From positions 1 through 64,000 of the forward strand of contig NZ_LYBV02000009.1 in assembly GCF_001660705.2 (NCBI RefSeq): 64,000 bases of DNA. The letters run 5' to 3'. Shown piece after piece: positions 1-64,000 of the stretch; positions within the stretch are counted from its first letter, which is position 1; every line of letters begins with the position of its first letter. Position numbers and translations under genes: made by a program. The stretch is from Saccharicrinis aurantiacus. Lineage in GTDB: Bacteria; Bacteroidota; Bacteroidia; Bacteroidales; Marinilabiliaceae. The notes under the pieces are model-generated. The model did not search any database. It worked only from the letters and a program-made list of their open reading frames with translations, and had not been told where the DNA came from.

Positions 1-21
1 ATTTCTATTATTTTAATTTGC

Positions 22-606
22 TTACCACATAAATGTTTCCACTTTAGCTATAGTATCAGGTAAGTTAGCCCTTTGGTACATTCGTTGAACTCCTTTTACA
101 CTTACTTCTACAGATACTGAACCAATATCTAATAAATTGGTGGCTTCTAGCATTAATGTATCCGATTTAAATTCGTCGAAGCTATAAGTAGCGGGTAGTA
201 CTACATCTTTGTGTACAATTGTATCTCCAATAGAATCGGTATACATAACTCGTGCTTTACCTCTTAGGCTTGGGTTTTCTCTTGTTATTTTATATTGAAT
301 GATATTGTCTAAATTATATTCTTGTTGAAATATTTTATATACCTGAGGTTCTTCTTCTACATAGAAAATATAAAAGTTTTTCGAATAGCTTTTAGTTTCA
401 ATACTAGGTTGTTTTGTATCACAAACTACCACAACCTCCTCGTCAGGAGCAAGTGAGAAATTTTCAAAATCATCGCTTAATATCTCAACAGTAAACTCTG
501 AAGTATTTTTATAGCTAATGTTATAGGTTGTTCCGAACAGAGTTGAGTCTTCCGAACAGGATAAAACAATTAAGGATATTATTGCTATTACTATTGTGTT
601 TTTCAT
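22..606 (-). CDS. Hypothetical lipoprotein
   Basis: A 194-residue protein with a short hydrophobic N-terminus that ends in a lipobox (VLSC, Cys17), so it should be exported and lipid-anchored. The rest is rich in alternating hydrophobic and charged residues with no cysteine pairs, consistent with a beta-sandwich envelope domain, but I recognise no family. The ATG at its 5' end directly precedes the signal peptide. It is divergent from the J-domain gene and its upstream partner lies outside the window. Function unknown; the lipoprotein call is firm, the fold is inference. Confidence 0.7.
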   Translation of the reverse strand: MKNTIVIAIISLIVLSCSEDSTLFGTTYNISYKNTSEFTVEILSDDFENFSLAPDEEVVVVCDTKQPSIETKSYSKNFYIFYVEEEPQVYKIFQQEYNLDNIIQYKITRENPSLRGKARVMYTDSIGDTIVHKDVVLPATYSFDEFKSDTLMLEATNLLDIGSVSVEVSVKGVQRMYQRANLPDTIAKVETFMW

Positions 607-782
607 TAATTACTGTTTTAATAATTAGGCCTCAAAAGTATAAAAACTATTTAAGCAAGAGGTATTTTATAAACGCTGAAAGGCCCGTTATAGTATAAAG
701 AATAATTGCAGATTATACAGTTCAGGTTTTAAGGCTAATGTTAATGCTTTATAAATAATTAGATTAGCGTATATATTTAACG

Positions 783-790
783 TACTTTTG
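783..790 (+). promoter_or_regulatory. Candidate -7 box for J-domain gene
   Basis: TACTTTTG matches the Bacteroidota -7 consensus TAnnTTTG and lies 35 bp before the ATG of the J-domain gene. No convincing -33 TTTG was seen at the usual 19-21 bp spacing. Confidence 0.45.
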
Positions 791-825
791 CGGCCGCTAA
801 AAATAGCAGAGTTAAAAGTAGATTG

Positions 826-1275
826 ATGAAAAGAATAAATGAATATAAGAAGTTGTTTAAGGTTGAGAATGCGATTGATCTTAAGGAGCTAAAGTTAACT
901 TACCGTAGTTTGGTAAAGCAATGGCACCCTGATAAGTTTCAGGCTGATGACGAGAAGGCTGCTGAAGCTGAAAGTATGAGTCGTCAAATTATTGATGGTT
1001 ACGACTTTTTAGTGAGCATTGCTCCTGAAACAATGGAAGCCAACAAAGAGCAATACACAAAAACAATTACCGAGTCGCCAATTACCGATTGGAAACACAA
1101 AAGCCAGGTGATGACACTTACTTTTTTAGATGGTACAACGTACGAGTTCTTTGGTGTAAGTCGTGTTATTTTCAATAAGTTTTTAAATGCTGATAACTTA
1201 AATCGTTTTGCCAAGCGTAATATATTCAATCAATATATTTACCGTCGCTCAATGAAAGCAATGCAAGAAGCATAA
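826..1275 (+). CDS. J-domain and KTSC-domain protein
   Basis: A 149-residue protein. The first 60 residues form a DnaJ-type J domain with the HPD triad at residues 34-36, which in this family stimulates Hsp70 ATPase. Residues about 85-145 resemble a KTSC domain (a Y-x-F-x-GV start, then an F-x-x-A-x-x-x-x-x-F core and a C-terminal I-x-x-x-Y-x-x-R stretch), a small domain often found in phage and lysyl-tRNA-synthetase-linked proteins. There is no glycine/phenylalanine-rich or zinc-finger region, so this is not DnaJ itself. I start it at the ATG at 826 rather than the TTG one codon earlier. Client and partner Hsp70 are unknown. Confidence 0.75.
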   Translation: MKRINEYKKLFKVENAIDLKELKLTYRSLVKQWHPDKFQADDEKAAEAESMSRQIIDGYDFLVSIAPETMEANKEQYTKTITESPITDWKHKSQVMTLTFLDGTTYEFFGVSRVIFNKFLNADNLNRFAKRNIFNQYIYRRSMKAMQEA

Positions 1276-1298
1276 TAATATTGACACATATTATATAG

Positions 1299-1336
1299 AA
1301 TAGGCACTTCGTTTTTCGAGGCGCCTATTTTTTTTA
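1299..1336 (+). terminator. Intrinsic terminator of J-domain gene
   Basis: AATAGGC pairs with GCCTATT around a loop containing a further GU-rich stem, followed by a run of eight T. It overlaps the last codons of the convergent trkH gene. Confidence 0.75.
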
Positions 1337-2776
1337 TCCCCGCCAAAAGTGAGGCGAAAAAATAATCAGAACAGAAAATAACTCTAACCTTCCTAATAAC
1401 ATCAAGAAAGATAGTATCCATTTTGCCGCATCGGGTATACCCGAAAAATTATTAGCTGGCCCTACAACGCCAAGACCAGGACCAATACCACCCATCGATG
1501 TGGCAACAGCACCCATCGACGACTCAATATCTAAACCAGTAATGGTTATGGCCAAAGAACCTACGGCGAATATTATAATATAGAGCACTAAAAATGCCAG
1601 TACCTTATAAACTACTTCGGGCGATACCGAGCGTGAGTTAATTTTTATGGGAATAACTGCCGAAGCATGCGTCATCCGTTTAAACTCAGTACGTATACTT
1701 TTTATTAGTATAATATGTCGGAATATTTTTACACCGCCCGATGTGCTTCCTACGCATGCACCACCAAACATGAGCAGAAACATCACAAAGGTTAGGTAAG
1801 GATGCCATGCGCCATAATCGGCAGTGGCAAAACCGGTGCTGGTTAATATACTCACCACCTGAAATGTTCCTGCTCTAAAAGCCTCCTCAATATCATAGTG
1901 TTCAACAAACATCAGCGCAAGCGATACACAAACAGAAACAAGCAGAACAATACCTCCGTAAATTCTGAACTCTCGGTTTCGTTTAAACTTATACCATTTC
2001 CTCTTCCAAATAAAGTAGAATAGTGCAAAGTTGGTACCCGCAAAAAACATGAACACAATTATCACATATTGTATATAGGGTGAATAGCTGGCAATGGAAT
2101 CGTTTTTGGTAGAAAAACCACCTGAAGCCAATGTGCCAAAACTATGGCAGAGTGCATCAAAAAGGGGCATATTGCCAAGCATTAAAAACACCGTTTCTAA
2201 TACGATCAATAACATGTAAATCCGCCATAAGCTGCTCGCTGTTTTCTGAATTTGCGGGTGTAGCTTATCATTTACCACACCTGCCGATTCGGCACTAAAT
2301 AACTGCATGCCGCCAAAACCAAAGTAAGGCAATATAGCAATGGCCAATACAATAATTCCCATTCCCCCAATCAAGTGCGTAATACTTCGCCAAAACAAAA
2401 TGCAATGTGGCAAAGCCTCAATATCGCTTACAACAGAAGCACCTGTGGTGGTAAATCCCGATATGGTTTCGAAAAATGCATTGGTAAAAGATGGTATTGT
2501 GCCGCTAAAAACGTAGGGCAAGCTCCCAAATAAAGACATAACCACCCACACAAGCGTTACAATAATAAAGCTCTCGCGCTTCATTTTACCACTTTCAAAA
2601 TCGCGAGTACATAACCAGCATATTCCGCCAGTAAAAAATGTAATGATAAAGGAATAAGCAAAAGCGCGTATGTCGTGCTCGTTATATAGTATCGATACTA
2701 TAATGCACAATAACATAAACGCACTTTCAAAAACCAAAATTAGTCCTAGTATATGAATAATGGCCTTCTTATTCAT
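1334..2776 (-). CDS. trkH: TrkH/KtrB-family potassium uptake protein
   Basis: A 480-residue polytopic membrane protein of the Trk/Ktr K+ transporter superfamily. Four pore-loop segments carry the expected selectivity-filter glycines: TTTGAS, ASGGFS, STGFATADYG and GGIGPGLG, one per M1-P-M2 repeat. The family imports K+ as a dimer gated by cytosolic RCK subunits (TrkA/KtrA). It begins 10 bp after the nhaD stop codon, so the two genes are almost certainly co-transcribed as a Na+/K+ homeostasis unit. No trkA is present in the window, so the regulatory subunit must be encoded elsewhere if it exists. Confidence 0.92.
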   Translation of the reverse strand: MNKKAIIHILGLILVFESAFMLLCIIVSILYNEHDIRAFAYSFIITFFTGGICWLCTRDFESGKMKRESFIIVTLVWVVMSLFGSLPYVFSGTIPSFTNAFFETISGFTTTGASVVSDIEALPHCILFWRSITHLIGGMGIIVLAIAILPYFGFGGMQLFSAESAGVVNDKLHPQIQKTASSLWRIYMLLIVLETVFLMLGNMPLFDALCHSFGTLASGGFSTKNDSIASYSPYIQYVIIVFMFFAGTNFALFYFIWKRKWYKFKRNREFRIYGGIVLLVSVCVSLALMFVEHYDIEEAFRAGTFQVVSILTSTGFATADYGAWHPYLTFVMFLLMFGGACVGSTSGGVKIFRHIILIKSIRTEFKRMTHASAVIPIKINSRSVSPEVVYKVLAFLVLYIIIFAVGSLAITITGLDIESSMGAVATSMGGIGPGLGVVGPANNFSGIPDAAKWILSFLMLLGRLELFSVLIIFSPHFWRG

Positions 2777-2786
2777 TGCTCAATAA

Positions 2787-4163
2787 TTAAAATAAAAGTA
2801 CTTGTAAATAGAAAGTAAGGGCTCCGGCAATGTAACCCACAAAAGCAATCCAACTCGCCTTTTTTAGGTACCACATAAAATCAATTTTCTCAATACCCAT
2901 TGCTGCCACACCAGCTGCCGATCCAATAATTAGAATACTACCGCCCGTACCGGCACAATAAGCCAAAAACGACCAGAAGTTACCATCCTGAATAAAGTTG
3001 GCCATATAACCTGTAGCATCTGCCGCCGCAATATGATACATCCCCATTGATGCCGCCACCAAAGGCACGTTATCAACAATAGACGATACAACACCCACAA
3101 TTAAATTAATGGCATAAATATTTTTCACCTCATCATCAAGCCACTGTGCCATAACATCTAAATGACCCGCAGTTTGTAAAGCAGCCACAGCACTCAATAT
3201 CCCCAAAAAGAAAAGAACAGTAGGTATATCAATGGCCTTAATAGCCGCCATAACCGTAAGCTTACGTTTATCTTCATCGCTTCTGTTTTTAAGATACCTA
3301 TCGGTCATTATCCACATAATAGACAGGCCAAATAACATACCTAAGAAAGGAGGCAAGTGCGTTACTGTTTTAAATATTGGCACCGATAACAATGCGGCTA
3401 CACCAACCGAAAGCATGAAAACCCGTTCCTTCTGTGTGGTAAATTCATCGGTTTCGTTGGTATCTAGTACCGGACGAATGGTTTTTCCTTTGGTAAGCAG
3501 AGAAAACAAGAAAGTACTCACTAACATATTTACTATACTTGGCAAAATTACCGAGCTTATAATATGTGCAGCTGTAACTTGGCTTCCAATCCAAAGCATA
3601 ATGGTAGTCACATCACCAATAGGCGACCATGCACCACCCGCATTGGCCGATACCACCACCATACTCGCAAAAATCCATCTATTATCTTTTTGTGTTAATA
3701 ACTTTCTTAACACAGTTAATATCACAATTGTAGTGGTGAGGTTATCCAACACAGCCGACATAAAAAAGGTAAGAATACTAATAATCCAAAGTAGCTTTGT
3801 AGCATTACTATTGGTAATTTTACTGGTAATTACCTTAAAACCTTGGTATTTATCCACCAGCTCCACAATAGTCATTGCCCCAATCAAAAAGAAAATAATC
3901 GATGATATCTCCGATAAATGATGCATCAACTGATCATGCGTAATAAAATGCGTCATCTCCGCAAAACTACCGCCCTCTGCCATAAAGTTATTCCAGGCCG
4001 AGCTAAAGCCCAAGCCTAAAATCGATTCACCACTCAACGATAAAATAGCCCAGCACACCGAGCCAATAAATAAAGCAATAGCCGCTTTGTTAATATGATT
4101 TACGTGTTCAAACACGATGAATCCGTAACCTAGTACGAATACAACAAGCATTAATAAAAACAT
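2787..4163 (-). CDS. nhaD: NhaD-type sodium:proton antiporter
   Basis: A 458-residue membrane protein with about 12 hydrophobic segments, matching the NhaD family of Na+/H+ antiporters, which export Na+ at alkaline pH and are common in marine and halophilic bacteria. Conserved transmembrane motifs include DNLTTTIV in the first half, the AGGAWSPIGDVTT loop, and SSIVDNVPLVAA in the second half, the two halves being inverted repeats of the ion-transporter fold. It is the first gene of a pair with trkH. Coupling of Na+ export to K+ import is inferred from the pairing. Confidence 0.92.
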   Translation of the reverse strand: MFLLMLVVFVLGYGFIVFEHVNHINKAAIALFIGSVCWAILSLSGESILGLGFSSAWNNFMAEGGSFAEMTHFITHDQLMHHLSEISSIIFFLIGAMTIVELVDKYQGFKVITSKITNSNATKLLWIISILTFFMSAVLDNLTTTIVILTVLRKLLTQKDNRWIFASMVVVSANAGGAWSPIGDVTTIMLWIGSQVTAAHIISSVILPSIVNMLVSTFLFSLLTKGKTIRPVLDTNETDEFTTQKERVFMLSVGVAALLSVPIFKTVTHLPPFLGMLFGLSIMWIMTDRYLKNRSDEDKRKLTVMAAIKAIDIPTVLFFLGILSAVAALQTAGHLDVMAQWLDDEVKNIYAINLIVGVVSSIVDNVPLVAASMGMYHIAAADATGYMANFIQDGNFWSFLAYCAGTGGSILIIGSAAGVAAMGIEKIDFMWYLKKASWIAFVGYIAGALTFYLQVLLF

Positions 4164-4280
4164 TACAAAAATGATTTAGGAAAAATGAAGTATATAACAA
4201 CCCACCGTACAACAGTGCATTGCATTATTTAATAATAAAAATCTGAAGAATGTGCAGCAAGCCAAAACTTGCCCATGTTG

Positions 4281-4601
4281 TTAGACAATAGGAGGCGAAC
4301 TATCGGCCTCAAAAAGAATATACCCGCAGAAGGTATATACCTCAATATGTTCAAAATGATATTGCATACCCTGATTGGTATGCGTAAGGCATGCCGATAA
4401 ATCCGATAGAAGCGCATCGTAAACTAGCCCCGTTAGCACAAAGCCTTTGTCGTTCTCTACACTCGTTTCCGAATCAATAAACGTTAGTGTACCCACATAT
4501 CCCTCTTCTACATCCGTATTTAAATACGATGTCACACCGCACACTTTCCCTAATAGCAGAAAAGCCGTTGCAACAACAAAAATGTAATAGAAGTTTTTCA
4601 T
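4281..4601 (-). CDS. Small exported hypothetical protein
   Basis: About 106 residues, taken from the ATG at 4601, which places a clean hydrophobic signal or anchor segment (residues 4-20) at the N-terminus. An upstream in-frame ATG eight codons earlier would put charged residues in front of it. The mature part has three cysteines and no recognisable motif. A TACATTTG box lies just upstream. Coding status is plausible but not certain, because the neighbourhood is gene-poor and no family is recognised. Confidence 0.45.
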   Translation of the reverse strand: MKNFYYIFVVATAFLLLGKVCGVTSYLNTDVEEGYVGTLTFIDSETSVENDKGFVLTGLVYDALLSDLSACLTHTNQGMQYHFEHIEVYTFCGYILFEADSSPPIV

Positions 4602-4622
4602 GAGGTTTACTCTTATGGGCGG

Positions 4623-4630
4623 CAAATGTA
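4623..4630 (-). promoter_or_regulatory. Candidate -7 box for small exported protein
   Basis: Reading the minus strand gives TACATTTG, a match to TAnnTTTG, 22 bp before the chosen start. It would overlap the alternative upstream start, which supports the downstream ATG. No clear -33 element. Confidence 0.35.
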
Positions 4631-4769
4631 AACTTTTGAAGCACTATCCTATCATCACGCTCCGTTAAAAAACACTAAAAACCTAAGTTAAATCATATAT
4701 ATGTTATTTGGGCGGAGTAATCTGGCTATTCGTTATAGCCTTTCTAACATTGGCTTGTTTAGCTAAGCA

Positions 4770-4855
4770 GTGCGTGTGCTCCTAAGGTCGCATACGCCAG
4801 CTAAGCTGCACAAAGCCCCTGTTAAAAAGGGCTGCCACTACTATCCAGCCCGCAC
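4770..4855. repeat. Degenerate structured intergenic repeat, copy 1
   Basis: Two consecutive hairpins: GCGTGTGC paired with GCATACGC around a CCTAAGG loop, then AGCCCCT paired with AGGGCT, followed by a GCTGCCACTACTATCC tail and CGCA. The same order (GCG-CCT-AAGG hairpin, second hairpin, tail ending in CGCA) recurs at 48730-48820, which suggests a degenerate repeat family. The homology is inferred by eye. Confidence 0.35.
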
Positions 4856-5162
4856 ATTAACGCTTAATATACTTCAAACCACTATTGCTAACTTTTAATA
4901 CAAGCTTATTTAAGGTAAAAATGTCTACGAAGTCGAAAAAAATGCTTGCCAGATAGGATGAAGTTGTTAGCAGACTTTACGGAATGTTTACAAAGGTGGA
5001 AGAAAGTATTACCAATATTGATTAAGCCATATTACACACAAAGCAATAGCATATATTATGTAATTACAAAACCATAATTTACAAATGCCTTGAGATGGCT
5101 GCCTGCCTCGCCATGACAAGGTGCATCCTGCTTAGAATATTACTTCTAAAATTTATTGAACT

Positions 5163-5936
5163 TTAGTTTTTCCCTTTTCTCATATAATTATTAAGTTTTT
5201 CAACCGCGGCGAAATAACTCAGAATTAAGTCTCCCTCATTTGGCAAATATGTTAGTATAATACTAAAATTACTATTATGATTATTCCCTAACAGATAGAA
5301 TAAGTCGCAAGTTTCAATTTCTGCTAATATTGATATCAATTCAGCTTCAGGATAAATAATACTTTTCCTAAATCCTTCTATATACCTTAAAGTATTATAT
5401 CTATGCTTAATTGAAAAATCGATCCATGTAATTTTACTTTCGCGATTATTACTTAAATGTGTTCTATAAACATCACATATTTCTGTAATATTTTCGAGGG
5501 TCCAATCTGCGTCACCTTTGCTATTTCTTTTACTGAACCGGCGTAATATATTTTTATAATTACTTTCTTCTTCACATATTCGTGTATGATATTCTCTCCA
5601 TACGCTTCTAAGCTTATCTTTATCTTTATATTCCTTTAGTACTACGACTATTAAATAAAAGAAGAAACCTGTTATAAAAGAAAAGCAAATATCTCTAAAA
5701 ATTTTTCCAAATTCATAACCATATTGCCAACATTCCTCAATGTTGATTAACCAGAAATCAATAATAAAAACAATAGTGATTGAAACCATTGTAAAAAACA
5801 ATACAGTCTTATTTATGTGATTGTAAATCCCTTTTGCATCAAAAATAATGTCTTGTATTTTACCATTAAGTGTTAGAGGTTTCTGTTTTATTATCATGTA
5901 TTGAGTTAATGAGTTCTGTATACTTATTTTGTTCAT
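5163..5936 (-). CDS. Orphan two-helix membrane protein
   Basis: A 257-residue protein I do not recognise. Two hydrophobic helices (about residues 41-63 and 82-103) are followed by a soluble, charged C-terminal domain of about 150 residues rich in Arg, Glu, Asn and aromatic residues. There is no signal peptide, so the large domain is probably cytoplasmic. The gene is more AT-rich than its neighbours and is isolated, with 560 bp of gene-free DNA downstream and 770 bp of palindrome-rich DNA upstream. This setting looks accessory and recently acquired. A host-defence or stress role is possible but nothing in the sequence shows it. Confidence 0.65.
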   Translation of the reverse strand: MNKISIQNSLTQYMIIKQKPLTLNGKIQDIIFDAKGIYNHINKTVLFFTMVSITIVFIIDFWLINIEECWQYGYEFGKIFRDICFSFITGFFFYLIVVVLKEYKDKDKLRSVWREYHTRICEEESNYKNILRRFSKRNSKGDADWTLENITEICDVYRTHLSNNRESKITWIDFSIKHRYNTLRYIEGFRKSIIYPEAELISILAEIETCDLFYLLGNNHNSNFSIILTYLPNEGDLILSYFAAVEKLNNYMRKGKN

Positions 5937-6001
5937 TCAAAAATAACAGAAAAGTATCATAAACCAATCATATCTTAAAAAGTCATACCACATCTCTACC
6001 T

Positions 6002-6028
6002 CGCGGATTTAGCGTAGCGTAATCCGTG
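6002..6028. repeat. REP-like hairpin
   Basis: CGCGGATT and AATCCGTG form an 8-bp stem (one GU pair) around a loop containing AGCGT twice. The form resembles short palindromic repeats dispersed between genes; copy number cannot be judged from this window. Confidence 0.4.
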
Positions 6029-6138
6029 AAACTTTTCAATTATACAGAAACGAGAGAATAAAAGCATATTCAAATAAATGTAAGGTATTAATGACAAAAA
6101 ACACACTACATTTTTGTGAAAAATACCTGTGATTTTTG

Positions 6139-6179
6139 AAAAAAGACGTGTGTTTTTAAAAAAAAGACACGTCTTTTTT
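6139..6179. terminator. Perfect terminator-like hairpin with no obvious gene
   Basis: AAAAAAGACGTGT pairs perfectly with ACACGTCTTTTTT (13 bp, 15-nt loop), giving T-tracts in both directions. Neither flanking gene ends here: the minus-strand gene starts downstream of it and leuS starts 530 bp further on. It may end a small transcript or be a relic. Confidence 0.45.
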
Positions 6180-6401
6180 TACACCAAATACAATGTGCTA
6201 AAAATAAACACCTTAACTCTATCACAGAATGATCATTCGTGATAGCAACCAGAATAGAGAACAGCCCAACCTGCAGTAAGGATAGCAACGGCAGTAAAAG
6301 CTTTGGGTGTTTAGTTTTTTAAGGAGGGTGGCGGCGACCGCAGGAAGCCCCCACACCGACTATAAAAAAAGAACAAGCCATAGCTTTTGCTATAGTGAAT
6401 A

Positions 6402-6577
6402 GCCTGTTAACCCAAATTGTGTATTAAATATTTTTAGTGAGCATTTAAAATGCAATAAAATAAGCACTTATATAAAAGAGGCATAGCATCGCTATGGGGA
6501 ATTTATATAAGTATTTATTTTGAAGTAGTTTAAATGCGTAACAAAATATTTAGTACATATTTTGGGTTTAACTGCCC
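6402..6577. repeat. Long imperfect inverted repeat (MITE-like)
   Basis: The arms run from GCCTGTTAACCCAAA on the left to TTTTGGGTTTAACTGCCC on the right and meet at CATAGC-ATC-GCTATG (6482-6496). Within each roughly 85-bp arm, blocks such as TAAATATTTT, GCATTTAAA, AAAATAA and ACTTATATAAA match in order, with an overall identity I estimate at about 70-75 percent. There is no open reading frame inside. A decayed miniature inverted-repeat element or a long hairpin RNA are both possible. Confidence 0.55.
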
Positions 6578-6706
6578 AATAAAATCATGTTTTTTTACCT
6601 AAGGGTACTACAAGCAATTGTAAAAGATTTTTTATAATTTCGCAGCGCAGAATACCGCAGGTTTAAGCGGTGTTTTATCTACAGAATTCTTTGATATACA
6701 ATAAAT

Positions 6707-9496
6707 ATGGATTACAATTTTAAAGCCATTGAAAAAAAATGGCAGAAGCAGTGGGTAGATAATAAAACCTACAAAGTTGAGATTGACAACAACCGTCCGA
6801 AATATTATGTGCTCGATATGTTTCCATATCCATCGGGTGCCGGACTGCATGTTGGTCACCCACTGGGTTATATTGCTTCTGACATATACAGCCGTTTTAA
6901 ACGCCTAAATGGTTTTAATGTATTGCACCCAATGGGTTACGATGCCTATGGTTTGCCAGCAGAGCAATTTGCGATTCAAACGGGGCAGCACCCAGCCATT
7001 ACTACCGAGAAAAACTTAAACAGATACCGCGAGCAGTTAGATAAAATTGGTTTCTGTTACGATTGGGATCGTGAGATTAGAACTTGTGAGCCCGATTATT
7101 ATAAGTGGACACAGTGGGCATTTACCGAAATGTTTAACCACTACTACAACAATAAAACGCAAAAGGCCGAAAGCATTGATTCTTTAATTAAAGAATTTGA
7201 AGCCAACGGAACACAAAATATTGATGCATCGGAAACCGAAGCATTGAGCTTTACTGCCGATGAGTGGAAAGCAAAATCGGACAAGGAACAACAAGAGGTA
7301 TTGTTAAACTACCGCTTGGCTTATTTGGCCGATACAATGGTAAATTGGTGTCCGGCTTTAGGTACTGTGTTAGCGAACGATGAGGTGAAGGATGGTTTAT
7401 CGGAGCGTGGTGGTCACCCGGTGGAGCAAAAATTAATGCGCCAGTGGTTATTGCGTGTTTCTGCTTATTCGGAGCGCCTATTGCAAGGCTTAAACGATGT
7501 GGATTGGACCGATTCGTTAAAGGAAATGCAGCGTAACTGGATTGGCAAAAGTGAAGGTGCCGAGATGAAGTTTAAGGTGAAGGATTCGGATGTTGTGATG
7601 GATATTTTTACCACACGTGCCGATACGGTTTTTGGGGTTACCTTTATGGTATTGGCTCCGGAAAGCGATTTAACTTCGCAATTAACTACGCCTGAGCAAA
7701 AGGATGCGGTTGATGCTTACATTAAAGCTACTGCCAAGCGAACAGAGCGTGAGCGTCAGGCCGAGGTGGATAAAGTAACTGGTGTATTTTCGGGTTCGTA
7801 TGCGATTAATCCATTAAATGGCGAAGAGATTCCTATTTGGGTGGGCGATTATGTATTGGCTGGTTACGGAACAGGTGCTGTAATGGCGGTTCCAGGTCAC
7901 GACACACGCGACTTTAAATTTGCACGTCAGTTTAATTTACCAATTGTTCAGGTGGTTATTCCTGAAGGCGAAGAAGCAACAGATACGGCCACTTGGGACG
8001 ATTCGAAAGATTCAAAAGCAGGTACAATGGTTAATTCTGATTTCCTAAACGGATTATCAGTTCCTGAGGCCATTGCCAAAACAAAAACACATATTAAAGA
8101 GCAAGGTGTTGGCGATGTAAAAATAAACTATCGCTTGCGCGATGCCATATTCAGCCGTCAACGCTATTGGGGTGAGCCATTCCCGGTTTATTACAAGGAT
8201 GGAATGCCACAAATGGTTGATGCTGCCGATTTACCAATGCAATTACCTGAGGTGGATAAGTTTTTACCTACCGAAGATGGTGAGCCTCCGTTAGGTCGTG
8301 CTAAAAATTGGGTGTATAAAGATGCTTATCCATTAGAGTTAAATACAATGCCTGGTTTTGCAGGTTCGTCGGCGTATTACTTACGTTACATGGACCCGAA
8401 AAACGATACGGCATTAGTGGGTAAAGAGGCCAACGAGTATTGGCAAGATGTGGATTTATACATTGGTGGTACCGAGCATGCTACAGGTCACTTAATTTAT
8501 TCGCGTTTCTGGAATAAGTTTTTATTCGATACTGGAAATGTAATTAAGGATGAGCCATACAAAAAGTTGATTAACCAAGGTATGATTCAAGGTCGTTCTA
8601 ACTTTGTATATCGAATTAACGGAACCAACAAGTTTGTGTCGCTTAATTTAAAAGATGAGTATGAAACAACAGCACTTCATGTGGATGTTAATATTGTACA
8701 TAACGATGTGTTGGATACTGAGAAATTCCGTAATTGGAATCCTGAGTATAAAGATGCTGAGTTCGTTTTAGAAGAGGACGACAAATATATTTGTGGTTGG
8801 GCCGTTGAAAAAATGTCGAAATCGATGTTTAACGTGGTTAATCCTGATGATATAGTTGAAGATTACGGTGCAGATACGCTTCGTTTATACGAGATGTTCT
8901 TAGGGCCATTGGAACAAAGTAAGCCTTGGAATACAAATGGTATTGATGGTGTGCATAAGTTTTTACGTAAAGCTTGGCGTTTATTCTTTGATGCCGAAGG
9001 AAATGTAAATATCTCTGACGAAAAGGCTACTAAGGATGAGTTGAAGACTTTACACAAAACCATTAAGAAGATTTCTGACGATATTGGTCACTTCTCGTTT
9101 AATACTTGTGTGAGTGCCTTTATGATTTGTGTAAACGAGCTTACTGAGCAAAAATGTAATAAGCGAGAAATACTAGAAGGCTTAACTACTTTATTGGCGC
9201 CTTTTGCACCACATATTAGCGAAGAGCTTTGGAGTACATTAGGTCATTCAACTAGCGTTTGCGATGCTGCATGGCCAGTATTTGAACCATCGCACTTAGT
9301 GGAAGCTAATTTTAGCTACCCTGTTTCGTTTAATGGAAAAATGCGTTTTAAATTAGAAATGCCTGTTGATGCCAGCAAAGAGCAAATTGAAGAGGCGGTT
9401 AAAACCCACGAGTCAGCTCAAAAGTGGTTAGAAGGAAAATCGATACGTAAAATGATTATCGTTCCTAAAAAGATTATTAATGTAGTGGTGGGGTAA
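6707..9496 (+). CDS. leuS: Leucyl-tRNA synthetase
   Basis: A 929-residue class Ia aminoacyl-tRNA synthetase that charges tRNA-Leu in the cytoplasm. The HIGH-type motif is HVGH at residues 48-51 after a PYPSGAGL segment, and the KMSKS signature is at residues 702-706. A CP1 editing domain lies between them (about 230-420), and the C-terminus ends in the usual tRNA-binding domain. The length exceeds the E. coli enzyme by about 70 residues because of insertions, one near residues 150-200 that is rich in Glu, Lys and Ala. It is a single-gene unit followed by a strong terminator. Confidence 0.97.
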
Positions 9497-9521
9497 GGTA
9501 CCTACTAGCATATAAATATAT

Positions 9522-9560
9522 ACAAGGACTATGGTGCAAGCTGTAGTCCTTGTTTGTTTT
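9522..9560 (+). terminator. Intrinsic terminator of leuS
   Basis: ACAAGGACTA pairs perfectly with TAGTCCTTGT around a 12-nt loop, followed by a T-rich tract. It lies 26 bp after the leuS stop codon. Confidence 0.85.
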
Positions 9561-9614
9561 AGTGTTTCATATCTTCAAGGAAGTCCTTAACAATGTTGTT
9601 CTGCCCTTTTGAAC

Positions 9615-9857
9615 GTTCGGTTTGGACTTCGCAACACTTGTTTGTTGTATTTGGCACGTTCACTTTGCATCTCGCAGACTTGTAAGGTATATATCGAACG
9701 TTCGTTTTGGTATTTACAAGGCTTGTTAAGTGCATTAGGTACGTTCGATATTGGTCCCGCAGGTTTGTTTGGTGTATTTGTAACGTTCAAGTTGGGCCGC
9801 GCAAGTTTGTTTGGTGTATTTGGCATGTTCAAAATGGCTACGCAGTGTTGTAATGGC
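9615..9857. repeat. 42-bp phased degenerate tandem repeat
   Basis: Six degenerate units begin with GTTC at 9615, 9658, 9700, 9743, 9785 and 9827 (spacings 43, 42, 43, 42, 42). Each starts with an ACGTTC-like box (the palindrome GAACGTTC in units 1 and 3) and most end in a TTTGTTTGGTGTATTTG-like stretch. Both strands are open across the array, but the alternating 42/43 spacing shifts the repeat relative to any frame, so I regard it as non-coding. The 42-bp period equals about four helical turns. Confidence 0.75.
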
Positions 9858-9900
9858 AAATTAATTTTAATGTATTTCGGAATATTACATGGCAGCATAA

Positions 9901-9934
9901 AATGAAAAGAGCTCACAGTATAACTGCAAGCTCT
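9901..9934 (-). terminator. Intrinsic terminator of nrfA
   Basis: On the minus strand AGAGCT pairs with AGCTCT and the stem continues through CAGT/ACTG, followed by TTTTCATTTT. It lies 26 bp past the nrfA stop codon. Confidence 0.75.
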
Positions 9935-9959
9935 AAAGAGGTAAATTATCTAACCTAAA

Positions 9960-11474
9960 TTAATTCATCGAAACATCATATTTAGCTTCTCTAGCATTAG
10001 CTTCTTCTTCCCATTGAGGAATTACGGTTTTTAAGAATTCGTCTTTCTCTGATTGAAGTTGATCAACATCTAAACCAATATACTTTTGAGCTTTTGCTTT
10101 AGTGCTGATATCAGGATAAGGAACTGCTTCATTATGTCCTAATTCAGATAATAAGCGACTTAGTTTTATTCTTCCTTCTTGAGCAATTGTAATTCCAGTG
10201 CCAATTACTCTACTAATCTCAACAGGAGAGTGGAAAGAACCACCATGACTTGCTGCTGCATAATCCCAACGCCATTGCGAGTGACGAATATCCATTAGTA
10301 TATCTTTCATTTGTTTATCTGTAGCACCAAGGTCCCAAGCTAATTTAGCTTCAACGTGGGCGCGTACAATTAATTCCTCTAGCTTATCGCGATTTTCAAT
10401 AATTCTATCTTGTCGCTGATATACATCTGCAATTAATTGATCTGTTTCCTGACGGTGACATACCTGACACGAGTTGGCAACATTATTAAGTGGACTTTGA
10501 ATATGGTGATCAGTATATTTTATACCACCTTCGCTTTTATATGGCATATGACAATCGGCACAAGAAACACCACGTTCGGCATGTATACCAGTCATGTGAA
10601 CTTCGTAACCTGGATGTTGTGCTTTTAACATTGGCGCTTTACTCATACTATGTGTCCAATCTGAGAATTCAATGTCATCATAATACTTCTCGGCACCTTC
10701 AACAGTCATTCCATTTTGCCATGGGAAAGTTAAATACGGCGATCCTGGTTTCTTCTTTTTATCAAAATAATACTCAACGTGGCATTGTGCACAAACCAAT
10801 GAGCGCATCTCTTGGTGCGAAGCCTCATTAATATCTTTACCCATTGATTCAAATGCTTCAACAAGTGCAGGTCGTGTAATTTTTAAATTCATGGTTTTAG
10901 AATCATGACAATCAGCACAACCAATATTATTCATAACCTCAGCACCTTTTTGTTCCCAAGTTCCTTTATAAAACTCTTCAGGTCCCATTTCTTCCATCAA
11001 GCGCGGAACATCGGGGCTTTTACATGTCCAACATGTATTTGGCATCGGACTTTTTTTCCCTTCCATTGGAGCGCCAGTACGTAATGTATTCTGTATATCT
11101 TCAACAGCATGCATATGTCCTCTTCCTTGGTTGTAATCTTTAGAAAAACCATATCCAGCCCAAAGAACAACTAGTCTTGGGTCTACATCAAGCATGTCTA
11201 TCATCGCAGAGCCATTGTATTTACTTGCATACAAAGTATCTTTAGTTTTTATATACGATTGATATTGATGCGGGAAATTCTGTCCCCAAATTTCGTTTCT
11301 TGGTTCAGTGCTCGAGTATTTTACTTGCGGAGTATAGGCAAAAACAGCTTCAGCTCTTCTTTCTGTTACTGATGAGGCTAATAATCCTAATAAAAACACA
11401 ACCACAACAGTTGCAAAAAACAGTACCCAGCCTAGCCAGGGTTTCTCTTTCATTTGTTCACTAATAGATTTCAT
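9960..11474 (-). CDS. nrfA: Pentahaem cytochrome c nitrite reductase
   Basis: A 504-residue periplasmic enzyme that reduces nitrite to ammonium with six electrons. Five haem sites are visible: the special active-site CWTCK motif at residues 148-152, where Lys replaces His as proximal ligand, and four CxxCH motifs at 186-190, 228-232, 305-309 and 336-340. An N-terminal hydrophobic segment (about 14-34) acts as signal peptide or anchor. It lies 28 bp downstream of nrfH, its membrane quinol-oxidising partner, so the pair forms the NrfHA complex. This gives the cell respiratory nitrite ammonification. No maturation genes are nearby. Confidence 0.97.
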   Translation of the reverse strand: MKSISEQMKEKPWLGWVLFFATVVVVFLLGLLASSVTERRAEAVFAYTPQVKYSSTEPRNEIWGQNFPHQYQSYIKTKDTLYASKYNGSAMIDMLDVDPRLVVLWAGYGFSKDYNQGRGHMHAVEDIQNTLRTGAPMEGKKSPMPNTCWTCKSPDVPRLMEEMGPEEFYKGTWEQKGAEVMNNIGCADCHDSKTMNLKITRPALVEAFESMGKDINEASHQEMRSLVCAQCHVEYYFDKKKKPGSPYLTFPWQNGMTVEGAEKYYDDIEFSDWTHSMSKAPMLKAQHPGYEVHMTGIHAERGVSCADCHMPYKSEGGIKYTDHHIQSPLNNVANSCQVCHRQETDQLIADVYQRQDRIIENRDKLEELIVRAHVEAKLAWDLGATDKQMKDILMDIRHSQWRWDYAAASHGGSFHSPVEISRVIGTGITIAQEGRIKLSRLLSELGHNEAVPYPDISTKAKAQKYIGLDVDQLQSEKDEFLKTVIPQWEEEANAREAKYDVSMN

Positions 11475-11502
11475 ATGCTTGAGTTTATTTTATTAAGTTG
11501 TG

Positions 11503-12093
11503 CTATTTGTTATTTTTTTTTAAATCTTTTATCCATTGAGGTAGGGGGCTTTCAGGTACGGGAACTCTCGCATTAGGTGTACTAGAAAGACTATTCACTC
11601 TACCATGCGGCGTTTCTCTATGGCACTCCCAACAAAGTCTATCATTAATATTGGAGTGTACATTTGGCATTTTTGATAATAACTTGTCGTCTTTAATTAA
11701 GCCTTCGTGACATCTAACGCAATTATTCTGAACCACATGTTTACCTTCATCCTTAATGAATATCACCTGAGGTTCAGCGCGCATTGTAAATATAGTAGCA
11801 TGTCGTAATCCATCCTTCGCTTTAAAATAATACTTGTTAAAAACATTATTATGAGGCACGTGGCAATCATTACAAGCAGCAACCTCCCTGTGCGAACTAT
11901 GTGTCCAAGTAGCATATTGAGGAGCCATAATATGACAATTTACGCATGTTTTAGGGTCATCAGATAAGTAGGAGTGAGCTCTTGAAACATAAAATACGTA
12001 TATAAAAAGCCCAACAAAAATACCGATAACAAGAATTACTGGAAAGATCCAATTTTCGGGAGGTTTAATGAAGTCAATAAGTCGTTTATTCAT
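11503..12093 (-). CDS. nrfH: Tetrahaem cytochrome c quinol dehydrogenase NrfH
   Basis: A 196-residue NapC/NirT-family membrane cytochrome. One N-terminal transmembrane helix (about residues 15-37) anchors a periplasmic domain with four CxxCH haem motifs at residues 50-54, 74-78, 125-129 and 154-158. In this family the protein oxidises menaquinol and passes electrons to NrfA. It is the first gene of the nrfHA operon. A 22-bp near-palindrome lies 47 bp upstream of the ATG and may bind a regulator. Confidence 0.95.
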   Translation of the reverse strand: MNKRLIDFIKPPENWIFPVILVIGIFVGLFIYVFYVSRAHSYLSDDPKTCVNCHIMAPQYATWTHSSHREVAACNDCHVPHNNVFNKYYFKAKDGLRHATIFTMRAEPQVIFIKDEGKHVVQNNCVRCHEGLIKDDKLLSKMPNVHSNINDRLCWECHRETPHGRVNSLSSTPNARVPVPESPLPQWIKDLKKNNK

Positions 12094-12139
12094 AATTCCT
12101 TAATTAGGATAAGTATTATTTATTTAAAAACAATAATAG

Positions 12140-12161
12140 TTTAGGTAACTAATTGCCTAAA
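12140..12161. promoter_or_regulatory. Candidate operator upstream of nrfH
   Basis: A 22-bp dyad: the left half TTTAGGTAACT and the reverse complement of the right half, TTTAGGCAATT, agree at 9 of 11 positions. It is centred about 57 bp before the nrfH start codon. The binding protein is unknown; CRP/FNR-family and two-component regulators are candidates. Confidence 0.45.
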
Positions 12162-12392
12162 TTAAATCAATTACTACTAAATCACAAATTAGATAATTTT
12201 ATAACTAACTAATAAGCAAGCTGTAATATTAATCTGCTTTTGTAGTATCTTGGTTATTAAGATACAATAAATACAAGTAAGAATAATTCTAAATTATTTA
12301 TAGGAGTGAATCATCTAATAAATAGAAAATCAGAATAAAAGTTAATATTTATGTTTTTATGCGCATTAGAACGATGAATAAATTGAGTTTGT

Positions 12393-12400
12393 TATATTTG
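12393..12400 (+). promoter_or_regulatory. Candidate -7 box for dapB
   Basis: TATATTTG matches TAnnTTTG and lies 52 bp before the dapB ATG. The -33 region is not clear. Confidence 0.4.
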
Positions 12401-12452
12401 TTTTTTTGGAAACAATAGTTCGTAATTAACAAATAATTCAAAATATATTACA

Positions 12453-13169
12453 ATGAATATCGCACTTATTGGATATGGTAAAATGGGTAAGGAAATTGAA
12501 AAGATTGCTCTTGAAAGAGGTCATACAATTTCTAGTAAGATTGACATGAATAGTCAGGATACTTTTGATGGAGAAGGTTTTAAAAAAGCTGACGTTGCCA
12601 TAGAATTTACTATTCCTGATGCTGCATATGGAAATTTTATCAATTGTTTTGAACGTAATATGCCTGTGGTTTCAGGAACAACAGGATGGCTAGATAAAAT
12701 TGAAGAGATAAAAGATTATTGTGAAAATAAAGGACAAACCTTTTTTTATGCCTCAAATTTTAGTGTTGGAGTAAACGTATTTTTTGAGATTAATAAAAAA
12801 CTAGCACAATTAATGAATGGTGTAGATGGTTATGATGTAACTATGGATGAAACACACCATATTCATAAATTAGATTCTCCAAGTGGAACAGCCATAACCA
12901 TTGCCGAAGGTATTATAGAGAACCTTGATTCAAAAAATGAATGGGTTGAAGGAGTAGATGCTAAAGATGGTCAGTTACATATTGAGGCCTATCGTAGAGA
13001 TGAAGTGCCTGGAATACATACAGTGAAATATGATTCAGATGTTGATGAAATCATTATTCATCACAGTGCCAAATCAAGAAAAGGTTTTGCCTTAGGTGCT
13101 GTATTAGCTGCAGAATATGCTGCTAAAAACAAAGGTTACCTAGGAATGAGCGATCTTTTAAAATTTTAA
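12453..13169 (+). CDS. dapB: 4-hydroxy-tetrahydrodipicolinate reductase
   Basis: A 238-residue NAD(P)H-dependent reductase of the lysine/diaminopimelate pathway. The N-terminus has the Rossmann GYGKMGKEI nucleotide-binding loop, and SGTTGW follows near residue 75. The catalytic and substrate-binding segment shows a THHIHKLDSPSGTA pattern, where the His pair and the Lys are the conserved acid/base residues and SPSGT grips the substrate. Its length is typical of short Bacteroidota DapB. It leads an apparent operon with lepB, 18 bp downstream, coupling peptidoglycan precursor synthesis to protein export only by position. Confidence 0.95.
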   Translation: MNIALIGYGKMGKEIEKIALERGHTISSKIDMNSQDTFDGEGFKKADVAIEFTIPDAAYGNFINCFERNMPVVSGTTGWLDKIEEIKDYCENKGQTFFYASNFSVGVNVFFEINKKLAQLMNGVDGYDVTMDETHHIHKLDSPSGTAITIAEGIIENLDSKNEWVEGVDAKDGQLHIEAYRRDEVPGIHTVKYDSDVDEIIIHHSAKSRKGFALGAVLAAEYAAKNKGYLGMSDLLKF

Positions 13170-13187
13170 AACTAAACTTAATCTAAT

Positions 13188-14630
13188 ATGTTTAAAAACA
13201 TTCCCTTAGCAAAATGGATTAAATTTGCTATTGCATTAATTGTATATATTCTTTGGGTAATTTGGGTTGGTAATTATTGGTTACTACCAGGTGTATTTGT
13301 AGTTTTCGACATCTACATATCAAAGAAGGTACCCTGGGATTATTGGAAGAATCCTAAAGACGGTAGTAAACCAAAAGCTTGGGTTGAGTGGGTTGATGCC
13401 TTGGTTTTCGCTTTAGTTGCTGTTTACTTTATTAACTTATTTTTGTTTCAAAACTATAAGATTCCAACATCTTCGTTGGAGAAGACTCTTTTAGTTGGAG
13501 ACCACTTATTTGTTAGTAAAGTAAGTTATGGCCCGCGTATACCGCAAACGCCATTGTCGTTTCCGCTTTTACAAAATACTGTGCCTGTAATTAATACCAA
13601 ATCGTATTTAGAATGGCCTAAATGGGAATATCGAAGATTAGCAGGTTTTGGTAAAGTTAAGAGGGATGATATTGTAGTATTTAATTTTCCTACGGGAGAT
13701 ACTGTACCTACGCTAGTTACAAATCCTGATTTCTACATTACTACTCGTAACCTTGGTTTGAGTATTGCTAGAGATAATCCGGCTTATTTAAAAGGTATTT
13801 CACCAGATAATCAGTGGAAATATAACGAGCAATTACGAGCATTAGGAAAAGCCTACGTTAATCAAAACGAGGGTACTTTTGGCGAGGTAGTATATCGTCC
13901 TGTAGATAGACGCGATAATTACGTAAAGCGCTGTGTTGCCATTGCGGGTGAAACATTCGAGGTAAAACATAATCAAATCTATATTAATGGCGAGGCAGTG
14001 GTTAATCCGAAAGGCTTACAACATTGGTATAACATTAGAACTGATGGCACCAAGTTTAATGATAAGTTCTTAGATAAAATGGAGATTTCAGCCGAGGATG
14101 CAAGTGGAATGGGCTTTGGTCCAACTTATAGACTTCCATTAACTGAAGAGAAGGCGGCACAAATGAAGTCGTTCCCTTTCATTAAACAAATTATGATGGA
14201 TGAGGAAGTGTCTGATTCTACATCTATGCCGCAAACTTGGCCATATAGTACTGATTATGTTTGGAGCAGAGATAACTTTGGTCCTTTATACATACCTGAG
14301 AAAGGTGCTACAGTTGATATTAATATGAAGAACTTAGTTCTTTATGATAGAATTATTACTGCCTACGAGGGTAATACCTTGGAAGTGAAAAATAACGATA
14401 TTTACATTAATGGTGAGCTTGCAACAAGCTATACTTTTAAAATGGATTATTATTTCATGTTAGGTGATAATCGCCACCAATCAGCCGATTCGCGTTATTG
14501 GGGATTTGTACCGGAAGATCATGTTGTAGGAAAACCATTGTTAGTTTGGCTTTCATTAAACAAAGACAAATCAATCTTTGGAGGGAAAATTAGGTTTGAT
14601 AGATTTTTTAAATGGGTTGCTAACGAATAG
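13188..14630 (+). CDS. lepB: Signal peptidase I
   Basis: A 480-residue, membrane-anchored serine-lysine protease that removes signal peptides at the outer face of the inner membrane. Two hydrophobic helices (about 14-42 and 68-88) precede the catalytic region. Box B reads IPTSSLEKTL with the nucleophile at Ser96 (Leu follows instead of the usual Met). Box D reads YVKRCVAIAG with the general base at Lys247. Box E is GDNRHQSADSRYWGFV. Compared with E. coli LepB it has a long insertion between boxes C and D, usual in this phylum. It is followed by a terminator-like hairpin and then by a paralogue. Confidence 0.95.
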   Translation: MFKNIPLAKWIKFAIALIVYILWVIWVGNYWLLPGVFVVFDIYISKKVPWDYWKNPKDGSKPKAWVEWVDALVFALVAVYFINLFLFQNYKIPTSSLEKTLLVGDHLFVSKVSYGPRIPQTPLSFPLLQNTVPVINTKSYLEWPKWEYRRLAGFGKVKRDDIVVFNFPTGDTVPTLVTNPDFYITTRNLGLSIARDNPAYLKGISPDNQWKYNEQLRALGKAYVNQNEGTFGEVVYRPVDRRDNYVKRCVAIAGETFEVKHNQIYINGEAVVNPKGLQHWYNIRTDGTKFNDKFLDKMEISAEDASGMGFGPTYRLPLTEEKAAQMKSFPFIKQIMMDEEVSDSTSMPQTWPYSTDYVWSRDNFGPLYIPEKGATVDINMKNLVLYDRIITAYEGNTLEVKNNDIYINGELATSYTFKMDYYFMLGDNRHQSADSRYWGFVPEDHVVGKPLLVWLSLNKDKSIFGGKIRFDRFFKWVANE

Positions 14631-14651
14631 CAATTAAATAATATATTGTAG

Positions 14652-14693
14652 AAAACAGGGATATTCATTTTTGATTAATCCCTGTTTTAGTAT
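14652..14693 (+). terminator. Terminator between the two lepB genes
   Basis: AAAACAGGGAT pairs perfectly with ATCCCTGTTTT around a 15-nt loop. The tail AGTATTT is only moderately T-rich, so read-through into the paralogue is possible. Confidence 0.6.
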
Positions 14694-14701
14694 TTAAGAG
14701 T

Positions 14702-15937
14702 ATGAGCAATAAGAATATACTTAAACTAATTACGAGTATTTTATTATTCTGGGTTGGAGTCTGGACTAGGAGCTTGCAACCCTTCATACTCATATTATTT
14801 ATTGGAGATACCGTAAATAATAGTCCATATTATAATCGGATTCACAACTTTCTGAAAACAAAATTAGATAAACGAGTTAAATGGGCGGAGTGGGGTCTTT
14901 CTCTACTAATTGGTGTTTGGATTATTTTCTTCGTTACAGATAATTTTATTCAGAGTTATAGTTTTCAAACCTCTTCGATGCAAGGGACAATAAAGTCAGG
15001 CGATGTTTTGTTGATCAATAAACTAGTTCCAGGTAAAAGACTTAGTCCAAATAATATTAGTGAATACAAGCGCACCAGAGGGTTAGATAACATTTCAAGA
15101 AAAGATATTATTGTGTTTAATTTCCCTGAAGGGGATACGCTGTTAATTGATAAACCAAACGAAAGTTATCATTATTTAAAGCGTTTATATCGCTTGAATC
15201 TATCAGAGAATAATAGTAATAGTTTTGATACAAAGCGATATTATTCAATAGAAGAACGACCACTTATTGTAAGTCGGGTATTAGGAATGCCAGGCGATTC
15301 TATTAGTATTATTGAAGGTTTATTTTATGCCAATAACACTATGGTAGAATACCCAGATTCTTCAATCGGTAGGTATCAAATTATTGACAATAAGGAAGCC
15401 ATTAATAATAAACTGATAAAACCTTACAATACCTTATATTCTTCAGAAGGATTCAAATGGGAAATATTTCAAAAAGATTACGAGCTCTATAAGGATTCTA
15501 TTACCTGGCTAAAACCAGATATAAATTCTAAAAATTATCCCGAGCCCTTTATTTACCCATTTGATAAGCATCTTCTTTGGAATAAAGATTTTTTAGGCCC
15601 TATTTATATCCCCCAAAAGGGAAGTAGTATTGAAGTTAATAATAGCACAATAGCTATTTATCGACGGGTTATAGAAACCTATGAGCAAAATGAAGTGGAA
15701 GTAGTAAACGGGGTTATATACATCAATGGCGAAATTCAGAAAAGCTATACTTTTAAAATGAATTACTATTGGGTTCAAGGTGATAATCGTTCACATTCTT
15801 TTGATAGCAGGTATTGGGGTTTTTTACCAGAGAATCATATAGTAGGCAAAACAAATTTTACAATTGCTTCAGTAGATCATTCTAATAGAAGTTCAGGATA
15901 CTTTAGATTGCATCGCTTTTTTAAAAATCTTGAGTAA
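14702..15937 (+). CDS. Signal peptidase I paralogue lacking catalytic Lys
   Basis: A 411-residue paralogue of the preceding gene with the same layout: N-terminal helices (about 8-35 and 62-80), box B QTSSMQGTI with the expected nucleophile Ser92, and box E GDNRSHSFDSRYWGF near the C-terminus. Box D reads LIVSRVLGMPGD, so the general-base lysine that precedes Arg is replaced by Ser191; there is no neighbouring lysine that could substitute. ER-type signal peptidases use His at this position, but Ser is not a known replacement. The protein may be catalytically inactive, use another base, or act as a partner of LepB. It is more AT-rich than lepB. Confidence 0.85.
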   Translation: MSNKNILKLITSILLFWVGVWTRSLQPFILILFIGDTVNNSPYYNRIHNFLKTKLDKRVKWAEWGLSLLIGVWIIFFVTDNFIQSYSFQTSSMQGTIKSGDVLLINKLVPGKRLSPNNISEYKRTRGLDNISRKDIIVFNFPEGDTLLIDKPNESYHYLKRLYRLNLSENNSNSFDTKRYYSIEERPLIVSRVLGMPGDSISIIEGLFYANNTMVEYPDSSIGRYQIIDNKEAINNKLIKPYNTLYSSEGFKWEIFQKDYELYKDSITWLKPDINSKNYPEPFIYPFDKHLLWNKDFLGPIYIPQKGSSIEVNNSTIAIYRRVIETYEQNEVEVVNGVIYINGEIQKSYTFKMNYYWVQGDNRSHSFDSRYWGFLPENHIVGKTNFTIASVDHSNRSSGYFRLHRFFKNLE

Positions 15938-15980
15938 CTTAGCTTAAATTTTAAAAGTTATTACATCAAAACTTAATTAT

Positions 15981-16250
15981 ATGAAGAAGTCATTCTGGGT
16001 ATTAATAGTTCTTGCAGTGTTGATCGTTATGTTTTCTGTTCAAAATGCATCAACCGTTGAGTTTCATTTCTTTACTGTAACATCAGAAATATCATTAGCC
16101 GTATTGCTAATTATTACGTTTATAAGTGGCGTTTTAATCGGAGCAATATACTCTTCGTTGGCCCGAAGAAATAAAAAGAATAAGAACGAAAGTGTTAAGG
16201 ATATATCTATAGCAGAAGATGAAAATATAGATTCTGCAGATGGTAAATAA
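15981..16250 (+). CDS. LapA-domain (DUF1049) membrane protein
   Basis: An 89-residue protein with two hydrophobic helices (about 5-22 and 38-60) and a charged, Lys/Asp-rich cytoplasmic tail. The pattern QNAS-x-VEFHFF between the helices is typical of the LapA (lipopolysaccharide assembly protein A, DUF1049) domain, first seen in E. coli, where LapA/LapB tune LPS synthesis via LpxC turnover. No LapB-like TPR protein is next to it. It sits between the lepB paralogue and wbqC in a same-strand series and is likely co-transcribed. Confidence 0.75.
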   Translation: MKKSFWVLIVLAVLIVMFSVQNASTVEFHFFTVTSEISLAVLLIITFISGVLIGAIYSSLARRNKKNKNESVKDISIAEDENIDSADGK

Positions 16251-16286
16251 CCGTTCTTAGATTACAATTATTTAGTTTAAATATTT

Positions 16287-16922
16287 ATGCAAAGCATATT
16301 TACCTCAAGTTACCTACCTCCAGTTCAGTTTTTGTCACATTGGGTTAATACCGATGAACCAATTATTGAAGCGCATTGCAACTATGCGAAACAAACCTAC
16401 AGAAACCGATGTGATATTTTAGGTGCTAATGGTCCTATTTCGTTAATTGTCCCGGTTATAAAGGGGCGAAGGCCAAAGGTGGTATCCAAAGATGTTGAAA
16501 TTGCCTATTACGAGCGATGGCAAGATCTGCATTGGAGGTCAATATTATCGGCCTATAAATCATCTCCATTTTTTGAATATTATATGGATGAATTCGCAAT
16601 CTTTTATGAGAAACAGTATAAGTTCTTATTAGATTTTAATAATGAGCTAATGCAAGTAGTATTAGATGCTTTAGATATCAATAAAGACTTAAAATTTACT
16701 GAGAAATTTGATAGAGTATTGGCTGATGATATTATGGATTATAGAGAGATTATCCATCCTAAAAAAGACTATAGTCAACTAGATTTAAACTTTAAGCCTA
16801 TAAAATACCGACAGGTTTTCTCTGATCGTTATGAATTTATCCCAAATTTAAGTGTGATTGACCTAATATTTAACAAAGGTCCTGAAGCTATTGATTTGCT
16901 TGAAGATTCTATTTTAAAATAG
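16287..16922 (+). CDS. WbqC family protein
   Basis: A 211-residue protein with the N-terminal SSYLPPVQFLSHW pattern and the internal RNRCDILGANGP-x-x-L-x-VPV segment characteristic of the WbqC-like family. Members occur in O-antigen clusters and as solitary genes in Bacteroidota; the biochemical role is not firmly established, though a part in synthesis of acylated amino sugars has been suggested for some. It has no signal peptide and should be cytosolic. Its last 14 bp overlap the 3' end of the convergent Nudix gene. Confidence 0.85.
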   Translation: MQSIFTSSYLPPVQFLSHWVNTDEPIIEAHCNYAKQTYRNRCDILGANGPISLIVPVIKGRRPKVVSKDVEIAYYERWQDLHWRSILSAYKSSPFFEYYMDEFAIFYEKQYKFLLDFNNELMQVVLDALDINKDLKFTEKFDRVLADDIMDYREIIHPKKDYSQLDLNFKPIKYRQVFSDRYEFIPNLSVIDLIFNKGPEAIDLLEDSILK

Positions 16923-17337
16923 ATTTCTTTATATCCGAAATGATTTTATCATGATCAAAAGCCAACTTAGGTAGCTTATTAATTTTAAACCATTGTACAT
17001 CTATTGCATCATCCTGTGCAATGGCTTTTAATTCTTCTTCTACAAACGTGTAGTAAACCACAGATATGGTCCTCCCACGAGGATCTCTATCAATAGAGTC
17101 GTATATACCAAACTGGGTTAGTTCCTCACAAATTATCCCAGTTTCCTCTTTCAACTCCCTGTGGGCTGCAGTAACAAGTGTTTCATCCATGTCTAAAAAA
17201 CCACCAGGGAATGCCCAAGAATCTTTGTAAGGTTCATTTTTGCGTTTAATTAGTAGAACGCTAGGTTCATTTTTTGCACATAGGATTATGGAATCAACAG
17301 TAAGTGATGCTCTAGGAAAATCGTAGGTAAAGGCCAT
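16909..17337 (-). CDS. Nudix hydrolase
   Basis: A 142-residue protein whose Nudix box fits Gx5Ex7REUxEExGU: Gly46, Glu52, Arg60-Glu61, Glu64-Glu65 and Gly67-Ile68. These residues bind Mg2+ and cleave nucleoside diphosphates linked to another group. The N-terminal segment with TVDSIILC and LLIKRKNEPYKDSWAFPGGF suggests a relative of ADP-ribose or NAD-type Nudix enzymes, but the substrate cannot be read from sequence. The ATG begins directly after the stop codon of the upstream NlpC/P60 gene, so translation is likely coupled. Confidence 0.88.
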   Translation of the reverse strand: MAFTYDFPRASLTVDSIILCAKNEPSVLLIKRKNEPYKDSWAFPGGFLDMDETLVTAAHRELKEETGIICEELTQFGIYDSIDRDPRGRTISVVYYTFVEEELKAIAQDDAIDVQWFKINKLPKLAFDHDKIISDIKKSILK

Positions 17338-18111
17338 TTATAAAATTCGTTTGATCACTCTTAGCTTATGTGAGTAGGTGTTTTTATCGCGTTTGAAAAT
17401 ACCTTGATGGTCAAGCTGATCAATTCTAACTTCGCCATTTGCATGAATGATTTGACCTCCACCAATGCAGATTCCTACATGTATTACTTTCCCTTCTTCA
17501 TTATCAAAAAAAGCAAGATCACCCACAGTGGCTTCTTCAACAAATTCAACTGTTTCTCCAAAGTTAACTTGTTGCGATGCATCGCGAGGTAATTTTAGGC
17601 CATTAATTTTATAAACTATTTGAGATAAGCCTGAACAATCAATACCAAAAAAAGAACGGCCACCCCATAAATATGGAGTATGTAGTAAAGATGTTGCAAC
17701 TTCTCTAATTCCTATTTCTTTAGCAGCCGGAAGCTGACCTGATATGAAATAATCATTTTTACCTATGGCAAAACTATTGCGATCATGTCCGTTAAATACA
17801 ATTCTACTTCCAGCAGGAATGGTAATAGGAGCGCTGGATCCATCTTGAACAATTTTAATGTAAGGAACAGGAACCATCCAAGCATCCGCATCTTTCCATA
17901 ATTCATATTGAGTTTGAGCAACTTCAAAAACTAAGTTTGAGTCAATCCATCCCTCGTAACCATCAAAGTCCATTTTTATCTTAGCCCACTTATCCGTTTT
18001 TTCTGTTACCTGATAAGTTTCTCCAAATAAGATTTGCGTTACCAATTCTGAACGTTCAGAAGCTTCGCTTCGCACTGGAATGTAACTAAATACACATATA
18101 GATCCCTTCAT
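17338..18111 (-). CDS. NlpC/P60 peptidase with SH3-like domains
   Basis: A 257-residue cysteine peptidase. Residues 1-125 form two SH3b-like modules and residues 130-257 an NlpC/P60 domain with Cys159 (in DCSG), His211 (HVGI) and His223 (HANG). The order resembles YkfC, a gamma-D-glutamyl-diamino acid endopeptidase that trims murein peptides. There is no signal peptide or lipobox, so a cytosolic role in recycling imported cell-wall peptides is more likely than wall cleavage; this is inference. It leads a tight two-gene unit with the Nudix hydrolase. Confidence 0.85.
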   Translation of the reverse strand: MKGSICVFSYIPVRSEASERSELVTQILFGETYQVTEKTDKWAKIKMDFDGYEGWIDSNLVFEVAQTQYELWKDADAWMVPVPYIKIVQDGSSAPITIPAGSRIVFNGHDRNSFAIGKNDYFISGQLPAAKEIGIREVATSLLHTPYLWGGRSFFGIDCSGLSQIVYKINGLKLPRDASQQVNFGETVEFVEEATVGDLAFFDNEEGKVIHVGICIGGGQIIHANGEVRIDQLDHQGIFKRDKNTYSHKLRVIKRIL

Positions 18112-18262
18112 AAAACACTAAAATTTCAGCTGCGAAGATACCATTTTATGATAAAAGTCGCCTGTTTTACCCAAAAAAAACAAATTAAGTCAATGTAATG
18201 CCGTTGTTTTACTAATTTTAAACCGTCCTTATTTAAGGGTATCATTCAAAAAAATAAGTAAA

Positions 18263-20377
18263 ATGAAACAAGTGTTGCCTAAGCTAAAAAAATATTCTAA
18301 GTCGATTAATCGAGTATTATTATTTATTGCAGCCATTATTATAATATCAAACTTATTGCCGAGGGAAGGAAAATTCCGTTTTGAATTTAAAAAGAGTGAA
18401 CCTTGGAGATATGAAACTTTGATTGCTCCGTTTGATTTTAGAATATACAAAACGGATCTTGAGTTAAAGGCAGAAAGCGATAGTATTTTGAGCCATTTTA
18501 GGCCTTATTTTTCAAAGGATAGTTTGGTATATCCAACCGTAGTTGAAAATATTGCAAAGAGTATTATTGCCAACAGAAAACTACTTGAAAATAGATATCC
18601 ATTTTTAACGTACGATTCTTTTATAATGGATTCTATTAATGCAACAATTTCTACTGTGTTAAAGCCTATTTACAATAAAGGGATTGTTCAAATTCCTGAT
18701 GAATATATTAATCAGGCTTCTGATTTAGAATTTAAATTGATTGATAAAAACTTAGCAGAACTATATTCTGCCAGAGAGTTTTATTCTTCTAGAGATGCCT
18801 ATAAACGTGCCGTTGAAGAAATTGATAGACTACTTTCTTACAAAGGGTTTGAGTATGATAACATGGATGGCTTCGTATCTGACCTTAAGATTGATGAATA
18901 CATAGTTGCCAATATTCAAATAAATATTGAAAGAACAAATGAAGAGAAAGAGGATCAGTTAAAGAATATGGCTTTAACAGAGGGTATTGTTTTATCTGGT
19001 CAGAAGGTAATTGATAAAGGAGAATTGGTTGACAATGTTGCTCTGAAGAAGCTTGTATCCTATAAAAAAGAATACGAAAGTAGAATTGGAACAATGTCGG
19101 AGTATAATATAATATATGCAGGTCAGATATTGGTTACATTTGTGCTAACAATGAGTTTGTTTTTGTTCTTATTGTTCTATCGAAAGGATGTATTCAGAAA
19201 CCTTAAACATGTTACTTTTTTATTGTTGATGATTGTTACGGTAATAGCTTTAGCATATCTGTCGTTCAAAATTGAGGATATTCCAATTTGGGTTATTCCT
19301 TTTACTATTCTGCCTTTAATAGTAAGAACATTTATGGATTCTAGATTGGCATTCTTCTTCTATGTAGTTGCTATTTTGTTGGCTTCGTTTTTCAGCGACA
19401 AGAGTTTTGAATTCATATTCTTGCAAATTCCTGCTGGGATTGCTTCTATATTTACGCTGTATAAAATGGCTCGTAGATCTCAAATTGTGCGCTCGGCCTT
19501 GGCTATATTTGCTACTTATAGTATTTTCTATACTGGATTAACATTAATTCAAGAGGGTAATATTGAAAGTTTAAATTATGAAACGTATATCTATTTTGCT
19601 ATAAATGCCTTATTGATATTAATGGTGCATCCGTTAATCTATGTTTTTGAAAAGATATTTGACTTCCTTTCGGATGTTACTTTGGTAGAACTTTCAGATA
19701 CTAACCATCCTTTATTACGTCAATTGGCAGAGAATGCACCTGGGACATTCCAGCACAGTATACAGGTTGGTAATTTGGCACAAGAAGCGGCCTATAAAAT
19801 TGGTGCAAATCCTTTATTAATTAGAGCAGGAGCAATGTATCATGATATTGGGAAAAGTGTAAATCCATATTACTTTACTGAAAACCAGACTACGGGTATC
19901 AATCCCCATCAAAATATGGATTATGAAGATAGTGCTAAGATAGTAATTGATCATATTGAGGGAGGCGTAAAAATTGCTCAGAAGCATAATTTGCCAACTC
20001 AAATAATTGATTTTATAACTACTCACCAAGGTACAACGAAGACTCGTTATTTCTATAATTCTTTTATAAACGAGAACCCAGATGTTGAGCCTAATGAAAA
20101 GAACTTTACATATCCAGGTCCTACGCCTTTTACTAAAGAGACCGCTATTTTAATGATGGCCGACTCAATAGAAGCAGCATCACGAAGCTTAAAGGAATAT
20201 ACTGATGAGGCTATTGAGAATTTAGTAGAAAAGATTGTGAGTGTTCAAATGCAAGAAGGACAATTTCAGAATGCGCCAATTACCTTTAGAGAAGTAAATA
20301 AGGTAAAAGCTGTTTTTAAGGAGAAGTTGAAAAATATTTATCACGCTAGGGTTTCCTATCCTGATATTAAAAAATAG
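18263..20377 (+). CDS. PgpH-type 7TM HD-domain phosphohydrolase
   Basis: A 704-residue membrane protein of the 7TMR-HDED/PgpH family. One N-terminal helix (about 15-32) is followed by an extracytoplasmic domain to about residue 285, then seven closely packed helices to about 480, then a cytosolic HD domain with His527-Asp528 in HDIGK and further metal-site His residues. Characterised PgpH proteins hydrolyse c-di-AMP to pApA and affect osmotic and wall homeostasis; that activity is inferred here. It is monocistronic and ends at a strong terminator shared with the convergent chemoreceptor gene. Confidence 0.9.
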   Translation: MKQVLPKLKKYSKSINRVLLFIAAIIIISNLLPREGKFRFEFKKSEPWRYETLIAPFDFRIYKTDLELKAESDSILSHFRPYFSKDSLVYPTVVENIAKSIIANRKLLENRYPFLTYDSFIMDSINATISTVLKPIYNKGIVQIPDEYINQASDLEFKLIDKNLAELYSAREFYSSRDAYKRAVEEIDRLLSYKGFEYDNMDGFVSDLKIDEYIVANIQINIERTNEEKEDQLKNMALTEGIVLSGQKVIDKGELVDNVALKKLVSYKKEYESRIGTMSEYNIIYAGQILVTFVLTMSLFLFLLFYRKDVFRNLKHVTFLLLMIVTVIALAYLSFKIEDIPIWVIPFTILPLIVRTFMDSRLAFFFYVVAILLASFFSDKSFEFIFLQIPAGIASIFTLYKMARRSQIVRSALAIFATYSIFYTGLTLIQEGNIESLNYETYIYFAINALLILMVHPLIYVFEKIFDFLSDVTLVELSDTNHPLLRQLAENAPGTFQHSIQVGNLAQEAAYKIGANPLLIRAGAMYHDIGKSVNPYYFTENQTTGINPHQNMDYEDSAKIVIDHIEGGVKIAQKHNLPTQIIDFITTHQGTTKTRYFYNSFINENPDVEPNEKNFTYPGPTPFTKETAILMMADSIEAASRSLKEYTDEAIENLVEKIVSVQMQEGQFQNAPITFREVNKVKAVFKEKLKNIYHARVSYPDIKK

Positions 20378-20381
20378 GCAT

Positions 20382-20416
20382 AAAAAAAAGGATTCGAGCT
20401 ATTCGAATCCTTTTTT
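20382..20416. terminator. Bidirectional terminator
   Basis: GGATTCGA pairs perfectly with TCGAATCC, with eight A before and six T after, so it can end the HD-domain gene on the plus strand and the chemoreceptor gene on the minus strand. Confidence 0.9.
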
Positions 20417-20433
20417 ATGCAATAATATATTAG

Positions 20434-22353
20434 TTAAAAACTTTCATAACCTTCACTCTCATTTAGCCCTAAATCTATAATTGGCTCAACTTTAGTTAAG
20501 TTCTTTTTTTTAGGTTGATAAACTGGAGTGTCTTGTTTTGTAGTTGATGTTTGTGATGTATCTGTTTCTTTAACAGTTTCAGGTTCATCGCCTAGTTTAA
20601 AAACAGAGATTGATCCTTTCAGCATGCCCGAGAGAGCTTCTAACTCTTTTGCAGCAGTGCTAATTTCTTCACTATTTGCGGCATTGCGTTGAGTGATTTG
20701 ATTGAGCTGCTGAATAGCATTATTGATTTGTTCAATTCCTGTAACCTGCTCAAGAGATGCAGATGTAATTTCCTGAACTAAATTTGCAGTTTTCTCAATT
20801 TCAGGTGTAATATGTACTAGTTTCTCTCTTGCCTCAGAAGACGAAGTTATTGTTTTTTGTGATACCTCATTTATTTCGTTTGCAGCACCTTGACTTCTTT
20901 CGGCAAGTTTACGTACCTCGGCAGCAACCACAGCAAATCCTCTTCCTTCTTGTCCAGCTCTAGCTGCTTCAACAGCAGCATTAAGTGCTAATATATTTGT
21001 TTGAAATGCTATATCACCAATTATAGAAATTTTATCAGTAATGTTGGTTAGGTATTCATTTGCCTTTAAAGAGCTTTCGTTACTAATTTGAATACCAACA
21101 GCAGCATCTTTTGCAATTTTCTCGGTTTGTTTTGCGTTATCTGTATTTTGTTGAATATTAGCATGCATTTCCTCCATTGACGAAGAAACCTCTTCAGCTG
21201 ATGATGCCTGCTCTGTAGCACCTTCACTTAATTCAAGTGATTCACGCGTAAGCTTTTCACTAGCTTTAACCATCTTATCAGCTCCAACTCTAATTTCATC
21301 AATTACGGTTTTAATATTCGCAACCATTGAATCTAAGGCAGCAGATAAACGTCCCACTTCATCTTTACGGTTAGAAGCAAATGTTATATTGAGATCTCCA
21401 GCAGCAACTTTCTCTGCTAAGGTAATTCCCTCCATAATTGGTTTACTAATTGAGTTTGCCAAAATAAATGTCAAAATAATTCCAAAAATCATAATGACAA
21501 ATAGAGCTATTATGAGGATGTTTTTTTCCTGGGTTACCACATTTGCGCTATTGGTCCCCATTTCTAACAGATAATCCAAACCAATATCAGATGCCTTTTT
21601 AACTTCCCACATTAACTCTTTTCCAGCTTCAAATCTTTTTAATTCGGCTAAACGTGCGTTGTTATAAAGTTTTACGAAAGAAGTCGTTTGGTCAATAAAA
21701 CTATTAGCATCTGTTTTAATAGGGGATTGTGGAAGTTTAGGTTGCAGCTCTTCTAATGTATTGGCTATTTTTTTTATTTCAACTCCATTCTTATGGCTTA
21801 CAGATTGCACTAGATTTGCATATGCTTTATTTAGTTGCGCAATTGTTCTCTGAGTATTGTATGATCCTGTATTTGACTCAGCTAATTGGTTTAAATCTTT
21901 AAATGCTTTTTTTAAATGAACTTGAGCTGTTGTACTTTGCTCTTCTTTATTTAGATAGTCATTTCTGATGTTATCAAAATTCTCGAATAGATCACCAACA
22001 GCATGAAGGTCTATGCCTTTTTTATTTCCTTTTATTTGTGTCGAATCAGAAAGTGTAATGAGATTATTTAGTGCTTGTTGAAAACTGTTAATATCCCAAG
22101 ATGCCATTTCTCTATAATATGTATTTCCCGAGTAATCTTGAGCTAATTGATAACCATTAGAACTTTCCCAAAAATGATCCATTCTGGAAGACTCATTAAC
22201 CGATGGTATATAGGTATCAGATAAAGAAGTAATTTCTCTATCAACCTTGAGTAGGTTGATTAGTAAAACGAGGCATGTTATGGTTGAAAGTAAAACCACT
22301 AGGCCAAACCCAATGCCTATTTTCTTCTTTATTTTAAGATCTCTCCAAGTCAT
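20434..22353 (-). CDS. Methyl-accepting chemotaxis protein
   Basis: A 639-residue chemoreceptor. A first transmembrane helix (about 11-31), a periplasmic four-helix-bundle-like sensor domain (32-275), a second helix (276-298), a HAMP domain, and a long cytoplasmic coiled coil are present in order. The hairpin tip reads [18 protein letters not shown], the contact site for CheA and CheW. The protein ends in GYESF after a flexible linker, which fits the CheR/CheB-docking pentapeptide pattern (aromatic-x-x-aromatic). It is divergent from a periplasmic sugar-binding lipoprotein, a possible indirect ligand carrier. No other che genes are in the window. Confidence 0.93.
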
Positions 22354-22627
22354 AAAATATAGATTTTAAATAAGTTAGTAATGTCTAAATGTTTAGTAAC
22401 GAATACTTATTACTTATTCACTTAGTTTAAATATAAGTATGTGTGACGTGTAAAAGTAATGAATTTTATTAGATTTGTAAGGAATACATAATCTTTAGTT
22501 ATCAGTTTTAATCACACACTAATTCTGTATCTTCTTAAAGTATTATGTAGTATGGGAGAATAAAGTGTTGTTGTGGATTTTATCCATAACGTTAATAAAT
22601 ATATGGGTACTTAAAAACATTATTTCT

Positions 22628-23644
22628 ATGAATACAAATTTGAAAAAAGCTTTCAAGGGACTTCTTTGTTTTATATTTGCCATCTTGATATTTGGATGCA
22701 GTAAAACAAAACAAAACACAATTGGTTTTTTGCACCCTACTAAAGATATTATCAGGTTTACTATTGAGAGTAAGGCATTCAAGGATTATTGTAAACCTCA
22801 AGGTTACGATGTTATCATTAAAGGGGCTCAGAATGATGAAGCATTACAGATTGAACAGGCTAGAGAATTGATAGCGCAGGATGTTGATTTATTAGTAATT
22901 ATTGCGGTAAATATTAATACTGCAGCCGCAATAGTACGCGAGGCTCATGAAAATAACATCCCGGTAATGGCTTATAATAGATTAATCGAAAATTGTGAAG
23001 TAGATTTCTTTATGGGTAGCAATGGTGATCAAATTGGGAAAATAATGGTGGATGCTCTTGTGGAGAAAAGTGGTGGAGGTAACTTCGTAATCCTAGGGGG
23101 CGATAAGTTCGATAAAAATGGATTAGATCTACAAAAGTCAGCAGAGAAATATTTACAACCTTACATTGATCAAGAAAAGGTAAATATTGTATACAAGACT
23201 TATATTGAGCAATGGATGCCATCAATTGCGAAGTATGAATTTGAAAAGATCATTTCGTTATATGGCACCGATATTGATGCAGTTCTTGCAGGATCAGATG
23301 GTATGGCAGAAGCTGTTATTAGCGTATTAAAAGAACATGATTTGCAAGGGAAAGTGGCTATAAGTGGTCAAGATGCTGAAATAAGAGCCTGTAAAGCTAT
23401 CCTAGCGGGTAATCAAACCGTTACGGTTTATCATCCGCTAAAAGAGATAGCCCATAAAGGTGCTGAAATTGCAATTGATATGATAAATAATAAGAACCTA
23501 AAAAAGTATATAAACAGTAGTGAGTTTAATGGACTAATTGATGTGCCTACTCATAGAGTTAACTCTATTGGTGTGAATAAAGATAACTTGCAAGAGGTTT
23601 TAGTTGACTCAAAGTTTTACACAATAGATCAAGTTTATAATTAA
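22628..23644 (+). CDS. Xylose/ribose-type periplasmic binding lipoprotein
   Basis: A 338-residue protein from the ATG at 22628, which puts a signal peptide ending in the lipobox IFGC at the front; the frame extends upstream to a TTG but that stretch is not needed. The mature part has the two-lobed type I periplasmic binding fold: VDLLVIIAVN, NIPVMAYNRLI, FFMGSNGDQIG, NFVILGGD and VAISGQDAE are typical of XylF/RbsB-like sugar-binding proteins. No permease or ATPase lies nearby, so transport is not its obvious role. The divergent chemoreceptor suggests a sensory job; this is inference. Confidence 0.82.
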   Translation: MNTNLKKAFKGLLCFIFAILIFGCSKTKQNTIGFLHPTKDIIRFTIESKAFKDYCKPQGYDVIIKGAQNDEALQIEQARELIAQDVDLLVIIAVNINTAAAIVREAHENNIPVMAYNRLIENCEVDFFMGSNGDQIGKIMVDALVEKSGGGNFVILGGDKFDKNGLDLQKSAEKYLQPYIDQEKVNIVYKTYIEQWMPSIAKYEFEKIISLYGTDIDAVLAGSDGMAEAVISVLKEHDLQGKVAISGQDAEIRACKAILAGNQTVTVYHPLKEIAHKGAEIAIDMINNKNLKKYINSSEFNGLIDVPTHRVNSIGVNKDNLQEVLVDSKFYTIDQVYN

Positions 23645-23670
23645 TTACACTATATAAAAAATATAAAAGA

Positions 23671-23698
23671 AAGCGCTATGGGAATAGTGCTTTTTTTT
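23671..23698 (+). terminator. Terminator of binding-lipoprotein gene
   Basis: AAGCGCTAT pairs with ATAGTGCTT (one GU pair) around a 4-nt loop, followed by eight T. Confidence 0.8.
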
Positions 23699-23708
23699 GT
23701 ACTTGATT

Positions 23709-24530
23709 TTAAGGTCTTCTAAACCCAACCTCTTTGCTATCCTTTATCATAATTATTTTGACTAATTGAGAATCAGAATTATAGATGTAGCGCTCACCAT
23801 CTATTAGCTCACCAATTTTATAGGTTCCTTTTTCTTCTATATCTCCATTTAACTTATAGATTATATGAAAACCACTTCCGTTAAACTTTTTGTTGTCATT
23901 ATTATGCTTTTGATTGTTTTTGTTAATAGCAACAGGAGGTGAGACATGTTTAATCTCTACTATTTCATTAACTTTCCCATCCACATATTCTTTGGTGGAT
24001 ATTAAGATACCTTGTTCGTTATATGAATTCATGGAGCCAATAGTTTTGCCATCATTCCAAGTTCCAGAATATTTAGGCTTTCCATTCTCATGATAGTATT
24101 TTTGTTTACCGCTTCGTTTACCCTCTTTATTGTAGTGCCAATCGTAAGCAATATTTCCATTTTTATGGTAGTATTTGTAATTGCCTTCCCAATGGTTGAT
24201 ATGCCAATTTCCAGTTTCAGATAAGGTTCCATCTTCGTAGTAAAAATTAGCTTTACCTATTGCGCTACCATTTATATAGGTAATTTCATCCTTTTTATTT
24301 CCATTCGAATAATAGCTTGTCCATATTCCATTTTTTCTACCATTAGAATAAGAACCCTTTTGTTTTAATTGGTTTGTCTTATAGTTAATAAGCCAAAAAC
24401 CTTCTTTTTTACCTTCAGAGTTTAGTTGATTAATAGTATCATTTATAAAATAAAGATTCTCATTAAGGTTTGCTTTTAATGAGAATGAGGACAGGATATA
24501 TATAAATACTATAAATATAAAATGGTTCAT
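23709..24530 (-). CDS. Exported MORN-like repeat protein (YwqK family type)
   Basis: A 273-residue protein with a signal peptide (about residues 1-20) and a central series of about eight imperfect 20-23-residue repeats of the form G-x-W-x-x-Y-x-x-NG-x-x-x. These are MORN-like repeats of the kind annotated as the YwqK antitoxin family, common in Bacteroidota as secreted or lipid-anchored proteins. Despite the family label no toxin gene is adjacent, and the export signal argues against a cytosolic antitoxin. Role unknown. It is convergent with the binding-lipoprotein gene. Confidence 0.75.
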   Translation of the reverse strand: MNHFIFIVFIYILSSFSLKANLNENLYFINDTINQLNSEGKKEGFWLINYKTNQLKQKGSYSNGRKNGIWTSYYSNGNKKDEITYINGSAIGKANFYYEDGTLSETGNWHINHWEGNYKYYHKNGNIAYDWHYNKEGKRSGKQKYYHENGKPKYSGTWNDGKTIGSMNSYNEQGILISTKEYVDGKVNEIVEIKHVSPPVAINKNNQKHNNDNKKFNGSGFHIIYKLNGDIEEKGTYKIGELIDGERYIYNSDSQLVKIIMIKDSKEVGFRRP

Positions 24531-24837
24531 ATGACTAAGATACGGAGTTAAGGTGATTTGTGTTATCTCATTGCCTAAAAATAATAAAATGTAATTTAAA
24601 GCAATAAACTATATCTGATAAAAAAAACTGAGTACATTTGTTTTACCTTAGAAATAGGATAATGTTTCTATTCTGAGCTAAAAATATTACACCAATAATT
24701 AGGATACTAAACTAGATACAGTTTAAAGAAAGTGTTTTATGGAATTGACTTTATGTCAATAATCTGTAAATGATACAAACTACTCACTTCAAAAAGAAGC
24801 TCCTATATTATAAATTGATTACTATCATCACTACGAT
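24531..24837. other. Divergent intergenic region before rnr
   Basis: 307 bp, AT-rich, no gene seen. It contains a TACATTTG box at 24633-24640. If that is the rnr promoter the leader is about 190 nt long; I see no strong secondary structure in it. Confidence 0.5.
24633..24640 (+). promoter_or_regulatory. Candidate -7 box for rnr
   Basis: TACATTTG matches TAnnTTTG. The -33 element is not clear, and the distance to the start codon is long, so confidence is limited. Confidence 0.3.
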
Positions 24838-27003
24838 ATGACAGGAAAAAAGAAACCGAAAAAAAAGAGAAATACCCTTAAAAAAGGACAGATTGTTAAC
24901 CTTATTCAAGGAGTATTTAATAATAACCCTAAACGCAGTTACAATTACAAACAAATATCGACTTTCCTCGATTTAAAGAAGCCTGTAATGAAGCAGGCAG
25001 TGGTGCAAATTCTTTATGAAATGCTAGATAGCGGATTTTTAACAGAAACTGCCAAAGGAAAGTTTAAATTATTGTCTCGAAATAAATATATAATAGGTAC
25101 CGTTGATGCAACTAAAAGTGGAGCCGCATACATTGTACCTGAAGATGGTGATGGAGATGACGTATTTGTAAGCCAACAAAACCTTAAATCAGCGCTTAAT
25201 GGCGATATAGTTAAGGTGCAATGTTTTGCTAAAAAGCGAGGTAAATCGCAAGAAGGTGAAGTGCTTGAAATAATCGAGCGTAAACGAGATTCCTTTGTTG
25301 GAAGAATTGAAATGTCCGATAATTTTGCATTTCTGGTTACCGATAATAGAGTAATGTTTAAGGATTTGTTTATTCCTCTAACTAAGTTAAACGGAGCAAC
25401 AAATGGTCAGTTGGCCATTGGTAGAATTACTGATTGGAAAGATCATAATAAAAATCCATTTGGAGAAATAATTGAAGTTTTAGGTGACGCAGGGGAAAAC
25501 AATGCAGAAATGCACGCCATCTTGGCTGAGTTTGATTTACCTTATCATTATCCAGAAAAAGTTGTTGCCGCAGCTGAAGAAATTCCTGAAGAAATTCCTG
25601 AAGAAGAAATAAAGAAGCGACGAGATTTCAGAGGAATAACCACTTTTACAATTGACCCAAAAGATGCCAAGGATTTTGATGATGCATTATCACTTCAAAA
25701 ATTAGAAAATGGTAATTGGGAAGTAGGTGTACACATTGCTGATGTTACGCATTATGTAACTCCAAAATCAATTATTGATAAAGAAGGTTACGATAGAGCA
25801 ACTTCGGTATATCTTGTAGATAGAGTTGTACCAATGCTACCCGAGAGGTTAAGTAATGGGATATGTTCTCTTCGTCCAAACGAGGATAAACTTTGTTTTT
25901 CGGTGGTTTTCGAATTAGATGAATCTGCTAACTTACAGGATTATTGGATAGGACGTACTATAATTCATAGTGATAGACGTTTTACTTACGAAGAAGCACA
26001 AACAACTATAGAAACAGGAGAGGGAGATTACAATTCTGATATTCTGCAGTTAGATGGATTAGCTAAGAAATTAAGGAAGAAACGTTTTCAAAGTGGAGCT
26101 ATTTCGTTTGAACGAACTGAGGTGAAATTTGAGATTGATGAAACAGGTAAGCCTTTAAGTGTTTTCTTTAAAGAAAGTAAAGATGCGAATAAACTAATTG
26201 AAGAGTTTATGCTTTTGGCAAATAAAAAGGTTGCAGAGTTTATCGGTAAAAAAGAAATATCAAACGGAAAAGGGGACAAAGCTAAAACATTTGTTTATAG
26301 GGTTCATAATAATCCAGATCCTGAAAAGTTTGAAAATTTTGCTCGCTTTGCACGTAAATTTGGTTACGATATTAACGGAGAAGATCCAGATAAAATAAGT
26401 GGCACAATTAATCGCCTTTTAAAAGATGTAGAGGGTAAAAAGGAGCAAAATATTATTGAAGTTTTAGCCATCAGAACCATGGCCAAGGCTGTATATTCTA
26501 CAAAAAATGTTGGGCATTACGGCTTGGCTTTTAAACATTATTCTCATTTTACATCGCCAATTCGTCGTTATCCTGATATGATGGTACATCGTTTATTAGA
26601 GCACTATTTGGATGGAGGTAGATCAATAAATCAAGAAAAAATAGAAGAGCAATGTAAGCATTGTTCAAAAATGGAGCTTACCGCTTCAGAGGCTGAGCGT
26701 TCATCTATAAAACTGAAACAAGTTGAGTTCTTAAAAGATAGAGTAGGAGAGCAATTTCACGGGGTTATTTCAGGAGTTACTGAATGGGGTTTTTACGTTG
26801 AGCTCGATGATAATAAATGTGAAGGCATGGTATCAATGAGGAGCTTAGATGATGACTATTATAGCTTTGATGAGGAAAACTATTGTATTATAGGAAGACG
26901 TAAGAATAAGAAATTCCAATTAGGAGATCCTGTCAGAATACAAGTTGCCAATGCTAATTTGGTTAAAAAACAGCTCGATTTTGAATTAATAGCAGTTTTA
27001 TAG
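24838..27003 (+). CDS. rnr: Ribonuclease R
   Basis: A 721-residue 3'-5' exoribonuclease of the RNB family that degrades structured RNA. A very basic N-terminus (residues 1-17) precedes a winged-helix-like segment, two cold-shock domains (about 80-215), the RNB catalytic domain with the four metal-binding Asp residues Asp273, Asp279, Asp281 and Asp282, and a C-terminal S1 domain (about 635-718). It lacks the long Lys-rich tail of E. coli RNase R. It is followed after 82 bp by metA on the same strand, with no terminator seen between them. Confidence 0.95.
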   Translation: MTGKKKPKKKRNTLKKGQIVNLIQGVFNNNPKRSYNYKQISTFLDLKKPVMKQAVVQILYEMLDSGFLTETAKGKFKLLSRNKYIIGTVDATKSGAAYIVPEDGDGDDVFVSQQNLKSALNGDIVKVQCFAKKRGKSQEGEVLEIIERKRDSFVGRIEMSDNFAFLVTDNRVMFKDLFIPLTKLNGATNGQLAIGRITDWKDHNKNPFGEIIEVLGDAGENNAEMHAILAEFDLPYHYPEKVVAAAEEIPEEIPEEEIKKRRDFRGITTFTIDPKDAKDFDDALSLQKLENGNWEVGVHIADVTHYVTPKSIIDKEGYDRATSVYLVDRVVPMLPERLSNGICSLRPNEDKLCFSVVFELDESANLQDYWIGRTIIHSDRRFTYEEAQTTIETGEGDYNSDILQLDGLAKKLRKKRFQSGAISFERTEVKFEIDETGKPLSVFFKESKDANKLIEEFMLLANKKVAEFIGKKEISNGKGDKAKTFVYRVHNNPDPEKFENFARFARKFGYDINGEDPDKISGTINRLLKDVEGKKEQNIIEVLAIRTMAKAVYSTKNVGHYGLAFKHYSHFTSPIRRYPDMMVHRLLEHYLDGGRSINQEKIEEQCKHCSKMELTASEAERSSIKLKQVEFLKDRVGEQFHGVISGVTEWGFYVELDDNKCEGMVSMRSLDDDYYSFDEENYCIIGRRKNKKFQLGDPVRIQVANANLVKKQLDFELIAVL

Positions 27004-27085
27004 GCTTAATATTGTTACAAATATCATTGTAATTATTTTGTTTAGAATGTATTTTGCATTTTTGTGAGTCATAAAGGAAAGAAAC

Positions 27086-28003
27086 ATGCCAATAAAGATA
27101 CCAGATAAATTACCAGCAAAGAATATACTTGAAAGCGAAAATGTCTTTGTTATGGATGAGAGTAGAGCTATCCAGCAAGATATTAGGCCACTTAAAATAG
27201 TTATATTTAATTTGATGCCTCTCAAGATTACTACTGAAGCTCAAATTATGCGAGTATTGTCTAATACGCCACTACAAGTTGAAGTGGACTTATTAATGAC
27301 TCGTACACATGCGCCTAAAACCACACCACGTGAACACTTAGCTAACTTTTACAAAACCTTTGAAGAGGTAAAGCAAAGTAAGTATGATGGTATGATAATT
27401 ACTGGCGCTCCCGTTGAGCATCTAGAGTTTGATGAGGTAACTTATTGGGACGAACTTAAAGAGATTATGGAGTGGGGACGTAGAAACGTTACCAGCACAC
27501 TGCATATTTGTTGGGGCGCGCAGGCCGGTCTTTACTACCATTATGGTATTCCTAAATACCATTTAGGGCATAAATTATTCGGGGTTTTTAATCATGATGT
27601 AGAAGATAAAAAGGAACCTTTATTAAGAGGTTTTGATGATATGTTTTTTGCTCCCCATTCTCGTTTTACAGGAGTACGAAAAAAAGATATAGATAAGATT
27701 CCTGGATTGAAAATATTGGCTCAATCAGAAGATGCTGGAGTACATATTGTAATTTCACCTGATAAACGATTAATATTTGTTACTGGCCATGCCGAGTATG
27801 ATCCGTATACCTTACGTGATGAATATTTCCGTGATCTAGAGAAGGGTGATGATATTGCCATACCAGAGAACTATTTTATAGATGATGATGCATCTAATGA
27901 TATAATTGTAAAGTGGAGAAGTCATGCTAGTTTGTTATTTACAAACTGGTTGAATTATTACGTTTATCAAGAAACACCATATAATAACGAAGAGATTCAT
28001 TAA
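27086..28003 (+). CDS. metA: Homoserine O-acetyltransferase (MetA family)
   Basis: A 305-residue enzyme of methionine synthesis that acylates homoserine. The catalytic triad is visible: Cys142 in HICWGAQ, His235 and Glu237 in TGHAEYD. Position 111 is Glu (in GAPVEHLEF). In characterised MetA enzymes Glu111 selects acetyl-CoA and Gly111 succinyl-CoA, so this protein should be an acetyltransferase despite the frequent succinyltransferase annotation. The numbering matches the reference enzymes without gaps. No methionine riboswitch is seen in the short upstream gap. Confidence 0.93.
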
Positions 28004-28077
28004 TATGATATTTCTCCATAAATATTATCTGATAAAGATATATTTTTGAATTGTATTTAAAACTTAAAAAGATAACA

Positions 28078-28455
28078 ATGAATATTCCTGAAAATCTTAA
28101 GTATACAAAAGATCACGAGTGGGTGAGAGTAGAAGGCGACATTGCCTATGTAGGTGTTACTGATTTCGCTCAGGGCGAATTGGGTGATATTGTTTTTGTT
28201 GAAATTGAAACAGAAGGTGAAACGCTAGATAAAGAAGAGGTATTTGGAACAATTGAAGCAGTAAAGACGGTTTCAGATTTGTACATGCCTGTAGCAGGAA
28301 CAATTGAAGAGTTTAACGCCGAATTAGAGTCTAATCCTGAGCTTGTGAATAAAGATCCTTACGAAGGTGGTTGGATGGTTAAATTAAAAGCTACAGATGC
28401 TGCTGAATATGATACACTATTAACTGCTGATCAGTATAAAGAATTGGTTAGTTAA
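28078..28455 (+). CDS. gcvH: Glycine cleavage system H protein
   Basis: A 125-residue lipoyl carrier that shuttles the aminomethyl group between the P, T and L proteins. The lipoylation site is Lys63 in [11 protein letters not shown], and the N-terminal KYTKDHEWV and the C-terminal PYEGGWMVK motifs are standard. I choose the ATG at 28078, where the conserved N-terminus begins; the frame opens nine codons earlier. The partner genes gcvT and gcvP are not in the window. It is followed by its own terminator. Confidence 0.95.
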
Positions 28456-28476
28456 TTATAATAGTAGAAGATATGT

Positions 28477-28507
28477 AAGCCTGATATAATTTTATATCGG
28501 GCTTTTT
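28477..28507 (+). terminator. Terminator of gcvH
   Basis: AAGCCTGATATA pairs with TATATCGGGCTT (one GU pair) around a 4-nt loop, followed by a short T run. Confidence 0.85.
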
Positions 28508-28524
28508 TATGTCTAAAATTTAGT

Positions 28525-28556
28525 AAAAAAAAGGCTGCTTGATTTTTCAAGCAGCC
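28525..28556 (-). terminator. Terminator of infB operon
   Basis: On the minus strand GGCTGCTTGA pairs perfectly with TCAAGCAGCC around a 4-nt loop and is followed by eight T, 25 bp after the infB stop codon. Confidence 0.92.
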
Positions 28557-28580
28557 TGTATATTATTAATGTAATATTAG

Positions 28581-31577
28581 TTACAGTTTTCTAGAAACTT
28601 CAATTTCTTCGTAACCTTCAATTATATCACCTTCTTTAATGTTGTCATAACCATCTAAGTTAAGTCCACATTCATAACCGCTAGCCACTTCTTTTGCATC
28701 GTCCTTGTAACGTTTTAGCGATCCTAATAATCCCGTATGAATTACAATTCCTTCTCTAATTAAGCGGATTTTAGAGTTGCGATTAATCTTACCACTCTTA
28801 ACCATACAACCTGCAATAGTACCAACTTTGGTAATTTTGAAAGTCTCACGTATTTCAAGTGTTGCAATAACTTGCTCTTTAATTTCAGGAGAAAGCATAC
28901 CTTCCATCGCTGATTTTAATTCTTCAATTGCATCATAGATAATTGAGTAAAGACGGATATCAATTTCTTCCTTTTCAGCAATTTTACGAGCAGTTAATGA
29001 CGGACGAACTTGGAAACCAATTACAATAGCATTAGATGCCGTTGCAAGCATAATATCCGATTCTGAAATCTGACCTACTCCTTTATGAATTACATTTACT
29101 GCAATCTCTTCTGTTGATAACTTAATTAATGAGTCAGAAAGTGCTTCGATAGATCCATCCACATCACCCTTAACAATAACGTTAAGTTCTTGGAAGTTAC
29201 CAATTGCAATACGACGTCCGATCTCGTCAAGCGTAATATGCTTCTTAGTTCTCATTCCTTGCTCACGCTGTAATTGAGTACGTTTAGTAGCAATTTCTTT
29301 CGCTTCGCGCTCGCTCTCCATAATGTTGAACTTCTCACCAGCTTGAGCTGCTCCATTTAAACCAAGTATTAAAACTGGTTCAGAAGGTCCTACTTCTGTA
29401 ACACGTTGGTTTCTCTCGTTAAACATTGCCTTAACGTGGCCAGTATAACCTCCAGCTAGAATAATATCACCTACTTTAAGTGTTCCTGATTGTACAAGAA
29501 CTGTAGTTACATAACCTCTACCTTTATCTAATGACGATTCAATTACAGAACCAACAGCTTTCTTTTCTTTTACAGCTTTTAATTCAAGCAGGTCAGCTTC
29601 AAGTAATACTTTTTCAAGTAACTCATCGATATTAATACCGTTTTTAGCTGAAATTTCTTGACACTGATATTTACCTCCCCAGTCTTCAACTAGGTAGTTC
29701 ATTTGTGATAACTGACTCTTGATATTGTCAGGATTAGCACCTGGTTTATCAATCTTATTAATTGCAAATACAATTGGTACACCTGCTGCAGAAGCATGAT
29801 TAATTGCTTCTTTTGTTTGAGGCATCACATCATCATCAGCTGCTACAATAATAATTGCAATATCAGTTACTGAAGCACCACGCGCACGCATCGCCGTAAA
29901 GGCTTCGTGACCTGGAGTATCTAAGAAAGTAATTTTTCTACCACTATCTAAAGATACTGAGTAAGCTCCAATGTGCTGAGTAATACCCCCAGCTTCACCT
30001 TGAATAACATTTGCTTTACGGATATGATCCAATAAAGAAGTTTTACCGTGGTCAACGTGTCCCATCACTGTAATAATAGGAGAACGTTCAAGCATTAATG
30101 ATTCATCATACTCTTCTTCTTCCTCAATTGCTTCAGCAGTTTCAACACTAATAAACTCAACTTTGTGTTCAAATTCTTCAGCTACTAGAGTAATAGTTTC
30201 AGCATCTAGGCGTTGATTAATAGATACAAATAAACCTAAACTCATACATGAGGCAATAATTTGGTTTACCTGAACATTCATCATCGTTGCTAATTCGGAC
30301 ACTGTTACGAATTCTGCAACTTGAATAATATTTTCTTCTAAGCTTGCCTTTTCAATTTCTTCAGCCTGCTTTTGGTAAGCGGCATCACGCTTATCTCTAC
30401 GGTGACGAGAACCTTTCGATTTTCCTTTACCAGCAGTTAATCTAGCTAAAGTATCTTTAATTTGCTTTTGTACGTCTTCCTCAGTAATTTCAGCCTTAAC
30501 AGGTCTTTTTTGAGGTCTACCTACATTATTATTAGGTCTACGACGGTTGTTATTATTGTTGTTGTTACGTTGGTTTCCTCCACCTTGGTTTCCACCTTGA
30601 GGTCTCTGACGCTGTCCACCACCTTGTTGGTTTCCACCGCCTTGTTGAGCCTGCTTGTCTCCAACATTAACTCGTTCTTTATCTTTGCGAATGCGCTTAC
30701 GCTTCTTTTTCTTTTGATTCGCGTTGTCTGATTTTTCAGCTGGTTTTGGTAGTTCAATTTTACCAATAACTGTAGGACCACTCAGTTTTTTTACTTGAGT
30801 AGGTTTAAAAACGTCACCATCTGACTTCGTTTCTTTTTCTCCTTCAGTAGCTTGCGTTTGTTTTGATTTTTCGGTAACCACTTCTGTTTTAAGTTCTTCT
30901 TTTTGCTTAGGCTTTTCTGCTTTTGGTTCTTCCTTTTTAGCAGCGGCCGGCTTTGAGTCTGTTTTAACTTCCTTTTTAGGTGCAGGTTTTGCTTTTGGCT
31001 TATTAATCGAGTCAATATCAATTTTCCCTAGCACCTTTGGCTCCTCAACATTTTTTGTGGCAGTTGGTATATGTGGAGGATCAGCTTTAGGTGTTTCCTT
31101 TTTAGCTGGTTTCTCTATTGGTTTTTCTTCCTTAATAGGTGCTTTTTCAACAGGCTTAGCTTCAACAGGTTTTTCTTGTTTTGGCGCAGCAGGTTTTTCA
31201 GCCTTAGGCTTTTTGTTAAATTGATCAAGATCAATTTTGCCTTTAACTTTTAGCTCTTCTTTTTTAGGAACCTCTATATTTTCAACTTTAGATTTCTCTT
31301 CCTTTTTAGGCTTTTCAGCAGGAGCTAAATCTTCTCTGATATCTTCTATAGAAATAGTCTCTTTTTGAGGCTTTTGCTTAGTAAGCTCTTCAGATTTCTT
31401 ACGTACATTTAAATCTGTACTGTATTCACTCTCAAGATGCTGATGCATTGCATCAGTAATCTTAAGGTTAGGGTTGAATTCTATATCAAACCCTTTCTTT
31501 TGTAAAAACTCAACAATGGTATGTGTACCTACATTGAATTCTCTTGCGACTTTGCTTAATCTTTTTCCAACTGCCAT
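28581..31577 (-). CDS. infB: Translation initiation factor IF-2
   Basis: A 998-residue GTPase that delivers initiator tRNA to the ribosome. An N-terminal IF2_N helical domain is followed by a long low-complexity region (about residues 60-400) first rich in Lys, Pro and Glu and then in Gly, Gln, Asn and Arg. A second IF2_N-like domain, the G domain (G1 motif GHVDHGKT near residue 500; DTPGHE; NKID), and the C-terminal beta-barrel and fMet-tRNA-binding domains complete the protein. It is the last gene of rimP-nusA-infB. The protein is about 100 residues longer than E. coli IF2 because of the spacer. Confidence 0.96.
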
Positions 31578-31636
31578 ATTGGGACTTAATGAATTTCTCG
31601 ATTATTACTATTAAAATATTAAGTAGATTTGAACTC

Positions 31637-32872
31637 CTATTCAAACTCAGAACTTAGTATCTTAACTACATCTTTTATTGTTTCTTCTTCTAAATCAGTG
31701 CGTTTAACTAAATCCTCTACGGATAAGTCTAATACTGATTTTGCGGTATCACAACCAATAGCTTTAATCTCATCCAAAATCCAGCCTTCAATTTCGTCAG
31801 AGAATTCGTCTAAGCTAACGTCTTCATCATCTTCTTCTGTTTCACGGTAAACATCTAACTCGTAGCCTGTCAACTGACTTGCTAAACGGATGTTTAATCC
31901 ACCTTTACCAATTGCTAAACTCACCTCTTCAGGACGAAGGTATACTTGCGCACGTTTATCATCCTCAAATAGTTTGATACTTGTAATTTTAGCAGGGTTA
32001 AGTGAGCGTTGAATAAATAACTGAACATTTGTTGTATAATTAATTACATCAATGTTCTCATTTCTAAGTTCACGCACAATACCGTGTATTCTAGAACCTT
32101 TCATTCCCACACATGCTCCAACTGGGTCAATGCGTTCATCGTATGATTCAACAGCAACTTTAGCTCTGTCTCCTGGCATACGAACAATTTTTTTGATAGT
32201 AATTAAACCATCAAAAATTTCAGGTACTTCAAGTTCAAATAATCTCTCTAAGAAAACAGGAGATGTTCTTGATACGATAATCAGAGGGTTGTTATTTCGT
32301 ATTTCTACTCTAACTACAACAGCTCTTAAGGTATCTCCTTTTCTAAAGAAATCAGATGGAATTTGCTCAGTCTTAGGTAAAATAAGTTCATTACCCTCGT
32401 CATCAAGAATTAAAATTTCTCTTTTCCAAATTTGGTAAACCTCACCAGTAATGATGTCACCAATTCTATCTTTATATTTATGATAGATATTATCTTTTTC
32501 TAATTCTAATATTCTTGCCGATAAGTTTTGGCGAAGACTTAGAATAGCACGTCTTCCAAAATCTAAAAATCTAACTTCATCGGTTACTTCTTCACCAACC
32601 TCATAGTCATCTTCAATCTTTTTAGCATCAGATAATGAAATTTGAAGGTTGTCGTCTTCTAATTCATCATCAGCTACAATTTCGCGGTTACGCCAAATCT
32701 CAAAGTCACCTTTGTCGGTATTGATGATTACATCGAAGTTTTCATCTGTTCCAAAGCGCTTTATTAATACGCTTCTAAAAGAGTCTTCCAGAACTCTGAT
32801 CATTGTAGCACGATCAATGCTCTTTAATTCTTTAAACTCCGAAAAAGTATCAATTAAATTTATGTTTTCCAT
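31637..32872 (-). CDS. nusA: Transcription termination/antitermination factor NusA
   Basis: A 411-residue RNA-polymerase-associated factor. The N-terminal polymerase-binding domain (about 1-125) is followed by an S1 domain (about 130-200) and two KH domains (about 200-345) with the GxxG-type segments MKGSRIHG and GKGGLNIR. A short acidic linker and a helix-hairpin-helix-like tail of about 50 residues replace the two acidic repeats of E. coli NusA. It lies between rimP (21 bp) and infB (59 bp) in the conserved operon. Confidence 0.95.
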   Translation of the reverse strand: MENINLIDTFSEFKELKSIDRATMIRVLEDSFRSVLIKRFGTDENFDVIINTDKGDFEIWRNREIVADDELEDDNLQISLSDAKKIEDDYEVGEEVTDEVRFLDFGRRAILSLRQNLSARILELEKDNIYHKYKDRIGDIITGEVYQIWKREILILDDEGNELILPKTEQIPSDFFRKGDTLRAVVVRVEIRNNNPLIIVSRTSPVFLERLFELEVPEIFDGLITIKKIVRMPGDRAKVAVESYDERIDPVGACVGMKGSRIHGIVRELRNENIDVINYTTNVQLFIQRSLNPAKITSIKLFEDDKRAQVYLRPEEVSLAIGKGGLNIRLASQLTGYELDVYRETEEDDEDVSLDEFSDEIEGWILDEIKAIGCDTAKSVLDLSVEDLVKRTDLEEETIKDVVKILSSEFE

Positions 32873-32893
32873 CGTATTCTAGTTTTCAATCGG

Positions 32894-33358
32894 TTAAAAC
32901 GAGATAATTAATTTTACCGATTTAACTTCGTCGAACTTATATGTATGACTAAATGTTTTTATTTCCTTTTTTTTCTTGCCTTCAATTTTTACCTTTTTTT
33001 CTTCTTCAACGGTAAAATCATCTTCGTTGGCACTAACCAATATTCCTTTGAATGGCGCACCATCAAATAATATCACTTCAATTTCCCTGCCAATATTCTT
33101 TATGTATTGAGGAAGTACTTTTAAAGGTTGACCTAAACCAGGTGTTGAAACTTCCAACTCAAAATCTTCAACTTCTCTGTCAAATTCACCTTCTATTAAT
33201 CGGCTTATCTGAATGCAATAATCAATGGTAATCCCTTCTATGCTATCAATTAAGACCATTATTTTATTTGTAGCTGATACTTTTATATCAACAATAAAAC
33301 AATTGTCTTCAGTAATTTTACCTTCAATTATATTGTGAATTGTTTCTCTGGTTATCAT
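32894..33358 (-). CDS. rimP: Ribosome maturation factor RimP
   Basis: A 154-residue protein needed for 30S subunit assembly. It shows the family's N-terminal alpha/beta domain with a central VSTPGLGQPL segment and a C-terminal Sm-like barrel. I choose the ATG at 33358 because it starts the conserved region; the frame extends 14 codons upstream through the leader hairpin, which would encode an unlikely Cys/Tyr-rich extension. It is the first gene of the rimP-nusA-infB operon and has the clearest minus-strand promoter in the window. Confidence 0.93.
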   Translation of the reverse strand: MITRETIHNIIEGKITEDNCFIVDIKVSATNKIMVLIDSIEGITIDYCIQISRLIEGEFDREVEDFELEVSTPGLGQPLKVLPQYIKNIGREIEVILFDGAPFKGILVSANEDDFTVEEEKKVKIEGKKKKEIKTFSHTYKFDEVKSVKLIISF

Positions 33359-33376
33359 GAATTTATTGTAATAAAA

Positions 33377-33396
33377 TAGGGGACACTCGCCCCCTA
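33377..33396 (-). promoter_or_regulatory. Terminator-like hairpin in rimP leader
   Basis: On the minus strand TAGGGG pairs with CCCCTA around an 8-nt loop and is followed by TTTTATT. It sits between the predicted transcription start and the rimP ATG, the position of an attenuator. Stem strength is good; the T-tract is imperfect. Confidence 0.45.
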
Positions 33397-33423
33397 CCAC
33401 CTAGATTCTCTTTAAATCTGCTG

Positions 33424-33455
33424 CAAAGATAACTAATTGTAGCGTAATTTCCAAA
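33424..33455 (-). promoter_or_regulatory. Promoter of rimP-nusA-infB
   Basis: On the minus strand a -33 TTTG and a -7 TATCTTTG are separated by 20 bp, exactly the Bacteroidota consensus TTTG-N19-21-TAnnTTTG. The predicted start of transcription is about 60 nt before the rimP ATG. Confidence 0.75.
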
Positions 33456-33592
33456 GGGCATTTATTTGATTTGTTATGCTTTTAAATTTATCTTGTTGAA
33501 TCGCTAAATTTATAAATCGTTTAACTAAATATTTTTATAATGTGGATTACTACTAATAATTGGGTTCAAGTACCTATAACCCTCAATGTTAT

Positions 33593-34849
33593 ATGCAAAG
33601 TTCTTTAAATAAGCTAAAAATCATTAATGATCCCGTTTACGGATTTGTTAAAATTCCATTTGAGTTTGTATACGATATTCTGCAACATCGCTATTTTCAA
33701 AGGCTTCGTGGCATTAAGCAACTTGGATTAACCTCATTAGTTTATCCAGGCGCTATGCATAACCGTTTTCAACATGCCGTTGGGGCGATGCATTTAATGA
33801 GTTCTGCAATTTTGATATTGAGAGAGAAAGGGATAATTATCACAGAGGAGGAGTCTATTTCAGTTCATTTAGCTGTTTTGTTGCACGATATTGGTCATGG
33901 GCCATATTCGCATGTATTAGAAAATAGTATTGTTCAAGGTATTTCGCATGAGGAGATATCCTTACTTTTTATGCATCAATTAAACAATCAGTTTGATGGA
34001 AAACTGGATTTGGCGATTGAGATTTTTAAGAATAATTATACTAAAAAGTTTTTACATCAATTAGTAAGTAGTCAATTAGATATGGACCGATTGGATTATT
34101 TACGTCGCGATAGCTTTTTTACTGGTGTTTCTGAAGGCGTAATTGGGTCTGACCGGATTATTAAAATGTTACATGTTAGTAATGATAACCTTGTGGTTGA
34201 ATCAAAAGGAATTTATTCAATTGAAAAATTTCTAATTGCTCGTAGATTAATGTATTGGCAAGTGTATTTACATAAAACTGCGGTGGCTGCTGAGCGTATG
34301 CTAGTAAATGTTTTACGCAGAGCAAAGTTTTTAATGATGAATAACAGCCCTTTATTTGCTACACCTGCGCTAAAATATTTTTTGGGAAATACAATTGTGT
34401 TAGATCATTTTAAGCAGGATAATAAGGCTTTAAATGCTTTTTCATTGCTTGATGATTCAGATATTATGTCTGCCATTAAAGTCTGGTCTGATCATGATGA
34501 CTTTATACTATCAAAACTTGCGTCGTCTTTACTTTCAAGGAATTTGCATAAAGTAATTATACAGAATGAAGCGTTTGATACTAAGATCATATCAAATATA
34601 AGAGCTGAAGTAAAACGTAAATACAAACTAGATAATTCCGAGGTTGATTATTTTGTTGCAGTTGACAATGTTGAGAGTCATACCTATAATGTTAATAAGG
34701 ATAAAATTGAAATACTTTTCTCAAATGGTGCATTGAAAGATATATCAGAGGCATCTGATATATTAAAACTATCTGTATTAGGAAATAATATAAAAAAGAA
34801 AATATTATGCTATCCTAAAGACGTTTTTGTCATTAATGACAATGTTTAA
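33593..34849 (+). CDS. HD-superfamily phosphohydrolase
   Basis: A 418-residue protein from the ATG at 33593; an earlier TTG in frame adds an unlikely leader. It contains an HD domain: RLRGIKQLG, HNRFQHAVGAMHLM and LLHDIGHGPYSH provide the His and Asp metal ligands typical of dGTPase-like enzymes (COG1078). A metal-dependent nucleotide phosphohydrolase is the reasonable call, with substrate unknown. It lies directly upstream of lpxD, an arrangement I recall from other Bacteroidota. Confidence 0.85.
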   Translation: MQSSLNKLKIINDPVYGFVKIPFEFVYDILQHRYFQRLRGIKQLGLTSLVYPGAMHNRFQHAVGAMHLMSSAILILREKGIIITEEESISVHLAVLLHDIGHGPYSHVLENSIVQGISHEEISLLFMHQLNNQFDGKLDLAIEIFKNNYTKKFLHQLVSSQLDMDRLDYLRRDSFFTGVSEGVIGSDRIIKMLHVSNDNLVVESKGIYSIEKFLIARRLMYWQVYLHKTAVAAERMLVNVLRRAKFLMMNNSPLFATPALKYFLGNTIVLDHFKQDNKALNAFSLLDDSDIMSAIKVWSDHDDFILSKLASSLLSRNLHKVIIQNEAFDTKIISNIRAEVKRKYKLDNSEVDYFVAVDNVESHTYNVNKDKIEILFSNGALKDISEASDILKLSVLGNNIKKKILCYPKDVFVINDNV

Positions 34850-35032
34850 TTTTAAAAATAATGGAAATAATGTTTAGCTTTGCACGAAATTAATACTTTA
34901 AGTATCATATTTAATTATTTAAATGCACCCCTTTAAATTTCAGAGGTCCATTTAGTTTTGATGTAGTTAAAAGAACTGCCTATTAGTTCCTTATAGTTGC
35001 ATCCTAATAAAATGAAAGTAAACACAAATCAC

Positions 35033-36070
35033 ATGAATTTTTCAGCAAAACAGATTGCAGAGTTAGTCGAAGGAGAAGTTGTTGGTAACCCGGATGTGGA
35101 AATCAGTAATGTATCTAAGATTGAGGAAGGTAAACCTGGAACTATCTCATTTTTATCCAATACTAAATACACAAAGTATATTTATGATACCGAAGCTTCG
35201 GTTGTAATTGTAAATAATGATTTTATACCTGATGAGCCAGTTAAGTGTACTTTGATTAAAGTGGAAGATGCTTACAGTTCAGTTGCAAAACTTATGAGGA
35301 TGTATACTGAAATGATGCCTAAGAAAACGGGAATAGAACAACCTAGCTTTATATCTGAGTCGGCAACTGTTGGTGATTTTGCTTATGTTGGGGCATTCGC
35401 ATATATAGGTGATAATGTTACTATAGGTGACAATGTAAGTATATATCCAAACACTTATATTGGGGATAATGTAACAATAGGTGATAATTGTACTTTATAT
35501 GCAGGGGTTAAGATTTATAAAGACTGTAAGGTTGGTAATAACTGTATTTTACATGCAGGTGCTGTTGTAGGTTCTGACGGTTTTGGTTTTGCACCTAACC
35601 AGAATAATGAATTTGATAAAATACCCCAGTTAGGAAATGTTGTAATTGAAGATAATTGCGAGATAGGAGCCAATACTACTATTGATAGAGCAACAATGGG
35701 ATCAACCTTAATTCAACAAGGAGTTAAATTGGATAATTTGGTGCAGGTAGCGCATAATGTTGTGTTTGGTAAAAATACAGTTATGGCTGCTCTTTCAGGT
35801 GTTGCAGGATCTTCAAAAATTGGAGAGAACTGTATGTTTGGTGGGCATACTGCTGTTGCAGGGCATTTAACGGTTGCAAATAGGACTAATGTAGCCGGGA
35901 TATCTGGCGTTTCTGGTAATGTTAAAAAGGAAGGAACCGTTATAAAGGGTTCAGCAGCGTTCGACTTGAGATCATTTAATAGATCTTACGTTAATTTTAA
36001 AAGATTGCCTGAAATGGCTGAAGAGCTAAAATCTCTGAAAGAAGAGATTAAGAAATTAAAAGGAGAATAA
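35033..36070 (+). CDS. lpxD: UDP-3-O-acylglucosamine N-acyltransferase
   Basis: About 345 residues. It adds the second acyl chain to the lipid A precursor. The N-terminal uridine-binding domain is followed by a left-handed beta-helix of hexapeptide repeats (IGDNVTIG and similar), the catalytic His lies in QVAHNVV, and a C-terminal helix closes the trimer. Two ATGs are possible; I choose 35033, where [10 protein letters not shown], the usual LpxD start, begins. The ATG at 35012 would add seven residues. It leads lpxD-lpxC/fabZ-lpxA. Confidence 0.93.
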
Positions 36071-36112
36071 ATACAGATAGACTAATTCTTAACAATAGAA
36101 TAAGACTTTATA

Positions 36113-37513
36113 ATGATAGAGAATCAAAGAACTTTAGCAAAACAAGCAACCCTAAAAGGGAAAGGACTACATACTGGAGTTGAAGTTACATTAGTACTTA
36201 ATCCAGCTCCTGAGAATCATGGATATAAGTTTAAAAGAGTTGATTTAGAGGATCAAACTATTATAGAAGCCCTTGTTGAAAATGTTGCATTTACTGAGCG
36301 AGGAACTGTATTAAAAAAGAAGGAAGCCAGTATAAGTACAATTGAACATTGTATGGCTGCATTAAGAGGTCTGGGTGTCGACAATTGTTTAATTGAAGTT
36401 AATGGTCCAGAGGTGCCTATTCTTGACGGGAGTTCTAAGTTCTATGTAGAAGCCATTAGAAATGCAGGAATAGTTGAGCAAGAAGCAGAAAGAAGATACT
36501 TTGTTATTAAAGAAAGAATAGAATATGAAGATAAGGAGAGGGGCATAAAGTTAGTTGCCTTGCCTGATGATAGCTTCAGTATTGATACTTTAATATCTTA
36601 TCCAAATTCGATACTGTTAGCAAGTCAGTACGCTAGTTTAGAGTCTTTAGATGATTTTGAGAAAGAGGTAAGTGCTTGTAGAACATTCGTATTCCTTCAT
36701 GAAGTTGAAATGCTAATGAAGCATAACCTTATTAAAGGCGGTGATCTTGATAACGCGATTATTATTTTAGATAAAGAAGTTAGTCAGGAAGAATTAGACC
36801 GATTAGCAGATTTATTTAATCAACCTCATATTGAAGTTAAGTCAATTGGTGTTTTAAATAATCTTGAGTTAGTGCATCAAAATGAACCAGCACGACATAA
36901 ATTATTAGATGTTATTGGTGATTTATGTTTAGCGGGTATGCCAATTAAGGGAAAGATTATAGCAACACGACCTGGGCACCAATCGAATGTTGAGTTTGCT
37001 AAGGTGTTGAGAGCAGAGATAAAAAAGATTCAGAATAAACCAGTTGCTCCAGTATATGATCCGTGTAAAGAACCTCTTTACGATATAAATAAGATACGTA
37101 ATACTTTACCACATAGATACCCTTTCTTATTGGTTGATAAAATTATCGACTTATCTAGTAAGTCAGTGGTTGGTATTAAAAACATAACTCTAAACGAACC
37201 TTTCTTTCAGGGACATTTCCCCACAGAGCCAGTTATGCCAGGTGTACTTTTAGTAGAGGCAATGGCACAATGTGGAGGTATTTTCGTTTTAGATCAGGTC
37301 GAGGACCCTGAAAACTACTCTACTTACTTTATGAAATTGGATAATATCAAGTTCAGAAAGAAAGTGATTCCAGGAGATACGGTAATTTTCAAATTAGAAT
37401 TAATAGCACCTATGCGTAGAGGTGTAGCTAATATGAAGGGTGTAGCCTTTGTTGGTGACGCTGTAGTAGCTGAAGGTGAATTTATGGCCAATGTATCAAA
37501 AAATAAAGCTTAG
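36113..37513 (+). CDS. lpxC/fabZ: Bifunctional LpxC deacetylase / FabZ dehydratase
   Basis: A 466-residue fusion. Residues 1-305 are LpxC, the zinc deacetylase that commits to lipid A synthesis, with ligands in TIEHCMAAL, HKLLDVIGD and the RPGHQSN segment. Residues about 318-466 are FabZ, the hydroxyacyl-ACP dehydratase, with LPHRYPFLLVD and GHFPTEPVMPGVLLVEAMAQ supplying the catalytic His and Glu. The fusion is characteristic of Bacteroidota and couples lipid A and fatty-acid synthesis, two pathways that compete for the same hydroxyacyl-ACP. It lies 42 bp after lpxD. Confidence 0.96.
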   Translation: MIENQRTLAKQATLKGKGLHTGVEVTLVLNPAPENHGYKFKRVDLEDQTIIEALVENVAFTERGTVLKKKEASISTIEHCMAALRGLGVDNCLIEVNGPEVPILDGSSKFYVEAIRNAGIVEQEAERRYFVIKERIEYEDKERGIKLVALPDDSFSIDTLISYPNSILLASQYASLESLDDFEKEVSACRTFVFLHEVEMLMKHNLIKGGDLDNAIIILDKEVSQEELDRLADLFNQPHIEVKSIGVLNNLELVHQNEPARHKLLDVIGDLCLAGMPIKGKIIATRPGHQSNVEFAKVLRAEIKKIQNKPVAPVYDPCKEPLYDINKIRNTLPHRYPFLLVDKIIDLSSKSVVGIKNITLNEPFFQGHFPTEPVMPGVLLVEAMAQCGGIFVLDQVEDPENYSTYFMKLDNIKFRKKVIPGDTVIFKLELIAPMRRGVANMKGVAFVGDAVVAEGEFMANVSKNKA

Positions 37514-37605
37514 TATAAATAGCTGTATTTTGCAATGTTCGTTATATAAGAGATTGTAGTAGCTGTAAATAAGGGTATTTATTTTTTTTATTGGGATACT
37601 TAGAC

Positions 37606-37613
37606 TATTTTCG
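37606..37613 (+). promoter_or_regulatory. Variant -7 box upstream of lpxA
   Basis: TATTTTCG followed by CAGC. The same TAnnTTCG(CAGC) pattern occurs upstream of leuS (6635-6642) and of the NlpC/P60 gene (minus strand, 18133-18140). It may be a variant -7 element; no -33 box was found. Confidence 0.25.
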
Positions 37614-37771
37614 CAGCTGATTTTTCGGAAGGAAGATTTTACGCATAAAGAATTTAATAGATATGTAGCCTGTAAATTACTTATTTGAGTATTAGGCTTT
37701 CGCTAAATATAGTATGGTAGCATTACATTAGTAGTTATCTGTATTTAGTAGATGAAATAAAATAAACACAC

Positions 37772-38560
37772 ATGAAACAACCATTAGCATACATTCACCC
37801 GGAAGCAAAAATAGCTCCGAATGTGGTAATAGAACCATTTGTTACCATATATAAAGATGTTGTTATTGAGGAAGGAACTAAGATTGGTGCTAACGTAACC
37901 ATTTTTGAAGGATCTAGAATTGGTAAAAATTGTAATATATTTCCAGGTGCTGTAATTGGTGCCATCCCTCAAGATTTAAAATTTGCTGGGGAGGAAACTG
38001 TTGCTATTATTGGAGACAATACTACTATTAGAGAGTGTGTAACTGTTAATAGAGGAACTGCTTCAAAGGGTAAAACTGTTGTAGGTAGTAATTGCTTATT
38101 AATGGCCTATTCGCATATTGGTCATGATTGTGAGATAAAAAATAATGTGATCATTGGTAATGCTTCTCAAATTGCAGGAGAAGTGGTTATAGATGATTTT
38201 GCTATTTTAAGTGGATCTGTTTTAGTACACCAGTTTTCATCAATTGGTAGTCATGTTATGGTTCAGGGCGGATCAAAAATATCTAAAGATATTCCTCCAT
38301 ATGTTATTGCAGGTAGAGAGCCAGTAACTTATTTTGGTATCAATACTGTAGGATTACAGCGTAGAGGATTTTCAAAAGATATAGTAGATCGTATTCACCA
38401 GATTTATAGAATATTCTATAATAGTAACCTGAATAACACAAGTGCAATAGAGCAGATTGAGGCTGAGATTCCGGAGTGCGAAGAGCGTGAGGTAATTCTA
38501 AGCTTTATTAAGAGATCAGAGCGAGGTGTTATTAAAGGGCCTACAGTTAGAAAGAAGTAA
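37772..38560 (+). CDS. lpxA: UDP-N-acetylglucosamine O-acyltransferase
   Basis: A 262-residue hexapeptide-repeat acyltransferase for the first step of lipid A synthesis. Repeats such as IGKNCNIF and IGAIPQDLKF form the left-handed beta-helix, and the catalytic His lies in AYSHIGHDC. The C-terminal helical domain (from about residue 190) with GLQRRGFSKD matches LpxA rather than LpxD. A 258-bp gap separates it from lpxC/fabZ, so it may have its own promoter. A strong terminator follows. Confidence 0.95.
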   Translation: MKQPLAYIHPEAKIAPNVVIEPFVTIYKDVVIEEGTKIGANVTIFEGSRIGKNCNIFPGAVIGAIPQDLKFAGEETVAIIGDNTTIRECVTVNRGTASKGKTVVGSNCLLMAYSHIGHDCEIKNNVIIGNASQIAGEVVIDDFAILSGSVLVHQFSSIGSHVMVQGGSKISKDIPPYVIAGREPVTYFGINTVGLQRRGFSKDIVDRIHQIYRIFYNSNLNNTSAIEQIEAEIPECEEREVILSFIKRSERGVIKGPTVRKK

Positions 38561-38579
38561 TTATTATAATATTATACGA

Positions 38580-38610
38580 GCCGGTTTGTTATTACAAACC
38601 GGCTTTTTTT
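38580..38610 (+). terminator. Terminator of lpxA
   Basis: GCCGGTTTGT pairs perfectly with ACAAACCGGC around a 4-nt loop, followed by seven T. Confidence 0.92.
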
Positions 38611-38614
38611 ATAC

Positions 38615-38645
38615 AAAAAAACTCAGAACCATTTAGGAACTGAGT
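38615..38645 (-). terminator. Terminator of folE
   Basis: On the minus strand ACTCAG pairs with CTGAGT, with a partly paired GGTT/AACC interior, followed by seven T. It lies 26 bp after the folE stop codon. Confidence 0.75.
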
Positions 38646-38671
38646 TTGTATATTTTAATTATTTATTCTGA

Positions 38672-39295
38672 TTAATGCAGTTTTCCTGCGATTATATTGA
38701 AGAACTCCTCGCGTGTAGAATGACTATTCAAGAAAGCCCCGGTAAAGTCAGAAGTGGTTGTTACCGAATGTTGTTTTTGAACACCTCTCATTTGCATGCA
38801 CATATGCTGTGCTTCTATCACAACAGCAACACCTAGCGGATTAAGAGTATTTTGAATAGCTTCTTTAATTTGAGTAGTAAGTCGCTCTTGCACTTGTAAT
38901 CTGCGAGAAAAAGCTTCCGCCACACGTGCTAGCTTGCTTAAGCCAGTAATATGTTGTTTGGGAATATAGGCAATGTGAGCTTTCCCGAAGAAAGGTAGCA
39001 TGTGGTGCTCGCACATCGAGTATATCTCAATATCTTTAACTACCACCATTTGTTGGTAGTCTTCCTTAAACATAGCAGATTTTATAATCTCTTCAGGATC
39101 CATCTGATAGCCTTGCGTTAAAAACTGCATTGCTTTGGCTACTCTCAGCGGTGTTTTTTCTAACCCTTCCCTGTTTACATCTTCTCCTAATAGTTTGATC
39201 GTTTCTGCATAATGCTCTACTAATTTGTTAGTAGTTTCATCATCGTAACTTTCTGTTTTTGTATATCCGCCTTTGCCGTTAAGTGTAAAATCCAT
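38672..39295 (-). CDS. folE: GTP cyclohydrolase I
   Basis: A 207-residue zinc enzyme converting GTP to dihydroneopterin triphosphate for folate or queuosine-type pterins. The zinc and catalytic segment [18 protein letters not shown] and the C-terminal MCMQMRGVQ (second zinc Cys) are intact, and GLSKLARV is the standard substrate-binding helix. It is the last gene of a loosely spaced minus-strand series behind a CarboxypepD_reg-like protein (43-bp gap). Confidence 0.96.
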
Positions 39296-39338
39296 TTTAA
39301 ATACTATGAAATGATATTATGAATATATGCTAAAAGTG

Positions 39339-40061
39339 TTATTCTTCTAGGTGCTTATATTGTTGTTTTTGTCGTTCTCTATAAGTAGAAATTAAAAATT
39401 CCCACTCCTCCTGAGTAATATGTATTGCTTTAGAAGATTTCTTTTTGTTTAGTCTGCGTCTTTCTAGTTCTGCATTTATTTCGGTATTGCTTACTGCAAC
39501 TAGTTGGTCGGGTTGGTATTGGTGCTTGTAAACAATATTATCCGATTGTGATTTTATAAAACCTTTTTGATTCATTTCTGCATCCCATACTTCTACGGGT
39601 CTTGTCTTTGCCTGATAAGCAGATCTGTTTAAGTTATTTTGAGCTGTAATCATATCGTTAGTGGTCATAAGCGGTAGGTTTCTTGCTACTGCATTTGGGT
39701 TAAGGTTTTGAGGTATAATTACAACCTCAGATAGTTGAATAGTATCCTTACTTAAAAACACACCCGTTAAAAACTTGTTGTTTTTCATAGAGTCTGTAAC
39801 CTGCAAATAAAGTGGTTTGTAGCCCACATGGGTAAATTTAATAATATCTCCTTTTTCAGCTAAAAAGATAAATTCCCCACTTCTATTTGTTATGTGTGTT
39901 TCTTTATCGTTTATAATGTATCTGGCATTAGCTATGCTTTCAGTGCTGTCGCTATCCATGATAACACCCCTAAATAATTGAGAGTTTTTATTAGTATCCT
40001 GTGCAAATATGCTATTTGATATAAAAAGTAAGCCTAGTAAAATTAGAATTGAGAATCTCAT
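39339..40061 (-). CDS. Exported CarboxypepD_reg-like protein
   Basis: A 240-residue protein with a signal peptide (about 1-20, ending in IFAQD). Residues about 30-110 form a CarboxypepD_reg-like beta-sandwich (GVIMDSDS, ISNRSGEF-like turn, FTHVGYKPLYLQV), the same plug-preceding module seen in TonB-dependent receptors, but here alone. The remaining 130 residues are helical and Arg/Lys/Gln-rich. It may be a periplasmic or outer-membrane accessory; function unknown. Confidence 0.72.
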   Translation of the reverse strand: MRFSILILLGLLFISNSIFAQDTNKNSQLFRGVIMDSDSTESIANARYIINDKETHITNRSGEFIFLAEKGDIIKFTHVGYKPLYLQVTDSMKNNKFLTGVFLSKDTIQLSEVVIIPQNLNPNAVARNLPLMTTNDMITAQNNLNRSAYQAKTRPVEVWDAEMNQKGFIKSQSDNIVYKHQYQPDQLVAVSNTEINAELERRRLNKKKSSKAIHITQEEWEFLISTYRERQKQQYKHLEE

Positions 40062-40161
40062 AGTAATATGTTTATGGTGTCTATTGTTGGCAAATATACT
40101 ACTTTCAATGCTGTTGTGAAATATATGCCTTAATGTGTTTACTGTGTTATTGTAAGATAAA

Positions 40162-40190
40162 ACAAAGCCTCAACAGTTTTTGTTGAGGCT
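40162..40190 (-). terminator. Terminator of nitroreductase gene
   Basis: On the minus strand AGCCTCAACA pairs perfectly with TGTTGAGGCT around a 5-nt loop, followed by TTGTTTT. Confidence 0.88.
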
Positions 40191-40200
40191 CATTATAAAT

Positions 40201-40767
40201 TTATAAGTCTATAATTAAATCATCCAAACTTCTTTTAGGTACGTGGTGTTTGCCTTTTATATCTCTCCAGTATTGATAAGACTTGTCAAGGTCTTTGATA
40301 ACCACTTCTTCTTTAGGTACTCCAATGGCGAGTATTTGAAGAATTTTATATTCAGATGGAATATCTAATTTGCGTTGTAATTTTTCTCTTTCTACGTTAC
40401 CGATAATGCATCCACCTAGTCCTTTTTCAACAGCTCCTAGCATAATACTTTGAGCAGCAATTCCGTTATCGCTAAAAAAATTAGAACTTATTGAGGTGTC
40501 ATTTAGCATTATGATGTAAGCTGCAGGTTGTTCTCCTTCTTCAGGACCTTTCCAATCTTTTAAGTAACCAGCCCAGCCTAAATGAGGGAAAATGATATTG
40601 TTGGTTTCGGGTTTGTAAGATAAAATGTATTTAAGGGGTTGTGCGTTTCGGGCAGAAGGTGATAAGCGAGCTAAGTCAACTAATTCACTAAGTGTTTCTT
40701 TACTAACAGCCTTGTCTTGTTCAAAGCGGCGGTAGCTTCGGTTTTGTAGAATGAGATCTTTAAGCAT
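40201..40767 (-). CDS. Nitroreductase-family flavoprotein
   Basis: A 188-residue protein of the NfsA/FrasE-type nitroreductase fold. RNRSYRRF at the N-terminus, LARLSPSARNAQPLKY, and the GLGGCIIGN loop are the flavin-contacting segments of the family. It should bind FMN and use NAD(P)H; the physiological substrate is unknown. It is 65 bp downstream of sodB and probably shares its transcript, which would fit a redox-stress role. Confidence 0.85.
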   Translation of the reverse strand: MLKDLILQNRSYRRFEQDKAVSKETLSELVDLARLSPSARNAQPLKYILSYKPETNNIIFPHLGWAGYLKDWKGPEEGEQPAAYIIMLNDTSISSNFFSDNGIAAQSIMLGAVEKGLGGCIIGNVEREKLQRKLDIPSEYKILQILAIGVPKEEVVIKDLDKSYQYWRDIKGKHHVPKRSLDDLIIDL

Positions 40768-40832
40768 AATTATAAAGGTTTTATGTAGATGTTACAGCCC
40801 GATACTTTACCGAGCTGCAACTGATTTATTTA

Positions 40833-41408
40833 CTAAAATCTTTTTTCAACTACTTCCCAATTGATAAGATCCCAGAATTTACCAATGTAATCTGGTCGCT
40901 TATTTTGGTAATCTAAATAGTAAGCGTGTTCCCAAACATCGCATGTTAATACAGGGGTTAATCCGTCTGTTAGTGGATTAGCAGCATTTGCAGTTTGTAC
41001 TATTTTTAAATCGCCATTGGCATCTTTTACTAACCAAGCCCAACCCGAACCGAATTGAGTAGCTGCCGCTTTGTTGAATGCTTCTTTAAAAGCATCAAAG
41101 CTTCCGAATGCTTTTACGATTGCCTCGGCTAAAGCACCTTTGGGCTCGCCACCTGACTTTGGAGCAAAAGCTTCAAAGTAGAAAGTGTGGTTCCAAACCT
41201 GTGCAGCGTTGTTAAAAATTCCGCCCGACGATTTTTTAATAATCGTTTCTAAATCAGCATCAGCAAACTCAGTTCCTTCAACTAAGTTATTTAGGTTATT
41301 AACGTATGCTTGGTGGTGTTTTCCGTAATGGAATTCGATAGTTTGCTTTGAGATAATTGGCTCAAGAGCGTCGTGTGCATATGGTAATGCAGGTAATTCA
41401 AATTTCAT
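40833..41408 (-). CDS. sodB: Superoxide dismutase (Fe/Mn)
   Basis: A 191-residue Fe/Mn superoxide dismutase. The four metal ligands are recognisable: His in the N-terminal [11 protein letters not shown] region, His in NHTFYFEAF, and Asp and His in [11 protein letters not shown]. Sequence length and the AATQFGSGW segment fit the iron-type or cambialistic enzymes of anaerobic and facultative Bacteroidota; metal choice cannot be decided by eye. It lacks a signal peptide and is cytosolic. It is the first gene of the minus-strand series that includes the nitroreductase. Confidence 0.96.
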
Positions 41409-41740
41409 ATTCTGTCTGTTTTAATTATTTGTCTATGCTTTAAACAGTAGTTTGTAAAAAGGGTTCAAAAGCATTTCTCAAAAATAATATACTATAGCGA
41501 TAATTGGTAATTTATGTTCAGTTTTATTGTTGGTTTAGTATAAAGTGAAACATTAGTTGTTGTTTATCTTTTTAGCAGAATTGATCAATTATTGAAGTGA
41601 TTTATCGTTTACCACGGCTGTCTGAGCCCTCTCGAGTTAAGTATTCTTTAATTAAAGAAACCGAAAGTATATGCTTAGTGCTTTGTTATTTTATAAAGTT
41701 CTTGCTCTTAATTAGATATTTATATCTCTTAATAGCATAT

Positions 41741-41756
41741 AACTATTTCAATAGTT
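41741..41756. promoter_or_regulatory. BlaI-type operator 1
   Basis: AACTATTTCAATAGTT, a perfect dyad with 7-bp arms. It has the same outer arms as a second dyad exactly 40 bp downstream and lies upstream of the -33 box. Confidence 0.7.
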
Positions 41757-41774
41757 ATAAAACTACTTAAATAA

Positions 41775-41805
41775 TTTGATAACTATATTTATAGTTCTAT
41801 ATTTG
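41775..41805 (+). promoter_or_regulatory. Promoter of blaI-M56/M23 operon
   Basis: TTTG at 41775-41778 and TATATTTG at 41798-41805 are separated by 19 bp, a perfect fit to TTTG-N19-TAnnTTTG. The spacer is almost filled by operator 2, so repressor binding would exclude RNA polymerase. The ATG of blaI lies 18 bp after the -7 box, leaving a very short leader. Confidence 0.82.
41781..41796. promoter_or_regulatory. BlaI-type operator 2
   Basis: AACTATATTTATAGTT, a perfect dyad with 7-bp arms, located between the -33 and -7 boxes. The shared consensus with operator 1 is AACTAT-N4-ATAGTT. Confidence 0.75.
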
Positions 41806-41823
41806 TTCCAAACATTGTGGGAA

Positions 41824-42195
41824 ATGAAATTAACGAAAGCAGAAGAGCAAGTAATGCAATACTTGTGGAACATTGAAAAAGGGTTTTTAAAAGATATAGT
41901 GGAACAGTATCCTGAGCCACGCCCTGCATATACAACAGTTTCAACGGTTGTACGTGTGTTGGTAAAGAAGAAAGTAATTGGCTTTAAAACTTATGGTAAA
42001 GTAAACGAATACTTTCCTCTGCTCAAGAGAAATGAATATACCAAAGGGCATTTATCTAACTTGATTCAAAACTTTTTCAACAATTCGCAAAAGCAATTTG
42101 CCTCTTTCTTTACCAAAGAGAGTGACTTATCCGTTTCTGAATTAGAGGAACTAAAAGCATTGATAGATCAACAAATCTCTAAAAAGAAAAATTAA
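41824..42195 (+). CDS. blaI: BlaI/MecI-family transcriptional repressor
   Basis: A 123-residue winged-helix repressor, from the ATG at 41824 where the family start MKLTKAEEQVMQYLW begins. The winged helix covers residues 1-75 and a dimerisation helix pair the rest. Family members bind dyads as dimers and are released when cleaved after signalling by a BlaR1-type protease. Its TAA overlaps the ATG of the next gene by one base, so the repressor and its putative protease are translationally coupled. Two matching dyads lie in its own promoter. Confidence 0.92.
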   Translation: MKLTKAEEQVMQYLWNIEKGFLKDIVEQYPEPRPAYTTVSTVVRVLVKKKVIGFKTYGKVNEYFPLLKRNEYTKGHLSNLIQNFFNNSQKQFASFFTKESDLSVSELEELKALIDQQISKKKN

Positions 42196-43976
42196 TGGAA
42201 CCATTGGCTATATATATCTTCAAAAGCACATTGGCTTCAGGTGTTTTTTTTGGCATATATTATTTATGCTTCAAAAAGGAATCGTTCTTTAAGCTGAATC
42301 GGTTTTATCTCTTGTTCTGCTTATGCTTTGCTTATGTTTTTCCGTTTATTAAGCTCACAATTGTAAGCTCAAAGGAAAGTCCTGCTTATATCATTCATAA
42401 TTTTCAGTCGGCAATTAACCAGTTTGCTTTTACCGATGAAGCTGTAACTATCAATACAACGGCGTCAGATTATTCGTCGGTATTTCAGTACTGGTGGCTG
42501 ATTCTTTTATTAATGATATCGGGTGTTTTTATATTCAGATTTATCAAACACATCATTCAACTTAATAATTATATATGTGCCTATGATAAAATAAATTATT
42601 CAACGTTTACGCTGGTTTTATTTGACCGCGCTATTACCTTTTCTTTCTTTCGTTATATTTTTATTTCCCCAAATGTATTGCGATCGCCTGAGAGTAAAAG
42701 CATTATTGCACACGAGTTAAGTCACATCAAACACAAACATTCGTTTGACAGGCTTTTTGTGGAAGTATTGCTGATTATTTTCTGGATGAATCCCTTTATA
42801 TATTTTTATCGAAAGGCTTTAGAAGAGGTTCATGAGTTTCAGGCAGACGAAGATGCTTGCATAAACAGTCATTCAGTATCTGACTATTTTAAGCTGGTAT
42901 TGCAGCAATCTGCCCAGCAAAGTTATTCGCCCCTAATGAGTCCTTTCAGTTATAAACTCATTAAAAAACGAATAAAAATGACAACATATAAATCAAATCC
43001 ATTAAAAAAGCTGTTAGTAGTAGCTCCAATTGCTATTGCTGTATTTATTGTGATGCTATCGGCCACATTAAAGCAAGAGATCGTCATTCATGAGGATTTG
43101 GCAAAACTTGATTGGCCAAGCGATAACAGAAGTGAAAATGTTCTGATATCGGACAATACAAGCTTTACAGAAAGTGACAATTGGACTCTGATGGTTGAAA
43201 AGCTTGCAGCAAAAGAGAACAGTGTTCTGCCAATATATATTAATATCAAGGGCACGCTTTTAATCAACGGACAAAAGAGTGATGTTTCACAAGTACGCAC
43301 TCAGGTAGAATCGTTCTACAAGAACAATGAGTCGGAGACCATCATTTTTCTCAAAAAAGATCAAAATACTCCAAATGCTATTGCTAGCGCAGTTATTAGC
43401 GAAGTAGCTACAAGTATTGAGCATATGCGCAACATCGAAGCTAAGGCACGTTTTAGCAAGCCTTATTACGAGTGCAACGACACGCAAAAGCAAAAAGTTC
43501 AGCAAGCCATACCTATGCAAATTGTGGTGGCTCCATCTAAAAATATGCAGTCGTCAGCGATTAAAAAGCAAAGCATTGGCGCGCCAATACGTAAAGAAAA
43601 TCTGGTCAGGATTTCTTCAGGCTTTGGGCAAAGGATTCATCCTATTACCAAACGAAAGAAAATGCACAACGGAGTTGATTATGTAGCACCGTTAAATACA
43701 CCTGTACTTTGCAGTGCAGAAGGAACTGTGCGATTTGTAAAACAGGATTACGAGATTGGTAAAGGTCATGGGCGTTTTATTATTGTTGATCACGCTAACG
43801 GTTACTCATCTCTTTACTCGCAGCTGAATAGCTACGCTGTAAAAGAAGGGCAAAAGATTAAAAAGGGTAGCACGGTTGGATACGTTGGAAGTTCTGGTGT
43901 ATCAACAGGTCCGCACTTACACTTTGAGCTTAAAAAAGATGGTCAGTACATTGATCCGAAAAGTGTAATTGAGTAA
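42195..43976 (+). CDS. M56 (BlaR1-type) and M23 metallopeptidase fusion
   Basis: A 593-residue membrane protein. Helices at about 5-24, 35-55, 98-117 and 272-291 embed an M56 zinc protease with HELSH at 173-177 and a downstream EFQAD Glu. After the last helix, residues about 340-415 resemble an ExbD/TolR periplasmic domain (IYINIKGTLLINGQ, then IIFLKKD). Residues 465-593 are an M23 (LytM) peptidase with His491, Asp495 and HLH at 574-576, all zinc-site residues intact. BlaR1 carries a beta-lactam sensor domain here instead. The protein probably senses or cuts peptidoglycan and cleaves BlaI; the ExbD assignment is tentative. Confidence 0.87.
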   Translation: MEPLAIYIFKSTLASGVFFGIYYLCFKKESFFKLNRFYLLFCLCFAYVFPFIKLTIVSSKESPAYIIHNFQSAINQFAFTDEAVTINTTASDYSSVFQYWWLILLLMISGVFIFRFIKHIIQLNNYICAYDKINYSTFTLVLFDRAITFSFFRYIFISPNVLRSPESKSIIAHELSHIKHKHSFDRLFVEVLLIIFWMNPFIYFYRKALEEVHEFQADEDACINSHSVSDYFKLVLQQSAQQSYSPLMSPFSYKLIKKRIKMTTYKSNPLKKLLVVAPIAIAVFIVMLSATLKQEIVIHEDLAKLDWPSDNRSENVLISDNTSFTESDNWTLMVEKLAAKENSVLPIYINIKGTLLINGQKSDVSQVRTQVESFYKNNESETIIFLKKDQNTPNAIASAVISEVATSIEHMRNIEAKARFSKPYYECNDTQKQKVQQAIPMQIVVAPSKNMQSSAIKKQSIGAPIRKENLVRISSGFGQRIHPITKRKKMHNGVDYVAPLNTPVLCSAEGTVRFVKQDYEIGKGHGRFIIVDHANGYSSLYSQLNSYAVKEGQKIKKGSTVGYVGSSGVSTGPHLHFELKKDGQYIDPKSVIE

Positions 43977-44042
43977 TATACATTATTGTGTAAAATATAT
44001 AGCAAATGCTTAAGTCTATTAAAGCTTTTGGTGCATGATAAG

Positions 44043-44074
44043 AAAAAGCCCCTGCAAAACGAGTTTGCAGGGGC
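44043..44074 (-). terminator. Terminator of groL
   Basis: On the minus strand GCCCCTGCAAA pairs perfectly with TTTGCAGGGGC around a 5-nt loop, followed by TTTTTC. It may also act on the plus strand for the preceding convergent gene, with a weaker tail. Confidence 0.9.
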
Positions 44075-44100
44075 TTATATATATTATGTGATGTTTATGC

Positions 44101-45753
<1,653 letters not shown>

Positions 45754-45767
45754 TTAAAGATGCTTGA

Positions 45768-46046
45768 TTAGTTAATAAATAATACGTCTGATTGAGCCAT
45801 AAGTAGGTAATCTACTCCGTCGATGTTTAATTCAGTACCGCCATATTTGCCATAAAGAACTACATCGCCAACAGCGATTTCCATTTTCTCATCATTTTTT
45901 TCGGCACCTACCAATACAACTTCTCCTTGTTGCGGTTTCTCTTTTGCCGAGTCAGGAATAATAATTCCACTAGCAGTTTTTGTTTCTGCCGCTTGTGGCT
46001 TCACTAAGATCTTTCCAGCTAAAATCTTTCCTTTTAATGTTGACAT
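45768..46046 (-). CDS. groS: Co-chaperonin GroES
   Basis: A 92-residue co-chaperonin that caps GroEL. I place the start at the ATG at 46046, where LKGKILAGKILVKPQ begins. A longer in-frame extension of 25 residues upstream has no counterpart in the family. The mobile-loop segment lies near ETKTASGIIIPD. It leads the groSL operon. A direct repeat of CACTGTCAG upstream (46135-46163) might be a regulatory site. Confidence 0.95.
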   Translation of the reverse strand: MSTLKGKILAGKILVKPQAAETKTASGIIIPDSAKEKPQQGEVVLVGAEKNDEKMEIAVGDVVLYGKYGGTELNIDGVDYLLMAQSDVLFIN

Positions 46047-46134
46047 ATTTTTAAGTTTTAAATATTTAAAATTTACGAGTATGGTTTTTTCATAAACTGT
46101 GCCAAGTGCTTTTTGTGCCATAATACTATCAAAA

Positions 46135-46163
46135 CACTGTCAGAATTACATTGTCACTGTCAG
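46135..46163. promoter_or_regulatory. Direct repeat upstream of groS
   Basis: CACTGTCAG occurs twice, 20 bp apart centre to centre (about two helical turns), 89-117 bp before the groS start. On the minus strand it reads CTGACAGTG. It is not the CIRCE element. Role unknown. Confidence 0.35.
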
Positions 46164-46300
46164 GTTTTTGTGTAATCGGATTTTTGGTGTGTCATATGTG
46201 CATTACAAAAGCAGCTTTTTATGTAAACTTTATATCTTTCAGGCAACCTTTTGTTTTCAGTCTGCATTCTTAAAGTAAGCAAAGCAAAAAAACCTTAATA

Positions 46301-46855
46301 GTGAAGAAGCTCTTACGAGATTTAAAAAAGAAAAAACACAAAGCTCAGCACGAGCTGTTTAAAATGTATGGAGATTTTCTCTATCGCGTTTGCTATCGTT
46401 ATATGGCCAACCGCGATGATGCGCACGAGGTTTTGTCAAAAGCTTTTGTAAATATTTTTGAGAAACTGGCAGATACCGATATCGAAACAGAAGTAGTACT
46501 AAAATCGTGGATGAAGAAGGTGGCCATTAACCAATCGTTAATGGAGTTACGAAAAAGAAAGGTGTTTTACGCCGAGTTAGAACTAATTGAAGAAATTGCT
46601 GAAGATACCATCAGTGCCGATCAGGCCCTGCTAGAAGCCGATTTAATGCAAATGCTTTTTGAATTACCCGATGGATATAGAACCGTTTTTAGCCTGTATG
46701 TAATTGAGGGATTTAAACACGATGAGATTGCCCAGAAGCTCGACATCTCAGTAAATACCTCTAAGTCGCAATTGCGAAAGGCACGATTACAACTGCAGCA
46801 AATGATTAATAAAACAGAAATTAGATATGAAGAAGTCCGCAGAACAAGAAATTAG
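46301..46855 (+). CDS. ECF-type RNA polymerase sigma factor
   Basis: A 184-residue sigma-70-family factor. Region 2 (about residues 20-90) contains GDFLYRVCYRYMANRDDAHEVLSKAFVNIF, split by motif into the -10 recognition helix, and region 4 (about 120-175) shows GYRTVFSLYVIEGFKHDEIAQKLDISVNTSKSQ, a helix-turn-helix for the -35 box. There is no region 1 or 3. The start is GTG at 46301, with no ATG near. Its 3' end overlaps the next gene by 29 bp, so that gene is the likely anti-sigma partner. Confidence 0.9.
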   Translation: MKKLLRDLKKKKHKAQHELFKMYGDFLYRVCYRYMANRDDAHEVLSKAFVNIFEKLADTDIETEVVLKSWMKKVAINQSLMELRKRKVFYAELELIEEIAEDTISADQALLEADLMQMLFELPDGYRTVFSLYVIEGFKHDEIAQKLDISVNTSKSQLRKARLQLQQMINKTEIRYEEVRRTRN

Positions 46856-47537
46856 ACAGCAAGTTGAGGCATGGGACGAAAAGTCTTCAGATATTGGATT
46901 TGATAAAGCCTTAGTTTGGCAAAATATAAATGATGGAGGCCATAGTGCTAAGCCGCGCATTACTTGGCAACAAATAGCAGTTGCCATAATCATCTTCTTT
47001 TTGCTTGGCGGATGGGGCCGTTCAGAATACCGTAATGCCCAATTGGCACAGAGCACCACGGCTATGGCACACCAAATACAAGTTTTGCAAAATAACGCAA
47101 AATCAGCAGAAGCTTTACCAGTAAAGCAACAAGCCATGGCACAAATAGTAACAGATACCATTGTAAAAACAATTGTGAAGCAGGTGTATGTTAATGAGGC
47201 TAGCGAAGAACTTAGTACACTTAAAAATGAATACCAACAATCGGTAAATGCACTTGCTCATATGCAAGTGGAGTTAAGCAATAGTAAACAAGCCTTAAAG
47301 CAGTACGAAGATAGCTTAGCCGCATTAAGCAGTAGTTTACTGGTATATCAGCAAGCCGAAGTTAAGCAAGATGTAAGCTTAGAAATTAACGAAGCGGCTT
47401 TGGTAGCGTCTTTAAATCCTGATAAAGAGAATGCTATTTCATCATCGCAAGAAAAAAATAAAGTAAAACTCGTAATATTTAACAAATCGAAATCAACTAT
47501 AAGCAAGGCGCCTGCAAGTGGAAGAATTCGTTTATAA
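46827..47537 (+). CDS. Putative anti-sigma factor, single-pass membrane
   Basis: A 236-residue protein. An N-terminal cytosolic segment of about 45 residues precedes one transmembrane helix (about 47-63); the periplasmic part (70-185) is a predicted coiled coil rich in Gln, Ala, Glu and Lys, followed by a Ser/Lys-rich tail. The layout, overlap with the sigma gene and order sigma, membrane protein, outer-membrane protein are those of an anti-sigma factor, but the short cytosolic domain has no recognised ZAS or FecR motif, so the call rests on context. Confidence 0.6.
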   Translation: MKKSAEQEIRQQVEAWDEKSSDIGFDKALVWQNINDGGHSAKPRITWQQIAVAIIIFFLLGGWGRSEYRNAQLAQSTTAMAHQIQVLQNNAKSAEALPVKQQAMAQIVTDTIVKTIVKQVYVNEASEELSTLKNEYQQSVNALAHMQVELSNSKQALKQYEDSLAALSSSLLVYQQAEVKQDVSLEINEAALVASLNPDKENAISSSQEKNKVKLVIFNKSKSTISKAPASGRIRL

Positions 47538-47548
47538 AGAAAAACAAA

Positions 47549-48604
47549 ATGCAAAATAAACCACGAATATTTATTGCCCTGAGCCTGTTGATAGGCTTGG
47601 TGCAATTGAGCGCTGCCTCAACAAAAAACGATGTAGTAAAAATTACGCTACCCAATAAAGCAGCCGTTGAAATAAAGGGCGAAGACATTTACAAGCACAA
47701 TGTTGATACCGCTTGTATAGCCCAAAATATTAACCGCTTTTTCCGTTATTACCAAACATCAAACCTATCGGAAATTATGAAGCAATCGTCCACTTCATTT
47801 ACCATAAAAGAAATGGATGGACAAATATTAAGCAGCACAAGTACCAATAGTTCTGTTAGAGAAAGCTCGCACCAATTACTGATTAATAACAAGGAGGTTG
47901 AAGAACAAATCATTTCTTCAGAGAATTTTGATGCCAATATTTATTACCTACAAAAGCACCAGCTTCAGTTTAGTAATAAAACCTATACTTATATTCTGAA
48001 ATTCGATACCATTGAGCAGTTGCATCAAATAATTGATGACGAATTGTTAGGCGTATTAAACCAATTAATGGCAGATATTAAAAACAATAAAGATCAAGAT
48101 TATGGTGGCAAACATATTGCCAAATTGCATTACTCGGTGAGTGATGATAACAGTTATAAAAGACAATACGAGGCCAACAAGTACCCCGGAGATCAAATTA
48201 TTCTGAGTGGTAATACCGGATTAGAAAGTGTTAAGAATGCTTGGGTAGCTAGTTTTGAATTAGCCATGGGACTATCGTTTAACAAGAAAGGTATTAGAAA
48301 GAACACGTATAATATTTATTACGAATGGCAATACGACTTTTCAAATCCTGATAAGCGAAATATTAATCAGTTTGCGAGCATTGGCTATCGACGCGACTTC
48401 TCAAAAGACCCCGACAAAACCAATGCCTACACCTTTAAGTTGGGATATTTAACCAACAAACAAGGCAACATGTATGAGGATAATACCCTTAAGTTTGGCG
48501 TTCGTAAATCGTTAAGCAAGCATATCTACATAGAACCACAAATTTATTTTACCGAATTCTTTCAAGATGTAATGCCATCTATAAAAGTGGGTTTTAGTTT
48601 CTAA
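47549..48604 (+). CDS. Predicted outer-membrane beta-barrel protein
   Basis: A 351-residue protein with an N-terminal signal peptide (about 1-24). The middle part shows no known domain. The C-terminal third (about 225-351) alternates hydrophobic and polar residues, for example WVASFELAMGLSF, YNIYYEWQYDF and FASIGYRRDF, and the protein ends in KVGFSF with terminal Phe, which is the signature recognised by the BAM machinery. It is 11 bp behind the putative anti-sigma gene, so it is probably the target or sensor output of that system. A terminator follows. Confidence 0.65.
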   Translation: MQNKPRIFIALSLLIGLVQLSAASTKNDVVKITLPNKAAVEIKGEDIYKHNVDTACIAQNINRFFRYYQTSNLSEIMKQSSTSFTIKEMDGQILSSTSTNSSVRESSHQLLINNKEVEEQIISSENFDANIYYLQKHQLQFSNKTYTYILKFDTIEQLHQIIDDELLGVLNQLMADIKNNKDQDYGGKHIAKLHYSVSDDNSYKRQYEANKYPGDQIILSGNTGLESVKNAWVASFELAMGLSFNKKGIRKNTYNIYYEWQYDFSNPDKRNINQFASIGYRRDFSKDPDKTNAYTFKLGYLTNKQGNMYEDNTLKFGVRKSLSKHIYIEPQIYFTEFFQDVMPSIKVGFSF

Positions 48605-48653
48605 ACTGCCCTTATGGTTTAAATAATATAATAATAGTGTAAATCGACAATGC

Positions 48654-48690
48654 AAAAGGACTATTCAGTTTTCTGAGTAGTCCTTTTCCT
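48654..48690 (+). terminator. Terminator of sigma/anti-sigma operon
   Basis: AAAAGGACTA plus TCAG pair with CTGA plus TAGTCCTTTT around a TTTT loop, with one mismatch in the stem. A T/C-rich tail follows. Confidence 0.8.
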
Positions 48691-48729
48691 ATTTATACCA
48701 ATCATTCGATGATGTTTTTGGTATTATAA

Positions 48730-48820
48730 GGGCGTTCCCTAAAGGGCCGCGCTTTACGCTATATCTTTACTCGCCATAATGGGCTTGCAAAGGATGTCGC
48801 TGCAATCGCTAACGCAGGGG
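48730..48820. repeat. Degenerate structured intergenic repeat, copy 2
   Basis: GGCG-TTCCCT-AAAGGG-CCGCGC forms a first hairpin, ATATCTTT pairs with AAAGGAT to form a second, then TGTCGCTGCAATCGCTAACGCA closes. The order matches the segment at 4770-4855. I recall very similar intergenic sequences in other Bacteroidota genomes but cannot name the family. Confidence 0.45.
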
Positions 48821-48859
48821 GTGACCGGAGTTTTGTTGGTTGAATTGAAATGTTAAATT

Positions 48860-49540
48860 TTAATTCCAATATTCATACCATTCAGGTATTGGATTCTCAG
48901 AAGAGACGTCTTTTTTATAAGTACTAAACCATACAAGTTCATTGTCTTCAGTTTCCATAATAACCTTATAAAAACCTTCTTCAAGATTAGAGGTGTTTAA
49001 AGATATGATGTTCCCTTTAGGAATATCAGTAAGAAGAAGTTCTGTTGATACCGATAGATTTGTAGTGTCAATAGCTATATTGCTAAAATCTACATTATTA
49101 AACTCGTTTGTTCGCTCCCCTTTAACAAACCAAATATTTTTTAGGTCAGCAGGAGTTTGTATATAGCAATAGTCTAGATAAGGATTTGGATAAATGGATA
49201 TGGCATTGCTAGTCATATCATTACTTTCGGTTGGCTTTTGAATCGCATCTTTGTTTGAATAATTACCTACAAATGATTGTGGGTTACCATCTTCACCAAT
49301 TAATAATAGTCCTGTTATTAAATTTAAATAGTGCTGCGGTATAATGTCTTCCGTATCTGTTTCATTACCGTCATCGTCATCGTTATTTTCAGAATCGGGA
49401 TCATCAGTACTGTTTTCTTCGTTTGACTCATCTGTGTTGTTTTCAATATCAGCCTCTTCTGTTGCAGGTGTGTTATCTTTATTACAGTTAGTAATTAATA
49501 ACAATAGAAGTAATGCAAGTAGGATTTTTGTTAATTGCAT
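48860..49540 (-). CDS. Lipoprotein with acidic linker and T9SS-like C-terminal fold
   Basis: A 226-residue protein from the ATG at 49540, giving a signal peptide that ends in the lipobox LITNC. An acidic Asp/Asn/Glu-rich linker of about 50 residues follows. The C-terminal 100 residues (IYPNPYLDYCYI to NLEEGFYKVIMETEDN) resemble the type A sorting domain of type IX secretion substrates (YPNP start, L-x-x-G-x-Y near the end), though about ten residues follow it. An 11-residue longer N-terminus is possible. Whether it is secreted by T9SS or only surface-anchored is unclear; the resemblance is by eye. Confidence 0.6.
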   Translation of the reverse strand: MQLTKILLALLLLLLITNCNKDNTPATEEADIENNTDESNEENSTDDPDSENNDDDDGNETDTEDIIPQHYLNLITGLLLIGEDGNPQSFVGNYSNKDAIQKPTESNDMTSNAISIYPNPYLDYCYIQTPADLKNIWFVKGERTNEFNNVDFSNIAIDTTNLSVSTELLLTDIPKGNIISLNTSNLEEGFYKVIMETEDNELVWFSTYKKDVSSENPIPEWYEYWN

Positions 49541-49958
49541 GATAATTAGAGATAAAGGTTTAATTGTTTTCATAGTAAATTAAGGAAAGAGGTTTTTATC
49601 TGTTGTACTCTTTACTAGGCATCTAAGATAATACTGCATTATAAAAAATCTAGCATATATACTATAAAATATTATGTTGCACGCACTGCGTGTATCTAAA
49701 CGATAGAGCTGGTTTAGTGCTGGGTAGTTCTTGTAAGCTGGTGTACTTTGCAGCTCTCCTTGAGATCGCTTCTTGCATCGCGATGACGCAATACCGTACG
49801 CCTCTCGTCATTCCGAGGCACGAAGGAATCTTAAGGCAGTGCGAGAAATCTAAGCATTTAATTAATTGCTTTTCTGCACAGCTTACACTAAAGTTGATGG
49901 TAAAGTATCGAAGTTTGTTTTGGTGGCACGTTTATTGAATTTGCTGCGAAAACATAAT
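49541..49958. other. Divergent intergenic region with palindromes
   Basis: About 418 bp between two lipoprotein genes. It holds a small CACGCA-C-TGCGTG hairpin (about 49680-49692) and a 26-bp-arm inverted repeat (49763-49831). Open frames across it look like chance. Confidence 0.55.
49763..49831. repeat. REP-like inverted repeat
   Basis: The arms are 26 bp each, 17 bp apart. The reverse complement of the left arm (CGTCATCGCGATGC...GCGATCT) agrees with the right arm (CGTCATTCCGAGGC...GGAATCT) at about 20 of 26 positions. Sequences of the CGTCATTGCGAG type are dispersed in many bacterial genomes. Confidence 0.55.
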
Positions 49959-50912
49959 ATGAGACCAATAATTATTCTTTTTCTTGCAATATTTAGTTGC
50001 ATTTCTTGTTCTGATAAAATCACGGATGTCGATTTCTCTGATAGTATATTATTAGAAATAAAAACCGAACGAAGTTATCAGGACTTAAAACTTCAGATGC
50101 CTGGATTTTACGGTGTAATTTCTATTAATGACGAAAGAGAAATTAGAATTGATGAACCCACCAAAGAAATAATTATAGAATCAGTAGATAATGAGGAGCA
50201 ACATATCGTATTTAAGGGAAAATACGATAGCGAGCAAACTAAATTATTAGCACTGGAAAGTAAGCAACTGAAAGAATTAATTGTTGTTTCTGATATCGAA
50301 AATTTAATTGTTAATAACACAAACATACAATCTGTTTCTGATGAGTGTTTAAAAAACTCACCTCAACTGAATAGTATAGCCTTTAAAAATAATACAAAGA
50401 TAAGCTCGCTTCCTAACGATTTTTTATCGTATACAAGTAATATAAATGCTTTTAGGAAAACTTTTTGGGGCTGTACAATGCTTTCCGATATTCCTGGAGA
50501 TTTATTCAAGACAAATGTAAATGCTACAGACTTTAGCAATGTTTTTTATGCTTGTAATATTCATACTATTCCAGAAGAATTATTTACACATAATATTTCA
50601 GCTGAGAATTTTGAGGGCGCGTTTTCACAAAATCATAATTTACATGTCATCCCTGAAAAATTATTCCTTAATAACATAAATGCCAAACGTTTTTACTCAT
50701 CTTTTTCATATTGTGATAAACTGCAAAGCATTCCAAATCAATTGTTCGATAATATAGAACAAGGCGTCTATAATCTTGCTTTTTCTGATTGCACTAACCT
50801 ACAAGGAAATGCGCCTACCTTATGGGACGATACCAATGCAAGTGGAACGTTTTGTTTTAGAGGATGCACAAAATTGGAAAACTTTAACGATATTCCTGAT
50901 TCGTGGAAGTAA
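49959..50912 (+). CDS. BspA-like leucine-rich-repeat lipoprotein
   Basis: A 317-residue protein from the ATG at 49959, with a signal peptide ending in CISC. Residues about 110-310 form repeats of the form F-x-x-C-x-x-L-x-x-IP-x-x-LF-x-x-N, related to the BspA-type leucine-rich repeats that mediate surface adhesion in Bacteroidota and Treponema. The repeats are irregular and include several Cys. Many such proteins also carry a sorting domain; none is seen here, so it may stay lipid-anchored. Function in attachment is plausible but not shown. Confidence 0.75.
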   Translation: MRPIIILFLAIFSCISCSDKITDVDFSDSILLEIKTERSYQDLKLQMPGFYGVISINDEREIRIDEPTKEIIIESVDNEEQHIVFKGKYDSEQTKLLALESKQLKELIVVSDIENLIVNNTNIQSVSDECLKNSPQLNSIAFKNNTKISSLPNDFLSYTSNINAFRKTFWGCTMLSDIPGDLFKTNVNATDFSNVFYACNIHTIPEELFTHNISAENFEGAFSQNHNLHVIPEKLFLNNINAKRFYSSFSYCDKLQSIPNQLFDNIEQGVYNLAFSDCTNLQGNAPTLWDDTNASGTFCFRGCTKLENFNDIPDSWK

Positions 50913-50956
50913 AATAAACCCTTTCACTACAGTATCGCTTTTTTATTGGCTAGGAA

Positions 50957-51421
50957 CTACTCTTGCGGAAATCGCTCTTTTAAAGCCATGGAGCGGTAGT
51001 CGAATATTTCGTTCAGTTTTCTCTTGATGAGGATTGTGTTTGCTAGGTTTCCTAAAATACCAAACGGCGGTTGGTAGCTAACTATATCTCGCATTATGGT
51101 GCCGGTACCAGCAGGTTCTAAAAAGTGCTCGTGATGCCATACCTTATAAGGGCCCATCCGCTGTTCGTCAACAAAATAATGTTGGTGTTTTACATGGGTT
51201 ATTTCAGTTACCCAAGTGGTTTTAATACCAAGTGCCGGCGAAACTTTGTATTTGATTATCATACCCTCGTACATTTTCTCGGGCAAATCCTCGGTTTGTA
51301 TATCAAAGCCCATATAGTCGGGCGTAATGGTTTTTAAGTTGCGAGGGTTTGAGATAAATTCCCACAGCTCATCGAGGCTATTATTAAAATACTGACTGCT
51401 TTTAAATTGATAAAACCCCAT
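50957..51421 (-). CDS. SRPBCC (START-like) family protein
   Basis: A 154-residue single-domain protein of the SRPBCC/polyketide-cyclase-like fold. LDELWEFISNPRNLKTITP near the N-terminus and the GTIMRDIVSYQPPFG segment are typical; these proteins have a deep hydrophobic pocket but ligands differ. No signal peptide. It begins 3 bp after the stop of a 57-residue Lacal_2735-like protein, so the two are probably one transcript. Confidence 0.82.
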   Translation of the reverse strand: MGFYQFKSSQYFNNSLDELWEFISNPRNLKTITPDYMGFDIQTEDLPEKMYEGMIIKYKVSPALGIKTTWVTEITHVKHQHYFVDEQRMGPYKVWHHEHFLEPAGTGTIMRDIVSYQPPFGILGNLANTILIKRKLNEIFDYRSMALKERFPQE

Positions 51422-51424
51422 AAG

Positions 51425-51598
51425 CTAGCTATTTAGTTTTAAGGCCTCAATTTTTGCCAATACTTGATTTGCTTCAACCGATTTGTTATCGCTTAGCTTT
51501 CTGTTTGTGGTAGATAAGCTATGCGCTTCCTTTAAAAGTTTATGATATTGGCTTTCGAGTTTTTCAAGCTCTGTTTTCTTTTTAAAAATCTTAAACAT
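51425..51598 (-). CDS. Small Lacal_2735-family-like protein
   Basis: A 57-residue protein that begins MFKIFKKKTELEKLESQY and runs as one long amphipathic helix rich in Lys, Glu and Leu, with an LSTTNRKLSDNKSVEA turn. The pattern matches the small Lacal_2735 family of Bacteroidota as I recall it; function unknown. The frame is closed by TAG 3 bp before the SRPBCC start, arguing for co-expression. Confidence 0.72.
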   Translation of the reverse strand: MFKIFKKKTELEKLESQYHKLLKEAHSLSTTNRKLSDNKSVEANQVLAKIEALKLNS

Positions 51599-51677
51599 AG
51601 TCTCAGGGTTTTAATATTCCTTAATAGAACCCCTGAAGTGAGTAATGGTTTAGCCTTGCTGAAATGTGGGCGTTTAT

Positions 51678-52241
51678 CTAGTTTAACTCGAATACACCCA
51701 TCTTATACAATTCGTACACAATTAAAGCCTCGTGTTTGGCATCATCGGCACCACGGTGTAATTCATTGTATGGTTGTGTTGGGAAAAAGTGTTTCCAAGC
51801 TTCTTCAACCGATGGCCATTTGTAATTGTCGTAGCCATTTTTGTTGGGCAACTGGCAAATATCGGTTGATAGTATCATAGGGCAGGGCAGTTCTTTAATT
51901 TTTAAACCACGGCTTTTTAGAAAGCCAAAATCGAAGTTTTTGTTATAGGCCGTGCATCCCAATGGATATTGGTTTAAAACGTCTTGCACCTGTGGTAGTA
52001 CATCTTTGGCTAGTGGAGCATCTCGCACTTCTTCAACTGTAAGGCTAGAGTTGCGAAAAATCCAACCCATTGGTTCTTCGCGGTGTTTGGCTGTTAAAAT
52101 ATCCTCACGCATAAGTGAATCAAAAATTGTTTTTACATTTCCCGATTCAAGGCATAATTCAACAATGCCTATTTCTACTATGCTTCCTCCTTGGTTCTGA
52201 AAGCCCGTTGTTTCTATATCTAAAATTAGAATTTTGCTCAT
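51678..52241 (-). CDS. DEDDh 3'-5' exonuclease (DnaQ-like)
   Basis: A 187-residue exonuclease of the DnaQ/epsilon family. ExoI motif ILDIETTG supplies the first Asp-x-Glu, AYNKNFDFGFL is motif II, and HRGADDAKHEA motif III with the catalytic His and Asp. The C-terminus has no polymerase-binding extension, so a stand-alone proofreading, RNase T-like or DNA-end-processing enzyme is likely. It lies 107 bp downstream of the ThrE-type gene on the same strand. Confidence 0.9.
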   Translation of the reverse strand: MSKILILDIETTGFQNQGGSIVEIGIVELCLESGNVKTIFDSLMREDILTAKHREEPMGWIFRNSSLTVEEVRDAPLAKDVLPQVQDVLNQYPLGCTAYNKNFDFGFLKSRGLKIKELPCPMILSTDICQLPNKNGYDNYKWPSVEEAWKHFFPTQPYNELHRGADDAKHEALIVYELYKMGVFELN

Positions 52242-52348
52242 TTGTATTGGCTTATGATTAATTGCGGAACAATTATAATTATTATTAAAGTAATACCCAT
52301 ATCACAAGCCTGCTTTTGGCTTAAAAAATACTATCGAAAGGGAATAAT

Positions 52349-53593
52349 TTACAGATTGTATTTAGGTTTAATTAAAGCATCGGCAATAATAAAACCTGCC
52401 GCTAAGGTGGCAGCAATAATAAACATTTCGAGAAATTGCGCAGTACCATCTGCGTCTCCTTGAGCCACCGAAACAAGTCCTCGGAATCCGATACTACCAC
52501 TCACAAGTATCATAATTGCCGGAAGCAATACAATTGAGCCAGGTTTTTTAGTTTTCCACTCCCAAGTATTGGCAAAAATTCCTGCTAAAACGGAGCCTAT
52601 GAGAACGCCTATGTTGTTATCTCCAAGCTCGCTCCCAAACAGAAAACCTAAATAGGCAATGGTACAGGAGAGTATGGCCCATCCAAAATCGTTGGCTGAA
52701 GTTTGAAATACTATTGGCAATGCTATAATTAATATTGGAATGAGCATCCACATCCAAATGGGATCAATGGGTTGTGCAACGGCAGGGTTTACATTTATAA
52801 ATGCCAACACTAAGGTGAAACCGACCCATGCGCCTACAAATTGTTTTAATAAATAAACGAGACCATTAATCAGATTGGTTAAGCCCGATATGACATGACT
52901 ATTCACTAATTCAGAAATGCCGATACTTACCGAATAACCTGGAATTAGAATAATAATAGCCGATAAGGTTACGGCAATATAATTGAGCTCACTAATAAAG
53001 AAGTGTTTTAACAATACAGATAGCACAGCTACCACAAAGGCCGTACTTATAGGAATTAAGCTGGCCCATCGCTCTTTCGAGTTTTTAGAAATCAGTACAA
53101 TGCCATAAACAATTAAGCTCATTAATCCCGAGAATGACACATCCATCCAGCTGCCAGATAAAATTCCTGCGAAACCAACTCCTGCAAAAATATAACTCAG
53201 TCCGGTCCAACTATATCCAAATGGGTTTTTTAGTTTTTGTATTTCCTTAAGTCTGTTAAAAGCTTCTTCAATGGATATTTCACCGGTATCAAGCTCACTC
53301 GCAAGCTCATCAAGCTTAGCTAATTTGTGCATATCGAAGCTGCCACTAATAACAGACGATAGGTGAGTAGTCTGGCCAATTTTATCCTCTTCGTTAAAAG
53401 CAAAAATAAGTTGATTTGGGGTAACTCTAAAATGGCCATCTATTTTTAAAACATCAGATAATCTCCCAAGATATATCTCCAACCTAATGGAAGATGAACC
53501 ATAGGCATGCGCCGCCTTTCCAAAGTTGATGATAAACTGATATTTTAGTTTTGTAGCCTTATCGTCAAGGGGCGATTTTGTATTTATTTCCAT
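52349..53593 (-). CDS. ThrE-type threonine/serine exporter
   Basis: A 414-residue membrane protein in which both halves of the ThrE family (DUF1212-like and DUF3815-like) are joined in one chain. Residues 1-125 are a soluble helical domain, followed by about ten hydrophobic helices. The family's best-known member exports threonine and serine in Corynebacterium, driven by the proton gradient; substrate here is inferred. It follows a YuiF-type carrier by 45 bp, suggesting a shared role in amino-acid balance. Confidence 0.85.
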   Translation of the reverse strand: MEINTKSPLDDKATKLKYQFIINFGKAAHAYGSSSIRLEIYLGRLSDVLKIDGHFRVTPNQLIFAFNEEDKIGQTTHLSSVISGSFDMHKLAKLDELASELDTGEISIEEAFNRLKEIQKLKNPFGYSWTGLSYIFAGVGFAGILSGSWMDVSFSGLMSLIVYGIVLISKNSKERWASLIPISTAFVVAVLSVLLKHFFISELNYIAVTLSAIIILIPGYSVSIGISELVNSHVISGLTNLINGLVYLLKQFVGAWVGFTLVLAFINVNPAVAQPIDPIWMWMLIPILIIALPIVFQTSANDFGWAILSCTIAYLGFLFGSELGDNNIGVLIGSVLAGIFANTWEWKTKKPGSIVLLPAIMILVSGSIGFRGLVSVAQGDADGTAQFLEMFIIAATLAAGFIIADALIKPKYNL

Positions 53594-53638
53594 AGAAGAT
53601 TGATCGGTTTTTAATTGAAGTTAAGTTTTGATCAGGAT

Positions 53639-54949
53639 TTATAATACCAAGGCAGCAATTACTCCAAATATAATAAGCGGAATATTGAAATGCAGGAATG
53701 TTGGTACGCAGGTATCCCAAATGTGATCGTGCTGTCCATCAACGTTCAGTCCGGCAGTAGGTCCCAAGGTACTATCCGAAGCTGGAGAACCAGCATCGCC
53801 CAAGGCAGCGGCTGTACCCAATAGCGCAACAATAGCCATGGTTGAAAATCCTAAGGACTCTCCCAAGGGACAAAATAAAGCTGCTAAAATAGGCACAGTT
53901 CCAAATGAAGTGCCAATACCTAAGGTTAAAAATAAACCGAGCACCAGCATAAGCGTAGCAGCAATTACTTTGCTATGTCCAATGCTACTTTGTATGGCTT
54001 CTACCAATTGTCCTGCCCCTTGCGTTTCGCGTATTACATTACCAAAACCAGCAGCTACGAGCATTACAATGGCCACAAATCCCATCATGGCAATACCGCC
54101 GTTCACCGATTCGTTTAATACTTTCCAAGTTATTGCCCTAGTGGCAAACATGGTTATGAGTGCGGCAATGGCCCCTAAAACAAGGGAGTCAGTTATCAAC
54201 TGAACCACAAAGGCAATAATAGCCGCCAATAATGTGAATAGGTGTTTCTTCTCAAATTTCAACTCTTCTTCCTTTTCTTCGTTTGGGAGGATGTTTTTAT
54301 AAACTCGGGCTTTACGGTAACTTATAAATAGAGCAAATAATAGCCCTACAATCATTCCTAAGCCCGGAATAAAAAGGGCTTTCCAAATTTGATTGGTTTC
54401 TATGGCAAGCTTGTTTGCGGTCATTTGTTCTTGAATAAGGTTATGGAATACCAAGCCAAAACCAACCGGTATCATAATATACGGAGCCTTTAAGCCGAAG
54501 GTAAGTGCGGTGGCAGCAGCTCTTCTATCAAGATTCATTTTATTCATAAGGTGCAAAAGGGGAGGGATCACAATAGGAATAAAGGCAATGTGAACGGGGA
54601 TAAGGTTTTGAGAAGCGCAAGCAAGAGAGGTAATGCCTAAAAGAAGAATTCCTTTTTTGCCCTTGGTAATTTGGGTTACTTTGCGCGCTAACAATAATGC
54701 TGCACCTGTTTTTTCAATGGCCACAGCAAAAGCGCCTAATAAAAGATAGCTCAATGCTGTTTTGGCATTATCGCCCATGCCTTGAATAAGCAGGTTGATG
54801 GATTCCTCAAGCGATTTATTAGCCATAGCACCTCCAACTAAAGCCGCAATAATTAGCGAGAGTATTACATTCATGCGCGCTAGGCACAGTATTATCATAA
54901 CAATAACTGCTACAACAACCGGATTTAGGAGTATTTCCATTCCATTCAT
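53639..54949 (-). CDS. YuiF/NhaC-like sodium-coupled amino-acid carrier
   Basis: A 436-residue polytopic protein of the Na+/H+ antiporter-like YuiF family, within the ion transporter superfamily. It has about 12 helices, with the duplicated re-entrant segments PVHIAFIPIVIPP and GTSFGTVPILAALF and the late GDAGSPASDS loop. Members of this group have been linked to uptake of amino acids such as histidine rather than pure Na+/H+ exchange, so substrate is uncertain. It precedes the ThrE-type exporter by 45 bp. Confidence 0.8.
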   Translation of the reverse strand: MNGMEILLNPVVVAVIVMIILCLARMNVILSLIIAALVGGAMANKSLEESINLLIQGMGDNAKTALSYLLLGAFAVAIEKTGAALLLARKVTQITKGKKGILLLGITSLACASQNLIPVHIAFIPIVIPPLLHLMNKMNLDRRAAATALTFGLKAPYIMIPVGFGLVFHNLIQEQMTANKLAIETNQIWKALFIPGLGMIVGLLFALFISYRKARVYKNILPNEEKEEELKFEKKHLFTLLAAIIAFVVQLITDSLVLGAIAALITMFATRAITWKVLNESVNGGIAMMGFVAIVMLVAAGFGNVIRETQGAGQLVEAIQSSIGHSKVIAATLMLVLGLFLTLGIGTSFGTVPILAALFCPLGESLGFSTMAIVALLGTAAALGDAGSPASDSTLGPTAGLNVDGQHDHIWDTCVPTFLHFNIPLIIFGVIAALVL

Positions 54950-55198
54950 ATTATTTCAAACTATGTATTGCACAAAAATAGATAAGTTAAGGCGAATATT
55001 CATACTATTTGAAATCTTAGCTTGTTATTAGTAGTTCGTATTTATCCATGTTTTATACAATAATTACCCATTTTCTTACATCTTATGGAATCAACATAGT
55101 GCCTATGTTTGTGTTACTTATAATATGGGAATGTTTTGATGAGAATGAATCCAAATCGAATATTGACCCTTTTGACAATAAACTTTTAATGATTAAGT

Positions 55199-56059
55199 AT
55201 GAAATTGATACAGATTTTTGCAGTCTTGGCATTATTTAGCTCATGCAATAATGCAACAAAAGATAGTAAAGAACCAATTGACACAGCAAACTATGAGTTG
55301 GTATTGGCTTCTGATGTGGAGTGGACGCACCTGAATCCAAAACGAGGTGATCTAGCTCCAAAAGCAGGTACCCTGTGGGGGGATAGAAAGGGCACGGAAG
55401 CCACTGGATTTTTGCTAAAACCCAATGATGGATTTTCATCGCCACCTCATATTCATAATGTCTCATATCGTGGTGTTGTTATTAGTGGGGTGTTGCATAA
55501 CGATGATCCTGAAGCTGCAAAAATGTGGATGCCAGCTGGGTCGTTTTGGACACAACCTAAAGGTGAAGTACACATAACAGCTGCAGAAGGTAATTATACT
55601 TTGGCTTACATAGAAATTGAAGAAGGTCCTTATTTGGTTTTACCCGAAGAGGAGCATTTTGATAGTGGAGAGCGTCCTGTGAATGTAGAGGAGTCGAATT
55701 TAGTATGGCTGAATGCAGCAGATATAGAGTGGGTTCAGTCAGAAACTAACACAAATAATACCGCTCAGGTCACATTTTTATGGGATGAGGCAGTAAGCGA
55801 TTTGAATGGCTCACTAATAAAGTTGCCCGCAGGATTTAAAGGAAAAGTTATTTCAGCAGAAGAAAGTTTTAAAGCTGTGGTAATAAACGGGGAGCCCGGC
55901 TATTCATCTAAAACACAAACTTCAGAGAAACTTTTATCTCCCGGGAGTTATTTTGCATCAACAGGTGGTGGCGTTCATCAGCTTTGTAATAATACCAATG
56001 CTGAAGTTCTTATTTACATACGTAGTAAGGGGAAGTATCGTGTTGTGTCCGTTAAGTAG
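55199..56059 (+). CDS. DUF4437-type double-cupin lipoprotein
   Basis: A 286-residue protein with a signal peptide ending in the lipobox SSC. Two cupin domains follow (about 45-150 and 165-280). The first has [16 protein letters not shown] and [14 protein letters not shown], carrying the usual His metal ligands; the second ([20 protein letters not shown]) has lost most His residues and may be structural. The match is to DUF4437, a family without an assigned reaction. It stands alone, convergent with an SpoU-type methyltransferase. Confidence 0.8.
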
Positions 56060-56104
56060 TTTACCGCATCGCTTTGAAATAATTGAAACACACGGAGCAG
56101 AGTT

Positions 56105-56154
56105 AATAAGCCTCTAAGTTGTTGACTATAGACAAAACAACTTAGAAGCTTATT
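56105..56154. terminator. Bidirectional terminator
   Basis: A long stem: AATAAGC-TCTAAGTTGTT pairs with AACAACTTAGA-GCTTATT (one bulged C), with AT-rich flanks. It separates the cupin gene from the convergent methyltransferase gene. Confidence 0.85.
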
Positions 56155-56157
56155 TAT

Positions 56158-56919
56158 TTAATGAGATAAATTACGTTTGAATTCAGATAAGGTAATGCCA
56201 GTGGCCATAGATACATTTAGCGATTCAGAAGTATTCTGTGTATCCGAAAAATTGGGTATTAATAAGCGCTTGTTCACTAACTGAGCAATTTCAGAACTGA
56301 TGCCCTGTCCTTCGTTACCCATCACAATAATACCATTGGTGCTTAATTTAGACTGATATATATTATCGCCATTTAAAAAAGTACCATACACAGGAATATC
56401 TTCCTTAATATCTTCTAAAAATTTTGTGAGTACGGTGTAGTTGGTGTTGACTCTGGCTATGGCACCCATTGTAGCTTGAACAACTTTTGGGTTATAAACA
56501 TCTACAGTCTCATTTGAGCAAATAATATGCTTAATGCCAAACCAATCAGCCAATCTAATAATGGTACCCAGATTCCCAGGGTCTTGGATATTATCTAGGG
56601 CAATAACCAACTCTTTACTAAGGTCAATTTTATCAGTAGTATCTTCTTTAATTTTGCAAAGGGCAATAACTTGCGGTGCCGTTTTAAGTTGTGTTACCTT
56701 CTTCAGATATTGATTGTTGGTTTCTGAAATTGGTATTGAGCTAGATATAGAATGTGAATGAATCCATTCAGAAGTCGCATAAATATGTTCAATTGGATGA
56801 TTGTTAACACATAAATCATAAACTAACTTATCACCTTCAGCAATAAAAAGTTGATTTGCATCTCTGTGTTTTTTCTTGGCTAGTGAGTTAATTAGTTTTA
56901 TCTGATTATTTGTAATCAT
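56158..56919 (-). CDS. SpoU/TrmH-family RNA 2'-O-methyltransferase
   Basis: A 253-residue SPOUT enzyme. An N-terminal L30e-like substrate domain precedes the SpoU knot: motif 1 NIQDPGNLGTIIRLADWFG, motif 2 IVMGNEGQGIS, and motif 3 IPNFSDTQNTSESLNVSMATGI. It should methylate the 2'-OH of a ribose in rRNA or tRNA using S-adenosylmethionine; by length and domain order it is nearest to RlmB. It is divergent from tamL. Confidence 0.92.
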   Translation of the reverse strand: MITNNQIKLINSLAKKKHRDANQLFIAEGDKLVYDLCVNNHPIEHIYATSEWIHSHSISSSIPISETNNQYLKKVTQLKTAPQVIALCKIKEDTTDKIDLSKELVIALDNIQDPGNLGTIIRLADWFGIKHIICSNETVDVYNPKVVQATMGAIARVNTNYTVLTKFLEDIKEDIPVYGTFLNGDNIYQSKLSTNGIIVMGNEGQGISSEIAQLVNKRLLIPNFSDTQNTSESLNVSMATGITLSEFKRNLSH

Positions 56920-57137
56920 TTTTTTAGTATTTATAGCTGTTTATAAACAAGTAAGCATTCTGTATCACACTGTTTTCTTTTTTAAAATATTGCTTCAGAA
57001 TTGATGGTGTTCTTTGATGTTTCATATTTAATGAACCTAAATACAATTTTGGTGTAATATTTTATAAGAATGCCTAAATGTTATAGTATTTTAGTGCCCT
57101 GTTATGTATTGCAAAAATAAATATTTCAAATTAACCA

Positions 57138-59450
57138 TTGAGAAGTTTTAGAGTTTATATTGTTTTAGTCTCAGTTTTAATTTTAGTTGGATGTAAATCT
57201 ACACGAAATGTACCTGATGGATCTTACTTGTTAACTAAAGTAGAGGTTAAAAATACGGCAAAGGGTATTTCCAAGGATGCTTATAAACCATTTATTAAGC
57301 AGCACTCTAATGTAACAATTTTAGGAGGACTTAAATTTCACTTGTGGTTGTATAATTTAGCAGGGAAGGATTCTTCAAAGTGGATTAACAAAAAATTAAA
57401 GTCTTCTGGTGAAGCTCCTGTTGTATACGATAGTTTTTTAGCAGATCAAACTACTGATCAGTTATCTATTTATATGCGTAATAAAGGGTATTATCATTCA
57501 GTAGTAGTTGACAGTGTTAAAAAGAAACGCGCTAAAAAGCTAAAGGTTATTTACGATATAAATGCAGGCGAACAATTTAAGGTAAATGATTTTGCAGTTC
57601 AAAGCAACGATGCTGAGATTGAAGCCTTGGTGCAATCAGATTCGCTAAACAGTTTGCTTAAGAATGGGTCGCCTTTTGATGTGACATTGCACGATGCTGA
57701 AAGGGATCGAATTACAAAATATTTGCAAGAGAATGGTTATTATGGTTTTTCTAAGGAAGCCATCCATTTTAAGGTAGATACAACTTTGGGTAACTATTTA
57801 GTAAACGATTCCTTAGTTATCAGTAAAGCGCGCTTAGAAATAACAAATGGTGAGGATTCTCTCTATAATCATCCAACCTATAATATAAAAGATGTTTATT
57901 TCAGACTAGGAGTTGATCCTAAGAAAGTAGTTAAAGATCAAAATGAATATTTTGCAGGCTTTGATACTCTACAATACAAAGGGCTTTACTTTCTGCATGA
58001 TGGTGAAATGAATGTGAAACCTGAAGTTATTTACAATTCCAATTACATAATTCCAGGACAAACTTATCAAGCCAGCTTGGTAAAAAGAACCCATAGTTTA
58101 CTATCAAGTCTACGTATTTATAGATTTATTAATGTGAGCTTTCAGGAGGTTCAGGCTCCGGATACTGCGAAAGGTGATGTTAAGTGGTTGCAATGTAATG
58201 TGCAATTAGTGCCAGCCAAGCCACAATCGTATGCTGTGGAAATAGAAGGAATAAATTCATCGGGTAACCTTGGAGCTGGGGGGAATATTAAGTATCAAAA
58301 CAAAAATATTTTTAAGGGGGCTGAAGAGCTTAATGTTAATTTTGGTGCTTCAGCTCAAAATCAACAAACAAGGGAAAAAGAAGGGTTTAATACAGTTGAA
58401 GTACGTGCTGAAACGCGTATTATTTTCCCTAAATTTTGGATGCCATTTAAAGTTTCAAGTTTTAGGAAACGTTATAACCCTAAAACATCTCTTTCTGCCT
58501 CTTATAATTATCAGCGCAGACCAGATTATACTAGAACTATCGCCAATGCACGAATTGGTTACCTTTGGAAGGGAAATAAGTATGTTTCTCATTCGTTTAC
58601 GCCATTCGGGCTTAATTATGTGGTAATTCCTCCAGAATCATTACATCCCGATTTTTGGGATCAAATTAAGGATACTTATTTGCAGTACTCTTATCAAGAT
58701 CACTTAATAGGAGGATTATCTTATTCAATCGTTTATAATGAGCAACAAGTAGGTGTCCGTAAAAACTTTTTATACGCGAACTTTAATTTTAGCGAAGGTG
58801 GAAATATATTTGACTTAGTAGCGCATTCATTCTTAAATAAAGAAGAGGAGGGATATTACGAAGTCTTAGGAATTCGTTATGCTCAGTTCATTAAAGGAGA
58901 TATCGATTTGCGCTACCATCAATACGTAAATTCTGTAAATAGTATAGCTTACCGAATGTTTATAGGTGTTGGTTTTCCATATGGTAATTTAAATGTATTG
59001 CCGTTTGAAGAGCGTTATTTTTCGGGAGGGGCAAATAGTATTAGAGCATGGCCTGTTCGCGGTTTAGGGCCTGGTTCATTTAGTTCTGATAGTTTGAGTT
59101 TTTACAATCAGGTTGGTGATATTAAAATAGAGTTTAATATTGAGCATCGTTTTAAATTAATTGGTGCTCTTGAAGGGGCTGTTTTTTTAGATGTGGGTAA
59201 CGTTTATAACCTTCGAGAAGAAGAGAGTCAACCAGGAGGTAAGTTTGCATTTAACAGTTTTGTTGAAAAGTTAGCTGTTGGTACAGGGTTAGGAGCAAGA
59301 TTTGATATGAAATATTTTGTTTTTCGTTTGGATATGGGAGTAAAATTAAAAGACCCTGTTTTACCCAAAGGCGAGAGATGGATTCCTGCTAATCGGGCCT
59401 TTGTTTGGGATGATTTAGCTTTTAATTTTGCAATAGGTTATCCTTTTTAA
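57138..59450 (+). CDS. tamL: TamL-like lipoprotein of the BamA/TamA family
   Basis: A 770-residue outer-membrane protein. The start is TTG, forced by a stop codon two codons upstream and supported by a signal peptide that begins here and ends in the lipobox LVGC; no ATG lies close by. POTRA-like repeats occupy about residues 30-370 (KLKVIYDINAGEQFKVNDF, for example), and the rest forms the 16-strand Omp85 barrel with an RAWPVRGLGPGSF lid-lock motif and terminal Phe. The lipobox distinguishes TamL from BamA. It presumably helps insert or transport envelope components with a TamB partner encoded elsewhere. Confidence 0.88.
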   Translation: MRSFRVYIVLVSVLILVGCKSTRNVPDGSYLLTKVEVKNTAKGISKDAYKPFIKQHSNVTILGGLKFHLWLYNLAGKDSSKWINKKLKSSGEAPVVYDSFLADQTTDQLSIYMRNKGYYHSVVVDSVKKKRAKKLKVIYDINAGEQFKVNDFAVQSNDAEIEALVQSDSLNSLLKNGSPFDVTLHDAERDRITKYLQENGYYGFSKEAIHFKVDTTLGNYLVNDSLVISKARLEITNGEDSLYNHPTYNIKDVYFRLGVDPKKVVKDQNEYFAGFDTLQYKGLYFLHDGEMNVKPEVIYNSNYIIPGQTYQASLVKRTHSLLSSLRIYRFINVSFQEVQAPDTAKGDVKWLQCNVQLVPAKPQSYAVEIEGINSSGNLGAGGNIKYQNKNIFKGAEELNVNFGASAQNQQTREKEGFNTVEVRAETRIIFPKFWMPFKVSSFRKRYNPKTSLSASYNYQRRPDYTRTIANARIGYLWKGNKYVSHSFTPFGLNYVVIPPESLHPDFWDQIKDTYLQYSYQDHLIGGLSYSIVYNEQQVGVRKNFLYANFNFSEGGNIFDLVAHSFLNKEEEGYYEVLGIRYAQFIKGDIDLRYHQYVNSVNSIAYRMFIGVGFPYGNLNVLPFEERYFSGGANSIRAWPVRGLGPGSFSSDSLSFYNQVGDIKIEFNIEHRFKLIGALEGAVFLDVGNVYNLREEESQPGGKFAFNSFVEKLAVGTGLGARFDMKYFVFRLDMGVKLKDPVLPKGERWIPANRAFVWDDLAFNFAIGYPF

Positions 59451-59536
59451 ACTAAATATTGCTGCGTATTATGTTTTCTGCTATAAAGCATCGTGTATTT
59501 TAATTATAATTAATATACAGTTTCTTAATAATTTTG

Positions 59537-59544
59537 TACTTTTG
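59537..59544 (+). promoter_or_regulatory. Candidate -7 box for fba
   Basis: TACTTTTG followed by CGC, a match to TAnnTTTG, about 160 bp before the fba ATG. No clear -33 element. The leader would be unusually long. Confidence 0.4.
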
Positions 59545-59705
59545 CGCAACAAATATGATTTCTGTCAGTTTTGTCCGTTTATTAATTCATAAACAGAGTA
59601 TTGCTTATCAGAAATTATAGGTAAGAAGAAAATAAGTTAATTAATATATGTTGCCTGTTGCATATTTAACAGGAAGGTCTCTAAATTATTATAAATAAAG
59701 ACACG

Positions 59706-60782
59706 ATGAAAAAAGTTTTAGATGTAGTAAAACCAGGTGTTGTTACTGGTGATGATGTACAAAAGTTATTTCAAGTAGCAAAAGAAAACGGTTTTGCAAT
59801 TCCAGCAGTAAACGTTGTTGGTACTGATTCAATTAACGGTGTTTTAGAAGCTGCTAAAGTAGTTAACTCTCCAGTTATCATTCAGCTTTCAAACGGTGGT
59901 GCTGCTTTCTGTGCAGGTAAAGGTATTGGTCTTGCAGGTCAAGAAGCTCAAATTTTAGGTGCTGTAGCTGCTGCTAAGCATGTACATATTATGGCTGAAG
60001 CTTATGGTGTGCCAGTGATTCTTCATACTGACCACGCTGCTAAAAAATTATTACCTTGGATCGACGGATTATTAGATGCTGGTGAAAAGCATTTCGAAGA
60101 AACAGGTAAGCCATTATTTTCTTCTCATATGTTAGACCTTTCTGAGGAGCCTTTAGAAGAAAACTTAGCAACTTGTAAAGCTTATTTCGAAAGAATGAAC
60201 AAAATCGGTATGACTATCGAGATTGAATTAGGTATTACAGGAGGTGAAGAAGATGGTGTTGATAACTCTGATGTTGACAACGCTTTACTTTATACTCAAC
60301 CAGAAGAAGTAAACCAATCTTACGAAGTATTAAAAGAAGTTGGTCCTAACTTCACAATTGCGGCTTCTTTCGGTAATGTACACGGTGTATATAAGCCAGG
60401 TAACGTTGTTCTTACTCCAAAAATTCTTGATAACTCTCAAAAATTCATCGAGGAGAAGCATGGTTTATCTTCAAACCCAGTAAACTTTGTATTCCATGGT
60501 GGATCAGGTTCTACTTTAGAAGAAATCCGCGAAGCTATCGGTTATGGTGTTGTTAAAATGAACATCGATACAGATACACAATGGGCTACTTGGGATGGTA
60601 TCCGCGTATTCGAAGCTGAAAACCGTGAGTACTTACAAGCTCAAATTGGTAACCCAGATGGTGACGATAAGCCAAACAAAAAATATTACGATCCACGTGT
60701 ATGGTTAAGAAAAGGTCAAGTTTCTTTAGTTGAAAGATTAAAAGTTGCTTACAGCGATCTTAACTGTATTGACGTACTATAA
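59706..60782 (+). CDS. fba: Class II fructose-bisphosphate aldolase
   Basis: A 358-residue zinc aldolase of glycolysis and gluconeogenesis, splitting fructose 1,6-bisphosphate. The zinc ligands lie in HTDHAAKKLLPW, NVHGVYKPG and FHGGSGST, and EIELGITGGEEDGV carries the class II Glu region. Codon use is strongly biased compared with its neighbours, as expected of a highly expressed glycolytic gene. It is followed by a terminator and is separate from the NSS symporter gene. Confidence 0.97.
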   Translation: MKKVLDVVKPGVVTGDDVQKLFQVAKENGFAIPAVNVVGTDSINGVLEAAKVVNSPVIIQLSNGGAAFCAGKGIGLAGQEAQILGAVAAAKHVHIMAEAYGVPVILHTDHAAKKLLPWIDGLLDAGEKHFEETGKPLFSSHMLDLSEEPLEENLATCKAYFERMNKIGMTIEIELGITGGEEDGVDNSDVDNALLYTQPEEVNQSYEVLKEVGPNFTIAASFGNVHGVYKPGNVVLTPKILDNSQKFIEEKHGLSSNPVNFVFHGGSGSTLEEIREAIGYGVVKMNIDTDTQWATWDGIRVFEAENREYLQAQIGNPDGDDKPNKKYYDPRVWLRKGQVSLVERLKVAYSDLNCIDVL

Positions 60783-60805
60783 GTTAAATAGTACAAAATA
60801 ACTTT

Positions 60806-60843
60806 AAAGCCCTCACCATTTTTGGTGGGGGCTTTCTTTTTTC
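60806..60843 (+). terminator. Terminator of fba
   Basis: AAAGCCCTCACCA pairs with TGGTGGGGGCTTT (one GU pair) around a 4-nt loop, followed by a T-rich tail. Confidence 0.88.
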
Positions 60844-60879
60844 AATATATTTGCACTTTGTAAACATTATTAATTCATT

Positions 60880-62196
60880 ATGGCTCATAGTAATAGAGAT
60901 GGATTCTCAAGTAAGTTTGGTGTAATAGCAGCGGCGGCAGGTTCGGCAGTAGGTTTAGGTAATATTTGGCGTTTCCCATATGTTGTTGGAGAAAATGGCG
61001 GAGGGGCCTTTTTGTTATTGTATTTATTTTTTATTGTACTTATTGGAATTCCAGTAATGCTATCTGAGTTAATGATTGGGCGAAAAGCACAGGTGAATGC
61101 ATTTAGGGCTTTTCCATCCTTAGCCCCCAAAGCTCCTTTTTTTAAAATTGTCGGTATTATGGGGGTTGCAGCAGCTTTCTTAATATTGTCATTTTATGGA
61201 GTGGTTGCTGGTTGGACTGTTGAGTATATATGGCTTGCAGTAACTAATCAATTAGCAGGGCAGAGTAATGCAGAGCTCAAAGTTTTATTCGATACATTCT
61301 CAGGGTCTACTATTCAGCCAATTTTTTACCTTGTTGTTTTCATGGCAATGACCGCATTTATTGTGCGTGGAGGTATTCAAAACGGAATTGAAAAATATAC
61401 TAAGGTGCTAATGCCTTTGTTGTTTGTAATTATAGTTGTTCTTTGTTTAAGGGCTGTTACCTTAGATGGGGCAATGGTTGGTATTGAATTTTTATTTAAG
61501 CCCGATTTTAGTAAGATTACTGGTGATGTAATTCTAAGTGCACTTGGGCAAGCTTTCTTCTCGTTAAGTATTGGTATGGGTGTTATTGCAACTTACGGAT
61601 CTTACATTTCAAAAAAAGAAAATTTATTGAATACTGCAGTGTCTGTTTCTTTTGCTGATACATTAATTGCAATCTTATCGGGGGTGGCTATTTTTCCAGC
61701 GGTGTTTGCTTTTGGTATTGAGCCGGGTGAAGGCCCAGGTTTGGTGTTTGTAGTTTTGCCACAAGTTTTTAGTCAAATGATGGGCGGATATGTTTTTGCT
61801 GTAGCCTTTTTTATATTGCTATTAATTGCTGCCTTAACTTCATCGGTTTCGTTACTTGAGGTAGTAGTTGCTTATTTTTCTGAGGAATTAAAGCTTGAGC
61901 GTAAAAAAGCAACAGTTTTAGCTGCTGTTTCTATTACGGTTTTAGGCGTGTTTTGTGTGGTGTCACCAAAGTTATTTGATCTTTTTGAATGGACATCCTC
62001 TAATTTGCTGTTGCCTTTCGGAGGTCTTTTAATAGCAATTTTTGTTGGTTGGGTTTTAGATAAGGAAGTTGTAAGAGCAGAGTTAGAGAGTCACGGTAAA
62101 AAGGTGGCTATATTTAAAGTTATAATGCTTATTGTAAAATACATTGCTCCAGTAGCAGTAGCTATTGTTTTATTGCAAAGCTTAGGTGTCTTTTAA
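60880..62196 (+). CDS. NSS-family sodium-dependent transporter
   Basis: A 438-residue sodium symporter of the SNF/NSS (LeuT-fold) family. The first helix carries the hallmark GSAVGLGNIWRFPYVVGENGGGAFLL, which forms the two Na+ sites and the substrate cradle; about 11 helices follow. Related bacterial proteins import amino acids such as tryptophan, tyrosine or alanine, but the substrate cannot be read here. It starts 36 bp past the fba terminator. Confidence 0.92.
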   Translation: MAHSNRDGFSSKFGVIAAAAGSAVGLGNIWRFPYVVGENGGGAFLLLYLFFIVLIGIPVMLSELMIGRKAQVNAFRAFPSLAPKAPFFKIVGIMGVAAAFLILSFYGVVAGWTVEYIWLAVTNQLAGQSNAELKVLFDTFSGSTIQPIFYLVVFMAMTAFIVRGGIQNGIEKYTKVLMPLLFVIIVVLCLRAVTLDGAMVGIEFLFKPDFSKITGDVILSALGQAFFSLSIGMGVIATYGSYISKKENLLNTAVSVSFADTLIAILSGVAIFPAVFAFGIEPGEGPGLVFVVLPQVFSQMMGGYVFAVAFFILLLIAALTSSVSLLEVVVAYFSEELKLERKKATVLAAVSITVLGVFCVVSPKLFDLFEWTSSNLLLPFGGLLIAIFVGWVLDKEVVRAELESHGKKVAIFKVIMLIVKYIAPVAVAIVLLQSLGVF

Positions 62197-62284
62197 AATA
62201 CAAATTTGCTTTTTCTAGTAATGTTCTTATTTTTATAAGAGCTAATAAACTAGAAGTTTAATGGTGGCGTTATTGTTTTAATAA

Positions 62285-62316
62285 TTGAAGTTCGCTTTAT
62301 AAAAAAGGTGTCTTTG
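62285..62316 (+). promoter_or_regulatory. Candidate promoter of HHH protein gene
   Basis: A TTG and a TGTCTTTG (one mismatch to TAnnTTTG) are separated by 21 bp; the start codon lies 54 bp downstream. Confidence 0.35.
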
Positions 62317-62369
62317 CTTATTAAAATGATAGCGCTTACTTTTTTTAAGCTCTCGTTAAAACCTAATCT

Positions 62370-63212
62370 ATGTTTGATAAACTGCTTTTATATACCCGGT
62401 CGCAACAAAGGGGTATTATAGTTCTTGTGGGTCTTATTATTATACTATTGATAGTAAGGGGTCTTTTGCCATCATATTTCGAATTTATTTACAAAAAAGA
62501 AGTAACTGAATACGAAAGGTACTTCATTGCGCTTAATGATTCGCTTAATGATTCGCTTAAGGAACAGCGCGATCGACCTCTACAATTGTTTAGTTTTGAT
62601 CCTAACCTTATTTCTAAGGAGGACTTAATGAAATTGGGTTTTAATTCATATCAAACCAAAAATCTTTTATCTTATCGTAAAGCAGGTGGTAGTTTCAAAA
62701 AAACAACTGACCTAAAAAAGATTTATGGTGTTGATAGTACTCTGTATAATAAAATTTCACCTTATGTTAGGATAGTGCAGGCCCCTAAAGTTGAGACTAA
62801 GTTTATACCTAATAAGAAAAGTAAGCTAAATATTAATAAGGCAACTTACAGTGATCTTGTTAAGGTAAATGACCTTGGTTCAAAATTGGCATCTCGTATA
62901 ATTAATTTTCGTAAAGCCCTTGGTGGTTTTTATGATATGAAACAGATTGATGAGGTTTATGGAATTAATAAACAGCTTTGCGTGGCGATTAAAGTTGAGT
63001 TTTATGCTTCGCAGAAAGATATACGTAAAATAGACTTGTCTGAGTATAATATAACCATGTTAGCCAAGCATGCATATCTCAACAGAAAACAAGCAGAAAA
63101 AGTATTGAAATTGTACGAAAAATATAAGGATAGTGGCGAAATATCTGAATTTTATAAACAATTGACAGGAAGTGGGTTGGGTAAAATAATTCCTTATATA
63201 GTAGCTTGGTAG
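62370..63212 (+). CDS. Membrane-anchored helix-hairpin-helix protein
   Basis: A 280-residue protein with one N-terminal helix (about 15-34) followed by ComEA-like helix-hairpin-helix domains: residues about 80-135 (LGFNSYQTKNLLSYRKAGGSF) and 150-210 (LNINKATYSDLVKVNDLGSKLASRIINFRKALGGF), with a weaker third at the end. ComEA binds double-stranded DNA during uptake; here the anchor would hold the DNA-binding part on the periplasmic side. Its role in DNA uptake is inference, since no other competence genes are in the window. Confidence 0.8.
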   Translation: MFDKLLLYTRSQQRGIIVLVGLIIILLIVRGLLPSYFEFIYKKEVTEYERYFIALNDSLNDSLKEQRDRPLQLFSFDPNLISKEDLMKLGFNSYQTKNLLSYRKAGGSFKKTTDLKKIYGVDSTLYNKISPYVRIVQAPKVETKFIPNKKSKLNINKATYSDLVKVNDLGSKLASRIINFRKALGGFYDMKQIDEVYGINKQLCVAIKVEFYASQKDIRKIDLSEYNITMLAKHAYLNRKQAEKVLKLYEKYKDSGEISEFYKQLTGSGLGKIIPYIVAW

Positions 63213-63281
63213 TATGTTGTGAATTAGTGCATTATGATTAGGTTTGTTAAGTTTAGATGTAAAAAGAATTCGTAAAGTTTG

Positions 63282-63309
63282 TTGACGTGAAAAAACTTTG
63301 CTTTCTTTG
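63282..63309 (+). promoter_or_regulatory. Candidate promoter of rpsU
   Basis: TTG and TTTCTTTG separated by 17 bp, about 107 bp before the rpsU ATG. The -7 box differs from TAnnTTTG at the second base and the spacer is 2 bp short, so this is tentative. Confidence 0.3.
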
Positions 63310-63403
63310 CACCTGCAAATAATCAACAAATGTACTGTTATGTACTCGGAAGTTTCTGATTATTTGAGATTTAAGTAATAAAATTTAGAGAAAATAAAAA
63401 ATC

Positions 63404-63410
63404 AAAGGAG
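63404..63410 (+). promoter_or_regulatory. Strong Shine-Dalgarno sequence of rpsU
   Basis: AAAGGAG lies 6 bp before the rpsU ATG, complementary to the 3' end of 16S rRNA. No other start inspected in this window has one; most are preceded by A-rich sequence. This is expected if rpsU is specifically translated by ribosomes lacking bS21. Confidence 0.8.
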
Positions 63411-63416
63411 ATAGTT

Positions 63417-63608
63417 ATGATTGTTATTCCAATTAAAGAAGGCGAAAACATCGAGAGAGCATTAAAAAAATTCAAAAGAAAATTTGAGAAAACTGGAGCG
63501 ATGAGATCTTTGCGTTCACGTCAAGCTTTCACTAAACCTTCTGTTAAAAGAAGAGAAGAGGTTAAAAAAGCTATTTACATACAGCAATTACAACAAAACG
63601 AGGATTAA
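63417..63608 (+). CDS. rpsU: Ribosomal protein bS21
   Basis: A 63-residue basic protein: MIVIPIKEGENIERALKKF then a Lys/Arg-rich helix with SLRSRQAF and VKRREEVKKA. In Bacteroidota bS21, together with bS18 and bS6, covers the anti-Shine-Dalgarno sequence of 16S rRNA, so most mRNAs initiate without it. The strong Shine-Dalgarno before rpsU itself fits the autogenous model reported for Flavobacterium johnsoniae, in which ribosomes short of bS21 expose the sequence and translate rpsU. It precedes a tyrosine recombinase gene by 71 bp. Confidence 0.95.
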   Translation: MIVIPIKEGENIERALKKFKRKFEKTGAMRSLRSRQAFTKPSVKRREEVKKAIYIQQLQQNED

Positions 63609-63618
63609 ATTAAATTCT

Positions 63619-63678
63619 TAAGGTCAATAGTGTAAAATTTGTTATATTCGTTTAAACGAATAGCTCCAATTGACCTTA
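63619..63678. repeat. Nested palindromes between rpsU and recombinase
   Basis: TAAGGTCAAT and ATTGACCTTA are perfect 10-bp inverted arms 40 bp apart. Inside lies the perfect 18-bp palindrome TATTCGTTTAAACGAATA (63645-63662). The outer arm ends one base before the recombinase ATG. In RNA this would fold as two stacked hairpins; as DNA the inner part is a typical protein-binding dyad. Confidence 0.65.
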
Positions 63679-63679
63679 C

Positions 63680-64000
63680 ATGATTTTAATAGAATCTTTT
63701 ATAAAATATTTAGAGTTCGAGAAGCGCAGTTCTGAACATACAATTGCTTCATATAGCTGTGATCTCGAACAATTTATTCTTTTTGCTAAGCAGAAAGATG
63801 TAACTCATGTGTCTGATGTCAATCGCAAACTAGTTCGTAGTTGGGTTGTTTATTTGGTAGGTGAGGGTATGGCACCGAAAAGTGTAGGTCGTAAAATAAC
63901 ATCACTTAAATCATACTTCAATTATCTTATGCGTGAAGGATTTGTCGAAATTAATCCGGCAAAAGACATAAGTACTCCAAAAATTCCAAAAAAAATTCCA
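63680..64000 (+). CDS. Tyrosine recombinase, partial (XerC/XerD-like)
   Basis: The first 107 codons of a gene cut by the window end. It encodes a SAM-like core-binding domain: FIKYLEFEKRSSEHTIASYSCDLEQFILFA, then SVGRKITSLKSYFNYLMREG and NPAKDISTPK, the standard N-terminal half of XerC/XerD recombinases. The catalytic Arg-His-Arg-Tyr half lies beyond the window. By position next to rpsU, this is probably the chromosomal Xer enzyme of Bacteroidota. The nested palindromes reach to its start codon. Confidence 0.85.
   Translation, partial: MILIESFIKYLEFEKRSSEHTIASYSCDLEQFILFAKQKDVTHVSDVNRKLVRSWVVYLVGEGMAPKSVGRKITSLKSYFNYLMREGFVEINPAKDISTPKIPKKIP

What the first reader, a model, noticed from the sequence alone, without database searches (positions are those of the whole stretch)
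63404..63610. Strong Shine-Dalgarno only at rpsU, fitting bS21 autoregulation
AAAGGAG lies 6 bp before the rpsU ATG. The other starts I checked (leuS, fba, nrfH, lpxC/fabZ, xer) are A-rich without such a motif. Established work on Bacteroidota ribosomes shows bS21, bS18 and bS6 hide the anti-Shine-Dalgarno, and bS21-deficient ribosomes were reported to regain use of it in Flavobacterium johnsoniae. The sequence therefore suggests an intact rpsU feedback loop in this lineage.
Basis: partly seen in the sequence, partly recalled or inferred. Interest (0 to 1): 0.72.

Follow-up and report, generated by a model that had tools for sequence, protein, structure and literature searches.

The report
Modest, lineage-specific rpsU ribosome-binding site
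The gene for ribosomal protein bS21 in this Bacteroidales genome does have a ribosome-binding motif, but it is short, not unique and missing in most relatives examined, so it does not by itself show the published bS21 feedback loop; the search instead turned up a related bacterial family where that loop's signature is strong, and an energy-pump gene with an unexpected conserved motif.

Summary
The motif is real: AAAGGAG at 63404-63410, 6 nt before the rpsU ATG, pairing 7 bp with the 16S tail of congeners (own 16S not assembled). "Only at rpsU" holds inside the window but fails in the genome: in a 1.04 Mb sample 20 of 745 genes equal or beat its duplex energy (mock windows 8), including rplF, rplE, rplI and rpsR. 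Its energy (-7.1 contiguous, -9.2 duplexfold) is far from the published < -13 criterion. In 60 genomes of its family an rpsU Shine-Dalgarno (SD) this strong occurs in 5 (4 of 9 in the genus), while rpsR has one in 51 of 53 and rplI in 47 of 53. So the conserved SD genes here are rpsR-rplI, not rpsU. By-products: another Bacteroidales family has AAGGAGGT before rpsU in 71 of 99 genomes, although the published survey found no qualifying Bacteroidales; and in the window's family rnfC starts with GTG in 23 of 25 loci read, 18 of 25 with an SD, in a class thought SD-blind. Function is inferred from sequence only.

The parts
63404..63410 (+). Shine-Dalgarno-like AAAGGAG of rpsU, complementary to 16S tail CUCCUUU
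   Evidence: position; 16S tail of congeners; contiguous -7.1, duplexfold -9.2 kcal/mol
63411..63416 (+). 6-nt spacer between the motif and the start codon
63417..63608 (+). rpsU, ribosomal protein bS21, 63 aa, Tyr54 present
   Evidence: (PF01165)
63318..63403 (+). A+T-rich stretch upstream of rpsU; fold of 63318-63450 no better than shuffled sequence (z -0.37); no Rfam match over a gathering score in 62200-64000
62370..63212 (+). upstream neighbour, helix-hairpin-helix protein
   Evidence: PF12836
63680..64000 (+). downstream neighbour with the N-terminal domain of phage-type integrases (tyrosine recombinase), cut by the window end; no SD-like motif before its ATG by eye
   Evidence: PF02899

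Best explanation
AAAGGAG before rpsU is a real but modest SD. In this family the conserved SD genes among those examined are rpsR (bS18), rplI, rplF and rnfC, and rpsU has acquired or kept a 7-bp SD only in part of one genus. Shown: the motif, its complementarity to the congeners' 16S tail, its rank in the sample, its patchy conservation. Inferred: on ribosomes whose 16S tail is freed (lacking bS21 or bS18) the 7-bp pairing gives a small boost to bS21 synthesis, while SD-type feedback in this lineage, if any, acts mainly at rpsR.
For: Motif and 16S tail. 20 of 745 sampled genes equal or beat it; among 31 genes of the S10/spc/alpha and rpsF-rpsR-rplI clusters (27 of them r-protein genes by my reading of their sequences) four have a stronger duplex (rplE -12.5, rplF -12.1, rplI -10.3, rpsR -9.3 against -9.2), and by contiguous helix two are stronger (rplF -10.4, rplI -8.5) with rpsR equal. 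Family survey: rpsU 5 of 60, rpsR 51 of 53, rplI 47 of 53 at -7 or better. The 25 nt before rpsR contain AAGGAG in 51 of 53 genomes; in the own genome this lies in the last codons of rpsF, while AAGGAG spells only 147 of 1676 Lys-Glu pairs in its sampled genes, pointing to selection on the RNA. rplF: 28 of 30 at -6 or better, while its neighbours rpsH 0 of 30 and rplR 4 of 30. Contig lengths: G051 and G022 equal the Labilibacter records.
Against: No expression data. Gene starts in the sample were called by my own coding score, not a curated annotation, some of the strong-SD genes may be miscalled, and 1.04 of 5.88 Mb was sampled. The motif occurs in 4 of 9 genus genomes at the same spacing, so selection on rpsU is possible, and its contiguous energy equals that of the conserved rpsR site.
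Confidence: 0.62

Rival explanations
1. Intact F. johnsoniae-type loop: bS21-free ribosomes regain SD pairing and specifically translate rpsU, raising bS21 until the 16S tail is hidden again. (The explanations here are not mutually exclusive, so confidences need not sum to 1.)
For: Tyr54 kept in 60 of 60 family bS21; canonical anti-SD in congeners; a 7-nt SD (AGGAGGU) sufficed for a response on a tuf reporter in F. johnsoniae (McNutt 2023, section read).
Against: Energy about -7 to -9 rather than < -13; not the top r-protein gene; an SD this strong is absent in 55 of 60 family genomes.
Confidence: 0.2
2. Chance: A-rich leaders are one or two changes from AAAGGAG and the motif has no role.
For: G022 and G032 lie one base away from AAAGGAG, and G048 and G054 show a 4-nt gap at this place in the alignment; 4 of 745 mock windows hold an equal helix.
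Against: About 0.5% per gene by the mock windows, yet present in 4 of 9 congeners at the same spacing, in a gene where such motifs are regulatory in a sister order. Congeners are not independent.
Confidence: 0.15
3. General operon re-initiation: SDs in this family serve mostly internal operon genes (rpsR, rplI, rplF, rnfC, rnfE), helping ribosomes restart after the gene before; rpsU is incidental.
For: Those genes lie inside runs of same-strand genes; of 12 sampled genes with a helix of -7 or better at 4-12 nt, the SD falls in or within 10 nt of the end of an upstream same-strand gene in 5. rnfA also has an SD at -6 or better in 9 of 27.
Against: Equally internal genes lack it: rnfD 0 of 28, rnfG 2 of 27, rpsH 0 of 30. 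rpsU has no close upstream gene (204 nt gap).
Confidence: 0.2

Closest known systems
bS21 (rpsU) autoregulation by bS21-lacking ribosomes, Flavobacterium johnsoniae (McNutt et al. 2023, PMC9976891)
   Same: Same gene, an SD before it, canonical anti-SD in the lineage, Tyr54 of bS21 kept
   Different: There rpsU pairs over 9 to 13 bp (-14 to -21 kcal/mol) and is the one exceptional SD gene of the genome; here 7 bp, not the strongest, patchy within the genus
SD at rpsR (bS18) in Bacteroidales (Jha et al. 2021; not held, known here only through sections of McNutt 2023 and passages of PMC8710568)
   Same: rpsR SD in 51 of 53 family genomes, rplI in 47 of 53
   Different: No difference was found in what I tested; this is the pattern that the window's lineage follows
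Extended rpsU SD of Flavobacteriales, Sphingobacteriales, part of Chitinophagales and Cytophagales, and Chlorobia (McNutt 2023)
   Same: A family (f9) of the window's GTDB order shows it: AAGGAGGT before rpsU in 71 of 99 genomes
   Different: McNutt 2023 report no Bacteroidales meeting their criteria; the window's own family did not meet them either (rpsU 0 of 60 at -13)

Membership tests
F. johnsoniae-type rpsU autoregulation | rpsU pairing energy below -13 kcal/mol (9 or more bp) | tested here: not met
   -7.1 contiguous, -9.2 duplexfold, 7 bp
F. johnsoniae-type rpsU autoregulation | rpsU is the strongest SD among ribosomal protein genes | tested here: not met
   fifth by duplexfold after rplE, rplF, rplI and rpsR, among 31 cluster genes plus rpsU; r-protein genes outside the two clusters, and those under 80 aa apart from rpsU, were not scored
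F. johnsoniae-type rpsU autoregulation | complementary anti-SD in 16S rRNA | tested here: met
   in the 3 of 9 genus genomes that gave a 16S, all 7 copies; none found in the own assembly
F. johnsoniae-type rpsU autoregulation | Tyr54 of bS21 that helps to hold the 16S tail | tested here: met
   60 of 60 family genomes and 80 of 80 named loci
F. johnsoniae-type rpsU autoregulation | tail-binding residues of bS18 and bS6 | not tested
   the paper listing them was not held
F. johnsoniae-type rpsU autoregulation | bS21-lacking ribosomes initiate faster on rpsU mRNA | not testable with these tools
   needs experiment
Bacteroidales pattern with SD at rpsR | strong SD before rpsR conserved in the lineage | tested here: met
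   51 of 53 genomes at -7 or better, contiguous; the other 7 of 60 gave no rpsR match
Extended rpsU SD in GTDB family f9 (another family of the same order) | rpsU pairing below -13 kcal/mol | tested here: met
   30 of 30 scored f9 loci, all selected because they hold the pattern, at -14.7 to -16.5 with the Labilibacter tail; 28 of 99 f9 genomes do not hold the pattern
Extended rpsU SD in GTDB family f9 (another family of the same order) | rpsU is the strongest SD among ribosomal protein genes | tested here: inconclusive
   in 11 of 11 named genomes with such an SD rpsU beats rpsR, rplI and rpsF; other r-protein genes not compared, and the tie of these named genomes to f9 rests on equal leader strings for some

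The most novel reading that the evidence does not exclude
In an SD-blind family a small conserved SD set (rpsR, rplI, rplF, rnfC with a GTG start, perhaps rnfE and, seen in the own genome only, rplW; in part of one genus rpsU) forms a regulon read preferentially by ribosomes whose platform proteins bS21 or bS18 are missing, so that the state of 30S assembly sets both platform-protein supply and production of the Rnf ion pump. In a sister Bacteroidales family control sits instead mainly on rpsU with a 10 to 13 bp SD.
Probability: 0.12. Interest if true: 0.8.

Novelty: new variant of a known kind. Interest (0 to 1): 0.42.

Why it matters
It shows that an SD at rpsU cannot be read as the bS21 loop without a genome-wide and family-wide check. 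The check itself yields two testable points: the extended rpsU SD does occur in the order Bacteroidales, in most sampled genomes of one family (71 of 99), where the published survey of complete genomes reports none; and a metabolic gene (rnfC) keeps a GTG start, mostly with an SD, in a class whose ribosomes hide their anti-SD. Reporters of rnfC and rpsR in bS21-depleted cells would show whether specialised ribosomes reach beyond their own protein.

Tried and rejected
Leader RNA structure at rpsU: fold no better than shuffles (z -0.37). Rfam on 62200-64000: two matches, both under their gathering scores (U2-like at 63610-63768, E 0.049; rivX-like, E 0.16), taken as chance. rplE as a conserved SD gene: its GGAGG lies in the conserved end of the upstream rplX gene (SGEEIK by my reading), so protein coding may explain it; not counted as evidence for selection. 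rnfE likewise overlaps the end of rnfG. Naming the GTDB family f9: its leader strings equal those of named loci L061, L068, L069, L088, L095, L096 and L098, whose NCBI labels are Prevotellaceae, Bacteroidales or Bacteroidetes bacterium; a literature search for a name that I recalled as a candidate (UBA932, listing only) could not tie it to these genomes, so no name is claimed. An early regular-expression scan of family loci caught only 20 of 30 and was replaced. One rpsF row (L047) is a script artefact and was ignored. One search ended with a script error after printing its results; the spacing count meant for it was made.

Full report
What was claimed.

The motif. AAAGGAG is at 63404-63410 and the ATG at 63417. 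The 63-aa ORF is ribosomal protein S21. No 16S was found in the genome's own 69 contigs, but 3 of 9 genus genomes (own included in the 9) gave seven 16S copies, all reading GGAACACCTCCTTTCT at the 3' end. The motif pairs 7 bp with that tail: -7.1 kcal/mol as a contiguous helix (nearest-neighbour values recalled, initiation included), -9.2 with ViennaRNA duplexfold. With the same function a 13-bp match gives -20.9 and the 9-bp AAAGGAGGU -12.1, near the published -14 to -21 for 9 to 13 bp; my scale may be 1-2 kcal/mol milder.

Is it the only one? I sampled 61 stretches (1,042,612 bases, window included) of the 5.88 Mb genome and called 748 genes by a codon score, 745 with enough upstream sequence; rpsU itself is below the 80-aa limit and was scored apart. 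Weak pairings are rarer than in mock windows (85 against 118 at -4 or better), as described for Flavobacteriales, but strong ones exceed mock (21 against 8 at -9 or better). At spacing 4 to 12 nt and -7 or better (contiguous) there are 12 against 2. 20 of 745 match or beat rpsU by duplex, 13 by contiguous helix (mock 8 and 4). The strongest is a CDP-alcohol phosphatidyltransferase gene (AAAGGAGGTG, -14.7); others are rplF, rplI, rpsR, rnfC and rnfE; a few listed genes may have miscalled starts.

Is it conserved? All 60 sampled genomes of the GTDB family have bS21. I read the rpsU start of all 60, and the rpsR and rplI starts of the 53 genomes with an rpsR match. At -7 or better, contiguous: rpsU 5 of 60 (G000, G038, G044, G051 of the genus and G016 outside it), rpsR 51 of 53, rplI 47 of 53 (53 of 53 at -5). 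No contiguous helix reaches -13 at any of the three; by duplexfold ten rpsR sites read -13.4. In the genus the rpsU site varies by substitutions and gaps next to a well-kept start. G051 and G022 have the contig lengths of Labilibacter sediminis and L. marinus records, so the named loci of these species (L032 with the motif, L033 without) are not independent of the survey; other family genomes match Marinilabilia, Carboxylicivirga, Natronoflexus and Alkaliflexus records in the same way.

How it most likely works. bS21, bS18 and bS6 hide the 16S tail in Bacteroidia (McNutt 2023, introduction read). In this family the SD that has been kept sits before rpsR: in the own genome inside the last rpsF codons, spelled AAG-GAG although only 147 of 1676 Lys-Glu pairs in its sampled genes use that spelling; the 25 nt before rpsR hold AAGGAG in 51 of 53 genomes. 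So SD-type feedback, if any, is most likely centred on bS18. The rpsU site is a modest addition in part of one genus. This is inference; no expression was measured.

Where the evidence led, first. The pattern AAGGAGGT followed within 3 to 14 nt by an rpsU-like ATG start was sought in 393 genomes of the order: 6 hits, namely 5 of 5 sampled members of one family (f9) and 1 of 5 of another (f41); the reversed control pattern matched in none. In 99 genomes of f9 (GTG starts allowed too), 71 have it, in 21 of 25 genera, control 0; 28 do not. The 30 f9 loci fetched (chosen because they matched) score -14.7 to -16.5 with the Labilibacter tail, and all have Tyr54. The single-contig f9 genome G305 has the tail CACCTCCTTTTT in its three 16S copies, and its rpsU leader AAAAAGGAGGTGT then matches 13 bp (-18.4), a hint of covariation with the 16S from one genome; 16S was found in no other of the 5 f9 genomes searched. 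In 11 of 80 named rpsU loci the helix is at -13 or better, and in all 11 rpsU beats rpsR, rplI and rpsF of the same genome, though rpsR also has an SD in them (-5.2 to -12.1). McNutt 2023 state that no members of Bacteroidales met their two criteria; their set held complete genomes only, and the order here is that of GTDB. Not all r-protein genes of f9 were compared.

Where the evidence led, second. 31 family genomes were searched for rnfD; 28 full-length loci were fetched and rnfC could be read in 25. It begins with GTG in 23 of 25; in each of these an in-frame stop lies upstream, no other start codon lies between, and no in-frame ATG occurs before codon 25, while 722 of 745 called genes of the own genome start with ATG. 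18 of 25 have an SD helix at -6 or better (17 at -7), with GGAGG ending 7 nt before the start in 17 and 8 nt in one. Against strict dependence: five GTG rnfC genes (L331, L336, L339, L340, L343) lack the SD. In the three genus loci the SD lies in the end of rnfB, and probably in L329; in at least six others (L321, L324, L325, L328, L338, L342) the likely rnfB frame, as I read it, ends 38 or more nt before the start and the SD keeps its spacing, which speaks for selection on the RNA. rnfD has none in 28, rnfG 2 of 27, rnfA 9 of 27, rnfE 21 of 27. A search for papers holding Shine-Dalgarno, Bacteroidetes and rnfC found none in the held library; that does not prove absence elsewhere.

Limits. Starts were called by script; mock windows differ in context from leaders; related genomes are not independent; energies are for 37 C; most gene names in the clusters are my reading of the sequences. 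Of the literature, McNutt 2023 was read in abstract, introduction, part of the methods, three results sections and the first part of the discussion; PMC8710568 and PMC10783764 as passages; the rest as listings; Jha 2021 not at all.

Verdict. The motif is real and modest; the exclusivity is wrong at genome scale; the loop is possible but not indicated. Interest comes from the by-products more than from the given site.

Noticed in passing
GTDB family f9, e.g. L282-L286, L293-L317; named loci L061, L068, L069, L078, L088, L095, L096, L098, L100, L103, L105: Extended SD AAAGGAGGTG(T) before rpsU in Bacteroidales: AAGGAGGT pattern in 71 of 99 f9 genomes, against the published statement that no Bacteroidales qualify.
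   Followed up: partly
L123:4623-5954 (own genome, rnfC) and L318-L345: rnfC starts with GTG in 23 of 25 family loci read, 18 of 25 with an SD helix at -6 or better, GGAGG mostly 7 nt upstream.
   Followed up: partly
L176:5961-6587: Strongest contiguous SD in the sample (AAAGGAGGTG, 4 nt spacing) before a CDP-alcohol phosphatidyltransferase gene, overlapping the gene before it.
   Followed up: no
G305 rpsU leader (L282) and its 16S loci L287, L290, L292: The 16S tail reads CTCCTTTTT instead of CTCCTTTCT and the rpsU leader has the matching extra A's, a possible covariation.
   Followed up: no
window about 63297-63312 and genus loci L024, L180-L186: A conserved TTTAGTTTCTTTG-like block about 105-120 nt before the rpsU start in the genus; it resembles a Bacteroidota promoter element (recalled consensus), which would give a leader of about 100 nt.
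   Followed up: no
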